DNA of 64,000 bases from Nocardiopsis flavescens (lineage in GTDB: Bacteria; Actinomycetota; Actinomycetes; Streptosporangiales; Streptosporangiaceae). The notes beneath the pieces are model-generated. The model did no database searches. It saw nothing but the letters and a program-made list of their open reading frames with translations, and had not been told where the DNA came from. The stretch is from NCBI RefSeq assembly GCF_900141985.1, contig NZ_FQZK01000001.1, positions 658,003-722,002 on the forward strand. The letters are read 5' to 3'. Positions 1-64,000 of the stretch are shown here, piece by piece. Within the stretch, counting starts at the first letter, position 1. The number at the start of each line of letters is the position of its first letter. Position numbers and translations under genes: made by a program.

Positions 1-2
1 CG

Positions 3-278
3 ATGCGGACGCGCACGTGGAAGAAGGTCCTGCCCCCGGAGGAGTACGAGCGCCGCCAGGACGAGGACGAGCACGACACCTCGGAGGTCGTCGTCGAGCC
101 CGAGGCCGTGGACGAACCCCCCGTGCTGCGCGACCCCTACGTCGACCGCGAGCGGGTGACCGGGCCGCCCGGCACGCTGTCGGCGCGGACGGGTTCGGCC
201 AAGCGCTCCGGCCGGCGGTCCAAGGGGTCGGACCCCTCGCCGCGGCCCGAGCCGCGGGACCGGGAGGACACCGAGTAG
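3..278 (+). CDS. Charged C-terminal tail or small hypothetical protein (5' end uncertain)
   Basis: This open frame begins at the very edge of the window, so the ATG at 3 may be an internal methionine of a longer upstream gene. The 91 residues are hydrophilic, rich in Glu, Asp, Arg and Pro, with no membrane segment and no recognisable motif. That composition is typical of a disordered cytoplasmic tail. Codon third positions are strongly G/C, which supports coding. I do not recognise the family. The frame closes at a TAG just before a short gap. Confidence 0.5.
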   Translation: MRTRTWKKVLPPEEYERRQDEDEHDTSEVVVEPEAVDEPPVLRDPYVDRERVTGPPGTLSARTGSAKRSGRRSKGSDPSPRPEPRDREDTE

Positions 279-330
279 GGGACGGGCCGCGGGCCCACGC
301 GCCCGCACGCGCCCGCCCGGAGGTGGACGC

Positions 331-561
331 GTGCGGGCGGTTCCGGCGACGGCGGCCACCGCCCGCTCGCGACCGGCGCGCGGGCGGCGTCCCCGGGCCC
401 GGTCCTCCTTCGGGGAGCGGCGGCTCAGGGACGTACGCGTCATCGGCTTCCGGTCGGGGGCGCGGACGTGGGAGCTTGCCGTGGTCACCATCGACGTCCC
501 GGTGGTCACCGCCGCCCTGCGGGAGGCCGAGTCCTGGTCCGGGCCCACCCCTCCGGAGTAG
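331..561 (+). CDS. Small hypothetical protein
   Basis: A 76-codon frame with a GTG start. An AGGTGG stretch lies about five bases upstream and could act as a ribosome binding site. The first 35 residues are Arg/Ala/Pro-rich, and the second half reads as a normal soluble protein (VRVIGFRSG, WELAVVTIDVPVV). Third positions are G/C-rich, in favour of coding, but no family is recognised. It could be a spurious frame in high-GC DNA. Confidence 0.3.
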   Translation: MRAVPATAATARSRPARGRRPRARSSFGERRLRDVRVIGFRSGARTWELAVVTIDVPVVTAALREAESWSGPTPPE

Positions 562-757
562 TTCCGGCCCGGGCCCTGCCGGAGCCCTCCTGCCCTGGAG
601 GCCCGTCCCGGCGTGCGAGGCACCGTGCGGCGACGCCCGGCGCCCGAGACGGGCCCCCGGGGCTCCGGCCGAGGGCCGGGTGCTCCGGTCGGGGCCTGGC
701 GGGGCCTGGCCGCGGGCACGGGTGCACCGGGGCCCGGGGAGGCGGCGGCCCGGCAGG

Positions 758-1534
758 TCAGGGCAGGAGCCGGGAGCGGATCCGGGCGAGGTCGGCCTCC
801 GGAACCCCCGCCTCCAGGAGGTAGGCCCGTGCGTCGAGGCCGTGGAGCACGTCCAGGACGGCGCCGCGCGGGGTGAGGCCCCGTCCGGCCATCAGGGCCT
901 CGGCGGCCGGCCCCTGGTCGGGCCGCCCCAGGGCGGCGAACAGGGGTCCGAGTGCGGCCGTGGAGAGCGCGTAGTCGTCGGCGATCGCCTCGGGTTCGAC
1001 CCCGGCCAGGGCGAGCAGCAGCAGACCGACCAGCCCGGTGCGGTCGCGCCCGGCGCCGCAGTGGAACAGGACGCCGCCGGGCCCGGACCGGGCCAGGGCG
1101 GTGAGGACCGCGGCGCACCGCTCGGCCTTGCGGTCCAGGAACGGCCGGAAGTAGAGCGGGGTCCCGTTGAGGCCCCTGCGGTCGAGGTCCTGCCGGAAGG
1201 CGGTGTCCCCCACGTCGTCCAGGGGCACCTCCAGGCGCGTCATCCCCGGCGGGTGCGGTGTCCCGCCCTCCTCCGGGGGGAAGGCGGCGGCCCCTCCCCG
1301 GGCCGTGGGCCCCTCTCCCTCGACCGGCCGGATCTCGTGGGGGTTGCGCAGGTCGACGACGGTGCGCACGCCCGCGTCGTGGGCCGCGCGCCACCCCCGG
1401 GCGGTGACGAAGCGCAGGTCGGCGGACCTGATGAAGGCCCCGGTCCGGGTGGTGCCGCCGCCGCGGACGGGGAGGCCGCCGAGGTCGCGGGCGTTGAAGA
1501 ACCCGTCCCAGGCCACCTGTCGGCTCTCGCTCAT
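758..1534 (-). CDS. Protein tyrosine/serine phosphatase (Y_phosphatase3 type)
   Basis: Predicted cysteine-dependent phosphatase of 258 residues. The P-loop [10 protein letters not shown] at about residues 158-167 gives the CX5R signature with Cys159 as nucleophile and Arg165 as phosphate-binding residue. The N-terminus carries the family hallmark FNARDLGG at about 12-19, followed by IRSADL and VVDLRNPHE, all typical of bacterial tyrosine/serine phosphatases related to MptpB. It has no signal peptide or membrane segment, so it acts in the cytosol. The substrate (phosphoprotein or phosphoinositide) cannot be told from sequence. It is a single-gene unit, divergent from the oxidoreductase at 1711. 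Confidence 0.88.
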
Positions 1535-1710
1535 GGATCACAGGGATACCGTCCCGCCGCGGGGAAAGGAAAGTCCTTCGGTCAGATTCCGGACGAATCA
1601 CCGGGCGGGGGCGCGCTGTGACCGCCCCCGACCGGGGGCGGAGCGCACGGGGCGGCCCCGCTCGCCGCGGCACGGCGGTTCCCGGGCGCCGACGGGGCGC
1701 ATGGGGGACG

Positions 1711-3123
1711 ATGATGGGCTTCATGAACGCTACGGACGTCCAAGAGACCGAATTCGACGCGGTGGTGATCGGTGCGGGGCCCGGCGGAGAGGTGGCCGCC
1801 GGGAAACTCGCCGACGCCGGACTGAGCGTCGCGATCGTGGAGGTCGACAAGGTCGGCGGCGAGTGCTCCTACTACGCCTGCATCCCCTCCAAGGCGCTGC
1901 TGCGCCCGGGCGAGCTGCTCATCGAGGCGCGCCGTATCCCGGGCGCCGCCGAGGCGGTGACCGGCACGGTCGACGTGGACGCGGTGCTGCGCCGCCGCGA
2001 CGACCTGGTGGCGCGCGGCGAGGACGGCGCGCTGCACGACGACGGGCAGCTGCCGTGGCTGGAGGAGCGGGGCATCGTGCTGTTCCGCGGCCGGGGGCGC
2101 CTGGTCGGCGAGCGGCGGGTCGCGGTGGGGGGCACGGAGCTGCGGGCCCGGCGCGCCGTGGTCCTGGCCGGGGGCACCCGGGCGGCGCTGCCGCCGATCG
2201 ACGGGCTGGCCGACGCCCGGCCGTGGACCAACCGGGAGGCGACGACCGCCCGGGAGGTCCCGGAGTCGCTGATCGTGGTCGGCGGCGGGGTGGTGGGCGC
2301 GGAGATGAGCCAGGCCTACCGGTCGCTGGGCGCGGCGGTGACCCTGGTGACCGGCGACCGGGGGCTGCTGCCCCGGGAGGAGGACTTCGTCGGCGAGCAG
2401 GTGGGCGAGGCCCTGGAGGAGCAGGGCGTGGACATCCGACGCGGCCCCCGGGCCTCGGCCGTGCGCCGGGGCGGCGACCGGGTGACCGTGACCCTGGGCG
2501 ACGGCACGGAGCTGCACGCCGACGAGGTGCTGGTCGCGGCCGGCCGCACCCCGCAGACCGCGGAGCTGGGGCTGGCGGAGGTCGGCGTCGGGACCGACGG
2601 GTTCGTCGGGGTCGACGAGCGGATGCGGGTGCCCGCGCTGGACTGGCTCTACGTGATCGGGGACCTCAACGGGCGGGCCCTGTTCACGCACATGGCCAAG
2701 TACCAGGCGGCGATCGCCGCCGCCGACATCCTGGGCTCGGACATCTCGGTCGACCACCTGGGGGACGGCGGCGGCGCGCCGCGGGTGATCTTCACCGAAC
2801 CGCAGGTGGCCTCGGTCGGGCACACCGCGCGCAGCGCCCGGGACGCGGGGCTGGAGGTGCGCACGGTGGACGTGCCCACGGACGGGAACGCGGGCGGCGC
2901 GTTCACCGGCGCCGACCGCGGCACCGCACGGTTCGTCGTGGACGAGGGGCGCGGCGTACTGGTCGGTGTGACCATCACCGGGACGGGGGTCGCCGAGATG
3001 CTCCAGGCGGCGACGATCGCCGTCGTCGGGGAGGTGCCGGTGCGCAGGCTCCGGCACGCGGTCCCGGCGTTCCCCACCCGGAGTGAGATCTGGCTCCAGC
3101 TGTTCGACGCGCTGGGCGTCTGA
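1711..3123 (+). CDS. FAD-dependent pyridine nucleotide-disulfide oxidoreductase (lipoamide dehydrogenase-like)
   Basis: A flavoprotein disulfide reductase of about 470 residues. The FAD site is VVIGAGPGGE near the N-terminus. The redox-active pair lies in GGECSYYACIPSKALL (CX4C, Cys52 and Cys57). The pyridine nucleotide fold is VVGGGVVGAEMSQAYRSLGA, a second FAD contact is LYVIGDLNG, and the C-terminal HAVPAFPTRSE supplies the catalytic His and Glu. The NAD fold lacks the acidic residue usual after the second strand (VTLVTGD), so NADH versus NADPH is open. No acyltransferase or E1 gene is nearby, so this is probably not the main pyruvate dehydrogenase E3. Starts at 1711, 1714 and 1723 are all possible; a GGGGGA lies just upstream of the first. 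Confidence 0.85.
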   Translation: MMGFMNATDVQETEFDAVVIGAGPGGEVAAGKLADAGLSVAIVEVDKVGGECSYYACIPSKALLRPGELLIEARRIPGAAEAVTGTVDVDAVLRRRDDLVARGEDGALHDDGQLPWLEERGIVLFRGRGRLVGERRVAVGGTELRARRAVVLAGGTRAALPPIDGLADARPWTNREATTAREVPESLIVVGGGVVGAEMSQAYRSLGAAVTLVTGDRGLLPREEDFVGEQVGEALEEQGVDIRRGPRASAVRRGGDRVTVTLGDGTELHADEVLVAAGRTPQTAELGLAEVGVGTDGFVGVDERMRVPALDWLYVIGDLNGRALFTHMAKYQAAIAAADILGSDISVDHLGDGGGAPRVIFTEPQVASVGHTARSARDAGLEVRTVDVPTDGNAGGAFTGADRGTARFVVDEGRGVLVGVTITGTGVAEMLQAATIAVVGEVPVRRLRHAVPAFPTRSEIWLQLFDALGV

Positions 3124-3134
3124 CCCGGTCCGGT

Positions 3135-3156
3135 GCCCCGGCCCGGCGGCCGGGGC
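3135..3156 (+). terminator. Hairpin after the lipoamide dehydrogenase-like gene
   Basis: A perfect 9-bp inverted repeat (GCCCCGGCC / GGCCGGGGC, loop CGGC) starts 12 bases after the stop codon at 3123. It lies between two convergent genes. No clear T-run follows, as is usual in high-GC actinomycetes. Confidence 0.5.
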
Positions 3157-3293
3157 GCCGCCCGCCCCTTTCCACCTCCTGTTCCCGCGGTCCGTTCCCT
3201 GCCGTGCCCGGTGCCCGAAGGGCGCCCCCTCCCACGGGCGGGCCGCCGCCCGGTGGTCGGCCCCTCACGTGCCGGCCACCGGCACGGTCCGGG

Positions 3294-3833
3294 TCACCGG
3301 CCCGAGGGGGCCGGTGGTCGGCGCCCGCCGGCGTGCGCGTCGGGCACCGCCGGCACCGGGAAGGCGGCGGCCGTGCCGTACAGGGAGAACGGCACTCCCG
3401 CCAGCGTGTGCTCCAGCGCCCGGGCGCAGTACCCGACCATGTCCCGCGGTGGCCGCCCGACCGGCCACCAGCCGATCTCGGCGTGCTTGTGCGGCTCGTT
3501 GTTGACGGGGGTCCCCGACCAGTTCCGGCACGAGAAGAAGAAGTTGACCCAGTCCTGTCCCCCCTCCCCGCTGTGCAGGACGTGCGCGAACTCCAGGTCC
3601 ACCGGGTCCACCCCCACCCCCAGCTCCTCCCCGCTCTCGCGCACGGTCGCGGACACCACGTCCTCCCCCGGGTCGACCTTGCCGGCCACGCCCGCGTGCC
3701 AGCTGCCCGCGGCGTAGGCGGCCCCGGGCCCCCGCCGGGTCAGCAGGACCCGGTCCTCCCGCAGCAGGAAGACGTGTACGGCGACCCTGGTGGAGGCCAC
3801 GGGCGCCTTTTTCTCGAACATCTGTTCAGCCAT
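3294..3833 (-). CDS. Nudix hydrolase
   Basis: The Nudix box is complete: GKVDPGEDVV, then RESGEELGV, giving the GX5EX7REUXEEXGU pattern that binds Mg2+ and hydrolyses nucleoside diphosphate derivatives. The N-terminal half (VAVHVFLLREDRVLLTRR) is the usual Nudix beta grip. The start is set at the ATG at 3833, which has GGATGG upstream; an upstream ATG at 3851 is less likely. The C-terminal 20 residues are Pro/Gly/Arg-rich and non-conserved. The substrate cannot be predicted; MutT/NUDT-like sanitising of oxidised nucleotides is one option. Confidence 0.85.
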   Translation of the reverse strand: MAEQMFEKKAPVASTRVAVHVFLLREDRVLLTRRGPGAAYAAGSWHAGVAGKVDPGEDVVSATVRESGEELGVGVDPVDLEFAHVLHSGEGGQDWVNFFFSCRNWSGTPVNNEPHKHAEIGWWPVGRPPRDMVGYCARALEHTLAGVPFSLYGTAAAFPVPAVPDAHAGGRRPPAPSGR

Positions 3834-3869
3834 GGTTCCATCCTGGCGCATCGGCGGGGGTCGCGGGCG

Positions 3870-3894
3870 TTGTCCACAGGCCCCTGTGCGACAA
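3870..3894 (-). terminator. Hairpin downstream of the 3915-4583 gene
   Basis: TTGTCCACAGG pairs with CCTGTGCGACAA with one bulged base. It lies about 20 bases past the stop of the minus-strand hypothetical gene and upstream of the Nudix start, so it could terminate the former. Confidence 0.4.
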
Positions 3895-3914
3895 GGCCCT
3901 TGCGACGTCGCGTG

Positions 3915-4583
3915 TCACAGCCGCCAGGAGTCGCAGTACCGGACGTGCAGGACCGGGGCCCCCGCACCGGAGGCCGACGCCGCGGGTCCCGCCGCCGGCT
4001 CCACGCAGTAGTGCCCGGCCAGCGGGTACCGCAGCGGGTAGGAGGGCCCCTCGTCCAGGAGCCCGCGCAGCGCGGACCCGCTCTCGCGGAACGCGGCGCC
4101 GCTGCCCGCCACCACCAGCGTGCGGGCGGCGGTGCCGTACCGCAGGTGGTCGCGGTACTCCCGGTGCCCGCGCCTGCGGTGGTCGACCTCCCGCGGCTCG
4201 GGGAGCGCGTCCGCGGGCAGGACCGCCGTGTGGGGCCGCCCGGCGTCGAGCCGCGCGCGCAGCCGCTTCCACGCGGAGGCCGGTAGGCCCGGAGTACGGT
4301 GGACCAGCACCAGGTCCAGGCCGGGCGGGTCCTCCTCCCCGGGCTCCCGGGGAAGGCCCTCGGGCGGTGCGGCGGCGCGCAGCGGCAGGTGCACGATCGA
4401 CCGGGGCGAGCGGGCGGCCGGCGCCCAGAGCCCGACGAGGCGTTCGGCCCCCGCGTGGTCGGCGTACATCGAGAACCCGTGGCGGGAGCCGTGCAGGGCG
4501 AGGCGTCCCGGGCCCGGCGCCATCCGCAGGACCCGGGCGCCGCCGCCGGGCCGCTCCCGGTGCACCGTCACCGGGACCCGCAT
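3915..4583 (-). CDS. Hypothetical protein
   Basis: A 222-residue soluble protein beginning MRVPVTVHRERPGGG, chosen because upstream sequence in this frame is low in coding character. It contains blocks such as LALHGSRHGFSMYADHAG, LDLVLVHRTPGLP and PLRYPLAGHYCVEPAAG, but I recognise no family. There is no signal peptide or transmembrane helix. A hairpin follows it. It stands alone between the Nudix gene and the GH16-like gene on the same strand. Confidence 0.6.
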   Translation of the reverse strand: MRVPVTVHRERPGGGARVLRMAPGPGRLALHGSRHGFSMYADHAGAERLVGLWAPAARSPRSIVHLPLRAAAPPEGLPREPGEEDPPGLDLVLVHRTPGLPASAWKRLRARLDAGRPHTAVLPADALPEPREVDHRRRGHREYRDHLRYGTAARTLVVAGSGAAFRESGSALRGLLDEGPSYPLRYPLAGHYCVEPAAGPAASASGAGAPVLHVRYCDSWRL

Positions 4584-4717
4584 CCGCTCGCGCCGCACCG
4601 CTCCGCCGCCTCCCCGTCCGATCCCCGGGGCGTGTCCCCACCCCCGAGCCTGCACCCGGTCGGGTCCGCGGGCAAGCGGGATCGGCCCGGCGGACGGGGC
4701 CGCCCGCCGGGCGCGGG

Positions 4718-5683
4718 TCAGACCGCCGGGACGGTGTCCGTGAAGCCGGTACCCGCCTCGCGCAGCGCGCCGACCTCGGCCGCCACCTGTTCGGGGGTGA
4801 GAACCTCGTCCTTGACGTGCAGGACCCAGTCGACGTCCTGGTGGTAGGCGCGGTACTCCCCCGCCCCGGTGAGGCCGTCGGCGATGAACCACTGGTTGAC
4901 GTTCACCGACATCGGTGTCTCCGGGTAGTACGGCTCCCCGTGCCGGGCCACCTCCCGGCCGTCGATGAAGTAGGCGACCTCGCCGCCGGAGATCGTCATC
5001 ACCAGGTCGTGCCAGCCCTCGAAGCTGCGGACCACCACGTCGTGGGTGTTCACCGCCTCCCAGGGGTCGGGGCGGTAGGTCTCCCAGGTGGTGAGGTACA
5101 TCGACAGCGCGTCCCCGCCCCAGCCGCCGTTGGGCAGGTACTCGAAGTCCGCCTCGCCGTAGTCCGGGTCCATCGGGTGGTCCAGGGGCGTGATCGTGAA
5201 GAAGGTCTGCACGACGTGGTCGCCGTCGGGCCCGGTGACCGGGGAGTCGGTGAACCGGACGCGGGCCGCGTACGTGCCCTCGTGGTACTTGCGCGCGTGG
5301 TACACCTCGGTCTGCTCGGTGGCCGACCCGTCGGTGGAGGACTCCAGGCGCATCACCGGTTCGCCGTCCGCGTCCGGGAAGGTGACGTTGGAGGGGTCCC
5401 AGACCGCGCCGGGGACACCCGGGCCGCCACCGCCGGAGCGGACGGTCCACCCGTGCGCGGACAGGCCGGGGTCGTCGTGGGCGGTGTAGTGGAAGTCGTC
5501 GAAGAGCAGCGCCCTCGGGGAGTCCGAGGCCGCGAGGGCGGCGGGGGCGGCGGGGGCGTCGTGGTCCGCGGTCAGCGCCGTCGCGGCCCCGGCGACGAGG
5601 GCGAGTCCGGCGGCCGGGACGGCCACGCGGAGCAGGGTCTTGGTGCCCGGGCCGGTCGCGGCCCGGTGCGTGCGTGCTGGCAT
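4718..5683 (-). CDS. Secreted GH16-like glycoside hydrolase
   Basis: A 321-residue exported protein. Residues 1-52 are a signal peptide with a hydrophobic core (LLRVAVPAAGLALVAGAATAL). The remainder is a beta-jelly-roll laminarinase/licheninase type domain. The catalytic stretch is YGEADFEYL, with Glu177 as likely nucleophile, Asp179, and Glu181 as acid/base, matching the ExDxE motif of GH16. WDPSNVTF, YAARVRF and DGREVAR also fit. The start at 5683 has a strong GAGGAGA site. The likely substrate is a beta-glucan, but GH16 is broad. It is a single gene, divergent from the kinase. Confidence 0.75.
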   Translation of the reverse strand: MPARTHRAATGPGTKTLLRVAVPAAGLALVAGAATALTADHDAPAAPAALAASDSPRALLFDDFHYTAHDDPGLSAHGWTVRSGGGGPGVPGAVWDPSNVTFPDADGEPVMRLESSTDGSATEQTEVYHARKYHEGTYAARVRFTDSPVTGPDGDHVVQTFFTITPLDHPMDPDYGEADFEYLPNGGWGGDALSMYLTTWETYRPDPWEAVNTHDVVVRSFEGWHDLVMTISGGEVAYFIDGREVARHGEPYYPETPMSVNVNQWFIADGLTGAGEYRAYHQDVDWVLHVKDEVLTPEQVAAEVGALREAGTGFTDTVPAV

Positions 5684-6138
5684 GGGGGTCTCCTCACAGC
5701 GGGTAGAGGTCGGGGGGAGGCGCCGGCCGGAGGGCGGGGCACGGGCCGCGGGCGGGGTCACCCCTTCACCGTCCCGGGACCGGGCCGGCGGCGCCACGGC
5801 CCCGAAGGACCGGGAGGACCGGCGGCACGGGGGGCATGGACGGGGAGGACCCCGGCGGCGCCGCCGGGGTGCGGTCCCCCAGGTGCTGCGGGGGGCCTGT
5901 GCCGTCCCCGTTCCGCCGGGCCGTGCACCGTCGCCGGGCCCCGTGTCCCGCGGTCCGTCGCCATGGCCCTCCCCGAAGAATCGATGCCGGGGAGAGCATG
6001 CCGCCTCTCCGCCCGCGGGACAAGGGGAGCGGGCGGGTTCCGGGCCCGGGGGCGGTGCGGGCGGGTCCGGGGCGTCCGCTACGCTTCCCTGCGGTACTCC
6101 GGCCCCCGCGGCTCCCCTCCCCCGGAAACGATCCCCTG
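5684..6138. other. 455-bp divergent intergenic region
   Basis: It lies between the GH16-like gene (-) and the kinase gene (+) and should hold both promoters. It is extremely GC-rich. I see no convincing gene, RNA structure or -10/-35 pair here. Confidence 0.5.
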
Positions 6139-8733
6139 ATGGAACCCCTGCACCCCGGCGACCCCCGCGCGTTCGGGCGCTACCGCACCCTGCGCCGTAT
6201 CGGCGCGGGCGGCATGGGCGTCGTCTTCCTCGCCGTCACCGACGGGGACGGGGCGGACCTGGCCGCGGTGAAGTCCATCCGCCCCGAATACGCGTCCGAC
6301 GCGGAGTTCCGCGCCCGGTTCGCGGGCGAGGCGGCCCTGGCCCGCCGGGTGCGCGGCCCCTACACCGCCCGTGTCCTGGACGCCGACACCGAGGGCCCCA
6401 CGCCGTGGCTGGCCACCGAGTACATCGCGGGCCCCTCCCTCCAGGACGCGGTGCGCGAGAGCGGCCCCTTCCCCGAGGAGTCCCTGCGGGTGCTGGCCGC
6501 CGGGCTCGCCGAGGCACTGGCGGCCATCCACGCCGTCGACCTGGTCCACCGCGACCTCAAGCCCTCCAACGTCCTGCTGTCCCCGCGCGGACCCCAGGTC
6601 ATCGACTTCGGCATCGCCCGCGCGGCCGACGCCACCGCCCTCACCCGCACCGGCCAGTCCCTGGGCACCCCCGCGTACATGTCGCCGGAGCAGGCCACCG
6701 GGCGCGGGCTGGGGCCCCGCAGCGACCTGTTCTCCTTCGGCGGCGTGCTGGTGTTCGCGGCCACCGGGCGGCCGCCGTTCGGCACCGGCGACCCCGCCGC
6801 CCTGCTCTACCGGGTCGTCAACGAACCCGTGGACCTGGACGGGGTGCCCGCGCCCCTGCTCCCCCTGGTGCGCGCGTGCCTGGCCAAGGACCCGCGGGAG
6901 CGGCCCTCCCTGGACGGGGTGGCCGCCGACCTGGCCGGCACGGACCTGCCGGGGGCGGGGGCCCGGGACGCCACGGTGTGGCTGCCGCCGCGGGTCGCCG
7001 ACGAGGTCGCGCGCACCGTGGTGGCCGCGACGCGGCTGAACCCGACGGCGGTCCTGCCGGCGGACTCCGCCGACGCACTGGGGCGGGCTCCGGACGGTCC
7101 GCGCGAGGGCGGCACCGGGGTGCGGGGCGGGCGGGCCGCCCCAGAACCCGGTACCGCGGGCGGTGCCGCCCAGGCGCCGCAGACGGCCCCGGACGGAGGC
7201 GGTGCACGGGCGGCGGACGGCCCCGGGCCCCGGGACGGGGCCGCGGAGGAACCGGAGGCGGTGTTCCCCTCCCGCGGCGGAGGGGGTGCGGAGGAGCCCG
7301 CCGGGGAACCGGAGGCGGCATCCGCCCGCGGCGCGGAGCGGGACGCGGCCGGGGCCGCACAGGCGGGGTCCCCCGCCGCCGGACCGGTGTCCGGGAACAC
7401 GGCGCCCGGCGCCGGCGTCCCCGAGACCCCCGCGGTGGAGCGGACCGGGGACCCGGCGCGCGCGGACGGAGCGGAAGGAGCGGCCCCGGCCGAGCGCCCG
7501 CGACAGAACGTGCCCGGCGCCGGCGGGCACAGCCGGGCGGGGGCCGCGCCGCGCCGTTCCGGGCTCCTGTCGACCCCCGGCCGCCGCCGGGGCGCCCTCG
7601 CCGCCGCGGCCCTGGCCGTGGGCCTGGCCACCGCGCAGTACGTCGTGAACGGGACCGGGGATGCGGCCCCGCAGGGCCCGGTCGCCGAGGAGGACCCCGC
7701 CCCGGTGCCGGGCGGACCGACCGTGGCGGCCGGGGCGCGGGTCGTCGACACCTCCCCCATGGCCCCCTCCTCCAGGTTCGCGGCCCTGTCCGACGCCGGG
7801 CTGCACCTGTTCGAGAGCGACCGGCAGGACCGGGTCCGGGAACTGACCCTCCAAGACGAGAGGCGGGACTTCCGCGACTCCGAACTCGCGGCCACCCCGG
7901 AGGGCACCGTCCTGGCGGCCCAGGCCCCGGAGGCGGCCGGCGACGGCGTGTCCGTGGTCCACGTGTGGGACGTGGCCGGGGACGAGCGCTACGCGGTCGC
8001 CCTCCCCGACGGGTCGGGCGACGACGGGCACATCGCGCTCTCGGCCGACGGCGGGACCCTGTTCGCCGCCACCGGCGGCGGGGAGGTGAGCGCCTACCGG
8101 GTGAGCACCGGCGCCCGGCTGTACACCTCCACCGTTCCCGCGAGCGGCGGGGACCGGCCCGAGGTACTGGACCTGGCGGTCACCCGGGAGACGGAGGAGC
8201 TGCTGGTCGTCACCCTGGACACGGGCCTGATGGTGTGGGACGCCGCCACCGGGGAGGCGGCCTCGCCCCGCACCGGGTTCCGGGAGGCGCCCGAGGAGCT
8301 CCTCGGCCCGGCCTCGGTGTCCCACACCGGCGAGGCCGGCGCCCTCGTCGCCGTGGCCGCCGCCGGCTCGGTGCTGCTGTGGCGCCTGGAATCCGACGGG
8401 CCCCCGAGGGAGTTCCGCCCCCGGCCGACACCCGACGACGGGTCGGACGCGGTGATCGGGGACGTGTCCTTCTCGCACTACGGGGACGGCGTCGTCGTCG
8501 CGGGGACGGACTCCGAAAGGGACCGGGGGTTCCTCATGGTGTGGGACTGGGCCCAGGAGAGCGTGCTGGCCCGGGAGTGGTCGGCCCGGGAGTTCGTGTC
8601 GGTCGACGGGACCGGCGGCAACGGCCGGCTGCTCGTCTCCTTCCGCCCGGTCGCCGCGGGGGAACCGTACGGCCTGGCCCTGCTGGAGGCGGACCTGACC
8701 ACGGTGCAGGAATACCGCGTCGTCTACGGCTGA
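6139..8733 (+). CDS. Membrane Ser/Thr protein kinase with extracellular beta-propeller-like sensor
   Basis: An 864-residue PknB-type kinase. The kinase domain occupies about residues 12-270: glycine loop GAGGMGVVF, VAIK-type lysine in AAVKSI, catalytic loop HRDLKPSN (about 136), DFG in IDFGIARA (about 155), and activation segment GTPAYMSPEQA. A low-complexity, Ala/Gly/Pro/Glu-rich juxtamembrane linker of roughly 200 residues follows. Next is one membrane helix near 485-505 (GALAAAALAVGLATAQYVV). About 350 extracytoplasmic residues then carry repeated WD/YVTN-like strands (VHVWDVAGDE, LMVWDAATGE, LLWRLESDG, LMVWDWAQES). The ATG at 6139 is chosen because it starts at the kinase domain and has GGAAA upstream. 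The outer domain probably senses a ligand or wall component. Confidence 0.9.
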   Translation: MEPLHPGDPRAFGRYRTLRRIGAGGMGVVFLAVTDGDGADLAAVKSIRPEYASDAEFRARFAGEAALARRVRGPYTARVLDADTEGPTPWLATEYIAGPSLQDAVRESGPFPEESLRVLAAGLAEALAAIHAVDLVHRDLKPSNVLLSPRGPQVIDFGIARAADATALTRTGQSLGTPAYMSPEQATGRGLGPRSDLFSFGGVLVFAATGRPPFGTGDPAALLYRVVNEPVDLDGVPAPLLPLVRACLAKDPRERPSLDGVAADLAGTDLPGAGARDATVWLPPRVADEVARTVVAATRLNPTAVLPADSADALGRAPDGPREGGTGVRGGRAAPEPGTAGGAAQAPQTAPDGGGARAADGPGPRDGAAEEPEAVFPSRGGGGAEEPAGEPEAASARGAERDAAGAAQAGSPAAGPVSGNTAPGAGVPETPAVERTGDPARADGAEGAAPAERPRQNVPGAGGHSRAGAAPRRSGLLSTPGRRRGALAAAALAVGLATAQYVVNGTGDAAPQGPVAEEDPAPVPGGPTVAAGARVVDTSPMAPSSRFAALSDAGLHLFESDRQDRVRELTLQDERRDFRDSELAATPEGTVLAAQAPEAAGDGVSVVHVWDVAGDERYAVALPDGSGDDGHIALSADGGTLFAATGGGEVSAYRVSTGARLYTSTVPASGGDRPEVLDLAVTRETEELLVVTLDTGLMVWDAATGEAASPRTGFREAPEELLGPASVSHTGEAGALVAVAAAGSVLLWRLESDGPPREFRPRPTPDDGSDAVIGDVSFSHYGDGVVVAGTDSERDRGFLMVWDWAQESVLAREWSAREFVSVDGTGGNGRLLVSFRPVAAGEPYGLALLEADLTTVQEYRVVYG

Positions 8734-8759
8734 GCGGACGGGCGGGGGCCGGAGAAGGC

Positions 8760-8793
8760 GGTCGCGCCCGGCCCCGAGGGACCGGACGCGACC
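8760..8793. terminator. Bidirectional hairpin
   Basis: GGTCGCGCCCGG and CCGGACGCGACC form a 12-bp stem with one mismatch around a 10-base loop. It sits between the convergent kinase (ends 8733) and the small secreted protein gene (ends 8840). Confidence 0.5.
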
Positions 8794-8839
8794 TGGTCGG
8801 AGCCGTCCCGGGCGCAGCGCACCGGGAGGGCCCCGTACG

Positions 8840-9049
8840 TCAGTTGACGTCGTTGTAGTTCGCGATGCACTGGCTGAGCAGGTTCAGGTCCAGGTTGATG
8901 AGACCCAGCGCGTTCTGCTCGTCGATGCAGGCCTGGTAGGACGAGCCGCCCGCCGGGGCGGCCGGGGCGGCGCCGGCCACCCCCGCACCCGCGCCGATCA
9001 GACCGGCGGCGAACAGACCCGTGATGGCGAACTTGACAGCGGTACGCAT
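8840..9049 (-). CDS. Tiny secreted two-cysteine protein
   Basis: A 69-residue precursor. The signal peptide MRTAVKFAITGLFAAGLIG ends at a likely AGA-AP cleavage site near residue 28. The mature part is only about 40 residues, with two cysteines (YQACIDEQNALG and LLSQCIANYNDVN) that could form one disulfide. It lacks the chaplin GN repeats and the rodlin pattern, so neither name is justified. GGGGAGA five bases upstream supports the ATG. The 5' region is unusually AT-rich for this genome, suggesting a strong or regulated promoter. Abundant small secreted proteins of this form often coat hyphae; that role is inference. Confidence 0.75.
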   Translation of the reverse strand: MRTAVKFAITGLFAAGLIGAGAGVAGAAPAAPAGGSSYQACIDEQNALGLINLDLNLLSQCIANYNDVN

Positions 9050-9352
9050 ATTCTCCCCGTTCCTCTGTTGCTCCGACGCTTCGTCACAGCGCCCACCTGG
9101 GAGAATAACCTTTTGATCACGGATTGAAACTCTCCGCCACCAGGTGTGGCGTGCGGATATGACTTTCCGTCATCGTTTCCGGTCCCTCCGCCGCGGGTCG
9201 GCACGGCGACCGGGCGGGCCGGGATCCGCTGCGCACACGGGCGTCCGGGACATTTCGGGCCCCCGGGGCGGGGCCGGGCGCGCCCCGCGGCGGACCGGCC
9301 GGAAAAGAGGCGTGGGCCGCCGCGTGTCGTGGACACCCGGCGGCCCGGCGGG
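9050..9352. promoter_or_regulatory. AT-richer leader of the tiny secreted protein gene
   Basis: A 303-bp gap between two minus-strand genes. Bases 9100-9180 are much less GC-rich than the surroundings and contain, on the minus strand, AAAAGGTTATTC about 50 bases before the start, a plausible -10 region. No gene is seen. Confidence 0.35.
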
Positions 9353-10432
9353 TCACTCGTACTCGGTGCCGCCCTTGCGGGTGAGGTAGGCGTCCGAGAC
9401 GAACTTGGCGATGGCGCGCCCGCCCAGGACGGCGGAGTACCGCTCCCGGGCCGGGCGCACGACCACGCCCTCGCGCAGGTGCGCGGCGCGCCCGCTCCAC
9501 GTCTCCTCGCCCTGCGCCGCCCCGAACAGCGCGGCCTCGTCGTAGGGGCCGCTGTACAGCTCGGGCGCGGCGGGCAGCCCGACCTCCGCGAGCACGCCCG
9601 CCAGGTCCGCGGCGTCGATCCAGGCCAGGGCGCCGCCGACGTCCAGGCGGATGTCGAACACGGCGTACCCGGGGCGCTCGCTGCGCCCCTGCTCGCCGTA
9701 GCCCAGGTCCTGCACGCCGGTGCCGAACACCTCGCCGAACACGCCCACCCGGTCCGCGCCGAACCTCGCGGCGAGGCGGCGGGCGGCCTCGGGGACGCCG
9801 TGGACCGCCACCGAGCGCCAGTACAGGTTGTCCTCGGCGCGGGCCAGCGCCAGGTTGCGCGACCCGTGCCCCTTGGAGGAGACGAACTCCTCGCCGGTCG
9901 CGGCGACCAGCGTGTACAGGCAGGCGGTGCCGTGGATCTTCTCCGTGGCCACGACGGGCTCCCCGGGGGTGAAGGCGTCCGGGTAGCGCTTGGCGTTCTC
10001 CACCTCGATCCACCGGATCAGGTCCGGGGCGGCGACGACCTCGCCGCCCATGTGCACCGGGACCTCGGGGACCCACTTGGTGATGCCCAGCTCCGCGGCG
10101 TAGTCCGCGTCCGCGCCGTGGTCCGCCTCCAGGTCGCGTCCGGCCAGCGCGCGCGGGCGGCAGACGATGCCCTGGGAGACCTCGCCGCGCAGCCGGATGG
10201 CCTTGACCCGGTTGCGCCTGGACCCCGCGAGCCTGCCGGTGAGCCCGAGTTCCTCGATGAGGGCGTCGGGCAGCAGGGCGTTCTCGGGGATGTAGACGGC
10301 CCAGTCACCGGTGCGGTAGGCGCCCTTGGCGACGACGGCGCGGAACAGGCCGACCTGGGCCAGTTCGAGCGCGTCGGCGTCGGGGTGGGGGTGGACGGTG
10401 AGCCGCTCCGCGGTGACCCGGAGGGTGGACAT
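9353..10432 (-). CDS. RNA ligase (DraRnl / DRB0094-like family)
   Basis: A 359-residue ATP-dependent RNA ligase. The nucleotidyltransferase motif I is ATEKIHGTA with Lys165 as the adenylated residue (KxxG = K-I-H-G). Later motifs include VGVFGEVFG and YAVFDIR (motif III/IIIa-like), REGVVVRP (motif IV) and AKFVSDAYL (motif V). Residues 1-120 form the extra N-terminal OB-like domain seen in Deinococcus Rnl, which seals nicked RNA strands with 3'-OH/5'-phosphate ends. The start has AGGAGAGG upstream. It is a lone gene with no RtcA/B, Pnkp or toxin next to it, so its RNA target is unknown. It acts in the cytosol. Confidence 0.88.
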   Translation of the reverse strand: MSTLRVTAERLTVHPHPDADALELAQVGLFRAVVAKGAYRTGDWAVYIPENALLPDALIEELGLTGRLAGSRRNRVKAIRLRGEVSQGIVCRPRALAGRDLEADHGADADYAAELGITKWVPEVPVHMGGEVVAAPDLIRWIEVENAKRYPDAFTPGEPVVATEKIHGTACLYTLVAATGEEFVSSKGHGSRNLALARAEDNLYWRSVAVHGVPEAARRLAARFGADRVGVFGEVFGTGVQDLGYGEQGRSERPGYAVFDIRLDVGGALAWIDAADLAGVLAEVGLPAAPELYSGPYDEAALFGAAQGEETWSGRAAHLREGVVVRPARERYSAVLGGRAIAKFVSDAYLTRKGGTEYE

Positions 10433-10557
10433 GGGCTTCCTCTCCTGTGGAGGGGGCGGGGTGCGCCGGGGGCAGGGGGCGGGATGACCCGGCCACTATG
10501 TCCGAATCTCCGAAGGAACGCCAAGGCCTTTTCGGCCCCGGCCGGCCCGCGTCCGCC

Positions 10558-11415
10558 TCAGCGCGGGTGGAGCCGGTCCAGGTCCCGGGGCGAGGAGGGG
10601 TCGGGGGCGTCGGCGGGCAGCAGCCCGCCCGCGCGCAGCACCCGGCCCACGGCGGGGCCCCAGGCGGGCCGCAGCCGGGCGCGGGACAGCAGGGCGGTGT
10701 CGGCGAGCACCTCCCGCACCGGGCCCGAGGCCAGGACCGTCCGGTCGAGCACCAGCGCGCGGTCGGCCCAGCCGTGGACCAGGTCCAGGTCGTGGGTGGA
10801 CACGACCAGTGCGGTGCCCCGGTCCCGCAGGCCGTCCAGGGTCGCGACCAGCCCGGCCACCCCCGCCGGGTCCAGTCCCGCCGTGGGCTCGTCCAGGAGC
10901 AGGACGCCGGGCAGCAGCGCCATCGCCCCGGCCAGGACCACGCGCTTGCGCTGGCCGTAGGACAGCAGGTGGGTGGGGCGGTCGGCCAGGGAGGTGACAC
11001 CGAGCGCGTCCAGCGCCCACTCCACCCGCTCCCGGACCTGCGCGGCGGGCAGGCCCAGGTTGAGCGGTCCGAAGGACACGTCCTGGCCGACGGTGGCCGA
11101 GAACAGCTGGTCGTCGGGGTCCTGGTAGACCATCTGCACCCGGCGGCGCAGCAGGTCGCGGCCCTGGCGCCCGGCGGGCGGCCGGGCGCCGTCCAGCAGC
11201 ACCTCTCCCCGGTCCGGCACCAGCCCGCCGGAGAGCAGCCGTAGCAGGGTGGTCTTGCCGCCGCCGTTGGGGCCCAGTACGGCGAGCAGGCCGCCGGGGC
11301 CGACCGCGAGGTCCGCGCCGGCCACCGCGGGTCCGCCGCCGTCGTCGTACGCGTAGTGCAGGCCGCGGCCCTCCAGGACGGGCGGGGCGGCGGGGCCGGG
11401 GGCACGTGGGGGCAC
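10558..11415 (-). CDS. cbiO: CbiO, cobalt ECF transporter ATPase
   Basis: ABC ATPase of the cobalt energy-coupling-factor transporter. Walker A is GPNGGGKTT, the Q-loop is VYQDPDDQ, the signature LSYGQRKRV is the CbiO/EcfA variant of LSGGQ, Walker B is LLLDEPTAGLD, and the switch His is in VSTHDLD. Two starts compete. GTG at 11451 overlaps the cbiQ stop as GTGA. GTG at 11415, chosen here, has a well-spaced AGGAG. It is the last gene of cbiMNQO and is under the B12 riboswitch at 13395-13597. Confidence 0.9.
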   Translation of the reverse strand: MPPRAPGPAAPPVLEGRGLHYAYDDGGGPAVAGADLAVGPGGLLAVLGPNGGGKTTLLRLLSGGLVPDRGEVLLDGARPPAGRQGRDLLRRRVQMVYQDPDDQLFSATVGQDVSFGPLNLGLPAAQVRERVEWALDALGVTSLADRPTHLLSYGQRKRVVLAGAMALLPGVLLLDEPTAGLDPAGVAGLVATLDGLRDRGTALVVSTHDLDLVHGWADRALVLDRTVLASGPVREVLADTALLSRARLRPAWGPAVGRVLRAGGLLPADAPDPSSPRDLDRLHPR

Positions 11416-11447
11416 GGGCGTCTCCTGGGGGTCGGCGGGGACGGGGG

Positions 11448-12188
11448 TCACCGCAGGGCCGTGGACGTGAGGGTGAGGGCCGCGACCAGCAGCGGCGGGG
11501 CGGCAGCGGCGGCCCACTCCACCGGGGGCACCGGGCGCTCGTCCACCAGGACGGTGAGCCTGCCCGTGTACCCGCGGCAGGCCAGGCCCTCCTGGAGCCG
11601 GCGGGCCCGGTCCAGGGAGCGCAGGAACAGGACGCCGCCCAGGGCCCCGGCCGAGCGCAGTCCCGCCCGTCGGGACCGGTACCCGTGCCGGGCCGCCTGG
11701 CCGGAAGCGACCCGGTGGGCGGTCCCGAGCAGGACCATGAGCATCTGGTAGGTGAGGGCCACGACCTCGACCAGCGCGGCGGGCAGCCGGGTGCGGGACA
11801 GCCGGGCGAGGAGGTCGGCCACGGGCGTGGTCAGGACGAACAGGAGCTGGGTCCCCAGCGCGGCCGAGGCGCGGGCGGCGACCTCGGCCGCGCGGGCGGG
11901 CCCGCCCGGGGCCCAGCCGACCGGCTCTGCGCCGCCCACGGAGACCAGGAGGGCGGCGGCGCTGGTGGCGATGAGCACCAGCGGGCCGGCCGCCGCACGC
12001 GCCATCAGGCCGAGGGGGACGCCGGCGGCGACCGCGGACCCGAGGGTCGCGGCCGCCACCAGGGCGGCGGCGGGCCAGGGCGGGAGCATCAGGGCGCACG
12101 CCAGCAGCCCGCCGCACAGGACCCCTTTGACCGCGGGGTGGTACCGCCGCCACCGGCTGCGGTAGGCGGCGGTGTCGATCGGCGTCAC
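11448..12188 (-). CDS. cbiQ: CbiQ, cobalt ECF transporter transmembrane subunit
   Basis: About 246 residues with several hydrophobic helices (GVLCGGLLACALMLPPW, PLVLIATSAAALLVSV, LPAALVEVVALTYQMLMVLLG). The coupling-helix region includes RSRRAGLRSAGALGG. This is the T component that links the ATPases to CbiM. The GTG start overlaps the cbiN stop (GTGA), and its own stop region overlaps or abuts cbiO, so translation is probably coupled. Confidence 0.88.
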   Translation of the reverse strand: MTPIDTAAYRSRWRRYHPAVKGVLCGGLLACALMLPPWPAAALVAAATLGSAVAAGVPLGLMARAAAGPLVLIATSAAALLVSVGGAEPVGWAPGGPARAAEVAARASAALGTQLLFVLTTPVADLLARLSRTRLPAALVEVVALTYQMLMVLLGTAHRVASGQAARHGYRSRRAGLRSAGALGGVLFLRSLDRARRLQEGLACRGYTGRLTVLVDERPVPPVEWAAAAAPPLLVAALTLTSTALR

Positions 12189-12571
12189 CGGTCCCGGGGA
12201 CCGCCGGGGGCGTCGGAGGCCTCGGGGCCGGCGGACGGGGCGCCCGGCCCGGGGGCCGCGCGGTCCCCGGGCCGGGAGCGGGTGCGCGCCACGCCGAGCG
12301 CGTAGCCGACCACCCCGGCGCCGATCGCGGCCTGGAGGGCGAACAGCCCCGACTCGACCTCGCCCGAGGGCAGCTCGACCAGCGGCGCCATCCACGGCTC
12401 GTAGTCGGGGTTCAGCTCGCCCACCAGGGACTCGGCCTGGCCGTCGGCCCCGGAGAACGGCTCCTCCATGCCCTCTCCCGCGCCGGTCGCCAGCGGGAGC
12501 ACCGCCAGGACCGCCACCGCCGCCAGCAGGGCCCAGGTCACCCACGCGCGGGGTGTCGAACGGTCGCTCAT
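12185..12571 (-). CDS. cbiN: CbiN, cobalt transporter accessory subunit
   Basis: A 128-residue protein with two membrane helices: WVTWALLAAVAVLAVLPLA near the N-terminus and LFALQAAIGAGVVGYALGVA near residue 85. The extracytoplasmic loop between them carries the family block DGQAESLVGELNPDYEPWMAPL. CbiN helps load Co2+ into CbiM. The C-terminal 30 residues are a disordered Pro/Gly/Ala tail. The ATG overlaps the cbiM stop as ATGA. Confidence 0.9.
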   Translation of the reverse strand: MSDRSTPRAWVTWALLAAVAVLAVLPLATGAGEGMEEPFSGADGQAESLVGELNPDYEPWMAPLVELPSGEVESGLFALQAAIGAGVVGYALGVARTRSRPGDRAAPGPGAPSAGPEASDAPGGPRDR

Positions 12572-13353
12572 GCGTTCTTCTCCTTGTCGTCCCCGCCCGC
12601 GGCCGCGGTGTCCGCGGTGCCGGCCTCCCGGTCCGCCGCTTCCCGCGGCGCCGTTTCCGGCACCGGGGCCGGCGCGGGCCGCAGCACCCCGAGCCGGACG
12701 AGGTCGCCGCGGTTCACCGAGGTGAGGAGCCGGACGGCCACGACGGTGACCAGGCCCTCGATGACGGCGATGGGGACCTGGGTGACGGAGAAGACCGTCG
12801 CGTACTTGGCGAACGCCCCGAGGACGCCCCCCTCGGGGTCGGGGTGGGCCAGGGCGAGCTGGAGGCTGGTCACGGTGTAGGTGCCCAGGCTGGCCGAGAA
12901 CGCCGCGGTGAACACCGCCAGGGACAGCGAGGTGCCCTCCGGCAGCCGCGCGGTGAGCGCCCGCACCAGGCGGAAGGCCCCGTAGGCGACCCAGGGCCCG
13001 ACGACCGCGAGCGAGAAGGCGTTGGCGCCCAGCGTGGACAGCCCGCCGTGCGCGAGCAGCAGGGCCTGGAACAGGAGGGTGACGGTGCCCAGCACGGCCA
13101 TCACGGGGGGACGGAAGAGGACGGAGCCCAGTCCGACGCCCACCGGGTGGGAGCTGGTCCCGGTGGCGGAGGGGATCTTCAGGGCCGAGAGGACGAAGCA
13201 GAACGCTCCCGCCGCGCCGATCAGGAGCTTGGCCTCGGGGTTCGCGCGGACCTCGCGGGTCAGGGAGCGCACGCCGTGGACGACGAACGGGGCTGCCGCC
13301 GCCGTCCAGGCGGCGGCGTGCAAGGGGGGCAGCAGGCCTTCGGGTATGTGCAT
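12568..13353 (-). CDS. cbiM: CbiM, cobalt ECF transporter substrate-binding subunit
   Basis: A 261-residue membrane S component. It begins MHIPEG; in this family the free N-terminus and His2 ligate Co2+ and need an exact ATG start, which is present. A further metal-site region, SATGTSSHPVGVGLG, is intact. Six or so hydrophobic segments run to about residue 220, then a hydrophilic tail of about 40 residues. It is the first gene of cbiMNQO, directly downstream of a cobalamin riboswitch, which makes cobalt uptake fall when B12 is plentiful. Confidence 0.94.
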   Translation of the reverse strand: MHIPEGLLPPLHAAAWTAAAAPFVVHGVRSLTREVRANPEAKLLIGAAGAFCFVLSALKIPSATGTSSHPVGVGLGSVLFRPPVMAVLGTVTLLFQALLLAHGGLSTLGANAFSLAVVGPWVAYGAFRLVRALTARLPEGTSLSLAVFTAAFSASLGTYTVTSLQLALAHPDPEGGVLGAFAKYATVFSVTQVPIAVIEGLVTVVAVRLLTSVNRGDLVRLGVLRPAPAPVPETAPREAADREAGTADTAAAGGDDKEKNA

Positions 13354-13394
13354 GAGTGGGGGGACCTATCTCCAGCACCTCGTGGACGGTCATC

Positions 13395-13597
13395 GGTGCC
13401 GTGGCCGGTCTCCTGGCTGCCGGGCCGCGCCGTCCCGCCCGCCTTCCCAGGCCGCACCCCGGAGGGGGTGCGCTCCCAGTGGCGTGGTCCGTGCTCCGCC
13501 CCCGCGGGGGTGCGGAGCACGGGGCGGAACGACTTCCCGTGCACAGTGGCGAGGGCCGCGCCGGATTCCCACCGGACTTCCCGAACACCACGGCACC
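13395..13597 (-). promoter_or_regulatory. Cobalamin riboswitch upstream of cbiMNQO
   Basis: On the minus strand, P1 arms GGTGCCGTGG (13597-13588) and CCACGGCACC (13404-13395) close the element. Between them are GGGAAGTCCGGTGGGAATCC, then CTCGCCACTGTGCACGGGAAG, and the B12 box AGCCAGGAGACCGGCC (13418-13403), all canonical. The 3' end lies about 40 bases before the cbiM ATG, so it can mask the ribosome site. Confidence 0.95.
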
Positions 13598-13700
13598 CCG
13601 AAGGTAGGCCCTGGGGTGGGGAAGGGCAAGGGGCCCAGGACGGCGGGCGCAACGGGCGGACCGGGCCGCGGGCGCCCGGAACGGCGTTGCTATCCTGCCC

Positions 13701-13885
13701 GGGCCAGTCGTACCACTTCCGGTGGTCAGGGAATCCGGTGTGAATCCGGAACTGACGCGCAGCGGTGAGGGGGACGGGCGGGGTAGTGCGCCACTGGGGC
13801 GGGAGCGGGGCCGGGAACGGCCGCGCGGTCCGGCCTGGGAAGGCATCCCGTCCGGGTGAGCCCGAGTCCGAAGACCTGCTGGCCC
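13701..13885 (+). promoter_or_regulatory. Cobalamin riboswitch upstream of btuFCD
   Basis: GGGCCAG (13701-13707) pairs with CTGGCCC (13879-13885). Inside are GGGAATCCGGTGTGAATCC, GCAGCGGTGA, a CGCCACTGG arm, and the B12-box variant GAGTCCGAAGACCTGC. It is back to back with the cbiM riboswitch; about 100 bases between them must hold two divergent promoters. Confidence 0.93.
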
Positions 13886-13954
13886 CGCGCGCCGACCCCG
13901 CGCGGGTGACCGTGCCAGGCTCCGCGTACGAGCCCCGACAGGCAAGGCATCCCC

Positions 13955-14989
13955 ATGTCCCGCACCACGCCCCTCAGAGGCTCCCTGCTGCTCGTCCCCG
14001 CCCTGCTGCTGACCGCCTGCTCCCCGCCGGCCGGGGAGGGCGCCGACGCCCCCGGCTCCGCCGCGGAGGGGGCCGCCCTCGACAACTGCGGGCACGAGGT
14101 GCCCCTCGGCGCTCCCCCGGAACGGGTGGTCTCCCTCAACCAGGGCACCACCGAGATCCTGTACTCCCTGGGGTTGCAGGACCGCGTCGTGGGCACCGCC
14201 ACCTGGACCGACCCGATCATGGAGGGCCTGGAGGAGGCCGACGAGGGCGTCCCGCGCCTGGCGGAGAACAACCCGTCCTTCGAGCGCGTGCTGGAGGCCG
14301 AGCCCGACTTCGTGACGGCGTCCTTCGTGTCCACCCTGGGCACCGGCGGGGTGGCCGAGCGGGAGCGCTTCGAGGAGCTGGGGGTGGGCACGTACGTGTC
14401 GCCCACGGACTGCGCCGCGGGCAAGGACAACGGCGGCACCGGCGACGGCTCGCGCAGCGAGCCGCTGACCCTGGACGTCGTCTACGGGGAGATCCGCGAC
14501 CTGGCGGCGGTCTTCGGCGTCGAGGAGCGGGGCGAGGAGGTCGTGGCCGGTCTGGAGGGCCGGGTGGCGGACGCCACCGCGGACCTGGACTCCTCCGGGG
14601 TGTCCCTCATGTACTGGTTCGCCAACTCCGAGGCGCCCTACCTGGCCGGGTGCTGCGGGGCACCCGGGGCGATCACCCGGGCCGTGGGGGCGGAGAACGC
14701 CTTCGACGACACCCACGACGAGTGGCCGCAGATCAACTGGGAGACCGTCGCCGACCGCGACCCCGACGTCATCGTGCTGGGCGACCTGACCCGCGAGTCG
14801 CAGACGGCCGAGACCGCCGCGGCCAAGATCGACTTCCTGGAGGGCAACCCCGCCACGCGCAACCTCACCGCGGTGCGCGAGGAGCGCTACATCCTGCTGA
14901 GCGGCCAGGCCATGAACCCGTCGATCCGCACCGTCGAGGGCGTGGAGCAGGTCGCCGCCGGGCTCGGGGAACTCGGGTTCGGCGGGTGA
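13955..14989 (+). CDS. btuF: BtuF-like corrinoid ABC transporter substrate-binding lipoprotein
   Basis: A 344-residue class III binding protein. Residues 1-22 are a lipoprotein signal with lipobox LLTAC, so Cys22 should be lipidated and the protein tethered outside the membrane. The fold is typical: RVVSLNQGTTEILYSLGL, PDFVTASF, DPDVIVLGD, and a long backbone helix. It contains extra Cys (GCCGAPG) seen in actinomycete relatives. Control by a B12 riboswitch argues for cobalamin or cobinamide rather than a siderophore as ligand. It is the first gene of btuFCD. Confidence 0.88.
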   Translation: MSRTTPLRGSLLLVPALLLTACSPPAGEGADAPGSAAEGAALDNCGHEVPLGAPPERVVSLNQGTTEILYSLGLQDRVVGTATWTDPIMEGLEEADEGVPRLAENNPSFERVLEAEPDFVTASFVSTLGTGGVAERERFEELGVGTYVSPTDCAAGKDNGGTGDGSRSEPLTLDVVYGEIRDLAAVFGVEERGEEVVAGLEGRVADATADLDSSGVSLMYWFANSEAPYLAGCCGAPGAITRAVGAENAFDDTHDEWPQINWETVADRDPDVIVLGDLTRESQTAETAAAKIDFLEGNPATRNLTAVREERYILLSGQAMNPSIRTVEGVEQVAAGLGELGFGG

Positions 14990-15998
14990 CGGGCGCGCGT
15001 CTCGCGCTGCTCTCCTGCGCAGGCCTGGCCGTCCTGGCCGTGTCGGTCGCGGTCGCGGTGACCATCGGCCCCGCCGACATCACCACGTCCGAGGTCGCGC
15101 GGTCCACCCTGGCCCGCCTCGGGTACGGGGAGAGCCCGCTGTCGGTGCTGCGCGAGGGCATCGTGTGGAACCTGCGCATGCCGCGGGCCCTGCTGGCCGC
15201 GGTGTGCGGGGCGGGGCTGGCCCTGTGCGGGGCGGTCATGCAGTCGCTGCTGCGCAACCCCCTGGCGGACCCGTTCGTGCTGGGCGTGTCCTCGGGCGCC
15301 TCCACCGGCGCGGTGGTCGTGATCGTGCTCGGCTGGGGCGCGGGGGCGGTGTCCCTGTCGGCGGGCGCCTTCGTCGGGGCGGTGCTGTCCTTCGGGCTGG
15401 TGGTGCTGCTGTCCCACACCCTGGGCGCGACGATGGACCGGGTGGTCCTGTCCGGGGTGGCGGCCATGCAGCTCTTCTCGGCGCTGACCTCGTTCATCGT
15501 GCTGACCTCGGCGGACGCCGAGACCACGCGCGGGGTGCTGTTCTGGCTGCTGGGCTCGCTCGCGGGCGCGCAGTGGTCCGACGTGGTGCTGTGCGCGCTG
15601 GTGCTGGCCGCCGTGCTGGCGGTGTGCCTGGCCCACACCGGGACCCTGGACGCGTTCGCGTTCGGGGAGGAGGCCGCGGCGCACCTGGGCGTACGGGTGG
15701 CCCGGGCGCGCCTGCTGCTGCTGACCGCGACGGCCCTGCTCACCGCCGCGATGGTGAGCGTGGCGGGGGCGATCGGGTTCGTGGGGCTGGTGCTGCCGCA
15801 CATCACCCGGCTGCTCACCGGGTCCGGGCACGCCCGGCTGCTGCCGGTGACCGCGCTGGCGGGCGCGGTCTTCCTCGTGTGGGTGGACACGGCGGCGCGC
15901 ACGCTGCTGGACCCACAGGAGATCCCGGTGGGCGTGGTGACCTCGCTCATCGGGGTGCCCGCGTTCATCGTCGTGCTGTACCGGGTCAGGAGGGCCTC

Positions 15999-16002
<4 letters not shown>
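14986..16002 (+). CDS. btuC: BtuC-like corrinoid ABC transporter permease
   Basis: A 338-residue FecCD-family permease with about ten hydrophobic helices. Family marks are RMPRALLAAVCGAGLALCGAVMQ, RNPLADPFVLGVSSGAS, and GAIGFVGLVLPHITRLL near the coupling region. The GTG start overlaps the btuF stop (GTGA), so translation is coupled. It forms the import channel as a dimer with BtuD. Confidence 0.92.
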
Positions 16003-16850
<848 letters not shown>

Positions 16851-17027
16851 GCCCGCCGCACCCGCGGCCGACGCGGGGCGCCCCGCTAGGGTGTGGACCG
16901 GTACGGCTCCCGCCGAACGGCGCGCGGACCCGGGACCGGTCGTCCGGCGCGGCCCCCTGCACGGGGCCGCCGCCCGGTACCCCGCCCGGCCCGCGCCGCT
17001 CCGGGGAGGCGCCCCGACGAAACCCTT

Positions 17028-17118
17028 CGCTCGAAGTGCGGGAACCCGGTGCGAGTCCGGGGCGGTTCCGCCACTGTGACACCCCCGGCGGGGTGCAGCC
17101 AGACACCGGCTCCGAGCG
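17028..17118 (+). promoter_or_regulatory. Short-form cobalamin riboswitch upstream of cobN
   Basis: CGCTCG (17028-17033) pairs with CGAGCG (17113-17118). Inside are GGGAACCCGGTGCGAGTCC, GGTTCCGCCACTGTGA, and the box GCAGCCAGACACCGGC (17095-17110). At about 90 bases it is far shorter than the other long elements, as in the compact class found before actinomycete cobN. The cobN ATG is 45 bases downstream, with GAGGGAGGA between. Confidence 0.93.
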
Positions 17119-17163
17119 TTCCGACCACCGACGGGGCGAGAACCCCGAGGGAGGAATCCGGCC

Positions 17164-20100
17164 ATGACCGTGCGGATCGCACTTCTGTCCACGTCCGACA
17201 CCGACCTGCTCTCCGCGCGGGGCAGCGGGGCCGCCTACACCTGGGCGAACCCGTCCCGCGCCCCGGAGGGCGAGCTCGCCTCGGCGGTGGAGGGCGCCGA
17301 CCTCGTCGTGGTGCGCCTGCTGGGCTCCCCGCACGACCTGTGGCCGGGCCTGGCCGCGGTCCGGGAGCGGGGCACGCCGCTGGTGGTGCTCAGCGGCGAG
17401 CAGCAGCCCAGCGCGGAGCTGATGGAGCACTCCACCGTGCCGATCGGTGTGGCCACCGACGCCCACCGCTACCTGGCCCAGGGCGGCCCCGCCAACCTGG
17501 CGCGCCTGCACGCCTTCCTGTCGGACACCGTGCTGGTGACCGGCGAGGGGTTCGAGCCGCCCCTGGAGCTGCCGGCGTGGGGCCTGGCCGAGCGGGACGG
17601 CGACACGGCGCCGGGCCTGCCCCGGATCGGCATCCTGTACTACCGGGCGCACGAGGCCGGGGGCAACACGGCGTTCGTCCACGACCTGGCCGACGCGGTG
17701 GACGCCACCGGCCGGGCGGTGGGCGTCCCGGTGTTCGCCGGGTCGCTGCGCTCGGCCCCCGACGAGCTGTACGCGGCGCTGGGCGGGTTCGACGCCCTGG
17801 TGGTGACCCTGCTGGCGGCGGGCGGCAGCACCCCGGCCACGGCCGGCGCGGGCGGGGACGACGAGGCCTGGGACGTGGAGCGCATGGCCGCCCTGGGCGT
17901 CCCGGTGCTCCAGGGGCTGTGCCTGACGAGCCCGCGCGCCGCGTGGGAGGAGTCCGACGACGGCGTCACGCCGCTGGACTCGGCGAGCCAGATCGCCATC
18001 CCCGAGTTCGACGGGCGCATCATCACCGTGCCCTTCTCGTTCAAGGAGATCGACCGGGACGGCCTGCCCCGCTACGCCGCCGACCCCGAGCGCTGCGCGC
18101 GGCTGGCCGGGATCGCGGTCGCGCACGCCCGGCTGCGGCACGTGCCGCCCGCCGAGAAGCGGATCGCGGTGGTGATGTCCGCCTACCCCACCAAGCACGC
18201 GCGGATCGGCAACGCGGTCGGCCTGGACACGCCGCGCTCCCTGGTGCGGCTGCTGCGCCGGCTGCGGGAGGAGGGCTACGACCTCGGCGGCCCCGGGGCG
18301 CTGCCCGGCCTGGACCTGGAGGACGAGGCCGAGGCGGGCGACGCGCTCATCCACGCCCTGATCGCAGCGGGCGGCCAGGACGAGGAGTGGCTGACCTCCG
18401 GCCAGCTCACCGACGCCCACGTGCGCATCACGGCGCGGGAGTACGCCGACTGGACCCGCGACCTGCCCGCCGCGCTGCGGGACGCGATGACCGAGGCGTG
18501 GGGGCCGGCCCCGGGCGGCCTCTACGTCAACGACTCCGGCGAGATCGTGCTCGCGGCGCTGCGGGCGGGCAACGTGGTCGTCCTGGTCCAGCCGCCGCGG
18601 GGGTTCGGCGAGAACCCCATCGCGATCTACCACGACCCGGACCTGGCGCCGAGCCACCACTACCTGGCGGCCTACCGGTGGCTGGAGCGCGGGTTCGGCG
18701 CGCACGCCCTCGTCCACCTGGGCAAGCACGGCTCCCTGGAGTGGCTCCCGGGCAAGAACGCGGCGCTGTCCGCGGCCTGCGCCACCGACGCCGCCCTGGG
18801 CGACCTGCCGCTGGTGTACCCGTTCCTGGTCAACGACCCGGGCGAGGGCGCCCAGGCCAAGCGGCGCGCCCACGCCACGATCGTGGACCACCTGATCCCG
18901 CCGATGGCGCGCGCGGAGACCTACGGCGACATCGCCCGCCTGGAGCAGCTGCTGGACGAGCACGCCAACATCGCGTCCATGGACCCGGCCAAGCTGCCCG
19001 CGGTGCGGGGCGAGATCTGGTCGCTCATGCGCGCCGCGGAGATGCACCGCGACCTCGGGCTGGCGGACCGGCCGGGCGACGAGGAGTTCGACGACTTCCT
19101 GCTGCACGTCGACGGCTGGCTGTGCGAGATCAAGGACACCCGGATCCGCGACGGGCTGCACGTGCTCGGCGCCGCCCCGGAGGGCGAGGCCCGGGTGAAC
19201 CTGGTGCTGTCCGTGCTGCGCGCGGCGCAGGTCTGGGGAGGGGTCGGCGGGGCCGTCCCGGGGCTGCGCGCGGCGCTGGGCCTGAAGGAGGGCGCGCCGA
19301 CCGCCGAGGTGGACGCGGTGGAGGCCCTGGCCCGGGGCCTGGTGGAGCGGATGGAAGCGGCGGGCTGGGACCCGGCCGCGGTGGAGGGCCTGCACGACGA
19401 CCCCGGGGTGCGCGCGGTCCTGGACTTCGCCGCCGCGCAGGTCGTGCCCCGGCTGGCCCGCACCACCGACGAGACGGAGCACGTGCTGCGGGCCCTGGCG
19501 GGCGGGTTCGTGCCGGCGGGCCCGTCGGGGTCCCCGCTGCGGGGCCTGGTCAACGTGCTGCCCACCGGCCGCAACTTCTACACGGTCGACCCGCGCGCGG
19601 TGCCCTCCCGGCTGGCCTGGCAGACCGGCCAGGCGATGGCCGACTCGCTGCTGCGCCGCCACCTGGACGAGACGGGCGCCTACCCGGAGTCGGTGGGGCT
19701 GTCGGTGTGGGGGACGTCGGCGATGCGCACGTCGGGGGACGACATCGCCGAGGTGCTGGCTCTGCTGGGGGTACGGCCGGAGTGGGACGAGGCGTCCCGC
19801 CGGGTCTCCCACCTGGAGGCGGTGCCGCTGGAGGAGCTGGGGCGCCCGCGGATCGACGTCACGGTGCGCATCTCCGGGTTCTTCCGGGACGCCTTCCCGC
19901 ACGTGGTCGCGCTGCTGGACGACGCGGTGTCCCTGGCGGCGGGGCTGGAGGAGCCCGCCGACCGCAACTTCGTGCGGGCGCACACCCTGGCGGACCTGGA
20001 GGCGCACGGGGACCTGCGGCGGGCCACCACCCGGATCTTCGGCTCGGCGCCCGGCTCCTACGGGGCGGGCATCCTCCAGGTGGTGGAGTCGGGCAACTGG

Positions 20101-20754
20101 CGCGACGACAGCGACCTGGCCGAGGTGTACACGGCGTGGGGCGGCTTCGCCTACGGCCGCGGGCTCGACGGGGTGCCGGCGGCCGACGACATGCGGGCCA
20201 ACTACCGGCGGATCAAGGTGGCGGCCAAGAACATCGACAGCGCCGAGCACGACATCGCCGACTCCGACGACTACTTCCAGTACCACGGCGGCATGATCGC
20301 GACCGTGCGGGCGCTCACCGGGTCCGATCCCAAGGCGTACGTGGGCGACTCCACCTCGCCCGACGCGGTGCGCACCCGGCCGCTGGCCGACGAGACGGCG
20401 CGGGTGTTCCGGGCGCGGGTGGTCAACCCGCGCTGGATCTCCGCGATGCGCAGGCACGGGTACAAGGGGGCGTTCGAGCTGGCCGCGACCGTGGACTACC
20501 TCTTCGGGTTCGACGCGACGGCCGGGGTGGTCCACGACTGGATGTACGAGCGGCTCGCGGCGGAGTACGTGCTCGACGAAGAGACCCAGGAGTTCCTGCG
20601 GCGCTCCAACCCGTGGGCGCTGCACGGCATCGTGGAGCGGCTGCACGAGGCGGCCCGGCGCGGGCTGTGGGCGGAGCCGGACCCGGCGACGCTCCAGGCG
20701 CTGACCGAGGTGTACCTGGAGGTCGAGGGCGACCTGGAGGAGCGGGACGAGTGA
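17164..20754 (+). CDS. cobN: CobN, aerobic cobaltochelatase large subunit
   Basis: A 1196-residue chelatase that inserts Co2+ into hydrogenobyrinic acid a,c-diamide. It aligns throughout with CobN/BchH/ChlH: GILYYRAHEAGGNTAFV, SAYPTKHARIGNAVGLDTP, the highly conserved LVHLGKHGSLEWLPGKN, PTGRNFYTVDP, and QYHGGMIATVRALTG. The length is normal. It needs ATPase partners; no CobS/CobT is present, but the ChlI/ChlD-like gene at 27387-29486 is the likely partner, as in other actinobacteria. It is the first gene of cobN-cobF-cobQ-cobK under a B12 riboswitch. Confidence 0.96.
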   Translation: MTVRIALLSTSDTDLLSARGSGAAYTWANPSRAPEGELASAVEGADLVVVRLLGSPHDLWPGLAAVRERGTPLVVLSGEQQPSAELMEHSTVPIGVATDAHRYLAQGGPANLARLHAFLSDTVLVTGEGFEPPLELPAWGLAERDGDTAPGLPRIGILYYRAHEAGGNTAFVHDLADAVDATGRAVGVPVFAGSLRSAPDELYAALGGFDALVVTLLAAGGSTPATAGAGGDDEAWDVERMAALGVPVLQGLCLTSPRAAWEESDDGVTPLDSASQIAIPEFDGRIITVPFSFKEIDRDGLPRYAADPERCARLAGIAVAHARLRHVPPAEKRIAVVMSAYPTKHARIGNAVGLDTPRSLVRLLRRLREEGYDLGGPGALPGLDLEDEAEAGDALIHALIAAGGQDEEWLTSGQLTDAHVRITAREYADWTRDLPAALRDAMTEAWGPAPGGLYVNDSGEIVLAALRAGNVVVLVQPPRGFGENPIAIYHDPDLAPSHHYLAAYRWLERGFGAHALVHLGKHGSLEWLPGKNAALSAACATDAALGDLPLVYPFLVNDPGEGAQAKRRAHATIVDHLIPPMARAETYGDIARLEQLLDEHANIASMDPAKLPAVRGEIWSLMRAAEMHRDLGLADRPGDEEFDDFLLHVDGWLCEIKDTRIRDGLHVLGAAPEGEARVNLVLSVLRAAQVWGGVGGAVPGLRAALGLKEGAPTAEVDAVEALARGLVERMEAAGWDPAAVEGLHDDPGVRAVLDFAAAQVVPRLARTTDETEHVLRALAGGFVPAGPSGSPLRGLVNVLPTGRNFYTVDPRAVPSRLAWQTGQAMADSLLRRHLDETGAYPESVGLSVWGTSAMRTSGDDIAEVLALLGVRPEWDEASRRVSHLEAVPLEELGRPRIDVTVRISGFFRDAFPHVVALLDDAVSLAAGLEEPADRNFVRAHTLADLEAHGDLRRATTRIFGSAPGSYGAGILQVVESGNWRDDSDLAEVYTAWGGFAYGRGLDGVPAADDMRANYRRIKVAAKNIDSAEHDIADSDDYFQYHGGMIATVRALTGSDPKAYVGDSTSPDAVRTRPLADETARVFRARVVNPRWISAMRRHGYKGAFELAATVDYLFGFDATAGVVHDWMYERLAAEYVLDEETQEFLRRSNPWALHGIVERLHEAARRGLWAEPDPATLQALTEVYLEVEGDLEERDE

Positions 20755-21473
20755 GGGTGCGGATCCTGGGGATGGGCATGGGCCCGCACCAGCTCACCGG
20801 CGAGGCCGCCCAGGCCCTGCGGGGCTGCGACTACGCGGTCGCGGCCCGCAAGGGCGACGGCGACGGGCTGCTGGCGCTGCGGCGGGCGGTGTGCGCGGCG
20901 CACGGCGTGCCGCTGGTGGAGGTGCCCGACCCGGCGCGGGACCGGGGCGCGGCCGACTACGCGGCGGCCGTCGCCGACTGGCACGCGGAGCGCACGGCCG
21001 CCTACGAGCGGGTGCTGGCCGAGCGCGGCGGCACGGCGGCGTTCCTGGTCTGGGGCGACCCGTCGCTGTACGACTCCACGCTGCGGATCGTGGAGGCCGT
21101 GGCCGCGCGGGGGGCCGTGCCGGTGGAGTACGACGTGCTGCCGGGGATCGGCGCCCCGCAGATGCTCGCCGCCCGGCACCGGATCGTGCTACACGGGGTG
21201 GGCGGGCCGGTCCACGTCACCCCGGCCCGCCGCCTCCCCGAGGCGGTGGCGGCGGGGCACCGCGACATCGTCGTCATGCTGGGCGGGCGGCACGGGTTCG
21301 CCGAGCTGGCCGACTGGTCCGTGTGGTGGGGCGCCAACCTCGGCACCGACACCGAGGAGCTGGTCGCGGGGCGGGTCGGCGACGTGCTGGAGGAGATCGG
21401 CGCGGCCCGGCTGCGGGCGAGGGAGAGGGCGGGATGGGTCATGGACACTGCGCTGCTGCGGAGGCCGCGGTGA
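20751..21473 (+). CDS. cobF: CobF, precorrin-6A synthase (deacetylating)
   Basis: A 240-residue SAM-dependent C1-methyltransferase of the aerobic B12 route; it extrudes the C20 carbon as acetate. Seen: [14 protein letters not shown] at the N-terminus, [16 protein letters not shown] and [15 protein letters not shown] of the tetrapyrrole methylase fold, and VMLGGRHGF. The GTG start overlaps the cobN stop (GTGA). CobF is specific to the oxygen-dependent pathway, which matters because CobG here is incomplete. Confidence 0.93.
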
Positions 21474-23125
21474 GGGAGGGGGCGGGGTCCGGGGTATCCG
21501 CCGGGAGCGGGGGCGCGCAGCGGCGCGCGGTGCCTCTCCCGGACGGTGGCGGGGGGCGGGCGGGCGGAACCGGACCGCGGTCCGTCACCGAAGACGAGAA
21601 CCCGAACCCGCGCGAAACACCCCCGGCGAACGGCGGTGGGAGGCGGGCGGGACTGCTCGTGGCCGGGACCACCTCCGACGCCGGCAAGAGCGTCGTCACC
21701 ACCGGCCTGTGCCGGGCGTTCGCCCGCCGGGGCGTGCGAGTGGCCCCCTACAAGGCGCAGAACATGTCCAACAACTCCATGGTCTGCCGCGGCCCGGACG
21801 GGCGCCCCGCGGAGATCGGCCGGGCCCAGTGGGTGCAGGCGCTGGCCGCCCGCGCCGAGCCGGAGCCGGCCATGAACCCGGTGCTGCTCAAGCCCGGCGG
21901 CGACCGGCGCAGCCACGTGGTGCTCATGGGCCGCCCCGGGGGCGAGGTGTCCTCCGCGGACTGGGAGGCGGGCCGGCGCCACCTGGCGAGGGCCGCGCAC
22001 GCCGCCTTCGACGACCTGGCGGCCCGGTACGAGGTCGTCGTCGCCGAGGGCGCCGGCAGCCCCGCGGAGACCAACCTGCGGGCGGGCGACTACGTCAACA
22101 TGGGGCTGGCCCGGCACGCGGACCTGCCCGCGGTGGTGGTGGGCGACATCGACCGGGGCGGCGTGTTCGCCGCCCTGTACGGGACGGTGGCCCTGCTGGA
22201 GCGGGCCGACCGCGACCTCGTCGCGGGCTTCGTCGTCAACAAGTTCCGGGGCGACCCCGCGCTCCTCGCGCCGGGGCTGGCCGACCTGGAGCGGCGCACC
22301 GGCCGCCGCGTCTACGGCGTCCTGCCATGGGACCCGGGCCTGTGGCTGGACTCGGAGGACGCCCTGGACCTGGAGGGCCGGCGCGCGGACGGGGACCGGG
22401 TGCGGCGGGTGGCGGTGGTGCGGCTGCCCCGCATCAGCAACTTCACCGACGTGGACGCGCTCGGCCTGGAGCCCGGCCTGGACGTGGTGTTCGCCTCCGG
22501 GCCGCGCGACCTCTCCGACGCCGACCTGGTGGTGCTGCCCGGCACCCGCGCCACCCTGGCCGACCTGGCGTGGCTGCGCGCGCGGGGGCTGGACCGGGCG
22601 GTGGCCGACCACGCCCGCCGGGGGCGCCCGGTGCTGGGGATCTGCGGCGGCTTCCAGATGCTGGGCCGCACGGTGGCCGACCCCCGCGGGGTGGAGGCCC
22701 GGGGCGGCGGCGCGGCCGAGGGGCTGGGGCTGCTGGACGTGCACACGGAGTTCACCGCGGACAAGACCCTGGGGCTGCCCTCGGGGGAGGCGTTCGGCGT
22801 TCCGGTGTCCGGCTACGAGATCCACCACGGGACGGTGTCGCGCGGGCCGGGGGCCGGGGCGTTCCCCGGCGGGGCGCGCGCCGGCGCGGTGTTCGGCACG
22901 CTGTGGCACGGCGCCCTGGAGGGCGACGCCTTCCGGTCGGCGTTCCTGGCCGAGGCACTGGGGCACGAGCCGTCCGGTGTCCGGTTCGAACAGGCCCGGG
23001 AGCGACGCCTGGATTTGCTCGCGGACCTGGTGGAGGAGCACCTGGACGTGGACGCGCTGCTGGCGCTGGCCCGCGCGGGGGCGCCGCCGGGGCTGCCCGA
23101 GCCCCGCCCGGGGGGTGCGCGGTGA
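21470..23125 (+). CDS. cobQ: CobQ, cobyric acid synthase (glutamine-hydrolysing)
   Basis: Amidates carboxylates b, d, e and g of adenosylcobyrinate a,c-diamide. The N-terminal ATPase part has [23 protein letters not shown] and [11 protein letters not shown]. The C-terminal glutamine amidotransferase has the nucleophile in [11 protein letters not shown] and the His in GYEIHHGTV. The GTG at 21470 overlaps the cobF stop, but the first 60 residues it adds are low-complexity and not conserved. A GTG at 21530 or a later start is possible, so the N-terminus is uncertain. It is third in the cobN operon. Confidence 0.93.
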
Positions 23126-23841
23126 GGCTCCTGCTGCTGGGCGGCACCTCCGAGGCCCGCGAGCTGGCCGCGCTCCTGGTGGAGGCCGGGGTGGATGTGA
23201 CGTCGTCGCTGGCCGGGCGGGTGGCGCGGCCCCGCCTGCCGGTGGGCCGGGTGCGCGTCGGGGGCTTCGGCGGGGTGGCGGGGCTGCGGGAGGCGCTCGC
23301 CGGCTACGACGCGGTCGTGGACGCCACCCACCCCTTCGCGCTGGGCATGTCCGCGAACGCGGCGGCGGCCTGCACCGGCCTGCCGCTGCTGCGGCTGGAG
23401 CGGCCCGGGTGGGACCCGGAGCCGGGCTGGCACCACGCCGGCACCCACGGGGAGGCGGCGCTGACGGCGGCACGGCTGGGCTCGCGGCCGTTCCTGACCG
23501 TGGGCCGCCAGGAGCTGGACCGGTTCGTGCCCGCCCTGGGCGGGCACCCGGTGCTGGCCCGGGTGGTGGACGCGCCCGAGCAGGAGCCGCCGCCCTCCTG
23601 GCGGCTGGTCACCGGGCGGGGGCCGTACACGCTGGAGGGCGAGCGGGAGCTGATGGCCGGGCACGGCGCGGACGTGCTGGTCACGAAGAACTCCGGCGGG
23701 TCCTACACCCGGCCCAAGCTGGAGGCGGCGCGCCTGCTGGGCGTGCCGGTCGTGGTGGTGCGGCGCCCGCCGGGCCCCGGGAACGTGCCGACCGTGCACG
23801 ACGTCGCCTCGGCCCTGGACTGGGTGCGGCGGCTGGGCTGA
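23122..23841 (+). CDS. cobK: CobK, precorrin-6A reductase
   Basis: A 239-residue NADPH-dependent reductase of precorrin-6A. Family marks are [16 protein letters not shown] at the start, [39 protein letters not shown], and [17 protein letters not shown]. The GTG start overlaps the cobQ stop (GTGA). It ends the cobN operon, 58 bases from the convergent fusion gene. Confidence 0.94.
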
Positions 23842-23899
23842 GCCCGGGCGGGCGGCACCGGCTGCCGGGCGCCGACGCCGCCCGGGGCGCGATCCGGGG

Positions 23900-26776
23900 T
23901 CAGGCGCGGGCGGTGAGGGCCGGCGCCGTCCGTCCCCCGGTGTCCCACCCCTCCAGGGCGGCCAGGAACCTCGCGGCGGTCTCGGGCGGGCGCACGGCCA
24001 CCCGTACCCAGGAGGCGTCCAGGCCGGGGAAGGTGTCGGCCCGGCGGACCGCGATGCCCCGCCCGCGCAGATGGACGTGCCCGCCCTCCCCGACCCTGAC
24101 CAGGACGAACGGGGCACGGGAGGGGACGAAGTCCGCCCCGGCGCGGCGCAGGCCCCCCTGGAGGGACCGGCGCCACCCGTCCAGGGCGCGGGCGCGCTCG
24201 GCCGCCTCGTCCGCGGCGCGCGGGTCCGCCGCGCAGGCGACCATGGCGGCGACGGCGGGAGCGGACACCGACCACGGTGTCTGGGCGCGGGCCAGCTCGC
24301 GGACGGCGGCCGGGTCGCCCACGGCGTACCCGGCCCGGATGCCGGGGATCGACCAGTGCTTGGTGAGGCTGCGCAGGACCACCACGCCCTCCAGCCGCTC
24401 CCCCGCGAGCGATCCGGGCTCGCCGGGCACGGCGTCCATGAAGGCCTCGTCCACGACGAGCAGGCGCCCGGGGCGGCGCAGGGCGCGCAGCGTGCGCGCG
24501 GGGTGCAGCACCCCGGTGGGGTTGGTGGGGTTGCCGACCACCACGAGGTCGGCGTCCTCGGGGACGGCCGCCGGGTCGAGGGCGAAGCCGTCCCGCGCGG
24601 GGCAGAGCACCGCCGTGACGCGGTGCCCGGCCTGTTCGAGGGCGGCGTGCGGCTCGGTGAACTGGGGGTGGACGACCACCGGCCGGTGCCAGGGCCGCAG
24701 CCGGGCCAGCAGCGTGAACGCCTCCGCCGCCCCGGCGGTGGGCAGGACGTCCGCGGGGTCGCGGCCGTGGCGGCGGGCGATCGCGGCGCGGGCGGGGCCG
24801 GCGTCGGGGTAGGCGGCGGCCCCGGCCAGGCCCGCGTGCAGCGCGCGGTCCAGCCAGTCGGGGCGCGGTCCCGCGTACACGTTGACGGCCAGGTCGAGCA
24901 GCCCCTCGCCGGTCTCGGCGTCGCCATGGTGGCGCAGTGGGTCCGCGGGGGCGCCGTGCAGCGGGGCCGCGCAGGAACCCGGGCCCTGCTGGCGGTCGCG
25001 GCGCGGGTCCACGAGGGCCGCGCGCCCGTGCGGGCCCGCGCGGAGCGGATCCGCGGAGCGGGGGCCGTCGCCGCCTTCCCCGGCATCCCCTTCCCCGGCG
25101 GTCGTGACGGCGGTGTTCCGGGTGTCCGCGGGCCCGTCGAGGCCGGTGGGACCGTGAGGGCGGGTGGGGCCGTCAGGGCCTGCGGGGTCGGCGAGGACTG
25201 CGGAGCCAGCAGGGCTGGCGGGGACATCGGGACCAGCAAGGTTGGCAGGATTGACGGGGTCAGCAAGGACGGCGAGGCCGTTAGGGCCTGCGGGGTCGGC
25301 GAGGCTAGCGGGGCCGGTGTGGTCAGCGAGGCCAGCGGGGCCCACTCCCCCGCCCGCCACTACCGCCCCGCCGCCGGGCGCGGTCCGGGGGGCGGGCCGC
25401 GCCGGGGCGGCGCCCGGGTGCGCCCCACCGACGGGAAGGGGGCGGGCTGCGACGGCCGCGGCGAAGCGGGCGGCGAGCCGGGGGTGCCCGGCCCAGTGGA
25501 CGTGCAGGTAGGACGCGTGCAGGGTCGGCGAGGCGAACCCCTCCGCGGTCCCCTCGACCTCCCACGCCGGGCCGTCCGCCCCGGCCTGCGGGGTGATCCG
25601 GGTGCGGTGGAACTCGTGGCCCGTCACCCGCTCCCCCGCCCGGGTGAGCAGGGTGTCCCGCGGGGAGACGGCCTCGGGGTAGCGCAGGGTCAGCCGCTCG
25701 GTCATCCGCGCCTCGGCCGCCAGGACCCCGGCCATGGGCCGCCCGTCCAGGGACCGGGCGAGGTAGAGCAGGCCCGCGCACTCGGCGGCCGTCGGGACGC
25801 CGTCCAGCACCGCCTCCCGGAGTTCGGCGGCCAGGGCGCGGTTGGCGGACAGGGCGCCCGCGTACACCTCGGGGAAGCCGCCGCCGAGGTGGAGGCCGCG
25901 GGTCCCCGGCGGCAGCCCGGCGTCGGTGAGCGGGTCGAAGACCCGCACGTCGCACCCGGCGGCGCGGAGCAGCTCCTCGGTCTCGGCGTAGCGGAAGGTG
26001 AAGGCGCGCCCCCCGGCGACCGCCACCACCGGCCGCCCCCGCACCGGCTCCCCGACCTCGGCGGCCGGGTCCCAGGGCCCGGCGTCCAGGCCGGGTGCGG
26101 AGCGGGCCAGTTCCAGCACCGCGTCCAGGTCCACGTGGGCGGCGACGTGCTCGCCCAGCCGGGCCACCACCCGCTCCGACTCCTCCCGCTCGGCGGCCGG
26201 GACCAGGCCCAGGTGCCGGGAGGGGCGGGCGATCCGCTCGTCGTGGGGGACCACCCCCAGGACCGGCAGGCGGGTGGAGCGGACGATCTCCGCGGTGTTG
26301 CGCGCCGAACCGGCGCGGTTGAGGATCACGCCGGCGACCTGCACCGACGGGTCGTAGCCGGCCATGCCCGCCACCAGCGCGCCGACCGAGCGCGACATGC
26401 GGGACACGTCCACGACCAGCACCACCGGCGTCCGGGTGAGGGCTGCCACGTGCGCCGAGGAGGCGAACCCGTCCGTGCCGATCCGGCCGTCGTGCAGCCC
26501 CATCACGCCCTCCACGACGGCGGCGTCCGCGCCGCGCGCCCCGTGCAGGAGCAGCGGTACCACCCGGTGCTCCCCCACCAGGTGCGGGTCGAGGTTGCGG
26601 CCGGGCCGCCCGGTGGCCAGGGCGTGGTAGCCGGGGTCGATGTAGTCCGGGCCGACCTTGTGCCCGCTGACCGCGTGCCCGGCGGCGCGGAGCGCGGCCA
26701 TGAGGCCGGTCGCGACCGTGGTCTTGCCCTGCCCCGTCATGGGCGCGGCGACCATGATCCGGGGCAGGGGTGTCAC
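23900..26776 (-). CDS. CobB-CobC fusion: cobyrinate a,c-diamide synthase + PLP threonine-phosphate decarboxylase-like domain
   Basis: A 958-residue fusion. Residues 1 to about 455 are CobB: MVAAPMTGQGKTTVATG, VGPDYIDPGYH, VEGVMGLHDGR, and the amidotransferase part HLGGGFPEVYAGAL with AECAGLLYL as nucleophile region. About 455-620 is an Ala/Gly/Pro-rich linker with degenerate GLADPAGP-like repeats. About 620-958 is a CobC/CobD-like class I aminotransferase fold with NPTNPTGVLHP, VVDEAFMD, and PLP lysine in SLTKHWSIPGIRAGY. It makes the a,c-diamide and probably the aminopropanol phosphate arm. The GTG overlaps the cobO stop (GTGA). A frameshift is not needed to explain it. Confidence 0.9.
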   Translation of the reverse strand: MTPLPRIMVAAPMTGQGKTTVATGLMAALRAAGHAVSGHKVGPDYIDPGYHALATGRPGRNLDPHLVGEHRVVPLLLHGARGADAAVVEGVMGLHDGRIGTDGFASSAHVAALTRTPVVLVVDVSRMSRSVGALVAGMAGYDPSVQVAGVILNRAGSARNTAEIVRSTRLPVLGVVPHDERIARPSRHLGLVPAAEREESERVVARLGEHVAAHVDLDAVLELARSAPGLDAGPWDPAAEVGEPVRGRPVVAVAGGRAFTFRYAETEELLRAAGCDVRVFDPLTDAGLPPGTRGLHLGGGFPEVYAGALSANRALAAELREAVLDGVPTAAECAGLLYLARSLDGRPMAGVLAAEARMTERLTLRYPEAVSPRDTLLTRAGERVTGHEFHRTRITPQAGADGPAWEVEGTAEGFASPTLHASYLHVHWAGHPRLAARFAAAVAARPLPVGGAHPGAAPARPAPRTAPGGGAVVAGGGVGPAGLADHTGPASLADPAGPNGLAVLADPVNPANLAGPDVPASPAGSAVLADPAGPDGPTRPHGPTGLDGPADTRNTAVTTAGEGDAGEGGDGPRSADPLRAGPHGRAALVDPRRDRQQGPGSCAAPLHGAPADPLRHHGDAETGEGLLDLAVNVYAGPRPDWLDRALHAGLAGAAAYPDAGPARAAIARRHGRDPADVLPTAGAAEAFTLLARLRPWHRPVVVHPQFTEPHAALEQAGHRVTAVLCPARDGFALDPAAVPEDADLVVVGNPTNPTGVLHPARTLRALRRPGRLLVVDEAFMDAVPGEPGSLAGERLEGVVVLRSLTKHWSIPGIRAGYAVGDPAAVRELARAQTPWSVSAPAVAAMVACAADPRAADEAAERARALDGWRRSLQGGLRRAGADFVPSRAPFVLVRVGEGGHVHLRGRGIAVRRADTFPGLDASWVRVAVRPPETAARFLAALEGWDTGGRTAPALTARA
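25130..25345 (-). repeat. Degenerate repeats in the CobB-CobC linker
   Basis: The linker-coding DNA repeats a GGTCGGCGAGG-type module. A 22-bp stretch (starting AGGGCCTGCGGGG) occurs perfectly at 25175-25196 and 25283-25304, 108 bases apart. The frame is kept, so the repeats expand a flexible linker between the two enzymes. Confidence 0.8.
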
Positions 26777-27387
26777 CACTCGATGCCCCGCTGCCCCTTG
26801 CGGCCCGCGTCCATGGGGTGCTTGACCTTGGTCATCTCGGTGACCAGGTCGGCGGCCTCCAGCAGCCGGGGGTCGGCGCGCCTTCCGGTGACGACCACGT
26901 GCTGTCGGCCGGGGCGGTCGCGCAGGGCCGCCACGACGTCCTCGGCGTCGACCCAGCCCCAGGTGATCGGGTAGGTGAACTCGTCGAGGATGAGCAGGTC
27001 GTGGCGCTGGTCGGCGAGGCGGCGCTTGATCTCCGCCCAGCCCTCGGCGGCGTCGGCCGCGTGGTCCTCGTCGCTGCCCCTGCGGCGGCTCCACGACCAG
27101 CCCGACCCCATCTTGTGCCACTCCACGGGGCCGCCCTCGCCGGTCTCCTCGTGGAGGCGGCCCAGGCGTTCGAGCACGGTCTGCTCGCCGATGCGCCACT
27201 TCGCGGACTTGACGAACTGGAACACCCCGATCCGCCAGCCCTGGTTCCAGGCGCGCAGGGCGAGCCCGAACGCGGCGGTGGACTTGCCCTTGCCGTCGCC
27301 GGTGTGGACGGCCAGCACCGGCTGGTTGCGGCGCTGGCGGGTGGTGAGGCCGTCGTCGGGGACGGCCGTCGGCTTGCCCTGGGGCAT
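26773..27387 (-). CDS. cobO: CobO, corrinoid adenosyltransferase
   Basis: A 204-residue CobA/CobO-type ATP:cob(I)yrinate adenosyltransferase. The P-loop is VHTGDGKGKSTAAFG, followed by GWRIGVFQFVKS, LLILDEFTYPITWGWVD and VVVTGRRADPRLLEAADLVTEM, all family marks. It attaches the adenosyl group before amidation by CobQ. The ATG overlaps the stop of the chelatase gene upstream (TGATG) and the CobO stop overlaps the fusion gene, so all three are coupled. Confidence 0.95.
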   Translation of the reverse strand: MPQGKPTAVPDDGLTTRQRRNQPVLAVHTGDGKGKSTAAFGLALRAWNQGWRIGVFQFVKSAKWRIGEQTVLERLGRLHEETGEGGPVEWHKMGSGWSWSRRRGSDEDHAADAAEGWAEIKRRLADQRHDLLILDEFTYPITWGWVDAEDVVAALRDRPGRQHVVVTGRRADPRLLEAADLVTEMTKVKHPMDAGRKGQRGIEW

Positions 27388-29486
27388 CAGGCGGCCCTCT
27401 CCTTCACCGCGGCGCCGAGTCCCTCGGCGCTGACCTCGGACACGGGCAGGTGGTCGGCCCCCAGGCGGCGGGCCAGGTCGGCGGCCAGCCCCAGCCGCAG
27501 CGGGCCGGACTCGCCGTCCACCACGACGGTGGTCACGCCCAGCCCGGCGACGTGGTCGGCGGCGCCGAACGCCCGGCCGACGGCGCCCGGGCCGCCGGTG
27601 GCGCGGCCGTCGGTGACCACGACCAGCAGGGGGCGGGTGCGCGGGTCGCGCAGCCGTTCGCGGCGCAGGACCCGGGCCGCCTCCAGCAGCCCCTCCGCCA
27701 GCGGGGTGCGCCCGCCCGCGGGCAGGCCGTCGAGGCGGGCGGCGGCGATGTCCACCGAGCGGGTGGGCGGCAGGACGAGTTCGGCGGCCCGGCCCCGGAA
27801 GGTGACCAGCCCGACCTTGTCGCGGCGGCGGTAGGCGTCCAGGAGCAGCGACAGGATCGCGGTCTTGACCTCGGTCATGCGCTTGCGCGCGGCCATGGAC
27901 CCGGAGGCGTCCACGCAGAACAGCACCAGGTTGGTCTCCTGCCCCTCCCGGACGGCGACGCGCAGGTCGCGGGGGTGCAGGCGCAGGCGTCCGCCGTCCC
28001 GGGGGCGCAGCGCGGCGGCCCGGACGGTCTCCACGAGGTGGAGGGAGGAGCCCGTGCCGGGGCCGGGCGGGGCGGCGCCGACGCGGCGTCCGCGAGTGCC
28101 GGTGGCGCGGCTGCGCCGGCCGTCGGCCCCCTCGCCCGTCCCGCGCACGGTGAGCTTGCGCGTCCGGTAGGGCGCGGCGGCCCCGACCGGGGCGGCCCCG
28201 GGCGCGGGGGCGGGTGCCCGGGCGTCCGGTTCCGCGGGGGTCGCGGGGTCCGGGTCCGCGCCGTGGGAGGCCTCCGGCTCCGCAGGGCCGGGCCCGTCGG
28301 GGGTCCCCGGCGCGGGGCCGTCCTCGGCCGTGCCGGGGCTCTCCCCGGGCTCGGGGCCGGTGTCCGCGGGGTCCGCCGGGCCGGAGCCGCCGTCGCCCCC
28401 GTCGTCGGCGGGGCCGCCGTCCGGGCCGGGGGGCGGGGGGTCGGGCGGCGGGTCCTCCCCGCCCAGGATGCGGTCGAGGATCTCCTCGTCGATGCCGGGC
28501 GCGTCGAAGGGGTTGCGGCGCCGGCGGTGCGGCAGCGCCAGCAGGGCCGCGCGGCGGATGTCGGCGGAGGTGACCGAGGTGCGCCCCGCCCAGGCGGCGT
28601 GCGCGACGGCGGTACGGGCGGTGACGATGTCCGCGCGCAGGCCGTCCACCTCGTAGGCGGCGCAGACCTGGGCGATCTTCAGCAGGGCCGCCTCGGAGAG
28701 CAGGACCCGGCCCAGGCCGGCGCGGGCCCGCGCGATGCGCGCCGCGAGGGCCTCCTCGGCGGCGCGGTACCGCTCGGCGAAGGCGGCGGGGTCGGCGTCG
28801 TAGGCCATGCGCCGCCGGACCACCTCCACGCGCGCCGCGGGGTCGGCGGGCGCGGCGACCTCGACGGTGAGCCCGAACCGGTCCAGCAGCTGCGGGCGCA
28901 GCTCGCCCTCCTCCGGGTTCATCGTGCCGATGAGCAGGAAACGGGCCGCGTGCTCCACGGAGAAGCCGTCGCGCTCGACGGTGGCCCGGCCGGTCGCGGC
29001 GGCGTCCAGCAGGAGGTCGACCAGGTGGTCGTGCAGCAGGTTGACCTCGTCGACGTAGAGCAGGCCCCGGTGGGCGCGGGCCAGCAGCCCGGGTTCGTAG
29101 GAGACCTTGCCGTGGGTGAGGGCCTGCTCCAGGTGCAGCGACCCCAGGACCCGGTCCTCGGTGGCGCCCACGGGCAGCTCGACCAGCCGGACCGGGCGGG
29201 CCTCCACCGGGACGCCGGTGCCGAAGGGGCCGTCGGGCGACTCCTGGGCGGGGTCGTCGGGGTCGGTGGAGAACCGGTCTCCGCGGTGCACGCGGACCGG
29301 GGGCAGCAGGGAGGCAAGGGCGCGGACCGCCGTGGACTTGGCGGTGCCCTTCTCCCCGCGGACCAGGACTCCCCCGATCTCGGGGGACACGCTGGCCAGG
29401 ACCAGGGCGAGGCCGAGGTCGTCCAGGGGTTCGGCGTCGCAGCCGACGATCGCCGAGAAGGGGTAGTGCGATGGACGCGATGGCAT
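27387..29486 (-). CDS. ChlI/ChlD-type chelatase ATPase with VWA domain (likely CobN partner)
   Basis: A 699-residue AAA+/VWA fusion. The N-terminal ChlI part has Walker A GEKGTAKST, Walker B LLYVDEVNLL, and the sensor region LLIGTMNPEEGELRPQLLDRFGL. About 120 residues of Pro/Gly/Asp/Glu-rich linker follow. The C-terminal VWA domain has a full MIDAS: FCVDASGSM, GGRTPLAEG and VVTDGRATG. This domain order is that of magnesium chelatase I plus D. No chlorophyll genes occur here and the gene sits between cob genes behind a B12 riboswitch, so a role as CobS/CobT equivalent is inferred. The start at 29486 has GGGAG upstream. Confidence 0.88.
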   Translation of the reverse strand: MPSRPSHYPFSAIVGCDAEPLDDLGLALVLASVSPEIGGVLVRGEKGTAKSTAVRALASLLPPVRVHRGDRFSTDPDDPAQESPDGPFGTGVPVEARPVRLVELPVGATEDRVLGSLHLEQALTHGKVSYEPGLLARAHRGLLYVDEVNLLHDHLVDLLLDAAATGRATVERDGFSVEHAARFLLIGTMNPEEGELRPQLLDRFGLTVEVAAPADPAARVEVVRRRMAYDADPAAFAERYRAAEEALAARIARARAGLGRVLLSEAALLKIAQVCAAYEVDGLRADIVTARTAVAHAAWAGRTSVTSADIRRAALLALPHRRRRNPFDAPGIDEEILDRILGGEDPPPDPPPPGPDGGPADDGGDGGSGPADPADTGPEPGESPGTAEDGPAPGTPDGPGPAEPEASHGADPDPATPAEPDARAPAPAPGAAPVGAAAPYRTRKLTVRGTGEGADGRRSRATGTRGRRVGAAPPGPGTGSSLHLVETVRAAALRPRDGGRLRLHPRDLRVAVREGQETNLVLFCVDASGSMAARKRMTEVKTAILSLLLDAYRRRDKVGLVTFRGRAAELVLPPTRSVDIAAARLDGLPAGGRTPLAEGLLEAARVLRRERLRDPRTRPLLVVVTDGRATGGPGAVGRAFGAADHVAGLGVTTVVVDGESGPLRLGLAADLARRLGADHLPVSEVSAEGLGAAVKERAA

Positions 29487-29528
29487 GGGAGGCTCCCGCT
29501 CGTTTCGCCATGGGTCTGACGGATGCGG

Positions 29529-29628
29529 GGCCGGTCTTCGGACTTGCCGGGTCCCCCCTTCGGGGGCCCGGTTCACCGCAGCGGGCCTGTGCCGGACTCT
29601 CACCGGTCTTCCCAGATTCTCCCCGGCC
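29529..29628 (-). promoter_or_regulatory. Cobalamin riboswitch upstream of the chelatase-cobO-cobBC operon
   Basis: On the minus strand GGCCGG (29628-29623) pairs with CCGGCC (29534-29529). Between are GGGAAGACCGGTGAGAGTCC, GCTGCGGTGAACC, a CCCCCGAAGGGGG hairpin, and the box AAGTCCGAAGACCGGCC. It is a compact form lacking the long peripheral arm of the cbiM and btuF elements. It ends about 40 bases before the gene start. Confidence 0.92.
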
Positions 29629-29701
29629 GCCCGTCCCACCGTTTCCGATGGTGGGGAGGCCGGAGCACCTCGCACCAGGGACCGACGATAGCGTCCGTCC
29701 C

Positions 29702-30934
29702 ATGAGCACCGACACCCGCCCCGTCCCTGAGCCCCGTATCACCGTCGTCGGCGTCGGCGCCGACGGCTGGCCCGGGGTGCCCGGGCGGCTGCGCCGGACG
29801 GTACTGGAGGCGGAGGTCGTGCTGGGCGGGCGCCGGCACCTGGCCCTGCTGCCCGAGCGCGCCGGGCAGCGCCGCGAGGTGTGGCCCTCCCCCCTGCGGG
29901 AGGGGCTGGCGGCCCTGCTCGCCTCCTGCCCCGACCGCGGCGTGGTGGCGCTGGCCTCGGGCGACCCGCTGGTGTCCGGCGTGGCCACCACGCTCATCGA
30001 CCTGCTGGGCGCGGAGGCGGTGCGGGTGGAGCCGGCCCTGTCCTCGGTGGCCCTGGCCCGGGCGCGGATGGGCTGGCCCGCGGAGCGGTGCGCGGTGGTG
30101 ACCCTGGTCGGGCGCGACCCCCGGCTGCTGCTGCGGTGGCTGTCCCCCGGGCAGCGGCTGCTGGTGCTGTCCTCCGACGCGGGCACCCCCGCGCTCGCCG
30201 CCGCGCTGCTGTCCGGCGCCGGGTACGGGGACAGCCGGATGACCGTGCTCGGGGACCTGGGAGCGGACACGGAGTCGCGGCTGGAGTGCACGGCCGGGGA
30301 CTGGCCGCGGGTGGACCCCGCGTCGGTGCCCGCGCTGCACGTCCTTGCGGTGGAGGCGGCCGGGCCGCCCGGGTACGGGCTGGCGGCGGGCCTGCCGGAC
30401 GGGGCCTACGAGCACGACGGGCAGCTCACCAAGCGGGACCTGCGCGCCGCCGCGCTGGCCCGGCTGGCGCCCGCGCCGGGGCTGCACCTGTGGGACGTGG
30501 GCGCGGGTGCGGGGTCGGTGGGGATCGAGTGGATGCGCGCGCACCCCGCGTGCACGGCCACGGCGGTGGAGGCCGACGCCGGCCGGGCCGCGCGGATCGG
30601 CCGCAACGCGGGGCGCCTGGGCGTGCCGGGGCTGGAGGTGGTCGCCGGGCGCGCGCCGGAGGCGCTGGAGGGGCTGCCCGCGCCCGACGCGGTGTTCGTC
30701 GGCGGCGGGGCGACCCAGCCCGGCGTGCTGGAGTCCTGTGCGGGGGCGCTGCGGCCCGGCGGCCGGCTGGTGGTGCACGGGGTGACCCTGGAGACGGAGC
30801 GGCTGCTGTCCGAGGCGCACCGCGACCGCGGCGGGGAGCTGACCCGGATCGCCGTCGAGACGGCGGCGCCGGTGGGCGGGTTCACCGGGTGGACGCCCGC
30901 GCGCACGGTCACCCAGTGGTCCTGGACGCGCTGA
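29702..30934 (+). CDS. cobL: CobL, precorrin-6Y C5,15-methyltransferase (decarboxylating)
   Basis: A 410-residue two-domain enzyme. The N-terminal CbiE-like half shows ITVVGVGADGWPG, VLGGRRHLALLP, and VALASGDPLVSGV. The C-terminal CbiT-like half has the SAM motif LWDVGAGAGSVGIEWM and VFVGGGATQPGVLE. It methylates C5 and C15 and decarboxylates the acetate on ring C. No clear ribosome site precedes the ATG; GCGTCCGTCCC separates it from a possible -10 GATAGC, so a very short leader is possible. It is the only cob gene here without its own riboswitch. Confidence 0.94.
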   Translation: MSTDTRPVPEPRITVVGVGADGWPGVPGRLRRTVLEAEVVLGGRRHLALLPERAGQRREVWPSPLREGLAALLASCPDRGVVALASGDPLVSGVATTLIDLLGAEAVRVEPALSSVALARARMGWPAERCAVVTLVGRDPRLLLRWLSPGQRLLVLSSDAGTPALAAALLSGAGYGDSRMTVLGDLGADTESRLECTAGDWPRVDPASVPALHVLAVEAAGPPGYGLAAGLPDGAYEHDGQLTKRDLRAAALARLAPAPGLHLWDVGAGAGSVGIEWMRAHPACTATAVEADAGRAARIGRNAGRLGVPGLEVVAGRAPEALEGLPAPDAVFVGGGATQPGVLESCAGALRPGGRLVVHGVTLETERLLSEAHRDRGGELTRIAVETAAPVGGFTGWTPARTVTQWSWTR

Positions 30935-30967
30935 GGTCCCGGGCCCCTGGAATCCACTCCCGGCGGT

Positions 30968-30983
30968 GCGGCCCCGGGGCCGC
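30968..30983. repeat. Perfect 16-bp palindrome between convergent cobL and cobM
   Basis: GCGGCCCCGGGGCCGC is a perfect palindrome 33 bases after the cobL stop. It has no loop-friendly centre and no T-run, so it is only a possible terminator. Confidence 0.35.
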
Positions 30984-31178
30984 CGGTGCGGGCGTGCCCG
31001 GCGGGTACCCCCGCGCGGTGCGGCGCCCGCGTCGGGAGGGCGCCCCACCGGGGGGTGCGGCCCGCGCCCGAGGACGGGAGCTGTTTCCCGGCGGCCTCTC
31101 GCCGGACGACGCGTGCAGGCGCCACCCGAAGGCCCTGCCCGCGTATGCGGGGCGGCGCGGTGCCGGCTGCCTCCGTGC

Positions 31179-31940
31179 TCAGGGCTCCCGGGCGGGCCCG
31201 GGGCGCGGCCGGTCCGGGGCGTAGAGGTAGGACTCCCCGCCGCCGCCCGGGTCCAGCGCCCGGCCCACGAGGATGACGGCGGCCTGGCGGAACCCGGCCT
31301 CCTCCACCCGGTCGGCGATGTCGGCGACGGTCCCGCGCAGCAGCGCCTCCCCGGGCTGGGAGGCCCGGTGGACGACGACCACGGGGCAGTCCGCGCCGTA
31401 GTCCGGCGCGACCTCCTCCATGAGCGCCCGGACCCGGGTGACCGCCAGGTGGAGCACCAGGGTGGCCCGGGTGGCGGCGAACGCGGCCAGGGACTCCGTC
31501 TCCGGCATGGCCGTGGAGCGGGCCCGGGTGCGGGTGAGCACCACCGACTGCGCGACCAGGGGCACGGTCAGCTCGCGTCCGGCCAGGGCCGCCGCCGCCG
31601 CGTAGGCGGGCACCCCGGGGGTGACGTCCCAGGGCACGCCGTGCGCGTCCAGCCTGCGGGCCTGCTCGGCGAGGGCGGAGTACAGGGAGGGGTCGCCCGA
31701 GGTCAGGCGCACGACGTCGTGCCCGGCCCGGTGCGCGCCGACCAGGCGGTCGGTGATGGCGTCCAGGTCCAGGCCCTGGGTGTCCACGAGGTCGGCGCCG
31801 GGGGCGCAGTGGGACAGCACCTGCGGGTCCAGGTAGGTGCCGGGGTAGAGCACCACGTCGGCCGCGCCGAGCATGCGGGTGGCGCGCACGGTGAGCAGGT
31901 CCGCGGCGCCGGGGCCCGCCCCCACGAAGTGGACGGTCAC
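31179..31940 (-). CDS. cobM: CobM, precorrin-4 C11-methyltransferase
   Basis: A 253-residue tetrapyrrole methylase. Seen: VHFVGAGPGAADLLTVRA, VVLYPGTYLDPQVL, VRLTSGDPSLYSALAEQ, VTPGVPAYAAAAA, and the late block VVVVHRASQPGEALLRGTVADIA. It methylates C11 of precorrin-4. The GTG start overlaps the cobIJ stop (GTGA). It is the last gene of cobG-cobH-cobIJ-cobM. Confidence 0.95.
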   Translation of the reverse strand: MTVHFVGAGPGAADLLTVRATRMLGAADVVLYPGTYLDPQVLSHCAPGADLVDTQGLDLDAITDRLVGAHRAGHDVVRLTSGDPSLYSALAEQARRLDAHGVPWDVTPGVPAYAAAAALAGRELTVPLVAQSVVLTRTRARSTAMPETESLAAFAATRATLVLHLAVTRVRALMEEVAPDYGADCPVVVVHRASQPGEALLRGTVADIADRVEEAGFRQAAVILVGRALDPGGGGESYLYAPDRPRPGPAREP

Positions 31941-33460
31941 GGCCGCACCCACCGGGGGGTCCAGACCCGGCCCGACGCGGAGACCCGGGTGCCGGACGCG
32001 CCGACGATGAGCAGGCAGCGCATGTCGACGGCGGCGGGGTCCAGGGCGGCCAGGGTGGTCACCTCCAGCGCCTCCCCCGCGCGCCCCACGTCCCGGCCCA
32101 CCACGACCACCGTGTCCGGGTCGCGGTGCTCCAGCAGGACGCGGCGCGCGGTGGCGATCTGCTCGGTGCGCGAGCGCGAGGCGGGGTTGTACAGGGCCAG
32201 GGCCATGTCGGCGTCGGCGACGGCGCGCAGGCGGTGCTCGACGACCTTCCACGGCTTGAGGCGGTCCGACAGGCTCATGACGGCGAAGTCCCCGCCGACG
32301 GGGGCGCCCGCGCGGGCGGCGACGGCCTGCACCGCGCTCACGCCGGGCACCACGCGCACGGGCACGTCGCGGTACCGGGGGTCCTCGGCGGCCTCGAACA
32401 CGGCGGTGGCCATGCCGAAGATCCCGGCGTCGCCGCCCGAGACGACGGCGACGCGCCCGCCGCCGGCGGCCAGGTCCAGGGCGTGGCGGGCGCGGTCGAG
32501 TTCGACGGTGTTGCCCGAGGCGTGGCGGGTGAGCCCGGGGCGCTGCGGGACCCGGGCGACGTAGGGCCCGTAGCCCACCACGTGGTCCACGCCGGCCAGG
32601 GCCTCCCGGGCCTCGGGGGTGAGCCAGTGGTCGGGGCCGGGCCCCAGGCCGACGACCAGCAGCTCGGCGGCCGGGCCCGCGGGCCGGGGGGCCGCGGGCG
32701 CCGCGGCGCGGTCCCTGGCGCGCTCGCGCGAGCGGGTCCCGTTGCGGCTGTCGCCGGGGACCAGGACGAGCGAGAAGTACGGGACCGTGCCGGGGTCGAC
32801 CTCGGCGGCCGGGAGGCGGCGCTCGCCCTCCATGGAGGCGCGCTCCACGTACACGGCGTGCTCCAGCCGCCCGGCGGCGGCCAGGGCGCGGCGCACGGCG
32901 GGGAAGGTCCGGCCGAGCTTCATGACGACGGCGGCGTCGGTCTCCGCCAGGCGGCGGGCCAGCTCGGGTTCGGGCAGGGTGCCGGGCAGGACGGTGAGCA
33001 CGTCCGTCTGCCGGGCCAGGGGGGAGGCCGCCGCGGCGGTGGCCGCGGCGAAGGCCGGGACCCCGGGCACGACCTCGGTCTCGTAGCGCCCGGCCAGGCG
33101 GTCGTGCATGTACATGTAGGACCCGTAGAACAGCGGGTCTCCCTCGGAGAGCAGGACGACGTCGCGCCCGGCGTCCAGGTGGGCGGCCAGCCGGGCGGCG
33201 GACTCCTCGTAGAAGTCGGCGAGCGCGCCCTCGTAGCCGCCCGGGTGGTCGGCGGTGCCGGTGGTCACCGGGTAGGCGAGCGGCTCCAGGACCGCGGCCG
33301 GCGGGATGAGGGCGGCGGCGATGCGGCGGGCGTTGGAGTCCTTCCCGGCCGCGTGGTGGTAGGCGACGACGTCGGCCGCCGCGATGAGCCGCGCGGCCTT
33401 CAGGGTGATCAGCTCGGGGTCGCCGGGACCGACGCCGACACCGTGGAACCTGCCGTTCAC
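31937..33460 (-). CDS. cobIJ: CobI-CobJ fusion: precorrin-2 C20- and precorrin-3B C17-methyltransferase
   Basis: 507 residues containing two full methylases. CobI covers about 1-240: FHGVGVGPGDPELITLKAA, VLLSEGDPLFYGSYMYM, VVPGVPAFAAA. An Arg/Ala/Pro linker of about 25 residues follows. CobJ covers about 265-507: LLVVGLGPGPDHWLTPEA, VAVVSGGDAGIFGMATA, VVPGVSAVQAVAARAGAP, DFAVMSLSDRLKPW. CobI/CobJ fusion is common in actinobacteria. The GTG overlaps the cobH stop (GTGA). Confidence 0.95.
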   Translation of the reverse strand: MNGRFHGVGVGPGDPELITLKAARLIAAADVVAYHHAAGKDSNARRIAAALIPPAAVLEPLAYPVTTGTADHPGGYEGALADFYEESAARLAAHLDAGRDVVLLSEGDPLFYGSYMYMHDRLAGRYETEVVPGVPAFAAATAAAASPLARQTDVLTVLPGTLPEPELARRLAETDAAVVMKLGRTFPAVRRALAAAGRLEHAVYVERASMEGERRLPAAEVDPGTVPYFSLVLVPGDSRNGTRSRERARDRAAAPAAPRPAGPAAELLVVGLGPGPDHWLTPEAREALAGVDHVVGYGPYVARVPQRPGLTRHASGNTVELDRARHALDLAAGGGRVAVVSGGDAGIFGMATAVFEAAEDPRYRDVPVRVVPGVSAVQAVAARAGAPVGGDFAVMSLSDRLKPWKVVEHRLRAVADADMALALYNPASRSRTEQIATARRVLLEHRDPDTVVVVGRDVGRAGEALEVTTLAALDPAAVDMRCLLIVGASGTRVSASGRVWTPRWVRP

Positions 33461-34122
33461 TCGTCCTCCTTGGCGAGGGCGTTGAGGGCCGAGGCGGCCA
33501 TCGCGGATCCGCCCCGGCGACCGCGGGCGAGCACGTAGGGGATGTCGATCCCGTGGCGTGCGGCGAACTCCTCCAGGGCCTGCTTGGACTCGGCCGCGCC
33601 GACGAACCCGACCGGGCAGCCGACGATCGCGGCGGGGCGCGGGGCGCCGTCGGCCAGCATCTCCAGCAGGTGGAACAGGGCGGTGGGCGCGTTGCCGAAG
33701 GCGACCACGGCGCCCTCCAGCCGGGGCTCCCACAGGGAGACCGCGGCGGCGGAGCGGGTGGTGCCCCAGCGGCGGGCCAGCTCGGGGACCCGCTCGTCGC
33801 CCAGCAGGCACAGGACGTCGTTGTCGGCGGGCAGGCGGGCTCGGGTGACCCCGGTGGAGACCATCGTCGCGTCGCACAGGACCGGCGCGCCCGCGCGCAG
33901 GGCGGAGCGGGCCGCGCCGACCAGGCCCGGGTGGACCACCAGGTCGGCGGCGAGGTCGACCTGCCCGGTGCCGTGGATCATCCGCACCGCCAGGCGCTCG
34001 GCGTCGGCGGGCAGGTGGCCCAGGGACGCCTCGGCGCGGATGGTCGCGAAGGAGTCCGTGTAGATCGCGGGGCCGTCGTCGATGTAGTCGTAGTGCCGGT
34101 TCGGCCGGCGGGGGGCGCTCAC
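33457..34122 (-). CDS. cobH: CobH, precorrin-8X methylmutase
   Basis: A 221-residue enzyme that moves the C11 methyl group to C12 to form hydrogenobyrinate. The catalytic His lies in AVRMIHGTGQVDLAADL. Other family blocks are GAPVLCDATMVSTGVTR, FGNAPTALFHLLEM, and GCPVGFVGAAESKQAL. The GTG start overlaps the cobG stop (GTGA). Confidence 0.95.
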   Translation of the reverse strand: MSAPRRPNRHYDYIDDGPAIYTDSFATIRAEASLGHLPADAERLAVRMIHGTGQVDLAADLVVHPGLVGAARSALRAGAPVLCDATMVSTGVTRARLPADNDVLCLLGDERVPELARRWGTTRSAAAVSLWEPRLEGAVVAFGNAPTALFHLLEMLADGAPRPAAIVGCPVGFVGAAESKQALEEFAARHGIDIPYVLARGRRGGSAMAASALNALAKEDE

Positions 34123-34997
34123 CGCGCCTCCCCGGGGACGACCACGCCGCGCCAGGGCGTGACGACCAGCTCGTCGCCGCCCGCGGCGCGGACCCGCCCG
34201 GCCAGGGCTTGGGCGGCGGCGGTGTCCAGGCCCTCCGGCGGGACGGGGACGTGGTGCCCGCCGCCGGGGAGCGGGCCGTAGGGGGGCGGCGGGGCGGGGG
34301 CGGGCAGGCGCGGGTCGGCCGGCTCCGGTGCGCACAGCGGCGCGGGCAGCTCGGCGACGTGCCAGGGGGCGGCGGGGCCGTCGCCGCGCCGTTCCAGGAA
34401 GGCGTCGGCCAGGCGCACGAGGGCGTCGGCGGCCCCGGCCAGGGGCACCGCGGGACCGTGGAGGCCGCCGGCCCGGAGCCGGGCGGTCTCCCCGTCGAGC
34501 GCGGTGAGGCCCAGGTCGCAGGGGCGCTCCACCAGGTCGCCGCGCCCGTCGTCGAGGACGAAGAGGAAGCGGCCGGGCAGGGCGGCGCGGTGCGGTGCCG
34601 CGCACAGGGCGGCGTCCAGCGCGGCGGCGACGGGGCGCAGGTCGGCGCGTCCCCCGGACAGGCCGGTGAGCGGGGAGGCCATGATGTTGCGGACGAGTTC
34701 GTGGGAGCGCGAGGGCAGCAGGCCGGTGGCCTCCAGGGCCCGGAGCGCGCCGGGGTCCAGCCGGCCGTCCCGGCCGGGCAGCGCGCGCACCTGGAGGTTG
34801 GCGCGGCCGGTGACGTGGACGCGGCCGGAGCCGTACTCCCGGGCGACGGCCGCCAGGGCCGTCAGGGAGCGGACGGGCAGGCGGCCTCCGACGAGGCGGA
34901 GCCGGACCAGCAGGCCGTCGTCGGCGGGCCAGGGTCTGAGGACACCGGGGCAGCGGTCGCGCCGGGTCCGGGGCGCGGAGGCGTCCGCGGGGAACAT
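34119..34997 (-). CDS. cobG: CobG-like precorrin-3B synthase lacking the C-terminal Fe-S/siroheme half
   Basis: 292 residues, well short of the roughly 400-460 usual for CobG. The N-terminal ferredoxin-like half is clear: DGLLVRLRLVGGRLPVRSLTAL, GSGRVHVTGRANLQVR, LVRNIMASPLTGLSGG. The second ferredoxin-like half ends in the family block VVTPWRGVVVPG, and then the protein stops. In full-length relatives about 100 more residues follow, with the CX5C...CX3C cysteines that bind the 4Fe-4S cluster and siroheme. Four scattered Cys remain but not in that pattern. The stop overlaps the cobH start as GTGA, so the short form looks stable rather than a recent frameshift. It is the first gene after the riboswitch. 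Confidence 0.8.
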   Translation of the reverse strand: MFPADASAPRTRRDRCPGVLRPWPADDGLLVRLRLVGGRLPVRSLTALAAVAREYGSGRVHVTGRANLQVRALPGRDGRLDPGALRALEATGLLPSRSHELVRNIMASPLTGLSGGRADLRPVAAALDAALCAAPHRAALPGRFLFVLDDGRGDLVERPCDLGLTALDGETARLRAGGLHGPAVPLAGAADALVRLADAFLERRGDGPAAPWHVAELPAPLCAPEPADPRLPAPAPPPPYGPLPGGGHHVPVPPEGLDTAAAQALAGRVRAAGGDELVVTPWRGVVVPGEAR

Positions 34998-35065
34998 GCA
35001 CGTCCTTCGGCTCGGGAGCCCGTACGCGGGGCCCGCGGGTGGTCCGGCGGTCCGTCACCGCCGGT

Positions 35066-35244
35066 GCCAGCAGGTCTTCGGACTCGGGTTCGACCGGTAC
35101 GGGGCGCCTTCCCGGGGCGCGTGCGCCCCAGTGGCCGCCCGGGACGCGAAACCCCGGGACGTGCCCGCCCGTCACCCTCACCGCTGCGCGTCAGTCCCGG
35201 ATTCGCACCGGGTTCCCTGCCCCACGAAGTGGAGTACGACTGGC
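35066..35244 (-). promoter_or_regulatory. Cobalamin riboswitch upstream of cobG-cobH-cobIJ-cobM
   Basis: On the minus strand GCCAG (35244-35240) pairs with CTGGC. Inside are GGGAACCCGGTGCGAATCC, GCGCAGCGGTGAGGG, GGCCACTGGGGCGC, and the box GAGTCCGAAGACCTGCTGGC. The layout is nearly the same as the btuF element. About 70 bases separate it from the cobG ATG. Confidence 0.93.
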
Positions 35245-35292
35245 CCGAAGAGCGTACAACGTCCGCCTTCGGCCCCGACCAGCGGACTTGGC

Positions 35293-35651
35293 TTCCCGCG
35301 CGGGGGCGCGGGCCGCCGCCCGCACGGGCGCGTTCGCGCAGGAGGGGGCCGTTCCGCCCGCTACCCGACCGCGCCCGGCGAACGCGGAGGCGGCATCCCC
35401 GGGCCCCGGCGGTCCCGACCGTGCGGACGTGGGGGCTGCTGGGACTGCGGGGACTGCGGGGACTGCGGGGACTGCGGGGACTGCGGGGACTGCGGGGACT
35501 GCGGGACACCAACGCGTTCCCACCACCCCGTCGTTCCCGCGCGGGGGCGACCGGAGGCGGGCGCCACCCCCGCCCGCTCCCCCACCGCGCCGCGCGGATA
35601 CGGGAGCGGCGGTCCCGGCGGCGTCGACCCCGACCGTGCGGACGTGGGGGC
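35293..35651. repeat. Two diverged direct repeats flanking a 9-bp array
   Basis: Copy A (35293-35436) and copy B (35534-35651) both begin TTCCCGCGCGGGGGCG and both end CGACCGTGCGGACGTGGGGGC (21 bp identical, written here only for comparison of ends: 35416-35436 and 35631-35651). The middles are diverged but similar. They lie in the gap between the cobG riboswitch and the ABC permease gene. No convincing gene is seen. Confidence 0.8.
35441..35503. repeat. Seven perfect tandem copies of a 9-mer
   Basis: GGGACTGCG is repeated exactly seven times with no interruption. The number being a multiple of nine keeps any frame open, which makes spurious repeat peptides in several frames. There are no spacers, so this is not a CRISPR array. 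Confidence 0.95.
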
Positions 35652-35737
35652 GGCCGGGCGCGGACGCGCCCTCCGCCCTTTCTCCGCGCCGCGCGGGCGC
35701 GGCGGCGGGGTGCGTCCGCACCCCGCCGGGGGCGGGC

Positions 35738-36562
35738 TCAGGCGGGTCCGGCCGGTTCGGGCTCCCGCCGTCGCGCGGGGGCCGGGACGGCGGCGGAGCG
35801 GCGGCGGTCCCGGGTGCGCAGCCGGAAGGCGACGGCGGCCACCAGCACCGCTCCCCCGAACCACAGCGGCCCCAGCAGCAGGTGCGCGGCCGGCAGCGTC
35901 CCCCCGAAGCCCGCCGCCACCGCCGTCTGCATGGTCCCGTAGGTCGGCAGGAAGACCATCACCCCGCTGTCCGAGGCCGGGTTGGACACCGGGTTCTGGA
36001 GCCCCATGTCGATGATCGACAGCATGATGATGCAGAACATGCCCTCCAGCTCGCCCCGCAGCACCGACGCCAGCATCACCCCGATCCCCCCGAAGGCCAG
36101 GGCCGCGCCCAGCAGCGACAGCCACAGCACCACGGGGCGCTCGGGCGACCAGTAGAGGTGGATGACCGCCACCGCGTAGGCGCACACCAGGGCGGACGCG
36201 GCGAGCAGGGCGGTCAGCTTGGCGGCCAGCAGGTGGGCGCGGGGGTACCCCGCCACCGCCAGGCGCTCGTCGAACTCCGCCGACCGGAACGTGACGACGA
36301 ACATCATGAACCCGACGATCAGCGTCACCGCGTTGGCCGCCCCGGAGATCTTGCTGACGTGGTTGCCGTCGACGACGAGGGTCTCGTCGGTGGCGCGCAG
36401 CAGGAACGGCACGTCGGCGTCGGCGATCACCAGGTAGACCAGGGTGATCCAGACCGGGATGAAGAACACCACCAGCAGCAGGGCGAGCCGGTTGCGCAGG
36501 TGCTCCACGAGGGCGTACCGGGTGGCGGTGGTGTAGCGGGTCCAGGCGCGTCGCACGGTCAC
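35738..36562 (-). CDS. ABC-2 type exporter permease
   Basis: A 274-residue membrane protein with about six hydrophobic helices (LALLLVVFFIPVWITLVYLVI, AVTLIVGFMMFVVTF, LVCAYAVAVIHLYW, VVLWLSLLGAALAFGGIGVML, LLLGPLWFGGAVLVAAVAF). An N-terminal amphipathic stretch precedes helix 1. This topology is that of ABC-2 exporters of small molecules. The GTG overlaps the ATPase stop (GTGA), so the two form one exporter. The C-terminal 25 residues are charged and disordered. Confidence 0.82.
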   Translation of the reverse strand: MTVRRAWTRYTTATRYALVEHLRNRLALLLVVFFIPVWITLVYLVIADADVPFLLRATDETLVVDGNHVSKISGAANAVTLIVGFMMFVVTFRSAEFDERLAVAGYPRAHLLAAKLTALLAASALVCAYAVAVIHLYWSPERPVVLWLSLLGAALAFGGIGVMLASVLRGELEGMFCIIMLSIIDMGLQNPVSNPASDSGVMVFLPTYGTMQTAVAAGFGGTLPAAHLLLGPLWFGGAVLVAAVAFRLRTRDRRRSAAVPAPARRREPEPAGPA

Positions 36563-37197
36563 ACACCCGCCTTGTCGGGGGAGGCCGCCCGGGCCTCCTC
36601 CGCCAGCACCCCGCCCCGCATGCGCCACAGCACGTCGAAGCGGGCGGTGTCGAAGGCGATGTGGGAGACGACGAGGACGGAGCGGCCCCCGCGGGCCAGC
36701 CCCGCCGCCAGCTCCCAGAAGCGCTCGTAGGTCTCCCAGTCGAACCCCTGGTAGGGCTCGTCCAGCAGCAGGAGCGGCGGGTCGTGCATGAGGGCGATCG
36801 TGAGGTTCAGCTTCTGGCGGGTGCCGCCGCTGAGCGTGCCCACCGGCTCGTCGAGGTAGGCGGCGTAGTTGAGCTCCTCGGTGAGCCCGTGCGCGCGGTC
36901 CAGGGAGGGCAGGTCGTAGGCGACCTGGAAGAAGCGCAGGTGCTGGGCGACGGTGAAGGCCGGGTTGAGGACCGGCCGCTGGGGGCAGTAGCCGACGCCG
37001 TCGGGGTGCTCGACGGTGCCCCGGTCCGGGGACAGGCGGCCGGCGAGGATGCGCAGGAGGGTGGACTTGCCCGCCCCGTTCTCCCCCACCACCCCGGCCA
37101 GGCACCCCGGGGGGACGCTCATGTCGATGCCGCGCAGCACGGCGCGGCGCCCGTAGGACTTCTGGACTCCGGTGACCGTCAGGGTGGTCGTGGGCAC
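36559..37197 (-). CDS. ABC exporter ATPase
   Basis: A 212-residue ATPase. Walker A is VGENGAGKSTLL, the signature TLSGGTRQKLNL, and Walker B LLLLDEPYQGFDWE has an unusual Tyr-Gln after DEP and a Phe before the D-loop Asp. The switch region is VVSHIAFD. It begins at GTG 37197 with GGAGG upstream, 80 bases after the prenyl synthase fusion. Its partner is the overlapping permease. It probably exports the product of, or protects against, the upstream pathway. Confidence 0.85.
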   Translation of the reverse strand: MPTTTLTVTGVQKSYGRRAVLRGIDMSVPPGCLAGVVGENGAGKSTLLRILAGRLSPDRGTVEHPDGVGYCPQRPVLNPAFTVAQHLRFFQVAYDLPSLDRAHGLTEELNYAAYLDEPVGTLSGGTRQKLNLTIALMHDPPLLLLDEPYQGFDWETYERFWELAAGLARGGRSVLVVSHIAFDTARFDVLWRMRGGVLAEEARAASPDKAGV

Positions 37198-37277
37198 GGC
37201 GGGGGACCTCCGTCGGTGTCGGGGCGGGGGAACGGGGAGGGGCGGCGGCCCGGGTGCGGCCGCGGGGCCCGCGGGGG

Positions 37278-39500
37278 TCACTCCGGCTCCCGGTGGGCCG
37301 CGTAGGCGCCCAGGGCGCGGATGTGCACGGCGGTCCAGCTGGCGGGCAGGAGGTCCCGCAGGGGCTCCCAGGCGGCCGAGACCAGGTGCGCGGCCTCCTC
37401 CTCGCAGGCGGCGACGGCCCCGCACCCCTCCAGCTCCCCCACCGCGGAGGCGATGGCGCCCCGGTCCTCGCAGCCGTCCCGGACGGTCTCCCAGATCCGC
37501 CGCACCCGCTCCGGGGGCAGGAGCGCCACGGCGTGGGCCAGCGGCATGGTGGCCTTGCCCGCGCGCAGGTCCTCGGCGGTGTGCTTGGTGCGCTCGCTGG
37601 CGCCCGAGGAGGAGGGGGCGGTGACGCCCCGCAGGTCCATGACGTCGTCGCTGATCTGGTACGCGAGGCCGACGGCCTCGAAGTAGTCGCCCAGGGCCCG
37701 GACCAGGGCGTCGTCCGCTCCCGCGATGCGGGCGCCGATCTCGGCCACCCCCCGGACGGGGGCCGCCGTCTTGAGGCGGTGCACGGTGCGGATGCGCTCC
37801 AGCAGCGGCCCGGCGTCGCCGGTGGCGACCGCCCGGTCCATGGCCGGCCGGTGCCCGGCGATGTCCAGGGCCTGCCCGGCGTGGCCCGCGCGCAGCGCCC
37901 ACAGGTAGGTCCGGTAGACCCGCAGCCGCAGCGCGTCGTCGTCGGGCAGCACCTCGTCGAAGACCCGGTCGAACGCGAAGTAGGCGGCGGTCCCCGCGTT
38001 GATGGCGGCGGGGGCGCCGAACACCGTGTGCGCCGCCGGGCGCCCCCGGCGCAGCGGCGAGCCGTCCTGGACGTCGTCGACCACCAGGCAGCCGGTGTGG
38101 AGCAGCTCGGTGGCGGCCAGCAGGGGCCGGTAGGGCTCGACGTCCCCGCCGCACAGCTCGATCGCCGCCACGGCCACGTAGGAGCGCCAGCTCTTGCCCA
38201 GGCCCTCGGTGGCGTGGCGCATCGGCTCGATGAGGGAGGCGTGCAGGTCGTCCGCGGAGCCGGGGTAGAACCGCTCGGGGCGGTCCTCGCACCCGGCGGC
38301 GCTCAGCGGGGTGTCCCGCGGGAGCGCGGGGTAGAGGCGGTCGATCTCCTCCAGGGTGGTGTCGCGGATCCGGGTGACGTACCGCTCGAAGTCGCCGATC
38401 CTGTTGTCGGGGAACTCCTCCCACACGCCGTGGCCGCGCACCCGCCGGCCGGCCAGGGCGCCCTCGGCGTCGACGTGCGCGCAGAGCATGCCCGGTCCCA
38501 GGACCAGGGAGCGGATCTCCTGCCGCGGGAACCAGGAGCGCACGGACAGGCTCAGGCCCAGGTCGGGGGCCTGCACCTCCCAGGCGGTCGGATAGGTGTT
38601 GAGGCTGGACAGGGAGGTCCAGGGGTCCCGGGTGAGCACCCGGGCGGGGGCCGCCACCGGCTCCCCCTCGGGTGAGACGGCCACGACGGTGGCCCCCGCG
38701 GCGCCGTCGGGGCCGGTGCGGTGGACCTCCAGCTCCCAGCCGTCGTCCAGGCGCAGCCCCGCCCAAGACCACGCCGGGGCGTCGGCCGGCGCGGAGCGGT
38801 CGGCGCGGTGCCAGGGCTCGGCGTCGATGTGCTCGTACCAGCCGTCGCCGGCGACCGGCTCCTCCCGCCCGCGGTCGCGGACCACGCCGCGCGCCTCCAG
38901 GCGCGGGACGGTGTGGACGCGGGTGCCGGCGGCGTCCGCCGGGGACCACCGGCCGGCGCCGGGCCGGGACCTGCTCAGCGCGGGTTTGCCCGGGGTGAGC
39001 AGGAGGGAGAAGCCGTTCTCGCCGTCGGCCTCGACGACGTGGCCGGCGCCCTGCGCCCGGAGCCGGGCCACCCCGAAGTCGAGGTCCAGGCGGTCGCCTC
39101 CGGTGCGCACGGGGGCCGGCAGGACGCGGTCGGGGTGCAGGTCCCCCTCCCGCAGCAGGGTCTCCGCCAGGGCCGTGCGGACGCGGGGGTCGGTGCCCGG
39201 GTCCGCGGCGGCGGCCGCGCGGAGGAGGTCCAGGCAGCCCCGGTCCATCCAGGCCTCGACGCGGTGGTCCTCGGCAGGGCCGCTGCGGGCCCACAGCACG
39301 GCGTGGGAGTCCGCCAGGCCCGGCTCCGGGCCGGCGGCGCGGTGCCTCAGGAAGGCCGCCACGAGGCCGACCGGGCCGGCACCGGTCCGCACCCGGGCGG
39401 TGAACCACCACCACTCCGCGCCGCCGCGCCGCACCGGTGCGGCCTCCCCCGGGAGCACGGCCGCGGAGGTCCGCGCCGGCTGCACCGACGTGTGAATCAT
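37278..39500 (-). CDS. CrtC/lipocalin-like domain fused to a polyprenyl diphosphate synthase
   Basis: A 740-residue fusion. Residues 1 to about 365 resemble the hydroxyneurosporene synthase (CrtC)/AttH lipocalin-like fold: EWWWFTARVRT, GFSLLLTPGKPALS, GWYEHIDAEPWHRADR, WSWAGLRLDDGWELEV, and TYPTAWEVQAPDLGLSL. From about 400 to 740 is a trans-prenyltransferase with both Asp motifs, DDVQDGSPLRRG near 475 and QISDDVMDL near 618, and a KXG-like ATELLHTG region. Bulky aromatic residues are absent just before the first Asp motif, which usually means C20 or longer products. The ATG at 39500 has AGGGG upstream. Both domains look intact. Confidence 0.82.
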   Translation of the reverse strand: MIHTSVQPARTSAAVLPGEAAPVRRGGAEWWWFTARVRTGAGPVGLVAAFLRHRAAGPEPGLADSHAVLWARSGPAEDHRVEAWMDRGCLDLLRAAAAADPGTDPRVRTALAETLLREGDLHPDRVLPAPVRTGGDRLDLDFGVARLRAQGAGHVVEADGENGFSLLLTPGKPALSRSRPGAGRWSPADAAGTRVHTVPRLEARGVVRDRGREEPVAGDGWYEHIDAEPWHRADRSAPADAPAWSWAGLRLDDGWELEVHRTGPDGAAGATVVAVSPEGEPVAAPARVLTRDPWTSLSSLNTYPTAWEVQAPDLGLSLSVRSWFPRQEIRSLVLGPGMLCAHVDAEGALAGRRVRGHGVWEEFPDNRIGDFERYVTRIRDTTLEEIDRLYPALPRDTPLSAAGCEDRPERFYPGSADDLHASLIEPMRHATEGLGKSWRSYVAVAAIELCGGDVEPYRPLLAATELLHTGCLVVDDVQDGSPLRRGRPAAHTVFGAPAAINAGTAAYFAFDRVFDEVLPDDDALRLRVYRTYLWALRAGHAGQALDIAGHRPAMDRAVATGDAGPLLERIRTVHRLKTAAPVRGVAEIGARIAGADDALVRALGDYFEAVGLAYQISDDVMDLRGVTAPSSSGASERTKHTAEDLRAGKATMPLAHAVALLPPERVRRIWETVRDGCEDRGAIASAVGELEGCGAVAACEEEAAHLVSAAWEPLRDLLPASWTAVHIRALGAYAAHREPE

Positions 39501-39773
39501 GTCCGCCCCTGTCCACGGCCCCGCGGCCGCGCCTCGGCCCCGGCGCGCGAAAAGCGGGGACCGGGGCCTTTTCCTCATGACAGTGGGATGTTAGGGCAGG
39601 GAGAGCCGCCGCTACCGGCGTTTCCGCAAAGGGACGCGGCGCCATTCCGGGGTCCGGGGAAGCACTCCGGAAAGAGAATCACAAAGGACGCATAATCTCC
39701 GCCGAAAAGTCCGGTGGAAAGCTTTTTCGCCCTCTAGGGGACCAAGGTCCGCCCCTGTGCGGGGCGGGGGCGG

Positions 39774-40772
39774 TCACGGGCGGCCGGGCGCCGTCCCGGC
39801 CCCGTGCAGCGCCCCGTGCCGGTAGTCCCGGGGCGCCTGCCCGTACGCCCGGCGGAAGGTCCGGCTGAACGCCTCCGGCTGCGGGAAGCCGCAGCGCGCG
39901 GCGATCCGGTGGATCGGCACCGACGCGAGGGCGGGGTCGGCCAGCAGGCCGCGCACCCGCTCCAGGCGCCGCTCGCGGACCCACGCCGCCACGGTGCGCC
40001 CCTCCTCCTGGAAGAGCCGGTGCAGGTAGCCGACCGAGATGTGGTGGGCCGCGGCGATCGTCCCCGGCGACAGGTCCGGGTCGTGCAGGTTGCGCCGGAC
40101 GAAGTCACGGACCTCCAGGACCAGGGAGCGCCGCCGGCTCTCCGGCTCCAGCGCCTCCTCCGCCTCCAGGGCCTGCGCGAACAGCGCGGCGACCAGGTCG
40201 GCCACGGCCGTCCCCAGCCGCGGGCCGTCGCCTCCGCGGTAGGGCCCGGGCTCCTCGGTGAGGCCGGTGAGCATGCCGGTCAGCAGTCCGCCGATGCCCT
40301 CGCGGCCCGCCAGGCGGCGCCCGGCGAGGCGGTCGGTGTGGGCGCGGGGCAGCGGCAGCAGGTGCCGGGGCAGCTCGACGCCCGTGCACACCACCGGGCC
40401 CGCGTCGTTCCACGCGGTCAGCTCGAAGGGGCGGGAGGTGTCGATGACGTGCAGGTCGCCGGGGCCGTAGGCGGCCTCGGCCGCGTTCTGGACGTTGACC
40501 ATGCGCCCCTGCTGCACGAGGCAGAGGTTGTAGGTGCCGGGGTCGGCGCGGTCGATGAGGGCCTCGGTGCGCCGCAGCACGGCGGGGCGCAGGGCCATGT
40601 TCCACACCCGCACCTCGCCCAGGTGGAGGTCGCGCTGGAACATGCCGAAGTCGGCGGGTTCGCGGCCGGTCAGCTCCATGGGCGCCGCGGGGACGGTGTA
40701 CAGCAGCTCGCGGCAGAACTCGTGGCGGTCCGCCGCGTCGATCGTGCCGGTGTCGAACTCGCTCGCGATCAC
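39774..40772 (-). CDS. AraC-family transcriptional regulator
   Basis: A 332-residue regulator. About 1-200 is a cupin-like ligand domain of the AraC-binding-like type (NLCLVQQGRMVNVQN, GPGDLHVIDTSRPFEL). About 215-320 is the double helix-turn-helix: LSPGTIAAAHHISVGYLHRLFQEEGRTVAAWVR, and IAARCGFPQPEAFSRTFRRAYGQAPRDYR. The GTG start has GGAGGAGG upstream. It is the gene just upstream of the prenyl synthase fusion on the same strand, 273 bases away, and is the natural candidate to control it. Confidence 0.88.
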   Translation of the reverse strand: MIASEFDTGTIDAADRHEFCRELLYTVPAAPMELTGREPADFGMFQRDLHLGEVRVWNMALRPAVLRRTEALIDRADPGTYNLCLVQQGRMVNVQNAAEAAYGPGDLHVIDTSRPFELTAWNDAGPVVCTGVELPRHLLPLPRAHTDRLAGRRLAGREGIGGLLTGMLTGLTEEPGPYRGGDGPRLGTAVADLVAALFAQALEAEEALEPESRRRSLVLEVRDFVRRNLHDPDLSPGTIAAAHHISVGYLHRLFQEEGRTVAAWVRERRLERVRGLLADPALASVPIHRIAARCGFPQPEAFSRTFRRAYGQAPRDYRHGALHGAGTAPGRP

Positions 40773-40890
40773 TCGTCACCCTCCTCCGGCCGCCTCCCCG
40801 GGGGAGGCCGGGCCCGGTCCGCCGTCGTGGCCGCAGCCTAGGACACCCGTCTTTCAGCGGGCTTTCGCCCCGCGCCCCGGCACCCCGGCG

Positions 40891-41000
40891 GTACAGCGGC
40901 ACGACGGCACGGCGCCCCAGTGCCCCAGCGGTACAGCGGCACGACGGCACGGCGTCCCAGTGCCCCAGCGGCACGGCGGCACGACGGCACGGCGCCGCCC
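40891..41000. repeat. 40-bp tandem repeat, nearly three copies
   Basis: Units start at 40891, 40931 and 40971. The first two differ in one base of forty; the third is partial (30 bases, three changes). Each contains GGCACGACGGCACGGCG. The array fills the gap between the AraC gene start and the PepSY gene end. Spacer-less and too few for CRISPR. Confidence 0.92.
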
Positions 41001-41050
41001 GCGCCGCTGGACGCGGGGCGCGGGCGGGGTCGGTCCCGGGGCGGCGGGGG

Positions 41051-41791
41051 TCAGTCGTCCTCGCGGACGTCGACGACGGAGCCGGACAGGTCGACGATGA
41101 CGTCGTACTCGCGGCCGTCGGCGCCGCGCACCTCGACGTCCCAGACCTGGTGGCCGTCCTCGTCGTCGCGGTCCACGTCCGCGGCGCGGGCGCCCTCGCC
41201 CACGGCCGCCTCGGCGGCGGCGGCCACGGCGTCGCGGTCGGCCTCGCCGCCGGTGCCGGAGTTGTCCCAGGGGGCGGGCCCGCCCTCGGGGTCGCGCAGG
41301 TTCAGGCCGTTGACGGTGTAGACGTCGGCGTCGTCGCGCTCGCCGCCGTCGTCCTCCTCGTAGCGGACGCCGAGGGTGACCTCGGTGCCCTCCAGCCCGC
41401 GCAGCTCCTCCAGCAGGGGGGCCGCGGTGCCGTCGCCGTCGTAGTCCTCCAGCACCGGGTCGGTGAGCAGCCACTCCTCGGGACCGAAGTCCACGTCCAC
41501 CCCGGCCACGGACCAGTCGTCGTGGTCGCGGTCCCGGTCCTGGTCGTCATCGGCGCGGAGTTCGCCGGTGAGCTGTTCGAGCCCCTCGACGGGGCGGGTG
41601 GCGGCGGCCTCGCCCCCGCCGCCCTCGGCCGGGGCGTTCGCCGCGGTGGTCCCGGAGGTGAAGCCGCTGAGGCTGATCGGGCGGACGCTCTGCTCGGGGT
41701 CGTCGAGCAGCAGGTAGCCGCCGACCGCGCCGACCGCGAGCAGTCCGGCGGCGGCGGAGGTGGAGAGGAGGATCGTGGTGCGCTTCTGCAT
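41051..41791 (-). CDS. Membrane-anchored PepSY-domain protein
   Basis: A 246-residue protein. One N-terminal helix (TILLSTSAAAGLLAVGAVGGYLLL) acts as signal anchor or signal peptide. An acidic linker rich in Asp/Glu follows. The last 70 residues form a PepSY domain (AVAAAAEAAVGEG...VWDVEVRGADGREYDVIVDLSGSVV), with a likely second copy before it (GVDVDFGPEEWLL...). PepSY proteins often inhibit proteases or sense the cell surface. The start has AAGGAC upstream. Its divergent position to a two-component system suggests it is the regulated target. Confidence 0.75.
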   Translation of the reverse strand: MQKRTTILLSTSAAAGLLAVGAVGGYLLLDDPEQSVRPISLSGFTSGTTAANAPAEGGGGEAAATRPVEGLEQLTGELRADDDQDRDRDHDDWSVAGVDVDFGPEEWLLTDPVLEDYDGDGTAAPLLEELRGLEGTEVTLGVRYEEDDGGERDDADVYTVNGLNLRDPEGGPAPWDNSGTGGEADRDAVAAAAEAAVGEGARAADVDRDDEDGHQVWDVEVRGADGREYDVIVDLSGSVVDVREDD

Positions 41792-41858
41792 CGGGGTGTC
41801 CTTACCCGTGGAGGTCCGGTGTGATGTCTCCAGCATGGATCGGCGGGATGATGGGGCC

Positions 41859-41888
41859 CTGAGCGCCACCTGAAGGCCGCCTTCAGGT
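41859..41888. promoter_or_regulatory. Response-regulator-like operator between the PepSY gene and the two-component system
   Basis: CTGAGCGCCAC and CTGAAGGCCGC are direct repeats spaced 11 bases apart, and ACCTGAAGG/CCTTCAGGT forms a perfect 9-bp inverted repeat (41868-41888). OmpR-type regulators bind direct repeats with one helical turn spacing. The site lies in the shared divergent promoter region. Confidence 0.6.
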
Positions 41889-41957
41889 TCCGCTCAGGGA
41901 CGGCTCAGCGCTCGCTGGGAGGCTGGGGCCCACGACGGGGAGAGGGGCGGCGGGGGC

Positions 41958-42626
41958 GTGGCGATTCTGGTGGTGGAGGACGAGGAGGGCATCGTCTCCT
42001 TCGTGAGGCGCGGGCTGGAGAGCGCCGGGCACCGGGTGCTGGTGGCCTCCGACGGCGTCGACGGGCTGGCCATGGCCCTGTCCGACGACGTGGAGCTGGT
42101 GGTCCTGGACCTGGGCCTGCCGGGCATCCCGGGCGAGGAGGTGCTGCGCCGGCTGCGCCGGCGCCGCCCCTCGGTGCCGGTGATCGTGCTGACCGCCAAG
42201 GACGGCGTGAGCGACCGGGTCGCGAACCTGGACGCGGGTGCCGACGACTACATGGTCAAGCCCTTCAGCGTGAGCGAGCTGCTGGCGCGGGTGCGCGCCC
42301 GGCTGCGCACCGGCGGTCAGGAGCGCGGCGACGTGCTGGCCGCCGGGGGGATCGAGCTGGACCTGGGGGCGCGCACCGCGTCGGTGGCCGGGGCCACCGT
42401 CACCCTGTCCGCGCGCGAGTTCGCCCTGCTGGAGGTGCTGGTGCGCCACCCCGGGCAGGTGTTCTCCCAGCCCCAGCTGCTGGACCGGGTGTGGGGCTAC
42501 GACTTCGACGGGGCGTCGAACGTGGTCGAGGTGTACGTCAGCCAGCTGCGCCGCAAGCTGGGCGCGCGGCGGATCGTGACGGTGCGCGGGGTCGGCTACC
42601 GGCTCGACGACGGCGGTGGCCGGTGA
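41958..42626 (+). CDS. OmpR-family response regulator
   Basis: A 222-residue regulator. The receiver domain has acidic pair EDE, phosphoacceptor Asp in LVVLDLGLPG, Thr in VLTAKDG and Lys in MVKPFSV. The DNA-binding winged helix shows VTLSAREFALLEVLVRHPGQVFS and the final VYVSQLRRKLGARRIVTVRGVGYRL. The GTG start is assigned by homology of the first strand (AILVVEDEE). The overlapping kinase gene is its partner. Confidence 0.93.
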   Translation: MAILVVEDEEGIVSFVRRGLESAGHRVLVASDGVDGLAMALSDDVELVVLDLGLPGIPGEEVLRRLRRRRPSVPVIVLTAKDGVSDRVANLDAGADDYMVKPFSVSELLARVRARLRTGGQERGDVLAAGGIELDLGARTASVAGATVTLSAREFALLEVLVRHPGQVFSQPQLLDRVWGYDFDGASNVVEVYVSQLRRKLGARRIVTVRGVGYRLDDGGGR

Positions 42627-43996
42627 ACCTCACCGCCCGGGTCGTCCTGCGGGCCCTGCTGGTCATGGCACTGGTGATCGGCGGGGTCGCCCTGCTCACC
42701 TACGAGCTGGTGCGGGTCTCGGGCCGCGCCGACGTGGACCGGCTGCTGCGGGAGGAATCGGAGCTGGTGGGCGACGCGCTGGGGAGCCGGCTGCCCGAGG
42801 TCGCCGGCCTGGACGGGGTAGTGTCGGGCCCGGAGGCGGAGCGGGCGGCGCGGCAGGCGCTGGCGACGCGGCCCAGCGGGGCGCGGCACGTCACGCTGGT
42901 CTCGGCGGGCGGGGCGCGGTTGCAGAGCACCGGCGGGCCGGGGGCGGTGGCGTCCCTGATGAGCGGCCCCGACGCGCCGCCGGTCGAGCCGGGGTCGCTG
43001 CGCACGGTGGAGGGCCCCGCCGGCGCGCTGCGCGTCCTGGACACCGCGGTCGTCGACGGGGACGGCGCGCAGGTGTCGGTGGTGACGGTGGCGGCGTCGC
43101 TGGAGCCCTCGCGGGACGCGGCCGGCGCGGTACTGGCGAGCGTGGGGGCGGCGGGCGCGGTGGGCCTGGCCGGGGGCGGACTGCTGCTGTGGGCGGTGGT
43201 GCGGCGCACCCTGCGGCCGGTGCGGGAGGTGTCGGCGGCGGCCCAGGCGGTCTCGCCCGGCGACCTGGCGGCGCGCGTGCCCGTCCCCGCGTCCCGGGAC
43301 GAGATCGCCGAGCTGGCCGGGGAGATCAACGGCATGCTGGACCGGATCGAGGGCGCCGACGCCGACCGGCGCCGCTACCTGGCGGCGATCTCGCACGAGG
43401 TGCGCACCCCGCTGGCGGTCGCCGAGGGGCACCTGGAGCTGCTGGGCGGGCCGGAGGCGCAGATCGTGCGCGCCGAGCTGGTGCGGCTGCGGCGGGTGCT
43501 GGAGGACCTGATGGCGGTGGCGCGCGGCGGCGACGAGATCGACGCCGAGCGCGGGCCGGTGTTCCTGCCCGACCTGTTCGACGAGGTGCGCTCCCGGGCG
43601 GGGGTGCTGCCCGAGCGGGAGGCGGTCGCGGTGGCCGACCCGCCGCCGGAGGTCCTCCTGGGCGACCAGGCCCGGCTGGAGCAGTGCCTGGCCAACCTGG
43701 TCGGCAACGCGCTGGACCACAACCCGCCCGGGACCCGGGTGGAGGTGTCGGCGCACGGCACGGCGCGGGAGGTGGCGCTGGTGGTGTCCGACAACGGGCC
43801 GGGGATCGACCCGGGGGTGCTGCCGCGCGTGTTCGAGCCGTTCGTGACCACCCGCGCGGGCGGGGGCGGGCGGATCGCCGGCCTGGGCCTGTCGGTGGTC
43901 CACTCGCTGGTGGCCGCCCAGGGCGGCAGGGTGGACCTGGACAGCGGCCCGGGCGGCACGTCGGTGACCATCACCCTGCCCCGGGCCACCGCCTGA
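42623..43996 (+). CDS. Sensor histidine kinase
   Basis: A 457-residue membrane kinase. Helix 1 is LLVMALVIGGVALLTYELV; an extracytoplasmic domain of about 140 residues follows; helix 2 is AVGLAGGGLLLWAVV. Then come HAMP, the H-box ISHEVRTPLAVAEGHLELL, the N-box NLVGNALDHNPPG, DNGPGIDPGV and GLGLSVVHSLVAAQGG. The GTG start overlaps the regulator stop (GTGA). It presumably senses an envelope signal and acts with the PepSY protein. Confidence 0.93.
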   Translation: MNLTARVVLRALLVMALVIGGVALLTYELVRVSGRADVDRLLREESELVGDALGSRLPEVAGLDGVVSGPEAERAARQALATRPSGARHVTLVSAGGARLQSTGGPGAVASLMSGPDAPPVEPGSLRTVEGPAGALRVLDTAVVDGDGAQVSVVTVAASLEPSRDAAGAVLASVGAAGAVGLAGGGLLLWAVVRRTLRPVREVSAAAQAVSPGDLAARVPVPASRDEIAELAGEINGMLDRIEGADADRRRYLAAISHEVRTPLAVAEGHLELLGGPEAQIVRAELVRLRRVLEDLMAVARGGDEIDAERGPVFLPDLFDEVRSRAGVLPEREAVAVADPPPEVLLGDQARLEQCLANLVGNALDHNPPGTRVEVSAHGTAREVALVVSDNGPGIDPGVLPRVFEPFVTTRAGGGGRIAGLGLSVVHSLVAAQGGRVDLDSGPGGTSVTITLPRATA

Positions 43997-44211
43997 CCCG
44001 TGCCGCGGCCCCGCGGCCGGAGCGAGGGCGGGGGGCGCGGCCCGTGTCCGGGAGGGGAGCGCGCGCCCGCGCGGCGGCGGAGCCGTCCGGCGGCGGGCGT
44101 CCCACGGGGTACCCGGGTTCACGGAGGTGCACGGCCACGCGCCGCCGCGGCGCGCGTTCGCGGAGTCCGGGCGCGTGGCCGTCCCGGTCGGGACGGGGCT
44201 CGCGAAAGGAG

Positions 44212-44247
44212 CCGGCCCGCCCTCCCGCGGTGCGGGGGACGGGCCGG
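44212..44247. terminator. Bidirectional hairpin
   Basis: CCGGCCCG...CTCCCGC pairs with GCGGGGG...CGGGCCGG around a GGT loop, with small bulges. It lies between the convergent kinase gene (ends 43996) and the aminopeptidase gene (ends 44269). The remaining 43997-44211 shows nothing else. Confidence 0.5.
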
Positions 44248-44268
44248 CGGGCCGGTGCGGGGCGGCGG

Positions 44269-45762
44269 CTACGCGCGCGGCAGGCGCTCGGCCAGCCAGG
44301 CCTCGACCTCGGCGGAGGAGCGCGGCAGGCCCGCCGACAGGACGGTGCGCCCGTCCCCGGTGACCAGGACGTCGTCCTCGATGCGCACGCCGATGCCGCG
44401 CAGCTCCTCGGGGACGGTGGTGTCGTCGGGCTGGAAGTACAGGCCGGGCTCGACGGTGAGGACCATGCCGGGCTTCAGGTCGCCGTACAGGTGGACCTCC
44501 TGGCGGGAGACCGCGCAGTCGTGCACGTCCAGGCCGAGCATGTGGCCGGTGCCGTGCAGCGTGTAGCGGCGCTGGAGGCCCAGCTCCAGGACGCGGTCCA
44601 CCGGCCCCTCCAGCAGGCCCCACTCGATCAGGCCCTCGGCCAGCGCCCGCTGGGAGGCCTGGTGGAAGGCGATGAACGGGGCGCCGGGCGCGACGGCCGC
44701 GATCCCGGCCTCCTGGGCGGCGTACACCAGGTCGTAGACCTTGCGCTGGACGTCGGTGAAGGTGCCCGAGACCGGCATGGTGCGGGTGACGTCGGCGGTG
44801 TACAGGGAGGTGGTCTCCACGCCGGCGTCGAGCAGCAGCAGGTCGCCGTCGCGGACGGGGCCGTCGTTGCGGGTCCAGTGCAGGGTGGTGGCGTTGGCGC
44901 CGGAGGCGGCGATGGTGCCGTAGCCGACGTCGTTGCCCTCCACCCGGGCGCGCAGGAAGAACGTGCCCTCGATGAACCGCTCGGAGGTGTCCTTGGCCTG
45001 CGGCAGGGTCCTGGCGACGTCCTCGAAGCCGCGGACGGTGGCGTCGACGGCCAGCTGGAGCTGGGCGACCTCCCACTCGTCCTTGACCAGGCGGTGGTCG
45101 GCCAGGACGACGCCCAGCTCCTCGTCCAGGGCGGCGGACTTGGCGCGGGCCTCCTCGTCGGCGTCCCCGCGCACCTCGTCGACGACGGCGTCGAGCGCGG
45201 CGTCGTGGCCGCGGACGACGCGCACGGCGGTGTCGGTGGCGAGCAGGGCGTCGGCGAGCGTGGTGACGTCGGCGGTGGCCACGCCGAAGAGGTCGGCGGC
45301 CTCGGAGAGGCTGTTGCGGCGGCCGGTCCACAGCTCGCCGTACCCGCCGAGCCAGAACTCGCCGTTCTCGCGGTTCGAGCGGGGCTTGAGGTAGAGCACG
45401 GAGTCGTGGCCGCCGTCGGCGCGCGGGGTGAGGACCAGGCAGCCGCCGTCGGAGGTGTCGCCGGTGAGGTAGGCGTAGTCGGAGGCGGCGCGGAACGGGT
45501 ACTCGGTGTCGTTGGAGCGGGTGAGCAGCTGTCCGGCCGGCACGACCAGGCGCTCGCCGGGGAAGGCGGCGCTCACGGCGGCGCGGCGGCGGGCGGTGTG
45601 CCCGGCCTGCTCGATGGGCTCCAGGTCGCGGCGCTCGGTGTCGGCCCACCCGGTGCTCATCCACGCGGCGAGCTCGTCGGACACCGACTGCGCCTGGCCG
45701 TTCTTGCGTGGCGTGAACACGAAGGTGCTCGTGTCGGATCCGGGGCGCTGCTGCTCGCTCAC
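44269..45762 (-). CDS. Xaa-Pro aminopeptidase (M24B)
   Basis: A 497-residue cytosolic metallopeptidase that removes residues ahead of proline. The N-terminal AMP_N domain has EYPFRAASDYAYLTG and YLKPRSNRENGEFW. The pita-bread domain keeps its metal ligands: Asp in LLLLDAGVE, Asp in YTADVTRTMPVSG, His in LHGTGHMLGLDVHD, Glu in VLTVEPGLYF, and Glu in GIGVRIEDDVLV. The GTG at 45762 with GAGGAGAG upstream is preferred over an upstream ATG. It is a single-gene unit. Confidence 0.93.
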   Translation of the reverse strand: MSEQQRPGSDTSTFVFTPRKNGQAQSVSDELAAWMSTGWADTERRDLEPIEQAGHTARRRAAVSAAFPGERLVVPAGQLLTRSNDTEYPFRAASDYAYLTGDTSDGGCLVLTPRADGGHDSVLYLKPRSNRENGEFWLGGYGELWTGRRNSLSEAADLFGVATADVTTLADALLATDTAVRVVRGHDAALDAVVDEVRGDADEEARAKSAALDEELGVVLADHRLVKDEWEVAQLQLAVDATVRGFEDVARTLPQAKDTSERFIEGTFFLRARVEGNDVGYGTIAASGANATTLHWTRNDGPVRDGDLLLLDAGVETTSLYTADVTRTMPVSGTFTDVQRKVYDLVYAAQEAGIAAVAPGAPFIAFHQASQRALAEGLIEWGLLEGPVDRVLELGLQRRYTLHGTGHMLGLDVHDCAVSRQEVHLYGDLKPGMVLTVEPGLYFQPDDTTVPEELRGIGVRIEDDVLVTGDGRTVLSAGLPRSSAEVEAWLAERLPRA

Positions 45763-46003
45763 GTCGTGACTCTCCTCGTCGCGGTCGTCATGGGGTGGCC
45801 GGGTCGGCCGCTGCGGGTCGGCGGCCGGTCGGGACCGCTGGTGGCGGCCCCGCCGCCCATCGTACGGGGGCGGGCGTTGGGGCGGCCGTGCCGCGGACAT
45901 AGCGAACCCCATAACGCGCGGGCACGCCGGGCGCCACCCCCGCTACCTGCGTCGTCGCAGGTGGGAACGTGTCCGCGGGGGTCGGACCCGGGTCCGGCCC
46001 GGG

Positions 46004-46537
46004 TCAGAGCGAGCGCTCGAAGGGGATGGCCCGGGGGTAGGGCAGGTCGTCGATGGCGGCGGGGTCGGTCCAGCGGTAGCCGATGCGCTCGTACAGGGCG
46101 ACGGCCTCGGGCTGGTTGGGGCCGGTGAACAGGATGACGCCGCGGTAGCCCAGGTCCCGGGCGGTGTCCTCCAGGGCGGCCATGACCGTGCGGCCCAGCC
46201 CGCGCCGCCGGTGGCGCGCCGAGGTCCAGATGCGCTTGAACTCGGCGGTGTCGGGGCGCTCGGCGCCGCGGGGCCGGTAGGGGCGCAGGGCTCCCCCGGC
46301 GACGACCTCGCCGCCGATCTCGGCGAGGACGACCCGGCCGTGGGGCGCGGCGAACTCCGAGATGGGGTACCGGGACAGCTCGGCGGCGGCGCCCTCGGCG
46401 CCGTAGCGCTCGGTGTACTCCTCCAGCAGGCCGTCGAGCAGGCCGCGCACCCGGGGGTCGTCGTGGCGGACGGTGTGCACGCGCACGCCCGCCGTGTCCG
46501 TCGCCCCCGCCGCGCCCTCGGTCCGCGTCCGCGTCAT
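46004..46537 (-). CDS. GNAT-family N-acetyltransferase
   Basis: A 177-residue acetyltransferase. The acetyl-CoA motif A is RHRRRGLGRTVMAALEDTARDLGYRGV (R/QxxGxG/A as RRRGLG), preceded by strand VVLAEIGGEVVAGGALRPY and followed by LFTGPNQPEAVALYERIGYRW. The start has GGGGAGGGGGAG upstream. The substrate is unknown. Confidence 0.88.
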   Translation of the reverse strand: MTRTRTEGAAGATDTAGVRVHTVRHDDPRVRGLLDGLLEEYTERYGAEGAAAELSRYPISEFAAPHGRVVLAEIGGEVVAGGALRPYRPRGAERPDTAEFKRIWTSARHRRRGLGRTVMAALEDTARDLGYRGVILFTGPNQPEAVALYERIGYRWTDPAAIDDLPYPRAIPFERSL

Positions 46538-46939
46538 CGGTGCTCCCCCTCCCCGGGGCGCCCGGCGGGCGCCCGCCGGGAATGCTACCGACAGGGCGGA
46601 CCGCCCCGCCACGCGTCGAAGGTCACCCCCGGGGGGCGGAATCCGCCGGGATGCGCCGTGCCCCGGAACCGGGAGGCCGCCGCCCGCGCAGGGGCCCGAA
46701 GCCTGTCCGGCGGACGCCCCTCTCCCCGCCCCGCATCGCATGCACACAGGGCCCGCCGCCCGCCCGCCGCCCGGCCCTCTTCCCCGGCCAGGCCGTGCAC
46801 ACGGTCCGAAGCCTGTCCGGCGGGCGCCGCCGCCCACGCGAAACCCGCTGTGGAACCGGTCCCCGCTACCCCCGCGCACGGCGCCCCGACCAGGCGCGCG
46901 GGCCCTCCGCGGGGCCGTGGGTGCGGGCCGCGGGCGGGT
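46538..46939. other. 402-bp gap with a direct repeat
   Basis: It lies between the GNAT start and the MpaB-type gene stop (both minus). CCGAAGCCTGTCCGGCGG occurs at about 46694 and again at about 46805, followed by near-identical bases. No gene is convincing; the repeats could be regulatory or residual. Confidence 0.5.
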
Positions 46940-47863
46940 TCACGCCCGGGCGGCGGCGCCCGCATCGTCGGGGGCGCGGAAGCGGGTGCGCGAGCGCAGC
47001 GCGCGGAACCCGTTCTCCACCCGGTACCCGGCGGCCAGGAGCCGTTCGCGGGCCTGCTCCGCGCTGCGGACGGTGGCCTCGTCGAAGACGAGGTTGTAGT
47101 ACCGCTCGGGCACGGCCTCCAGGCCCGCGCGCAGCAGGCGCAGCGCGGCGGTGGCCGCGGCCTCCTGGCCCGGGACCTCGGGCAGGACACCGTACTCGCG
47201 GCGCGCCCAGGCGGGCAGGACGGCGTAGGACAGGGCGCCGACCGGGAACCACAGGGGGCGCAGCGGGGCCAGCGCGGACAGGTGCTCGGGCACCGCGGGC
47301 CACAGCAGGAACCGGACCGCCCGGCGTGCCTCGGGGGTGGCGCGCAGGGCGGGCCGCACCGCGGCGAGGTAGCGGCGCATGTCCGCGACCGAGCGCGGGA
47401 CGTCGTCGCGGGACAGGCCCACGTAGGCGGCGGTGGCGGACTGCTCGTCCAGGTAGCGGTCGCACTCGGCGGGGGTCAGGGGCACCCCGGCGCGCACCGC
47501 GGTCTCCAGGTAGGAGGCCACCTCGGCGCAGTGCACCCACACCAGCAGGTCGCGCTCGTCGACGCGGTGGCGGCGGCCGGTGGCGGGGTCGGTGAACGCC
47601 AGGGCGGCGTGGACGCGGCGGATGTGCGCGCCCAGCCGGTCGGCCTCCTCCGGGGAGCCGTAGGTGGTGACGGCGACGAAGTGGGCGGTGCGCAGCAGCC
47701 GCCCGGTGGGGTCGACGCGAAAGTCCGACCGCTGCCACACGCCCTGCATCGCCACCGGGTGCAGGGCCTGGAGCATGAGGGCGCGCACCCCCGCCACCCA
47801 CATGGCGCGGTCCAGGTGCACGGCCCAGGTGACGCTCTCGGGGGCGGCGACGGTCGGTCTCAT
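46940..47863 (-). CDS. MpaB/DUF2236-family oxygenase-like protein
   Basis: A 307-residue all-alpha protein of the family shared by fungal MpaB and the latex clearing protein. Marks: MLQALHPVAMQGVW (conserved His), RLLRTAHFVAVTTYGS, LLVWVHCAEVASYL, and PLTPAECDRYLDEQ. In Lcp such Arg/Thr and His residues bind b-type heme and cleave rubber; here the substrate is unknown. It has no signal peptide. The ATG has GGAGGAGAG upstream. It stands alone. Confidence 0.85.
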   Translation of the reverse strand: MRPTVAAPESVTWAVHLDRAMWVAGVRALMLQALHPVAMQGVWQRSDFRVDPTGRLLRTAHFVAVTTYGSPEEADRLGAHIRRVHAALAFTDPATGRRHRVDERDLLVWVHCAEVASYLETAVRAGVPLTPAECDRYLDEQSATAAYVGLSRDDVPRSVADMRRYLAAVRPALRATPEARRAVRFLLWPAVPEHLSALAPLRPLWFPVGALSYAVLPAWARREYGVLPEVPGQEAAATAALRLLRAGLEAVPERYYNLVFDEATVRSAEQARERLLAAGYRVENGFRALRSRTRFRAPDDAGAAARA

Positions 47864-48019
47864 CGGCTCTCCTCCGGGGCGGCGCGCGGGGGGTACGGCA
47901 CCCGGCCCGCCGGGCCGGGGACGCCCGCACGACCACGATACGTCGGCCCTCGGCGGGCCCCGCGGCGCCCCGGCCCGGAGCCGCCGGAGGCGGGGCCGCC
48001 GGTGGTCGGGCGCTCCCGG

Positions 48020-48673
48020 TCAGTGGCCGCGCAGGTAGGCCAGGACCGCCTGGACGCGGCGGTGCACGTCCTCGTCGGGCGGCAGGTCGAGCTTGGCGAG
48101 GATGTTGCCCACGTGCTTGCCGACGGCGGCGTCGCTGACCACCAGGCGGCGGGCGATCGAGCCGTTGGAGTGCCCCTCGGCCATCAGCGCCAGGACCTCG
48201 CGCTCGCGCGGGGTGAGCCGCTCCAGGGGGTCGGAGCGGCGGCGCAGCAGCTGGCGGACCACCTCGGGGTCGACGAACGTGGCGCCCTCCACCACCCGGC
48301 GCAGCACCGAGGCGAACTCGCGCACGTCGCCCACCCGCTGCTTGAGCAGGTAGCCCACGCCTCGGCCCTCGCCGGAGTCGAGCAGGTCGGAGGCGTAGCT
48401 GAGCTCGACGTACTGGCTGAGGGCCACCACCGCCAGGCCGGTGTGGCGGCGGCGCAGCTCCACGGCGGCACGCAGCCCCTCGTCGGTGAAGTCGGGGGGC
48501 ATGCGGATGTCGGTGACGACCAGGCCCGGACGGAATTCGTCCACGGCCCGGAGCAGGGCGTCCCCGTCGCCGACGGCGGCCACCACGGGGAACCCGAAGC
48601 GCTCCAGCACGCCCACCAGGCCCTCCCGCAGCAGCACGCCGTCCTCGGCGAGCACGGTGGGGACGGGCGTCAC
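48020..48673 (-). CDS. NarL/LuxR-type response regulator
   Basis: A 217-residue regulator. The receiver domain has TVLAEDGVLLREGL, the phospho-Asp in LVVTDIRMPP, and the Lys in GYLLKQRVGD. The C-terminal LuxR helix-turn-helix reads LTPREREVLALMAEGHSNGSIARRL and AVGKHVGNILAKL. The GTG overlaps the kinase stop (GTGA). It pairs with the upstream kinase. Confidence 0.93.
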   Translation of the reverse strand: MTPVPTVLAEDGVLLREGLVGVLERFGFPVVAAVGDGDALLRAVDEFRPGLVVTDIRMPPDFTDEGLRAAVELRRRHTGLAVVALSQYVELSYASDLLDSGEGRGVGYLLKQRVGDVREFASVLRRVVEGATFVDPEVVRQLLRRRSDPLERLTPREREVLALMAEGHSNGSIARRLVVSDAAVGKHVGNILAKLDLPPDEDVHRRVQAVLAYLRGH

Positions 48674-50061
48674 CTCGGTTCCGTCCGGTCGATCGTGCAC
48701 GGCAGCTCCACGCGGATGCGGGTGGGACCCCCCTGGGGGCTGGACAGGTCCATTGTGCCGCCCATGACGGACACCCGGTCGCGCATCCCGGTCAGGCCGC
48801 TGCCGCGGGCCGGATCGGCGCCGCCGGGGCCGTAGTCGGTGACCTCCACCACCAGGGCCTCGCCGCCGGGGCGGGGCGCCAGGGAGGCGTGCACGGTGGC
48901 GGCGTTGGCCTCGGTGTGCTTGTAGACGTTGGTGAGCGCCTCGGCGACCACGAAGTAGGCGGTGCCCTCCACGTGGGAGGGGAGCCTGCGGGGCAGGTCG
49001 GCCTCGACGGTGACGGGGACCGGCGAGTGGTCGGCCAGCTCCCCCAGGGCGGCGGGCAGGCCGCGGTCGGTGAGCACGCGCGGGTGGATGCCGCGGACGA
49101 GTTCGCGCAGTTCGGTGATCAGGTCGTCGGCCTTGCGCTGGGCGGCGGACAGGCGGCGGTCGGCCTCCGAGCCCTCGTCGACGTCCAGCCGGGCCATGCC
49201 CAGGTCCATGTTGAGGGCCACCAGCCGCTGCTGGGCCCCGTCGTGCAGGTCGCGCTCGATGCGGCGGCGCTCGTACTCGAAGGCGTCGACCAGGCGGGCC
49301 CGGGAGTGGGTGACCTCGGTGAGTTCGGCGCGCAGCTCCTCCTTGGGCGGGCCGACCAGCAGGGCGCGGCCCAGGACGCCGTGGCCGTAGGAGGTGAGGC
49401 CGCTCAGGTAGACGGCGACCAGCAGGGCCACCGGGGAGAGCAGGGTCAGCGGCAGCGCCTCCTCGACGGTGGTGGCGGTGACGAATCCCAGGCTGATCTG
49501 GGAGCCGGGGGCGTCCTGGACCAGGAGCGGGCCCAGCATCAGCACGACGGCGAAGGCCACCAGCGCGCCCCCGACCGTGAGCAGGGAGAAGGAGATGAGC
49601 GGGAGCAGGAACAGGTAGGCGACCTCGCGCCAGGTGGCGGCCTCGGTGTACCGGGTCCGGGCCCAGCCCCACAGCCCGGGCGGGGGCACGCGGTGGCCGC
49701 TGTCGGCGGGGCCGGGCGAGACCAGGCGCAGGCGGCGGCGCTCCACCGCCCCCAGCGGCAGGGCCAGCAGCGGGCCGAAGCAGACGACCATGCACAGCCC
49801 GGCCAGGATGCCGAAGACCAGCAGGAACACCCGCTGGTTGGAACCCGTGGGCGGGTCCACCAGGGCGACGGCGACCATCAGCCAGGGCGCGTACAGCGGG
49901 AAGGCGAGCATCATGGCGATCACGCCGGTCACCACCGTGGTGACGGAGAAGGCGAGGGCCCGCAGCGACCAGAGAGAGAAGGGGAAGCGGGGGCGGGCCA
50001 TCGCCCGGAGGAGGTCTGCTGGGGCGCCCGGGGGGCGCTGCCGTACGGTGCCTGTGGTCAT
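48670..50061 (-). CDS. NarL-type sensor histidine kinase (HisKA_3)
   Basis: A 463-residue membrane kinase. About six hydrophobic segments lie before residue 230 (ALAFSVTTVVTGVIAMMLAF, VFLLVFGILAGLCMVVCFG, VAYLFLLPLISFSLLTVGGALVAF, LLSPVALLVAVYLSGL). The dimerisation box is ERRRIERDLHDGAQQRLVALNMDLG with the phospho-His. The ATPase has VVAEALTNVYKHTEA and DYGPGG, then GSGLTGMRDRV. The sensor is membrane-embedded, typical of cell-envelope stress or antibiotic systems. The start has GGAG close by. Confidence 0.92.
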   Translation of the reverse strand: MTTGTVRQRPPGAPADLLRAMARPRFPFSLWSLRALAFSVTTVVTGVIAMMLAFPLYAPWLMVAVALVDPPTGSNQRVFLLVFGILAGLCMVVCFGPLLALPLGAVERRRLRLVSPGPADSGHRVPPPGLWGWARTRYTEAATWREVAYLFLLPLISFSLLTVGGALVAFAVVLMLGPLLVQDAPGSQISLGFVTATTVEEALPLTLLSPVALLVAVYLSGLTSYGHGVLGRALLVGPPKEELRAELTEVTHSRARLVDAFEYERRRIERDLHDGAQQRLVALNMDLGMARLDVDEGSEADRRLSAAQRKADDLITELRELVRGIHPRVLTDRGLPAALGELADHSPVPVTVEADLPRRLPSHVEGTAYFVVAEALTNVYKHTEANAATVHASLAPRPGGEALVVEVTDYGPGGADPARGSGLTGMRDRVSVMGGTMDLSSPQGGPTRIRVELPCTIDRTEPR

Positions 50062-50342
50062 GGCTCCACGTTAGGAAGCTAAGACGCCCAGCGGAATCCG
50101 CCCGGCCACCGGGTCGGGGGTAGGGGTGCCCCTACCGTCCCGCTCCCCCGTGCCCGAAGGCCACCCCGAAGTCCGCGGGAGCGGGCGCACCGGGCCGGGC
50201 CGCCCGTCCGCGTTCGCGCCCCGAGGGGGCGGGGCGGCACCCGGCGCCACGTGCCCGGCGGCCGGCGGTCCGCGCCCCGAGGGGCCCGAGAGGGAGGCTC
50301 TGCGCGCGGGCGCCCCTGACCAGGACGGTAGGGTGGACGAAC

Positions 50343-51773
50343 GTGAGCGCGAAACCCGTAATCCCCGATGTCCTGGCCGCCCGGTACGCCTCGGCCGAGC
50401 TGACCCGGCTGTGGTCCCCGGAGTACAAGGTGGTCGCCGAGCGGCGGCTGTGGCTGGCCGTCCTGCGGGCGCAGGAGCGCCTGGGCGTGGACGTCCCCGA
50501 GGGCGTGGCCGCCGACTACGAGAAGGTCCTGGAGCAGGTGGACCTGGAGTCGATCGCCGCCCGCGAGCGGGTCACCCGCCACGACGTCAAGGCCCGCATC
50601 GAGGAGTTCAACGCCCTGGCCGGGCACGAGCACGTCCACAAGGGCATGACCTCGCGCGACCTGACCGAGAACGTCGAGCAGCTCCAGGTCCGCGACAGCC
50701 TGCTGCTGGTGCGCGACCGCACGGTGGCACTGCTGGCGCGGCTGGGCCGCCTGGCCGCCGAGTACGACACCGCGGTGATGGCGGGGCGCTCCCACAACGT
50801 GGCGGCGCAGGCCACCACCCTGGGCAAGCGGTTCGCGTCGATCGCCGACGAGGTGCTGGTGGCGTTCGGGCGGCTGGAGGAGCTGATCGCCCGGTACCCG
50901 CTGCGCGGCGTCAAGGGCCCGGTGGGCACCGCCCAGGACATGCTGGACCTGCTGGGCGGCGACCGCGCCGCGCTGGCGCAGCTGGAGGACGAGGTGGCGG
51001 CCCACCTGGGGTTCGCGCACCGGTTCACCAGCGTGGGCCAGGTGTACCCGCGCTCGCTGGACTTCGAGGTGCTGACGGCGCTGGTGCAGCTGGCGGCGGG
51101 CCCGTCGTCGCTGGCCAAGACGATCCGGCTGATGGCCGGGCACGAGCTGGTCACCGAGGGCTTCGCCGAGGGCCAGGTGGGCTCCTCCGCGATGCCGCAC
51201 AAGATGAACACGCGCTCGTGCGAGCGGGTCAACGGGCTGACGGTGGTCCTGCGCGGCTACGCGTCGATGGCCGGCGAGCTGGCCGGGGACCAGTGGAACG
51301 AGGGCGACGTGTCGTGCTCGGTGGTGCGCCGGGTGGCGCTGCCGGACGCGTTCTTCGCCTTCGACGGCCTGGTCGAGACGATGCTGACGGTGCTGGACGA
51401 GTTCGGCGCCTTCCCCGCGGTCATCTCGGCGGAGCTGGACCGGTACCTGCCCTTCCTGGCGACCACCAAGATGCTCATGGCCGCGGTGCGCGTGGGCGTG
51501 GGCCGCGAGACGGCGCACGAGCTGATCAAGGAGCACGCCGTGGGCTCGGCCCTGGCCATGCGCCAGGAGGGCGCGGGCAACCTGCTGCTGGAGCGGCTGG
51601 GCGCCGACGAGCGGTTCCCGCTCGGCCGGTCGGAGCTGGAGGCGCTGCTGGCGGACCGGATCACGTTCACGGGCGCGGCGGCCGAGCAGGTCGCCGCGGT
51701 GGTGGAGCGGATCGACGCGCTCACGGCGCTGCACCCGCGGGCGGCGGCGTACACGCCGGGGTCCATCCTCTAG
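50343..51773 (+). CDS. purB: PurB, adenylosuccinate lyase
   Basis: A 476-residue lyase acting twice in purine synthesis (SAICAR to AICAR, adenylosuccinate to AMP). Seen: HDVKARIEEFNALAG, HKGMTSRDLTENVEQ, GRSHNVAAQATTLGKR, and the fumarase-superfamily signature VGSSAMPHKMNTRS with the catalytic Ser. The length is normal. The GTG at 50343 is supported by homology of the N-terminus (PDVLAARYASAEL). Confidence 0.96.
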   Translation: MSAKPVIPDVLAARYASAELTRLWSPEYKVVAERRLWLAVLRAQERLGVDVPEGVAADYEKVLEQVDLESIAARERVTRHDVKARIEEFNALAGHEHVHKGMTSRDLTENVEQLQVRDSLLLVRDRTVALLARLGRLAAEYDTAVMAGRSHNVAAQATTLGKRFASIADEVLVAFGRLEELIARYPLRGVKGPVGTAQDMLDLLGGDRAALAQLEDEVAAHLGFAHRFTSVGQVYPRSLDFEVLTALVQLAAGPSSLAKTIRLMAGHELVTEGFAEGQVGSSAMPHKMNTRSCERVNGLTVVLRGYASMAGELAGDQWNEGDVSCSVVRRVALPDAFFAFDGLVETMLTVLDEFGAFPAVISAELDRYLPFLATTKMLMAAVRVGVGRETAHELIKEHAVGSALAMRQEGAGNLLLERLGADERFPLGRSELEALLADRITFTGAAAEQVAAVVERIDALTALHPRAAAYTPGSIL

Positions 51774-51795
51774 CACTCCCCCACGCAGAGGGCTC

Positions 51796-51823
51796 GGGCC
51801 CGGGACCGGGAGGTCCCGGGCCC
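51796..51823 (+). terminator. Strong terminator after purB
   Basis: A perfect 12-bp stem GGGCCCGGGACC / GGTCCCGGGCCC with GGGA loop, followed by TT. It begins 23 bases after the purB stop. Confidence 0.85.
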
Positions 51824-52290
51824 TTCGTGTGCGCGCGGCACCCCGCACCGGCGCACGCCGGAGGGGCGTCACGCGCCGACGCGCACGCGCGGACCGGGAA
51901 CGGGGCACGCGCGGACCGGGAGCCGGTCGGACAGCGGGCACACGCCGGCCGGGGGCCGGGCAACGCACAGGCCGGGAGCCCGGCGCACCGCGGGCGCACA
52001 CCGGCGAGGGCCGGGCGCAAGGCGAGCGGGGACCGGGCACGCGGCGCGCGCGGACACGGCGGCGGTGGGCGGCGGTCCCGGGGCCGACGAAAGTCGGGGG
52101 CGGCACCGACCAAGGGTGTGGCGCGCGGGCGCCGCTCCGGGACTTCGGAGACGGGGCGGTTCGTCCTGCGGGCGCACGTTCCGCCGTGGTGGCCGAACGT
52201 AGCATGGGGGCGACTCCGAGGCACCGGGTCCGGCCGCTCCGGGCCCCGGCCCCCTCGGACCCGCCCCCTTCCCCCACGAGTGGAGACCCC
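51824..52290. other. 467-bp low-complexity gap with a 17-bp direct repeat
   Basis: GCACGCGCGGACCGGGA is repeated exactly at 51883-51899 and 51905-51921. The stretch to about 52080 is built of CACGC/CCGGG-like modules. No gene is seen. The promoter of the peptidase gene at 52291 should lie in the last 150 bases. Confidence 0.5.
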
Positions 52291-53772
52291 ATGCCCCTTG
52301 TACGCGGTGTCGCGCTGGCCGCGGTGTCCGGCCTGCTGCTCACCACCGCCCCCGCCCCGGCGGGCGCGGAGCCCTCCCCCGAGACGGACTGGCGGCTCTG
52401 CGCGGAGGTGGCCGCCGGGTGGGACGAGGACGACCGGCGCACCCTGTGCACGACCGTGACCGTGCCCCTCGACCACGCCGACCCCGGCGGCCGCACCCTC
52501 GGGATCGCGGTGACCCGGGTGCCCGCCGCCGAGTCCAACGACTACCCGGTGCTGTTCAACCCCGGCGGTCCGGGGCACCAGGGGGTGGCCACGCCCGGGC
52601 ACATCCTGGACGGCGAGGCCCGGGACCTGGGGCTGCGGCACGACCTCGTCGGGTTCGACCCGCGCGGGGTGGGGCACAGCGACGCCCTGGAGTGCGAGTA
52701 CGGCTTCGCCGTGCCCGACCCCTCGCCGGAGCTGAGCCCCCGGGAGCGGGCGCGCGGCGTCGCGGAGGAGCACGCCCGGATCAACCGGGAGTGCCACGCC
52801 GCCGACCCGGAGCTGGTCGAGTCCCTGACCGTGGAGAACGTCGCCCGCGACATGGACCTGGTCCGGGAGGCGCTGGGCGCGGAGACCGTCGGCTTCTACG
52901 GGGTCTCGTGGGGGTCGCTGCTGGGCGCGGCCTACCGCTCCCTGTTCGACGACCGGGTGGAGGCCATGCTGCTGGACTCGGTGGTCTCCCCCGACACCAG
53001 TGTCTCCACCCTGGAGGCGGGCCAGGCGGAGGCGGGCGAGGAGGTGTTCCACCGGTTCAGCGAGTGGACGGCCTCGCACGACGCCGTCTACGGCCTGGGC
53101 ACAGAGGCCGCGCCGCTGCGGGAGCGGGTGCTGGAGCTGCGCGAGGAACTGGAGGAGGATCCCCGCACCGGTCCCGACGGGACGGTGGTGGACCACGACG
53201 CCGTGACGGCGCTGCTGGCCACGCCCGAGCGCGAGTGGCCGCGCAACGCGTCCGCACTGGCCGCCCTGCTGGACGGCGGCGTCCCCGAGGCCGGGCGCAC
53301 CGCGGAGCCCGCGGACCCGGGCCTGCCGGGGCTCGGCTGGGAGGACGAGACCGACGGCGCCACGTTCTTCGCCCAGATGGCGCTGCTGTGCAACGACTCC
53401 GAGAGCCCCCGCGACTTCGACCAGGTCTGGCGGCACCGGACCGAGCGGGCCGAGCGGCTGCCCGCCATGGGCACCCTGGGCTTCTACGAGCACCTGTGCG
53501 TGGGCTGGCCCACGCCCGGCCGCGCGCCGGAGCTGGTCCGGGGCGAGAGCCCCCTCCAGCTGGTCGGCCACACCCGGGAGATGGTCACCCCCCATCGCTG
53601 GGCCCTGGACATGCGCGACGCGGTCGGCGGGCGGGTGCTGAGCGTGGCGGACGACGGCCACGGCACCCTGTCCGACCTGCCCTGCGCCGGGACGGCGGTG
53701 GAGTTCTTCGCGACCCGCACGGCGGTCACCGACACCTGCCCCGGCACCGAGCCGCCCGTCCCGGGTACCTGA
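52291..53772 (+). CDS. Secreted TAP-like alpha/beta-hydrolase (tripeptidyl aminopeptidase type, S33)
   Basis: A 493-residue exported peptidase. Residues 1-27 are a signal peptide (LVRGVALAAVSGLLLTTAPAPAGA). The hydrolase core has NPGGPGHQGVAT (oxyanion region), LVGFDPRGVGHSDALEC, and the nucleophile Ser in GFYGVSWGSLLGAAYR. The C-terminal TAP-like domain carries LQLVGHTREMVTPHRWALDM and the catalytic His in DDGHGTLSD. Cysteines LCNDSES and EHLCVGWP are conserved in the family and likely form disulfides. The start has GGAG upstream. Confidence 0.9.
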   Translation: MPLVRGVALAAVSGLLLTTAPAPAGAEPSPETDWRLCAEVAAGWDEDDRRTLCTTVTVPLDHADPGGRTLGIAVTRVPAAESNDYPVLFNPGGPGHQGVATPGHILDGEARDLGLRHDLVGFDPRGVGHSDALECEYGFAVPDPSPELSPRERARGVAEEHARINRECHAADPELVESLTVENVARDMDLVREALGAETVGFYGVSWGSLLGAAYRSLFDDRVEAMLLDSVVSPDTSVSTLEAGQAEAGEEVFHRFSEWTASHDAVYGLGTEAAPLRERVLELREELEEDPRTGPDGTVVDHDAVTALLATPEREWPRNASALAALLDGGVPEAGRTAEPADPGLPGLGWEDETDGATFFAQMALLCNDSESPRDFDQVWRHRTERAERLPAMGTLGFYEHLCVGWPTPGRAPELVRGESPLQLVGHTREMVTPHRWALDMRDAVGGRVLSVADDGHGTLSDLPCAGTAVEFFATRTAVTDTCPGTEPPVPGT

Positions 53773-53797
53773 GCCCGCGGCGGGGCGGACACGCCCG

Positions 53798-53838
53798 GCC
53801 CGGTGCGCCCTCCCGTCCTCCGGGAGGGCGCACCGGGC
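53798..53838 (+). terminator. Strong terminator after the TAP-like peptidase gene
   Basis: A perfect 18-bp stem (GCCCGGTGCGCCCTCCCG and its complement) with a TCCTC loop, 26 bases past the stop. Confidence 0.88.
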
Positions 53839-53963
53839 ATCCGCGTCGGTCGCCCGCGCCGGCCCGGCGGGCATGACGCAGCCCACACCCGCGAACAGTG
53901 GGTCCGGAAGTTAACGCCTATTACGGTTGTGGGGTCGGCGTTCCGCACCCCTTGGAGGCCCCG

Positions 53964-54140
53964 TTGACCGACCCCGACTCCTTCGGCACCGCCCTGTGGA
54001 CCCTGCTGCTGATCACCGGGATCATCCTGGCCTTCGGCACGGCGGCCCTGAGCGACATGGCGCTGCGCCGCCGCGAGGACCGCGAGGAGCGGGACCGCCG
54101 CGGGGCCGAGGGCCGGGAGCACTCCGAGAGCGCCCCCTGA
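53964..54140 (+). CDS. Small single-helix membrane protein (TTG start)
   Basis: 58 residues with one membrane helix (ALWTLLLITGIILAFGTAALS) and a highly charged tail (RRREDREERDRRGAEGRE). A TTG start at 53964 is chosen because GGAGG lies five bases before it. An upstream GTG at 53898 would add an unlikely Cys/Tyr segment and runs through an AT-rich stretch that looks like a promoter. No family is recognised. Confidence 0.65.
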   Translation: MTDPDSFGTALWTLLLITGIILAFGTAALSDMALRRREDREERDRRGAEGREHSESAP

Positions 54141-54191
54141 CCCCGCGCCCGCCCGGCGTCCCCGGTCCCGCGGGAACGCGGGAACGCGGGG

Positions 54192-54234
54192 GCGACCGCG
54201 ACCGTCCCCGGACCGGAGACGCGGTCGCGGTCGC
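54192..54234. terminator. Bidirectional hairpin
   Basis: GCGACCGCGACCG pairs perfectly with CGGTCGCGGTCGC (13 bp). It separates the convergent small membrane protein gene and the PLP dehydratase gene. Confidence 0.65.
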
Positions 54235-54366
54235 GGTCGGCGTCCCCGTGGAGGACCGCGCCCGGGACGAGCCGGGCCGTGTGCCCGGCGGCCCCGTACG
54301 GCACCACCGTGTCGGCGGGGGCGTGCCGCCGGCGCACCGGGCGGCGTCCCGCCGCGTCCGGGCTGA

Positions 54367-55332
54367 TCAGCGGTGCTCCGCGAGGAGGCGGGAGAACAGG
54401 TCCGGGTCGACGTTGCCCCCGGAGACCACCGCGACCGTGGCCTCGGGCCGTCCCCGCACCGTGGGCACCCGCCCGGCCAGCACCGCCGCGGCGGCCAGCG
54501 CCCCGCTGGGCTCGGCCACCACCCGAGCCCCCAGGGCCAGGTGGGCGACCGCCCGGGCGATCTCGTCCTCCGTGACGGTGACGATCCCGTCCAGGCGGCG
54601 GCGCAGGTGCTCGAAGGTGAGGTCCGACAGGCACACCCGTACCCCGTCGGCCATGGTGCGGTGCGTGCGCTCGGGCTCCCAGGGGACGCGGCGGCCCCGG
54701 TCCAGGCTCTCGGCGGCGTCGGCCGCCAGCTCCGGTTCCACCCCGATCACCCGCACCCGGCGCGGGTGGACGGTCCACGCCGCCGTGGCCACGCCCGAGG
54801 CCAGCCCGCCCCCGCCGACCGGGACGACGACCGTGGTCACCTCCGGCGACTGCTCCAGGATCTCCAGGCCCACCGTGCCCTGCCCGGCGATGACGGCGGG
54901 GTCGTCGAAGGGCGGGACCAGGGCGAGGAGTTCGGCGCGCGAGATCTCCTCCGCGACCGCGGCCCGCTCGGCAGGCGGCACGAGGACCACCCGCGCGCCG
55001 CGGTCGCGCATCCGGTCCACCTTGACCTTCGGCGCGTTGTCGGGGACCACCACCGTGCAGGGCACGCCCAGGCGGGCGGCGGCGTAGGCCAGGGCCTGGC
55101 CGTGGTTGCCGGAGGAGTGGGTGATGACCCCCGAGGCGCGCTGGACGGGGTTGAGCAGGGCGACGGCGTTGGTGGCGCCGCGCAGCTTGAACGCGCCGGT
55201 GGGCTGGAGGCTCTCGGGCTTGACGAGGAACGCCGGTCCCCCGGGCGGTCCGGCGGTGAGGGGGGTGCGCACGACCGCGCCCTGGAGGCGGGCGCCCGCG
55301 GCGCGGATATCGTCTGCTGAGACCAGTTCCAT
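54367..55332 (-). CDS. PLP-dependent threonine/serine dehydratase or serine racemase-like enzyme
   Basis: A 321-residue fold-type II enzyme. The PLP lysine lies in PTGAFKLRGATNAV, the substrate loop is SSGNHGQALAYAA, and the phosphate-binding loop is VPVGGGGLASGVATA. GARVVAEPSGALAAAA is the usual late block. It has no C-terminal ACT regulatory domain, so it is a catabolic-type dehydratase or racemase rather than the biosynthetic IlvA. It is divergent from the flavin reductase gene, 69 bases apart. Confidence 0.88.
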   Translation of the reverse strand: MELVSADDIRAAGARLQGAVVRTPLTAGPPGGPAFLVKPESLQPTGAFKLRGATNAVALLNPVQRASGVITHSSGNHGQALAYAAARLGVPCTVVVPDNAPKVKVDRMRDRGARVVLVPPAERAAVAEEISRAELLALVPPFDDPAVIAGQGTVGLEILEQSPEVTTVVVPVGGGGLASGVATAAWTVHPRRVRVIGVEPELAADAAESLDRGRRVPWEPERTHRTMADGVRVCLSDLTFEHLRRRLDGIVTVTEDEIARAVAHLALGARVVAEPSGALAAAAVLAGRVPTVRGRPEATVAVVSGGNVDPDLFSRLLAEHR

Positions 55333-55401
55333 GCCCGGGGTATGCCCGCCGCCCCGGGCGCCGTCACCGATCGGCGCCCCTCCCGTGGATAATCGGTGGC
55401 C

Positions 55402-55998
55402 ATGCGCACCGAATGGACTCCCGAGGACCTGCCCGGCCGGGCCTTCTACCGGATGATGACCGCGGTGGTGGTGCCGCGGCCCATCGCGTGGGTCTCCACC
55501 ACCTCCGCCGACGGGGTGGACAACCTGGCCCCGCACTCGTTCTTCACCATCGCCAGCTCCGATCCGGCGGTCGTGCAGTTCACCTCCACCGGGCGCAAGG
55601 ACTCCCTGCGCAACGCGGAGGCGACCGGCGAGTTCGTGGTCAACCTGGCACCCGAACCGCTGTGGGACGAGGTCAACGCCTCCGGGACCCCCTACCCGCC
55701 GGACGTGGACGAGTTCGACGCCCTGGGGATCGCGCGGGAGCGGAGCACGGCGGTGCGCCCGCCCCGGGTGGCGGCCTCACCGGTGGCGCTGGAGTGCGTG
55801 CTGCACTCGACGGTGGGGTTCGGCTCCTCGACCGTGGTGTTCGGCCGGGTGGTGCACGTGGCGGTGGACGCCGGGGTGCTGGGCGGGGACGGTCTGCCGG
55901 TGGCGGAGCTGCTGCGGCCGCTGGCGCGGCTGGGCCGCAACGAGTGGTCGACCCTGGGCGAGGTGCGCGCGGTCGACCGCGTCCCCTACCGGCCCTGA
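55402..55998 (+). CDS. Flavin reductase-like FMN-binding protein
   Basis: A 198-residue split-barrel protein. Seen: FYRMMTAVVVPRPIAWVSTTSADG (family N-terminal block), NLAPHSFFTIASSDPAVVQFTS, RKDSLRNAEATGEFVVNLAP, and FGRVVHVAVD. Such proteins bind FMN and reduce flavin or serve small-molecule oxidoreduction. The ATG at 55402 or GTG at 55396 could start it. It sits next to the PLP enzyme but on the other strand. Confidence 0.87.
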   Translation: MRTEWTPEDLPGRAFYRMMTAVVVPRPIAWVSTTSADGVDNLAPHSFFTIASSDPAVVQFTSTGRKDSLRNAEATGEFVVNLAPEPLWDEVNASGTPYPPDVDEFDALGIARERSTAVRPPRVAASPVALECVLHSTVGFGSSTVVFGRVVHVAVDAGVLGGDGLPVAELLRPLARLGRNEWSTLGEVRAVDRVPYRP

Positions 55999-56020
55999 GG
56001 CCCCGGCCGCCCGGGCCTCA
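55996..56020. terminator. Hairpin spanning two convergent stop codons
   Basis: TGAGGCCC and GGGCCTCA form an 8-bp stem. The left arm contains the TGA of the flavin reductase gene and the right arm the TGA (as TCA) of the next gene, so one hairpin could end both transcripts. Confidence 0.5.
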
Positions 56021-56686
56021 GACGGACAGGGGCTCGCGGGCGGCGGGCATCAGGGAGAGCGCGGTCAGGTAGGGGCCGGGGTCGCCGGTCCAGTCCATGG
56101 CGGCGATCTGGTCGGCGGTGCGCCGCCCCATGAGGGCGCGGTACAGCTCGAAGGAGGTGCCCCGCCAGTGCGGGCCGCCCTGCGCGCCCAGGGTCCAGGA
56201 GCGGCCGGTGTCGGTGGCGGTGACCACCGGGCCGGTCGCCTGCTCGGGCCAGGCGCGGGCCAGGCCGGAGAGGGCGAAGTCGAGCAGGGTGTCGGCGTGC
56301 TCCGTGACGGGCTCCAGCCCCAGGGCGCCGCGGATGTCGTTGTCGTGGGTCCAGACGTCGATCGCGGGCAGCCGGTAGCGGAGCCGGGTCTGCGTGCGCA
56401 GCAGGTCGAGCAGGGCGGGGGCGGCGGCGCGCCACTCGTCGCAGACCTCGGCGATGCCGCGGCCCTCGCGCTCGGCGACCTGGCGGGCGGTGACCTCGTC
56501 GGAGGCGGGCGGGGTGACGGTTCCGGCGACCACGTCGGCGCACAGCCCGGCGAGGTGTGCGTAGGTCCGGTGGACGGTCCAGTCGGGGCAGGCGGGGACG
56601 GTGGTGTCCAGGGCGGCGGGGCCGAGCCCCTCGGCCAGGGCGAGCAGTCGCTCCTGGGCCTCGCTGTAGATGCGCGCGGAATCCAT
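56018..56686 (-). CDS. Maleylpyruvate isomerase/DinB-like mycothiol-dependent family protein
   Basis: A 222-residue protein of the actinobacterial TIGR03083-type family. Seen: VPACPDWTVHRTYAHLAGLCADVVAG (metal-binding His region), RYRLPAIDVWTHDNDIRGALG (second conserved His-containing block), and a C-terminal part with FELYRALMGRRTADQI. Related enzymes use mycothiol and a Zn site formed by three His. The start has AAGGTGG upstream, and a 6-3-6 palindrome sits just before it. Confidence 0.85.
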   Translation of the reverse strand: MDSARIYSEAQERLLALAEGLGPAALDTTVPACPDWTVHRTYAHLAGLCADVVAGTVTPPASDEVTARQVAEREGRGIAEVCDEWRAAAPALLDLLRTQTRLRYRLPAIDVWTHDNDIRGALGLEPVTEHADTLLDFALSGLARAWPEQATGPVVTATDTGRSWTLGAQGGPHWRGTSFELYRALMGRRTADQIAAMDWTGDPGPYLTALSLMPAAREPLSV

Positions 56687-56699
56687 GCGCGCCACCTTA

Positions 56700-56714
56700 C
56701 CGAACACCGTTCGG
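56700..56714. promoter_or_regulatory. Palindromic operator candidate
   Basis: CCGAAC-ACC-GTTCGG is a perfect inverted repeat 13 bases upstream of the DinB-like gene start. Its place near the ribosome site suggests a repressor target. No local regulator is adjacent; TetR at 58059 has a different operator. Confidence 0.5.
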
Positions 56715-56810
56715 AAAGAGTGGGCCGGGAGGCCCGGTCGCGCACGGGGCCGACCCGGTGAGCGGGCGACCGGCCGCGACCGGGCCAAGCCGCACGCGCG
56801 GGGCCGGGTC

Positions 56811-57983
56811 TCAGGAACGCGGGAGGCCGCGGCTCCGGCGGGCGAGGGCGGCGGCTGCCAGGCCCAGCGCCGCGGCGAGGCCGGCCGCGGCCGGGGCCAG
56901 GCCCGCGCCCGCGGCGACGGCCGCACCGCCCAGCACGGCGCCCAGGGCCGCGCCGACGTGCACCGAGGAGCTGTGCACCGCCAGCGCCCGGCCCGCGGCC
57001 TCCGGGCCGACCCGGGCGACCATCAGCGCTTGGAGCGCCGGGGGCACCGCCCAGGCGGCGGCCGACCAGGTCACGAGCAGGGCCGCCACCGCCGCGACCG
57101 GCACCGGGCGCAGCCACCACAGCAGGGCGAACGCGGCCATGGCCGCGCAGAACACCGCGCCGGCCGCGGCGAACGCCCGGCCCGGCCCGACGCGGTCCGC
57201 GAGGCTCCCCGAGGCACGGGTTCCCGCCAGCCCGCCGACCCCCGCGGCGACCAGCAGCGCGCCCAGCGCGGCCGGCCCGACGCCCGCGAGACCGGCCAGG
57301 AACACCGCGAGGTAGGTCTGGAAGGCGAGGTTGCCCGCGACGGTGAGCACGGTGGCCGCCAGGACCGCGGCGACGGCCCGGGAGGCCAGGGGGCGGAGCA
57401 GGTCCGCGGCACCGCGCCGTTCACCCGCCGGGCCGGAGGCGGGCACGGTGGCCGCCGACGCGGCCAGGGCCGCGGCGCCCAGCAGCCCGCCCAGCACGAA
57501 GGCGGCCCGCCAGCCGAAGAGGCCGCCGGCCCAGGTGCCCAGCGGGACGCCCAGCAGGACAGCGCCGGTCAGGCCGGTCATCACGGTGGCCAGGTGGCGC
57601 CCGCGCCGCTCGGGCGGGGCCTGGGCGGCGGTCAGGGCGAGCGCGCAGGGCAGGGCCGCCGCGGCGGACAGCGCGGCCAGCAGGCGCAGGGCGAGCAGCG
57701 GGCCGAGTCCGTCCAGGAGCGGGACGGCGAGGTTGGCCGCCGTGAAGACGGCCAGGGACCGGGTGAGCACGGCCCGGGGCGGGACCCGGGCGAGCAGGAG
57801 CGCCCACAGCGGCGCGGTGAGCGCGTAGCCCAGGGAGTACAGGGTGACGAGCTGGCCGGCGGCGACCGCGGTGACCCCCAGATCCGCGGCCAGGCCGGGC
57901 AGCACGCCGATGATGACGAAGTCGTCGGTCTGGACCGCGAAGGCGGTGAGGGTGAGGGCGGGGAGCCACCGGGGTGCGCGCAT
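56811..57983 (-). CDS. MFS efflux transporter
   Basis: A 390-residue membrane protein with twelve hydrophobic segments. N-terminal marks are DFVIIGVLPGLAADLGV and, after helix 2, LYSLGYALTAPLWALLLARVPPRAVL, a motif-A-like loop. LLGVPLGTWAGGLFGWRAAFVLGG matches motif C of drug/H+ antiporters. It probably exports a small toxic compound. The ATG lies next to a TetR-type operator and the divergent tetR gene, so it should be derepressed by its substrate. Confidence 0.9.
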   Translation of the reverse strand: MRAPRWLPALTLTAFAVQTDDFVIIGVLPGLAADLGVTAVAAGQLVTLYSLGYALTAPLWALLLARVPPRAVLTRSLAVFTAANLAVPLLDGLGPLLALRLLAALSAAAALPCALALTAAQAPPERRGRHLATVMTGLTGAVLLGVPLGTWAGGLFGWRAAFVLGGLLGAAALAASAATVPASGPAGERRGAADLLRPLASRAVAAVLAATVLTVAGNLAFQTYLAVFLAGLAGVGPAALGALLVAAGVGGLAGTRASGSLADRVGPGRAFAAAGAVFCAAMAAFALLWWLRPVPVAAVAALLVTWSAAAWAVPPALQALMVARVGPEAAGRALAVHSSSVHVGAALGAVLGGAAVAAGAGLAPAAAGLAAALGLAAAALARRSRGLPRS

Positions 57984-57986
57984 CCG

Positions 57987-58012
57987 ATTAGGGTAACAAC
58001 TGTTTCCCTAAT
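57987..58012. promoter_or_regulatory. TetR-type operator between the MFS and tetR genes
   Basis: ATTAGGGTAAC and GTTTCCCTAAT form an 11-bp inverted repeat with one mismatch, four-base spacer. It is AT-rich in an otherwise GC-rich region and begins four bases upstream of the MFS ATG. Confidence 0.85.
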
Positions 58013-58058
58013 GGGTGTGCGAATGTGGGCACCGAGGAAGAAGAGGTGATCGCGCCCC

Positions 58059-58679
58059 ATGCCCCGAACCGCCGACCCCGAGCGCCGCCGCGAGGTCCTG
58101 GACGCCGTCATCGCCGAGCTGGCCCGCATCGGCGCCGCCGACTTCTCGCTGCGCGACCTCGCCCGCGGCCTGGGCCGGAGCACCCGGGTCCTCACCCACC
58201 ACTTCTCCGACAAGGAGGCCCTGCTCGTGGCCGTGCTCCAGCGGCTGGACGAGGTCCAGCACGCGGCGCTGCGCGCCACCCCCGGCTGGGACGACCCGGG
58301 GGTCCCTGTGGGAACCGTCGTGCGCGACGCCTGGCGGCGCACCCTCGCGGAGCCGGAGCTGGCGGTGACCCGGCTCATCCGGGAGATCGAGGGGCTGGCC
58401 GCGGCGGGCCGGCTGCCCGTGGAGGTGCCGGGGTTCGTACGCGGTCGCGCCGAGTTCGTCGCCTCCTGCCTGGTGCTGCGGGGGCTGTCCGGGCCCGAGG
58501 CCCTGCGGACCGCGACCCTGCTCAACGCCGCCTTCTCCGGCCTGGAGACCGACCTGCTGACGACCGGTGACGGCGACCGCACCGGGGCCGCGCTGGAGGA
58601 CCTGTGCGCCTGGCTCGACGCCCGCACCGGGAGCGGCGGCCGGGGTCAGTCCCAGGCCTCGTCCGGCAGGAGCCGGTAG
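58059..58679 (+). CDS. TetR-family repressor
   Basis: A 206-residue regulator. The N-terminal helix-turn-helix is DFSLRDLARGLGRSTRVLTHHFSDKEALLVAVL, of the classic TetR form. The remainder is an alpha-helical ligand domain with no close family. The ATG has GAGGTG twelve bases upstream, a rather long spacing. It is divergent from the MFS gene with a shared palindrome. Its 3' end overlaps the convergent hypothetical gene by 34 bases. Confidence 0.9.
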   Translation: MPRTADPERRREVLDAVIAELARIGAADFSLRDLARGLGRSTRVLTHHFSDKEALLVAVLQRLDEVQHAALRATPGWDDPGVPVGTVVRDAWRRTLAEPELAVTRLIREIEGLAAAGRLPVEVPGFVRGRAEFVASCLVLRGLSGPEALRTATLLNAAFSGLETDLLTTGDGDRTGAALEDLCAWLDARTGSGGRGQSQASSGRSR

Positions 58680-59002
58680 CAGTCGCCCATCTGCTCGGCG
58701 ACGGACGCGGCCAGGACACGGGAGGCGGCCCAGCGCGGGGAGAGGCGTACGGCGGCGGGTTCCCAGTCGTCCCGGGCCATGGCGCCGAACAGCGCGTTCA
58801 GCTCGGAGAGGGGGCTCAGGACGCTCTCGGGGAAGACCTCCGTCCGCGTCACGGCGTAGCCGTGGAAGTCGTCGATCTGAAGGGCGATCTCATCGACGTC
58901 GACGCCGCTGCGCCGCGCCCAGGCGAGCTGTCGCCCGGCATCCCAGGAGGCGATCTCGGCGTACCCGCGGAAACGGTCGAGGAGAGCGGTGCTCGGCATC
59001 AT
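58646..59002 (-). CDS. Hypothetical protein (about 118 residues)
   Basis: Soluble, acidic protein beginning MMPSTALLDRFRGYAEIASW. Blocks such as ALQIDDFHGYAVTRTEVFPE and WAASRVLAASVAEQMGDCYRLLP suggest a folded helical protein. I do not recognise the family. The ATG pair at 59002/58999 has only a weak upstream G-rich site. It overlaps the tetR 3' end in a convergent way. Confidence 0.55.
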   Translation of the reverse strand: MMPSTALLDRFRGYAEIASWDAGRQLAWARRSGVDVDEIALQIDDFHGYAVTRTEVFPESVLSPLSELNALFGAMARDDWEPAAVRLSPRWAASRVLAASVAEQMGDCYRLLPDEAWD

Positions 59003-59031
59003 GGGGGCAGGGTAGCGCCCCCGGGCACGGC

Positions 59032-59065
59032 ACGGCCCCGGACACCGATGGGTGTCCGGGGCCGT
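59032..59065 (-). terminator. Strong terminator of the FMN reductase-LLM operon
   Basis: A perfect 15-bp stem ACGGCCCCGGACACC / GGTGTCCGGGGCCGT with GATG loop, 12 bases past the stop of the minus-strand FMN reductase gene. Confidence 0.85.
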
Positions 59066-59077
59066 CGCGGGGACGGG

Positions 59078-59698
59078 TCAGGTGCCCAGGCCGGACATCA
59101 GGTCCTCGAAGGCGACCGGCTCGTCGTAGGGGTCCCGCCCGCTCCGCTCGTGGTCGGCCGCGAGCAGCGCCAGCTGGCGGCCCGCCCGCTCGATGCGCTC
59201 GTTGAGCTCGCGGGCGCCCTCGTCGTCCGCACCCCAGTCCTCCGAGGCCGCGTAGACGCCGGTCGGGACGACCAGCGCGCGGGAGTAGGAGAACAGCGGG
59301 CGCAGGGCGTGCTCCAGGACCAGCGAGTGGCGCGGGCTGCCGCCGGTGGCGCCGACGAGCACCGGGACCGCGTCCAGGGCGCCCTGGTCGACCACGTCGA
59401 AGAACGACTTGAACAGCCCGCTGTAGGAGGCGTTGAACACCGGGGTCACCGCGATGACCCCGTCCGCCTCCGCCAGGTCGGACAGCACGCCCGGCAGCTC
59501 TCCGGTGGGCACCTGGGTGACCATGGCGTTCATGACGTCGTGGGCCAGGTCGCGCAGCTCCACCGTGCGCACCCGGGCCCGGATGCCCCGGTCCCCCAGG
59601 GAGCGCTCGGTGGCGGCGGTCAGCCGGTCGGCGAGCAGCCGGGACGAGGACGGGGTGCTCAGCCCCGCCGAGACGGTGACGATGCGGCGGACGCTCAT
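59078..59698 (-). CDS. NADPH-dependent FMN reductase, partner of the LLM monooxygenase
   Basis: A 206-residue flavodoxin-like reductase (CE1759-type). Seen: VTVSAGLSTPSSSRLLADRL (FMN phosphate loop), VIAVTPVFNASYSGLFKSFFD, and LVGATGGSPRHSLVLEHALRPLF. It should supply reduced FMN. The ATG overlaps the stop of the LLM gene (ATGA), so the two are co-translated. Confidence 0.9.
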   Translation of the reverse strand: MSVRRIVTVSAGLSTPSSSRLLADRLTAATERSLGDRGIRARVRTVELRDLAHDVMNAMVTQVPTGELPGVLSDLAEADGVIAVTPVFNASYSGLFKSFFDVVDQGALDAVPVLVGATGGSPRHSLVLEHALRPLFSYSRALVVPTGVYAASEDWGADDEGARELNERIERAGRQLALLAADHERSGRDPYDEPVAFEDLMSGLGT

Positions 59699-60804
59699 GC
59701 GCGGACCTCCGTGTCCTGGTCGTGGTCCCCGGCCCGCCGGGCGGCGAGCATCGAGGCGTGGACGGGTGCGTCGGGTACGTGTGCGGGGCGGCCGGCGGCG
59801 AACTCCTTGCGCAGCACCGGGACGACCTCCTCGCCCAGCAGGTCCAGCTGCTCCAGGACGGTCTTGAGCGGCAGGCCCGCGTGATCCATGAGGAAGAGCT
59901 GGCGCTGGTAGTCGCCGAACATCTCGCGGAAGGTCAGGGTGCGGTCGATGACCTGCTGCGGGCTGCCGACGGTCAGCGGCGTCTCGCGGGTGAACTCCTC
60001 CAGCGAGGGACCGCCGCCGTAGACGGGCGCGTGGTCGAAGTAGGGCCGGAACTCCTTGACCGCGTCCTGGGAGTTCTTGCGCATGAACACCTGTCCGCCC
60101 AGGCCGACGATCGCCTGCTCGGCCTTGCCGTGGCCGTAGTGCTCGTACCGGCGGCGGTACAGCGAGATGAGCTTCTTGGTGTGGGTGGCGGGCCAGAAGA
60201 TGTTGTTGTGGAAGAAGCCGTCGCCGTAGTAGGCGGCCTGCTCGGCGATCTCCGGGCTGCGGATGGACCCGTGCCACACGAACGGCGGGATGCCGTCGAG
60301 CGGGCGCGGGGTGGCGGTGAAGCCCTGGAGCGGGGTCCGGAACTTGCCCTCCCAGTTCACGACGTCCTCGCGCCAGAGGCGGTGGAGCAGGTTGTAGTGC
60401 TCCAGGGCCATGGGGATGCCCTCGCGGATGTCGTAGCCGAACCAGGGGTAGACCGGCCCGGTGTTGCCGCGGCCCATCATCAGGTCCACCCGGCCGTCGG
60501 CGAGGTGCTGGAGGGAGGCGTAGTCCTCGGCGATCTTCACCGGGTCGTTGGTGGTGATGAGGGTGGTCGCGGTGGACAGGACGATCCGCTCGGTCTTGGC
60601 CGCGATGTAGCCGAGCAGGGTGGTCGGCGAGGACGGCACGAACGGCGGGTTGTGGTGCTCGCCGGTCGCGAAGACGTCGAGACCGACCTCCTCCGCCTTG
60701 AGCGCGATCTCGACCATGGCCTTGATGCGCTCGTGCTCGGTCGGCGTCCGACCGGTGGTGGGGTCGGTGGTCACATCGCCGACAGAGAAGATTCCGAACT
60801 GCAT
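59695..60804 (-). CDS. LLM-class flavin-dependent monooxygenase
   Basis: A 369-residue luciferase-like protein (CE1758-type) with a TIM-barrel pattern: MQFGIFSVGDV, VGLDVFATGEHHNPPFVPSSP, IVLSTATTLITTNDPVKIAEDYASLQHLADGRVDLMMGRG, and PFVWHGSIRSPEIAEQAAYYGDGFF. It should use reduced FMN from the adjacent reductase to oxidise an unknown substrate. A palindrome lies 30 bases upstream of the ATG. Confidence 0.92.
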   Translation of the reverse strand: MQFGIFSVGDVTTDPTTGRTPTEHERIKAMVEIALKAEEVGLDVFATGEHHNPPFVPSSPTTLLGYIAAKTERIVLSTATTLITTNDPVKIAEDYASLQHLADGRVDLMMGRGNTGPVYPWFGYDIREGIPMALEHYNLLHRLWREDVVNWEGKFRTPLQGFTATPRPLDGIPPFVWHGSIRSPEIAEQAAYYGDGFFHNNIFWPATHTKKLISLYRRRYEHYGHGKAEQAIVGLGGQVFMRKNSQDAVKEFRPYFDHAPVYGGGPSLEEFTRETPLTVGSPQQVIDRTLTFREMFGDYQRQLFLMDHAGLPLKTVLEQLDLLGEEVVPVLRKEFAAGRPAHVPDAPVHASMLAARRAGDHDQDTEVRA

Positions 60805-60834
60805 GGCCCGCTCCCGAACTAGCTTTCCAAGAAG

Positions 60835-60852
60835 TAGTTTCCTGAGAAACTA
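60835..60852. promoter_or_regulatory. Palindromic operator upstream of the LLM gene
   Basis: TAGTTTC-CTGA-GAAACTA is a perfect 7-4-7 inverted repeat in an AT-rich patch. This form suits a MarR-type dimer. No MarR gene is in the window next to it. Confidence 0.7.
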
Positions 60853-61083
60853 TCATGCCCGAACGGTGGACACGTCCCGGGTATTCCCCGCCGGCCCCGC
60901 TCCCCCGGCCGGACCCCGTTCATCCACAGGCACGCTCCGTATCCACAGAATGTCACCCGGACCTGCTATGCCTGGTAAAGCCGATACCGACCCGGTCACC
61001 CGGCGTCATGGTCGGCCGGACACGAGGACGTCGAACACACCGGAAGGAGAAGGGCGCCCCCTCACCCCCGCGCCCGAAACCAC

Positions 61084-61260
61084 ATGTCCGTCACCCTCGA
61101 TCCCCGGCGGCTTCCCCACCAGCGACCCGACGACCGCACCGACGACCACGAGGCCACCCGCCAGCCGGTGGTCCTGGCCGACGCGCTGGCCGACGTCGTG
61201 ACCGCGCTGAGCAGCGCGGACCCCGACCTGGCCCCCCGGCCCCGCCACGGCCGGGCCTGA
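61084..61260 (+). CDS. Possible 58-residue hypothetical protein or gene remnant
   Basis: An ATG frame with strong third-position G/C and a plausible helix at the end (VVLADALADVVTALSSADPD). The frame closes at 61260. Coding-like bias seems to continue in shifted frames up to the IS left end at 61451 (for example ASRAELQRVAGAALRNW just before it), so this may be part of a gene damaged by frameshifts and by the insertion. Confidence 0.3.
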   Translation: MSVTLDPRRLPHQRPDDRTDDHEATRQPVVLADALADVVTALSSADPDLAPRPRHGRA

Positions 61261-61450
61261 CACCCCCGACACACCCGCGGCCGTGGCGGCTGTGGCGGCG
61301 CCGTCGCCACGGCCGCACGCACGGCCCCCGCCGGCCCCGTCCCGGGGTCGGGCGCCCACGCGGCGACCGCCCGGGGCCGGCCGCGGGCGGGGCCTCCCGC
61401 GCCGAACTCCAGCGGGTGGCCGGCGCCGCCCTCCGCAACTGGCCGCCCCT

Positions 61451-62437
61451 CTGAGTGACTGTTTGGTATGTGGGTGGTTGCGTGCGGTGACCGGTCAGGT
61501 TCGCTGATCAGAAAACAGAACGTCCCCGCCAGAATTGCGCTGTGTGTGCAGATGCAAGCCCGGCGGGGACGCCCGCCCATGCTACCCCTCCAGCCTCTCC
61601 GACACCGTCTGGGAGGTGATCGAGCCCTTCCTGCCCGTCCGTGACCGGTCCCAAGGCGGAGCACCCCGCAAATACGACGACCGGCGGATGTGGGACGCGC
61701 TCTTCTTCGTGCTGCGCTCGGGCTGCCCGTGGCGGATGATCCCCCGCGACCTGCTGCCCTGGGACGCCGCCTACCGGTGGTACCGCGCCTGGACCTCTGA
61801 CGGCACCCTCGACCGCGTCCACGACACCCTGCGCGCCCGGGTGCGCCAGGAGGCGGGCCGCGACCGGGCACCCGCGGCGGCGGTGCCGGACTCCCAGTCG
61901 ATCCTGACCGGGGAGGGCGGCACCGACCGGGGCTACGACGCGGGCAAGCGCACCAAGGGCCGCAAACGCCACCTGGTCGTGGACACCCTGGGGCTGGTGC
62001 TGGTGGTCGCGGTGACCTCGGCCTCGGTCCAGGACCGGGCCGGCGGGCACCGGGTCCTCCGAGCGCTGGCGGCCCGGTTCCCGACGGTGGGGCTGGTATG
62101 GGCCGACGCGGGGTACGCCTACAAGGTCGACAGCGGCCTGCTCACCTGGGCGTACGACAGGTTCAAGCTGGTGGTGGAGATCGTGCGGCGCAGCGACGAC
62201 GCCCGGGGGTTCCAGGTGCTGCCCCGCCGGTGGGTGGTCGAGCGCACCTTCGGATGGCTGGTGCGCAACCGCCGTCTGGCCCGCGACTACGAACGCCTCA
62301 CCATCAACTCCGAGGCCATGGTCAAGATCGCGATGATCCGATTGATGGCCACACGCCTGGCCGGTCAGAGCCAGCGGTGGAGCAACCGCTCCACCGACCA
62401 GAGCGTGTAATCACCCGCATATCCGACAGTCACTCAG
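61451..62437 (+). mobile_element. IS5-type insertion sequence, complete
   Basis: 987 bp with imperfect terminal inverted repeats of 29 bp (24 matching). Both ends read CTGAGTGACTGT inward; the left continues TTGGTATG and the right CGGATATG. One transposase gene fills it. No obvious target duplication is seen (CCT to the left, GCC to the right), so the copy may be old or a flank may have been deleted. Confidence 0.85.
61535..62410 (+). CDS. IS5-family DDE transposase
   Basis: A 291-residue transposase if the TTG at 61535 is used; GTG at 61544 is another option, and conserved sequence begins at about LSDTVWEVIEPFLPV. The N-terminal DUF4096-like part has WRMIPRDLLPWDAAYRWYRAW. The DDE residues are Asp in VPDSQSI, Asp in VWADAGY, and Glu in VVERTFGWLVRNRRLARDYE. 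It is one unbroken frame, so it may be active. Its stop lies inside the right inverted repeat. Confidence 0.92.
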   Translation: MRCVCRCKPGGDARPCYPSSLSDTVWEVIEPFLPVRDRSQGGAPRKYDDRRMWDALFFVLRSGCPWRMIPRDLLPWDAAYRWYRAWTSDGTLDRVHDTLRARVRQEAGRDRAPAAAVPDSQSILTGEGGTDRGYDAGKRTKGRKRHLVVDTLGLVLVVAVTSASVQDRAGGHRVLRALAARFPTVGLVWADAGYAYKVDSGLLTWAYDRFKLVVEIVRRSDDARGFQVLPRRWVVERTFGWLVRNRRLARDYERLTINSEAMVKIAMIRLMATRLAGQSQRWSNRSTDQSV

Positions 62438-62543
62438 GCCGGCCTGGCGTGATCAGGCCTTGGGTGAGCGAACCGTCTCGGCGTGGGCTGCGAGGTATCA
62501 GGAGGCGCGGTCCGCCTGGGTAGTCGAATAAGGGGCGCTGCCG

Positions 62544-62767
62544 ATGCTGATGCGGCGGATCGGTCTCAGTGACAAGGTGCTGGTGGTGGGGGACGTGATC
62601 CGGCCCGAGGTCCTGGCGGGGTGCTCCCGGAGGAGCCGGCGGCGCTGGTCCGCCGGGCCCGGTTGTACCCGGAGGGGATGGAAGACCCGCGGGTACTGGA
62701 ACAGAGGATGGAGCTCTTGGGCCAGGTCGGGAGTAGCCTGCTCGTGGGGTGGAGAAGACCTCCCTGA
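62544..62767 (+). pseudogene. Frameshifted gene fragment downstream of the IS
   Basis: One frame from ATG 62544 reads RIGLSDKVLVVGDVIRPEVLA. At about 62615 the coding pattern moves to another frame, which reads VLPEEPAALVRRARLYPEG and then DPRVLEQRMELLGQVG to a stop at 62767. Together they look like a broken small gene. I cannot name the family. Confidence 0.4.
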
Positions 62768-62843
62768 CCCGGCCCTCCAGCGTTTTCGGGCCGGCCTCCC
62801 CGCCTTGGCGGCAGCCGAGGTTGATTTTCACGTGAGGAATCTT

Positions 62844-62869
62844 GGGAAATGAACCCAGTTCATTTTCCC
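62844..62869. terminator. Hairpin at the 3' side of the SapA-like gene
   Basis: GGGAAATGAAC and GTTCATTTTCCC form a stem with one bulge and a CCA loop. It lies 55 bases past the stop of the minus-strand gene at 62925. AT-rich compared with the rest of the window. Confidence 0.55.
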
Positions 62870-62924
62870 CTACCGAAAAGGCCAGGGAAATTCGGACCGA
62901 ACCTGGGGAGCTACGCCTGCGAGG

Positions 62925-63407
62925 TCAGTCGCACCACGACGGGTCCACACGTGAGCTAATGGCAGACTGCCCGCTCGTGGTTCGGATTTCACCCTGGTAA
63001 GACACGCAACTTCCTCGCGTTGAGCCGTAAGCGGCCGCGAAGTGGCCGTAGTAACCCCCGTCTCGGAAATATCCGGTGCTGGGGTAGACGTAAAGGTGGA
63101 TCTCTGTCCACGTGCTCACACCGTGGACGGAAGAGTGTGTCTTCAATGCGATCGCGCAGTTCTGCTGGTAAGTCGGGCTCCACAGCAGGTATGCGGTACC
63201 CAGGCGGGTTGTCCCGTTCCTGAGGATGATGCCGTTCGAGTGCTGAAGGGTGTAGCTTCCGCTGTACCACTTGCAACCGTCAGCTGACCGTACCGCTTCG
63301 TCGAGTGTGTGCGCGGAAGCAGGGGATGCTGACAGAAAAACGGCGCTCACCATCACGGCGAACATCATTGCGGCATAGCGAAAGCCTCGCCTTATATTGG
63401 AAGTCAA
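62925..63407 (-). CDS. Secreted protein resembling spore-associated protein A
   Basis: A 160-residue precursor with signal peptide (YAAMMFAVMVSAVFLSASPASA, cleavage after ASA). The mature part has four Cys (GCKWYSG, QQNCAIAL, RGSCVSY, PSWCD) in the order seen in the SapA family of Streptomyces: SGSYTLQHS, GTAYLLWSP, NCAIALKTH, FRDGGYYGHFAAAYGS, CVSYQGEI. The assignment is from remembered pattern only and tentative. The TTG start at 63407 has an ideal AAGGAG upstream. Codon use is visibly less GC-rich than in the rest of the window, suggesting later transfer. Confidence 0.65.
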   Translation of the reverse strand: MTSNIRRGFRYAAMMFAVMVSAVFLSASPASAHTLDEAVRSADGCKWYSGSYTLQHSNGIILRNGTTRLGTAYLLWSPTYQQNCAIALKTHSSVHGVSTWTEIHLYVYPSTGYFRDGGYYGHFAAAYGSTRGSCVSYQGEIRTTSGQSAISSRVDPSWCD

Positions 63408-63610
63408 TCGTACTCCTTGGGGCCGAATTCAGATAACCAAGATAGTCGCCAGTTCACGACTCGTCTGGGCAGTGACCGGGTTCGGTCAAAAGCTTGACAG
63501 TTTGAGTCTGGCCGAAACCCAGCCAACAGCGATTGCTGACTCCTGCGATCGTGGACCGCATTGGTGTGTCCTGCGTCTTTCGGAGTCGGACTTCTGGATC
63601 CTGGGACCAC

Positions 63611-63751
63611 GTGACCCTTGAAGGAGCACATCGTGGATACCCCGACCAGTTCCGCCGCAAGGTCCTGAACCTGGTCCAGGCCGGACGCAACGTCGCGGAC
63701 GTGGCAAACGATCTGGACATCAGCACCGAGACGATCTACGCCTGGCGGTGA
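63611..63751 (+). pseudogene. Truncated IS3-type transposase OrfA
   Basis: GTG at 63611 opens VTLEGAHRGYPDQFRRKVLNL, then AGRNVADVANDLDISTETIYAWR and a stop. This is the helix-turn-helix start of an IS3-family OrfA, cut off where the normal protein goes on (usually YxWRRQ). No OrfB follows, so only a stub remains. Confidence 0.75.
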
Positions 63752-63767
63752 CTTTGGCTTCTACCAT

Positions 63768-63862
63768 GCTCTCTGCACGAGCGGAGGTGAGCCGTCACCG
63801 TGCACGGCGGGGCCGACGGCGAGGACGCGCTCTCCGCGCGAGCGGAGATGAGCCGGTCAGCA
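63768..63862. repeat. Two imperfect direct repeats
   Basis: CTCTGCACGAGCGGAGGTGA (63770s) and CTCCGCGCGAGCGGAGATGA (63830s) with similar next bases (GCCG-TCA). They are about 61 bases apart and flank the junction between the OrfA stub and the NlpC/P60 remnant. Confidence 0.6.
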
Positions 63863-64000
63863 CCTCCACCGCCGGGCCCTCGACGTCGTGATCTGGCCGT
63901 CGTCGATGTACATGGTGACGTGGAAGGGGGCCGGGCCGCTGCCGGTGTCGTGGAAAAGCAGTTCACCCGGAGCGAAGCCACCGCCCCCAGTTGCCCGATC
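63857..64000 (-). pseudogene. NlpC/P60-like peptidase C-terminal fragment, frameshifted, runs off the window
   Basis: On the minus strand the frame entering from 64000 reads GGGFAPGELLFHDTGSGPAP, then FHVTMYIDDGQI, the catalytic-His strand region of NlpC/P60 domains (normally PGDLLFF...HVGIYIGDG). After GQI the frame turns into Arg-rich nonsense and stops at 63857, while a shifted frame would continue HDVEGPAVEVLTG, so a small indel is likely. The rest of the gene lies outside. Confidence 0.5.

Follow-up and report, generated by a model that had tools for sequence, protein, structure and literature searches.

CrtC of Rubrivivax gelatinosus is a stand-alone enzyme of the carotenoid pathway, with no prenyl synthase attached. 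Excerpts of one study report that it requires His239, Trp241, Tyr266 and Asp268 (PMC4717167). Excerpts of another report that it requires Asp268, Trp110, Trp283 and Trp285, that its substrates include C12-C20 terpenes besides lycopene, the reaction taking place at the terminal prenyl double bond, and that Asp268 was proposed by the authors to protonate the terminal double bond of the substrate (PMC12402844). Kievitone hydratase from Nectria haematococca (7A0Q/7A0T; 13% identity) is a stand-alone fungal protein acting on a prenylated isoflavonoid. AttH from Nitrosomonas europaea (2ICH) has no synthase domain and, to our knowledge, no known function. Fungal chimeric terpene synthases and bifunctional copalyl diphosphate synthases do join a prenyl synthase to a product-processing domain, and in these the processing domain is an alpha-helical cyclase of class I or class II. 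One paper restricts chimeric terpene synthases, in the sense of the class I type, to fungi (PMC8307374).

Here we analyzed a 64,000-nucleotide stretch (the window) of the 7.17 Mb genome of the soil bacterium Nocardiopsis flavescens. The original prediction, made from the sequence alone, described a terpenoid locus of four genes, encoding an AraC-type regulator, a fusion of a CrtC-like domain with a prenyl synthase, and an ABC exporter pair. All four genes were recovered on the minus strand at their predicted positions. The features of the locus are as follows.

35052-35259, minus strand: cobalamin riboswitch, preceding the cob genes that lie downstream (Rfam RF00174, 70.7 bits)
35738-36556, minus strand: ABC-2 type permease (weak PF12698 match, E 2.4e-4, under the curated cut-off)
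36559-37197, minus strand: ABC ATPase, probable exporter subunit (PF00005, E 9e-27)
37278-39500, minus strand: fusion protein, 740 aa, ATG at 39500 (Pfam, AlphaFold and fold matches)
37287-38258, minus strand: C-terminal E-type prenyl diphosphate synthase domain of the fusion, residues 415-738, with both Asp-rich motifs
38355-39437, minus strand: N-terminal two-barrel domain of the fusion, CrtC/AttH/kievitone-hydratase type, residues 22-382, modelled alone
39774-40772, minus strand: AraC-type regulator, a neighbour only (PF14525 and PF12833)

An upstream ATG at 39578 is an alternative start of the fusion and would give 766 aa. The gap from the fusion to the ATPase gene is 80 bp, and that from the ATPase to the permease gene is 2 bp. 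The cobalamin riboswitch is the lower boundary of the fusion/ATPase/permease unit. ORFs below the permease and riboswitch read as cobalamin genes, and above the AraC gene lie a PepSY-type ORF and two ORFs that read as a two-component pair.

Pfam placed polyprenyl_synt (PF00348) on residues 422-688 of the fusion (E 1.4e-41, over the curated cut-off) and Lipocalin_9 (PF17186) on residues 240-331 (E 3.8e-9, 37.2 bits vs a cut-off of 26.2). The match to CrtC (PF07143, residues 29-224, E 0.004) was sub-threshold, at 18.2 bits vs a cut-off of 22.5 that relatives of the window fusion pass, e.g. L149 (E 4.5e-10). A profile built from 99 fusions matched AttH 2ICH at E 2.4e-30. AlphaFold modelled the 740-aa protein with a pLDDT of 90.9 and a pTM of 0.92. 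The N-domain alone was also predicted confidently, as two lipocalin-like barrels like those of the CrtC/AttH superfamily, and the C-domain was predicted as an all-helical synthase fold. The claim that a CrtC-type domain is joined to an intact prenyl diphosphate synthase was thus borne out by Pfam, AlphaFold and fold matches. Structure prediction of both domains, the check proposed with it, gave a CrtC/AttH-type two-barrel fold and a prenyl synthase fold, both confident.

Like CrtC, the fusion has a CrtC-family domain with an apparent acid and a Trp-x-Trp pair. Like the stand-alone E-type synthases (3OYR, 1WY0), it has the synthase fold, both Asp-rich motifs and the catalytic residues. It resembles the fungal bifunctional enzymes in its arrangement but differs from them in its partner, a beta-barrel CrtC-type domain, and in its prokaryotic hosts. 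The hallmark of the fungal chimeras, a fused class I terpene cyclase domain, was absent: at E 1 we obtained no terpene synthase Pfam match in the fusion, whose partner domain matched CrtC/Lipocalin_9 instead. The domains and folds are already known; for their combination we found no report among the papers listed from the open-licence PMC literature, judged by titles and abstract openings.

The protein search listed 40 proteins, including the window's own (P0001). Apart from this one and P0040, 38 matched at 28-87% identity over 73-100% of the query, so the fusion is not a chance ORF. Among the 31 proteins aligned in alignment A1, P0040 lacks the N half, having an unrelated one in its place, and P0021 is shortened there. 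Alignment A3 took 18 of the 40 by id, omitting the other 22 (among them P0001 as the window's own entry, several repeat loci and P0040), and holds near-duplicates such as P0024 and L017; alignment A4 comprises 54 of the 80 N-domain pieces prepared. Members are mostly annotated as 'polyprenyl synthetase family protein'.

We then scanned species genomes and obtained at least 390 related places; we examined the 80 best, and all of these were near full-length fusions. By record labels, these best 80 of at least 390 comprised Actinomycetota (27), Myxococcota (21), Bacteroidota (19), Pseudomonadota (6) and Thermoplasmatota (3), with single representatives of Cyanobacteriota, Bacillota, Verrucomicrobiota and an unassigned bin. 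Legionella and Thermoplasmata MAGs are among the members. The fusion is therefore a cross-phylum family, and it includes five-part relatives (see below), both of which go beyond the original prediction.

In a tree of synthase domains, the 99 fusion halves formed one clade with 100/100 support on a long stem, separate from the 19 stand-alone synthases from ten genomes used for comparison, and the tool warned of long branches. The comparison set came from 34 loci tried, of which 27 passed a motif filter and eight of these were fusions. The motif filter removed L002, L003, L005, L124, L130, L134 and L136, so that three of the four other synthases of the window genome are missing from the tree, which is also without eukaryotic synthases. 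The clade splits into 44 actinobacterial-type rows and 55 other rows. N-half and C-half identities correlated across pairs of members (r 0.92, 4851 pairs), as expected if the family descends from one old fusion. Its occurrence is patchy: among 200 genomes from the window's family, 13 had the fusion, and among 396 Actinomycetota genomes sampled across the phylum only one had it, the window's own; in this phylum sample two candidates were scored per genome, and the count may be too low. Copies are plasmid-borne in three cases, two in Tolypothrix and one in Streptomyces canus.

Residues of likely catalytic importance are conserved. D475, D476, D479, K577, D618, D619 and D644 are kept in 99/99 synthase halves, and the Asp-rich motifs of the window protein read D475-D476-x-x-D479 and D618-D619-x-x-D622. 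Motif 1 is present in 99/99. Motif 2 is DDxxD in all 44 actinobacterial-type rows and DDxxN in 55/55 others, which in this differ from the stand-alone enzymes; yeast and human GGPP synthases likewise have Asn at the last motif-2 position. In the N-domain, the fusions show the pattern W221-x-[D/E]223, followed by W244-x-W246, 21 residues on in the window vs 15 in RgCrtC. The window protein carries W31, W221, E223, W244, W246 and E328. By pattern and by AttH alignment, Glu223 falls at the presumed place of CrtC Asp268, where the window thus differs from CrtC. W31, W244 and W246 were matched to CrtC W110, W283 and W285 by the W-x-W pattern, with a different spacing, and inspection of the conserved N-domain columns showed no clear counterpart of His239/Trp241. 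In the non-actinobacterial half, W, D, W and W, that is, the apparent CrtC proton-donor Asp with the Trp-x-Trp pair, are strict in 55/55, which suggests catalysis there. The actinobacterial-type half is looser: W221, Asp/Glu, W244 and W246 are all kept in 19/44, with Glu in the window, and eight of the 44 have neither Asp nor Glu at the acid position, five of these eight being loci linked to an MMPL gene.

Taking the domains and residues into account, we propose with moderate confidence that the fusion is a bifunctional terpenoid synthase that makes a prenyl diphosphate and hydrates its far end, the product being exported by its own ABC pair. We infer the following order of steps. The C-domain would use IPP to extend an allylic diphosphate into an all-trans prenyl diphosphate of medium length; our guess is a product of C20 or longer, given the small residues at positions -4 and -5 relative to the first Asp-rich motif. 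The two-barrel N-domain may then protonate the terminal isopropylidene double bond of the chain, with E223 as the acid here and Asp in most relatives. W31, W244 and W246 would stabilise the cation, and its capture by water would yield a tertiary alcohol. The diphosphate would be lost or replaced, and in the window's lineage the ATPase/permease pair would carry the product out of the cell. Making and modification of the chain would both take place within one protein.

In the window's lineage the fusion is tightly linked to a transporter. Homologues of the ABC pair flank it in 13/27 actinobacterial loci: nine have the pair downstream, and four, all from Streptomyces, have it upstream in divergent orientation, with a permease 48-95% identical to the window's across these loci; by annotation, the divergent arrangement also occurs on the S. 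canus plasmid. Six of the 27 have an adjoining MMPL-family gene instead (one representative confirmed by Pfam), and eight have neither. Within Nocardiopsis, the fusion was found in 8 of 40 genomes. At E 1e-100 the search gave seven matches; G636, where a permease fragment disagreed, was the only genome searched again, at E 1e-8, and gave an N-terminal fusion piece at a contig end, so that its copy is known from pieces at contig ends only. The other 32 were searched at E 1e-100 only, at which fragmentary copies could be missed. A permease of at least 69% identity was present in 8/8 fusion-bearing genomes and 0/32 others, two of the latter holding 42-45% paralogues. The chance of this co-occurrence would be about 1e-8 (1 in 40-choose-8) for independent genomes, an assumption that does not hold, as the genomes are not independent and the genes are linked. 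The ABC pair as a conserved partner was supported both by the loci and by the genus.

The AraC gene, which had been taken for a dedicated regulator, was rejected as a member of the unit, since it does not lie beside the fusion in the related loci searched. With tblastn at E 1e-6, the fetched loci of other genomes gave a single match to the window AraC, a partial one at 41% that lies at a distance of about 5 kb in L013; for many of the loci L086-L098 the flank extends only about 1.5 kb. In the syntenic locus of the Nocardiopsis sp. N85 type (G634) the gene order is cobG, permease, ATPase, fusion, aminopeptidase, without AraC. An 81% AraC orthologue occurs in G628, where the fusion was not found, and in the genus search the AraC relatives of fusion-bearing genomes lie elsewhere in those genomes. 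Of the four-gene neighbourhood that was expected to be conserved, the fusion and ABC pair stood and the AraC gene did not.

Outside the Actinomycetota, an AcrB-type pump lies directly upstream of the fusion in Legionella quateirensis, and an outer-membrane efflux gene with members of the same pump clusters in Flavobacterium hydatis. In Tolypothrix, a plasmid-borne fusion is flanked by a membrane-fusion-protein gene on one side and by devC and an ABC ATPase gene on the opposite side. At most other non-actinobacterial loci no exporter was seen directly beside the fusion; an RND-type cluster was within seven genes in 7/53. No single neighbour was found to be conserved across phyla among the 80 best loci of at least 390.

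The original prediction had also set the fusion apart from carotenoid genes, and this agrees with the genome. Its only PF00494 match lies on a different contig, where a different prenyl synthase is 1.7 kb away, and a role of the window fusion in a carotenoid pathway was rejected on this ground. Legionella quateirensis, which bears a fusion, gave no PF00494 match. A motif scan of 1208 neighbouring predicted genes at 80 loci, a weak search with no positive control, revealed no canonical terpene synthase near the fusions. By whole-genome Pfam search, PF19086 was present in 16/30 fusion genomes and PF13243 in 13/30, vs none and two of 14 control genomes; positions relative to the fusion were compared for the window genome (G000) and G603 only. 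Neither family was matched at E 0.001 in 11 of the 30 genomes.

We wondered whether the N-domain might instead close rings. As a protonation-initiated class II-like cyclase or a pericyclase, it would make the fusion a prokaryotic counterpart of the fungal bifunctional synthase-cyclases, e.g. copalyl diphosphate synthase, a reading we consider unlikely. The synthase half does match many synthases, among them fungal copalyl diphosphate synthases in their prenyltransferase domains, and structure alignment showed that Diels-Alderases have the fold of the N-domain. The 11 genomes without a match to PF19086 or PF13243 also favour it, two of them having P450 and glycosyltransferase genes in the fusion's operon. 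However, the two closest solved enzymes by fold that have recorded reactions work at an isoprenoid end by adding or removing a group, with no ring closure. We also count it against cyclization that no enzyme of the CrtC fold is known to us to cyclise a prenyl diphosphate. The N-domain could also be a non-catalytic lipocalin carrier that hands the C-domain's product to the adjacent exporter. Agrobacterium AttH-like proteins adjoin genes for an ABC ATPase and an FtsX-like permease, an ABC pair or MMPL gene adjoins the fusion at 19/27 actinobacterial loci, RND or DevBCA-like genes do so in L. quateirensis, F. hydatis and Tolypothrix, and the putative acid is Arg or Gln in 5/6 MMPL-linked fusions. 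A mere carrier fits poorly with the strict Asp and three Trp of the non-actinobacterial half, where most loci had no adjoining exporter in the scan, or with the fused glycosyltransferase and sulfotransferase domains of some relatives, which need an acceptor group; we would not expect this to be the answer.

Of the rivals, decay seems the least likely, and we regard it as quite improbable: in the window lineage the N-domain would be degenerating, the protein would be a plain GGPP-type synthase and its neighbourhood incidental. The sub-threshold CrtC match, the replacement of Asp by Glu and a Nocardiopsis copy divided between two frames (G649) point this way, as do N-half dN/dS values of 0.76 and 0.84 between the window and the more distant L007 and L010 (C half, 0.44 and 0.46). 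Against the closer N85, however, the N and C halves gave dN/dS values of 0.36 and 0.32, respectively. We rank decay last because this close-range value is low, the fold prediction is confident and the aromatic residues W31, W221, W244 and W246 persist; the co-occurrence with the permease and the four other PF00348 genes of the window genome also speak against it.

Returning to the hydrating bifunctional synthase and extending it to the whole family, we suggest, more tentatively, that CrtC-prenyl synthase fusions may form an unrecognised bacterial and archaeal class of bifunctional terpene synthases. Beta-barrel protonation chemistry on a partner-made chain would replace canonical terpene synthases and head hidden pathways to exported, often glycosylated and sulfated terpenoids, with Tolypothrix, a Polyangiaceae MAG and Halocatena having a one-polypeptide assembly line for a terpenoid sulfoglycoside. 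Terpene genome mining targets mainly helical class I and class II cyclases, and this family would escape it, as in the 11 of 30 genomes above. If the CrtC domain acts on its partner's product, the fusion would supply its own substrate and need no cofactor to give omega-hydroxylated or cyclised terpenoids; in some lineages, exporters and tailoring enzymes would be at hand beside the protein or within it.

Such tailoring genes were found in operons of Spirosoma (L053) and Telluribacter (L060), which hold a glycosyltransferase, a lipase-maturation-factor-like protein, an FkbM methyltransferase and two P450 genes, one member per group being assigned by Pfam and the others by clustering or motif. 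Neither of these genomes had a PF19086 or PF13243 match. In Cyanosarcina (L045), an FkbM methyltransferase and a UDP-glycosyltransferase adjoin the fusion. The 1509-aa protein of Tolypothrix contains, in order, sulfotransferase, glycosyltransferase, CrtC, Lipocalin_9 and polyprenyl synthase. Seventeen proteins, including its own, match its residues 320-1500 at E 1e-40. Six others were scanned with Pfam at E 1e-5: four have all five parts, P0044 had no sulfotransferase match and P0055 no CrtC match. Judging from domain content, hydration may precede glycosylation and sulfation in these long relatives, whose labels include the Polyangiaceae MAG (P0046) and the haloarchaeon Halocatena halophila (P0047). 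The chemistry of the family need not be uniform, since P0047 and P0049 carry Asn at the acid position and have an altered Trp pair.

Within the fusion family, the residue at the end of the second Asp-rich motif (position 622, numbered by the window fusion) was found to divide the alignment of 99 fusions into two groups, with Asp in all 44 actinobacterial-type rows and Asn in all 55 other rows. Variation was also found at the position of the putative proton donor, E223 in the window, where five of the six MMPL-linked fusions (L016, L018, L019, L022 and L034) carry Arg or Gln. The replacement suggests that the reaction of these five fusions has been altered or lost, along with a change of exporter.

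In another Nocardiopsis genome, a fusion copy (L144, G649 355000-372000) is split over two frames, covering residues 27-325 and 303-740, and is adjoined by homologues of the ABC pair. This copy may be either a pseudogene or the product of a sequencing error. In the window itself, tandem repeats lie just beyond each end of the gene set:
35431-35505, 9 bp repeat, 8.3 copies, beyond one end
40872-40996, 40 bp repeat, 3.1 copies, beyond the other end

A membrane-type protein (neighbour cluster 5) lies beside or near the fusion in nine loci, mostly myxobacterial, and its representative had no Pfam match at E 0.01:
L074:12292-14088, membrane-type protein, ~590 aa
The L062 contig is labelled Klebsiella pneumoniae (MAG). 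Its fusion groups with myxobacterial fusions, its neighbour clusters are found again in myxobacterial loci, and the contig is probably from a mislabelled bin.

Two plasmid-borne proteins differ in architecture:
L150:7359-9308, 649-aa protein, Nitrosomonas stercoris plasmid
L148:9733-14262, five-part protein, Tolypothrix sp. PCC 7601 plasmid
The former is similar to the fusion over its last two thirds, and neither a CrtC nor a Lipocalin_9 match was found in it. The latter and its relatives (P0041-P0057, itself included), ~1500 aa, join sulfotransferase, glycosyltransferase, CrtC, Lipocalin_9 and prenyl synthase parts, all five being matched at E 1e-5 in four of six relatives scanned. These proteins carry names from a cyanobacterium and a Polyangiaceae MAG, among others, and also from a haloarchaeon. 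One further entry, P0055, comes from a eukaryotic transcriptome and may reflect contamination.
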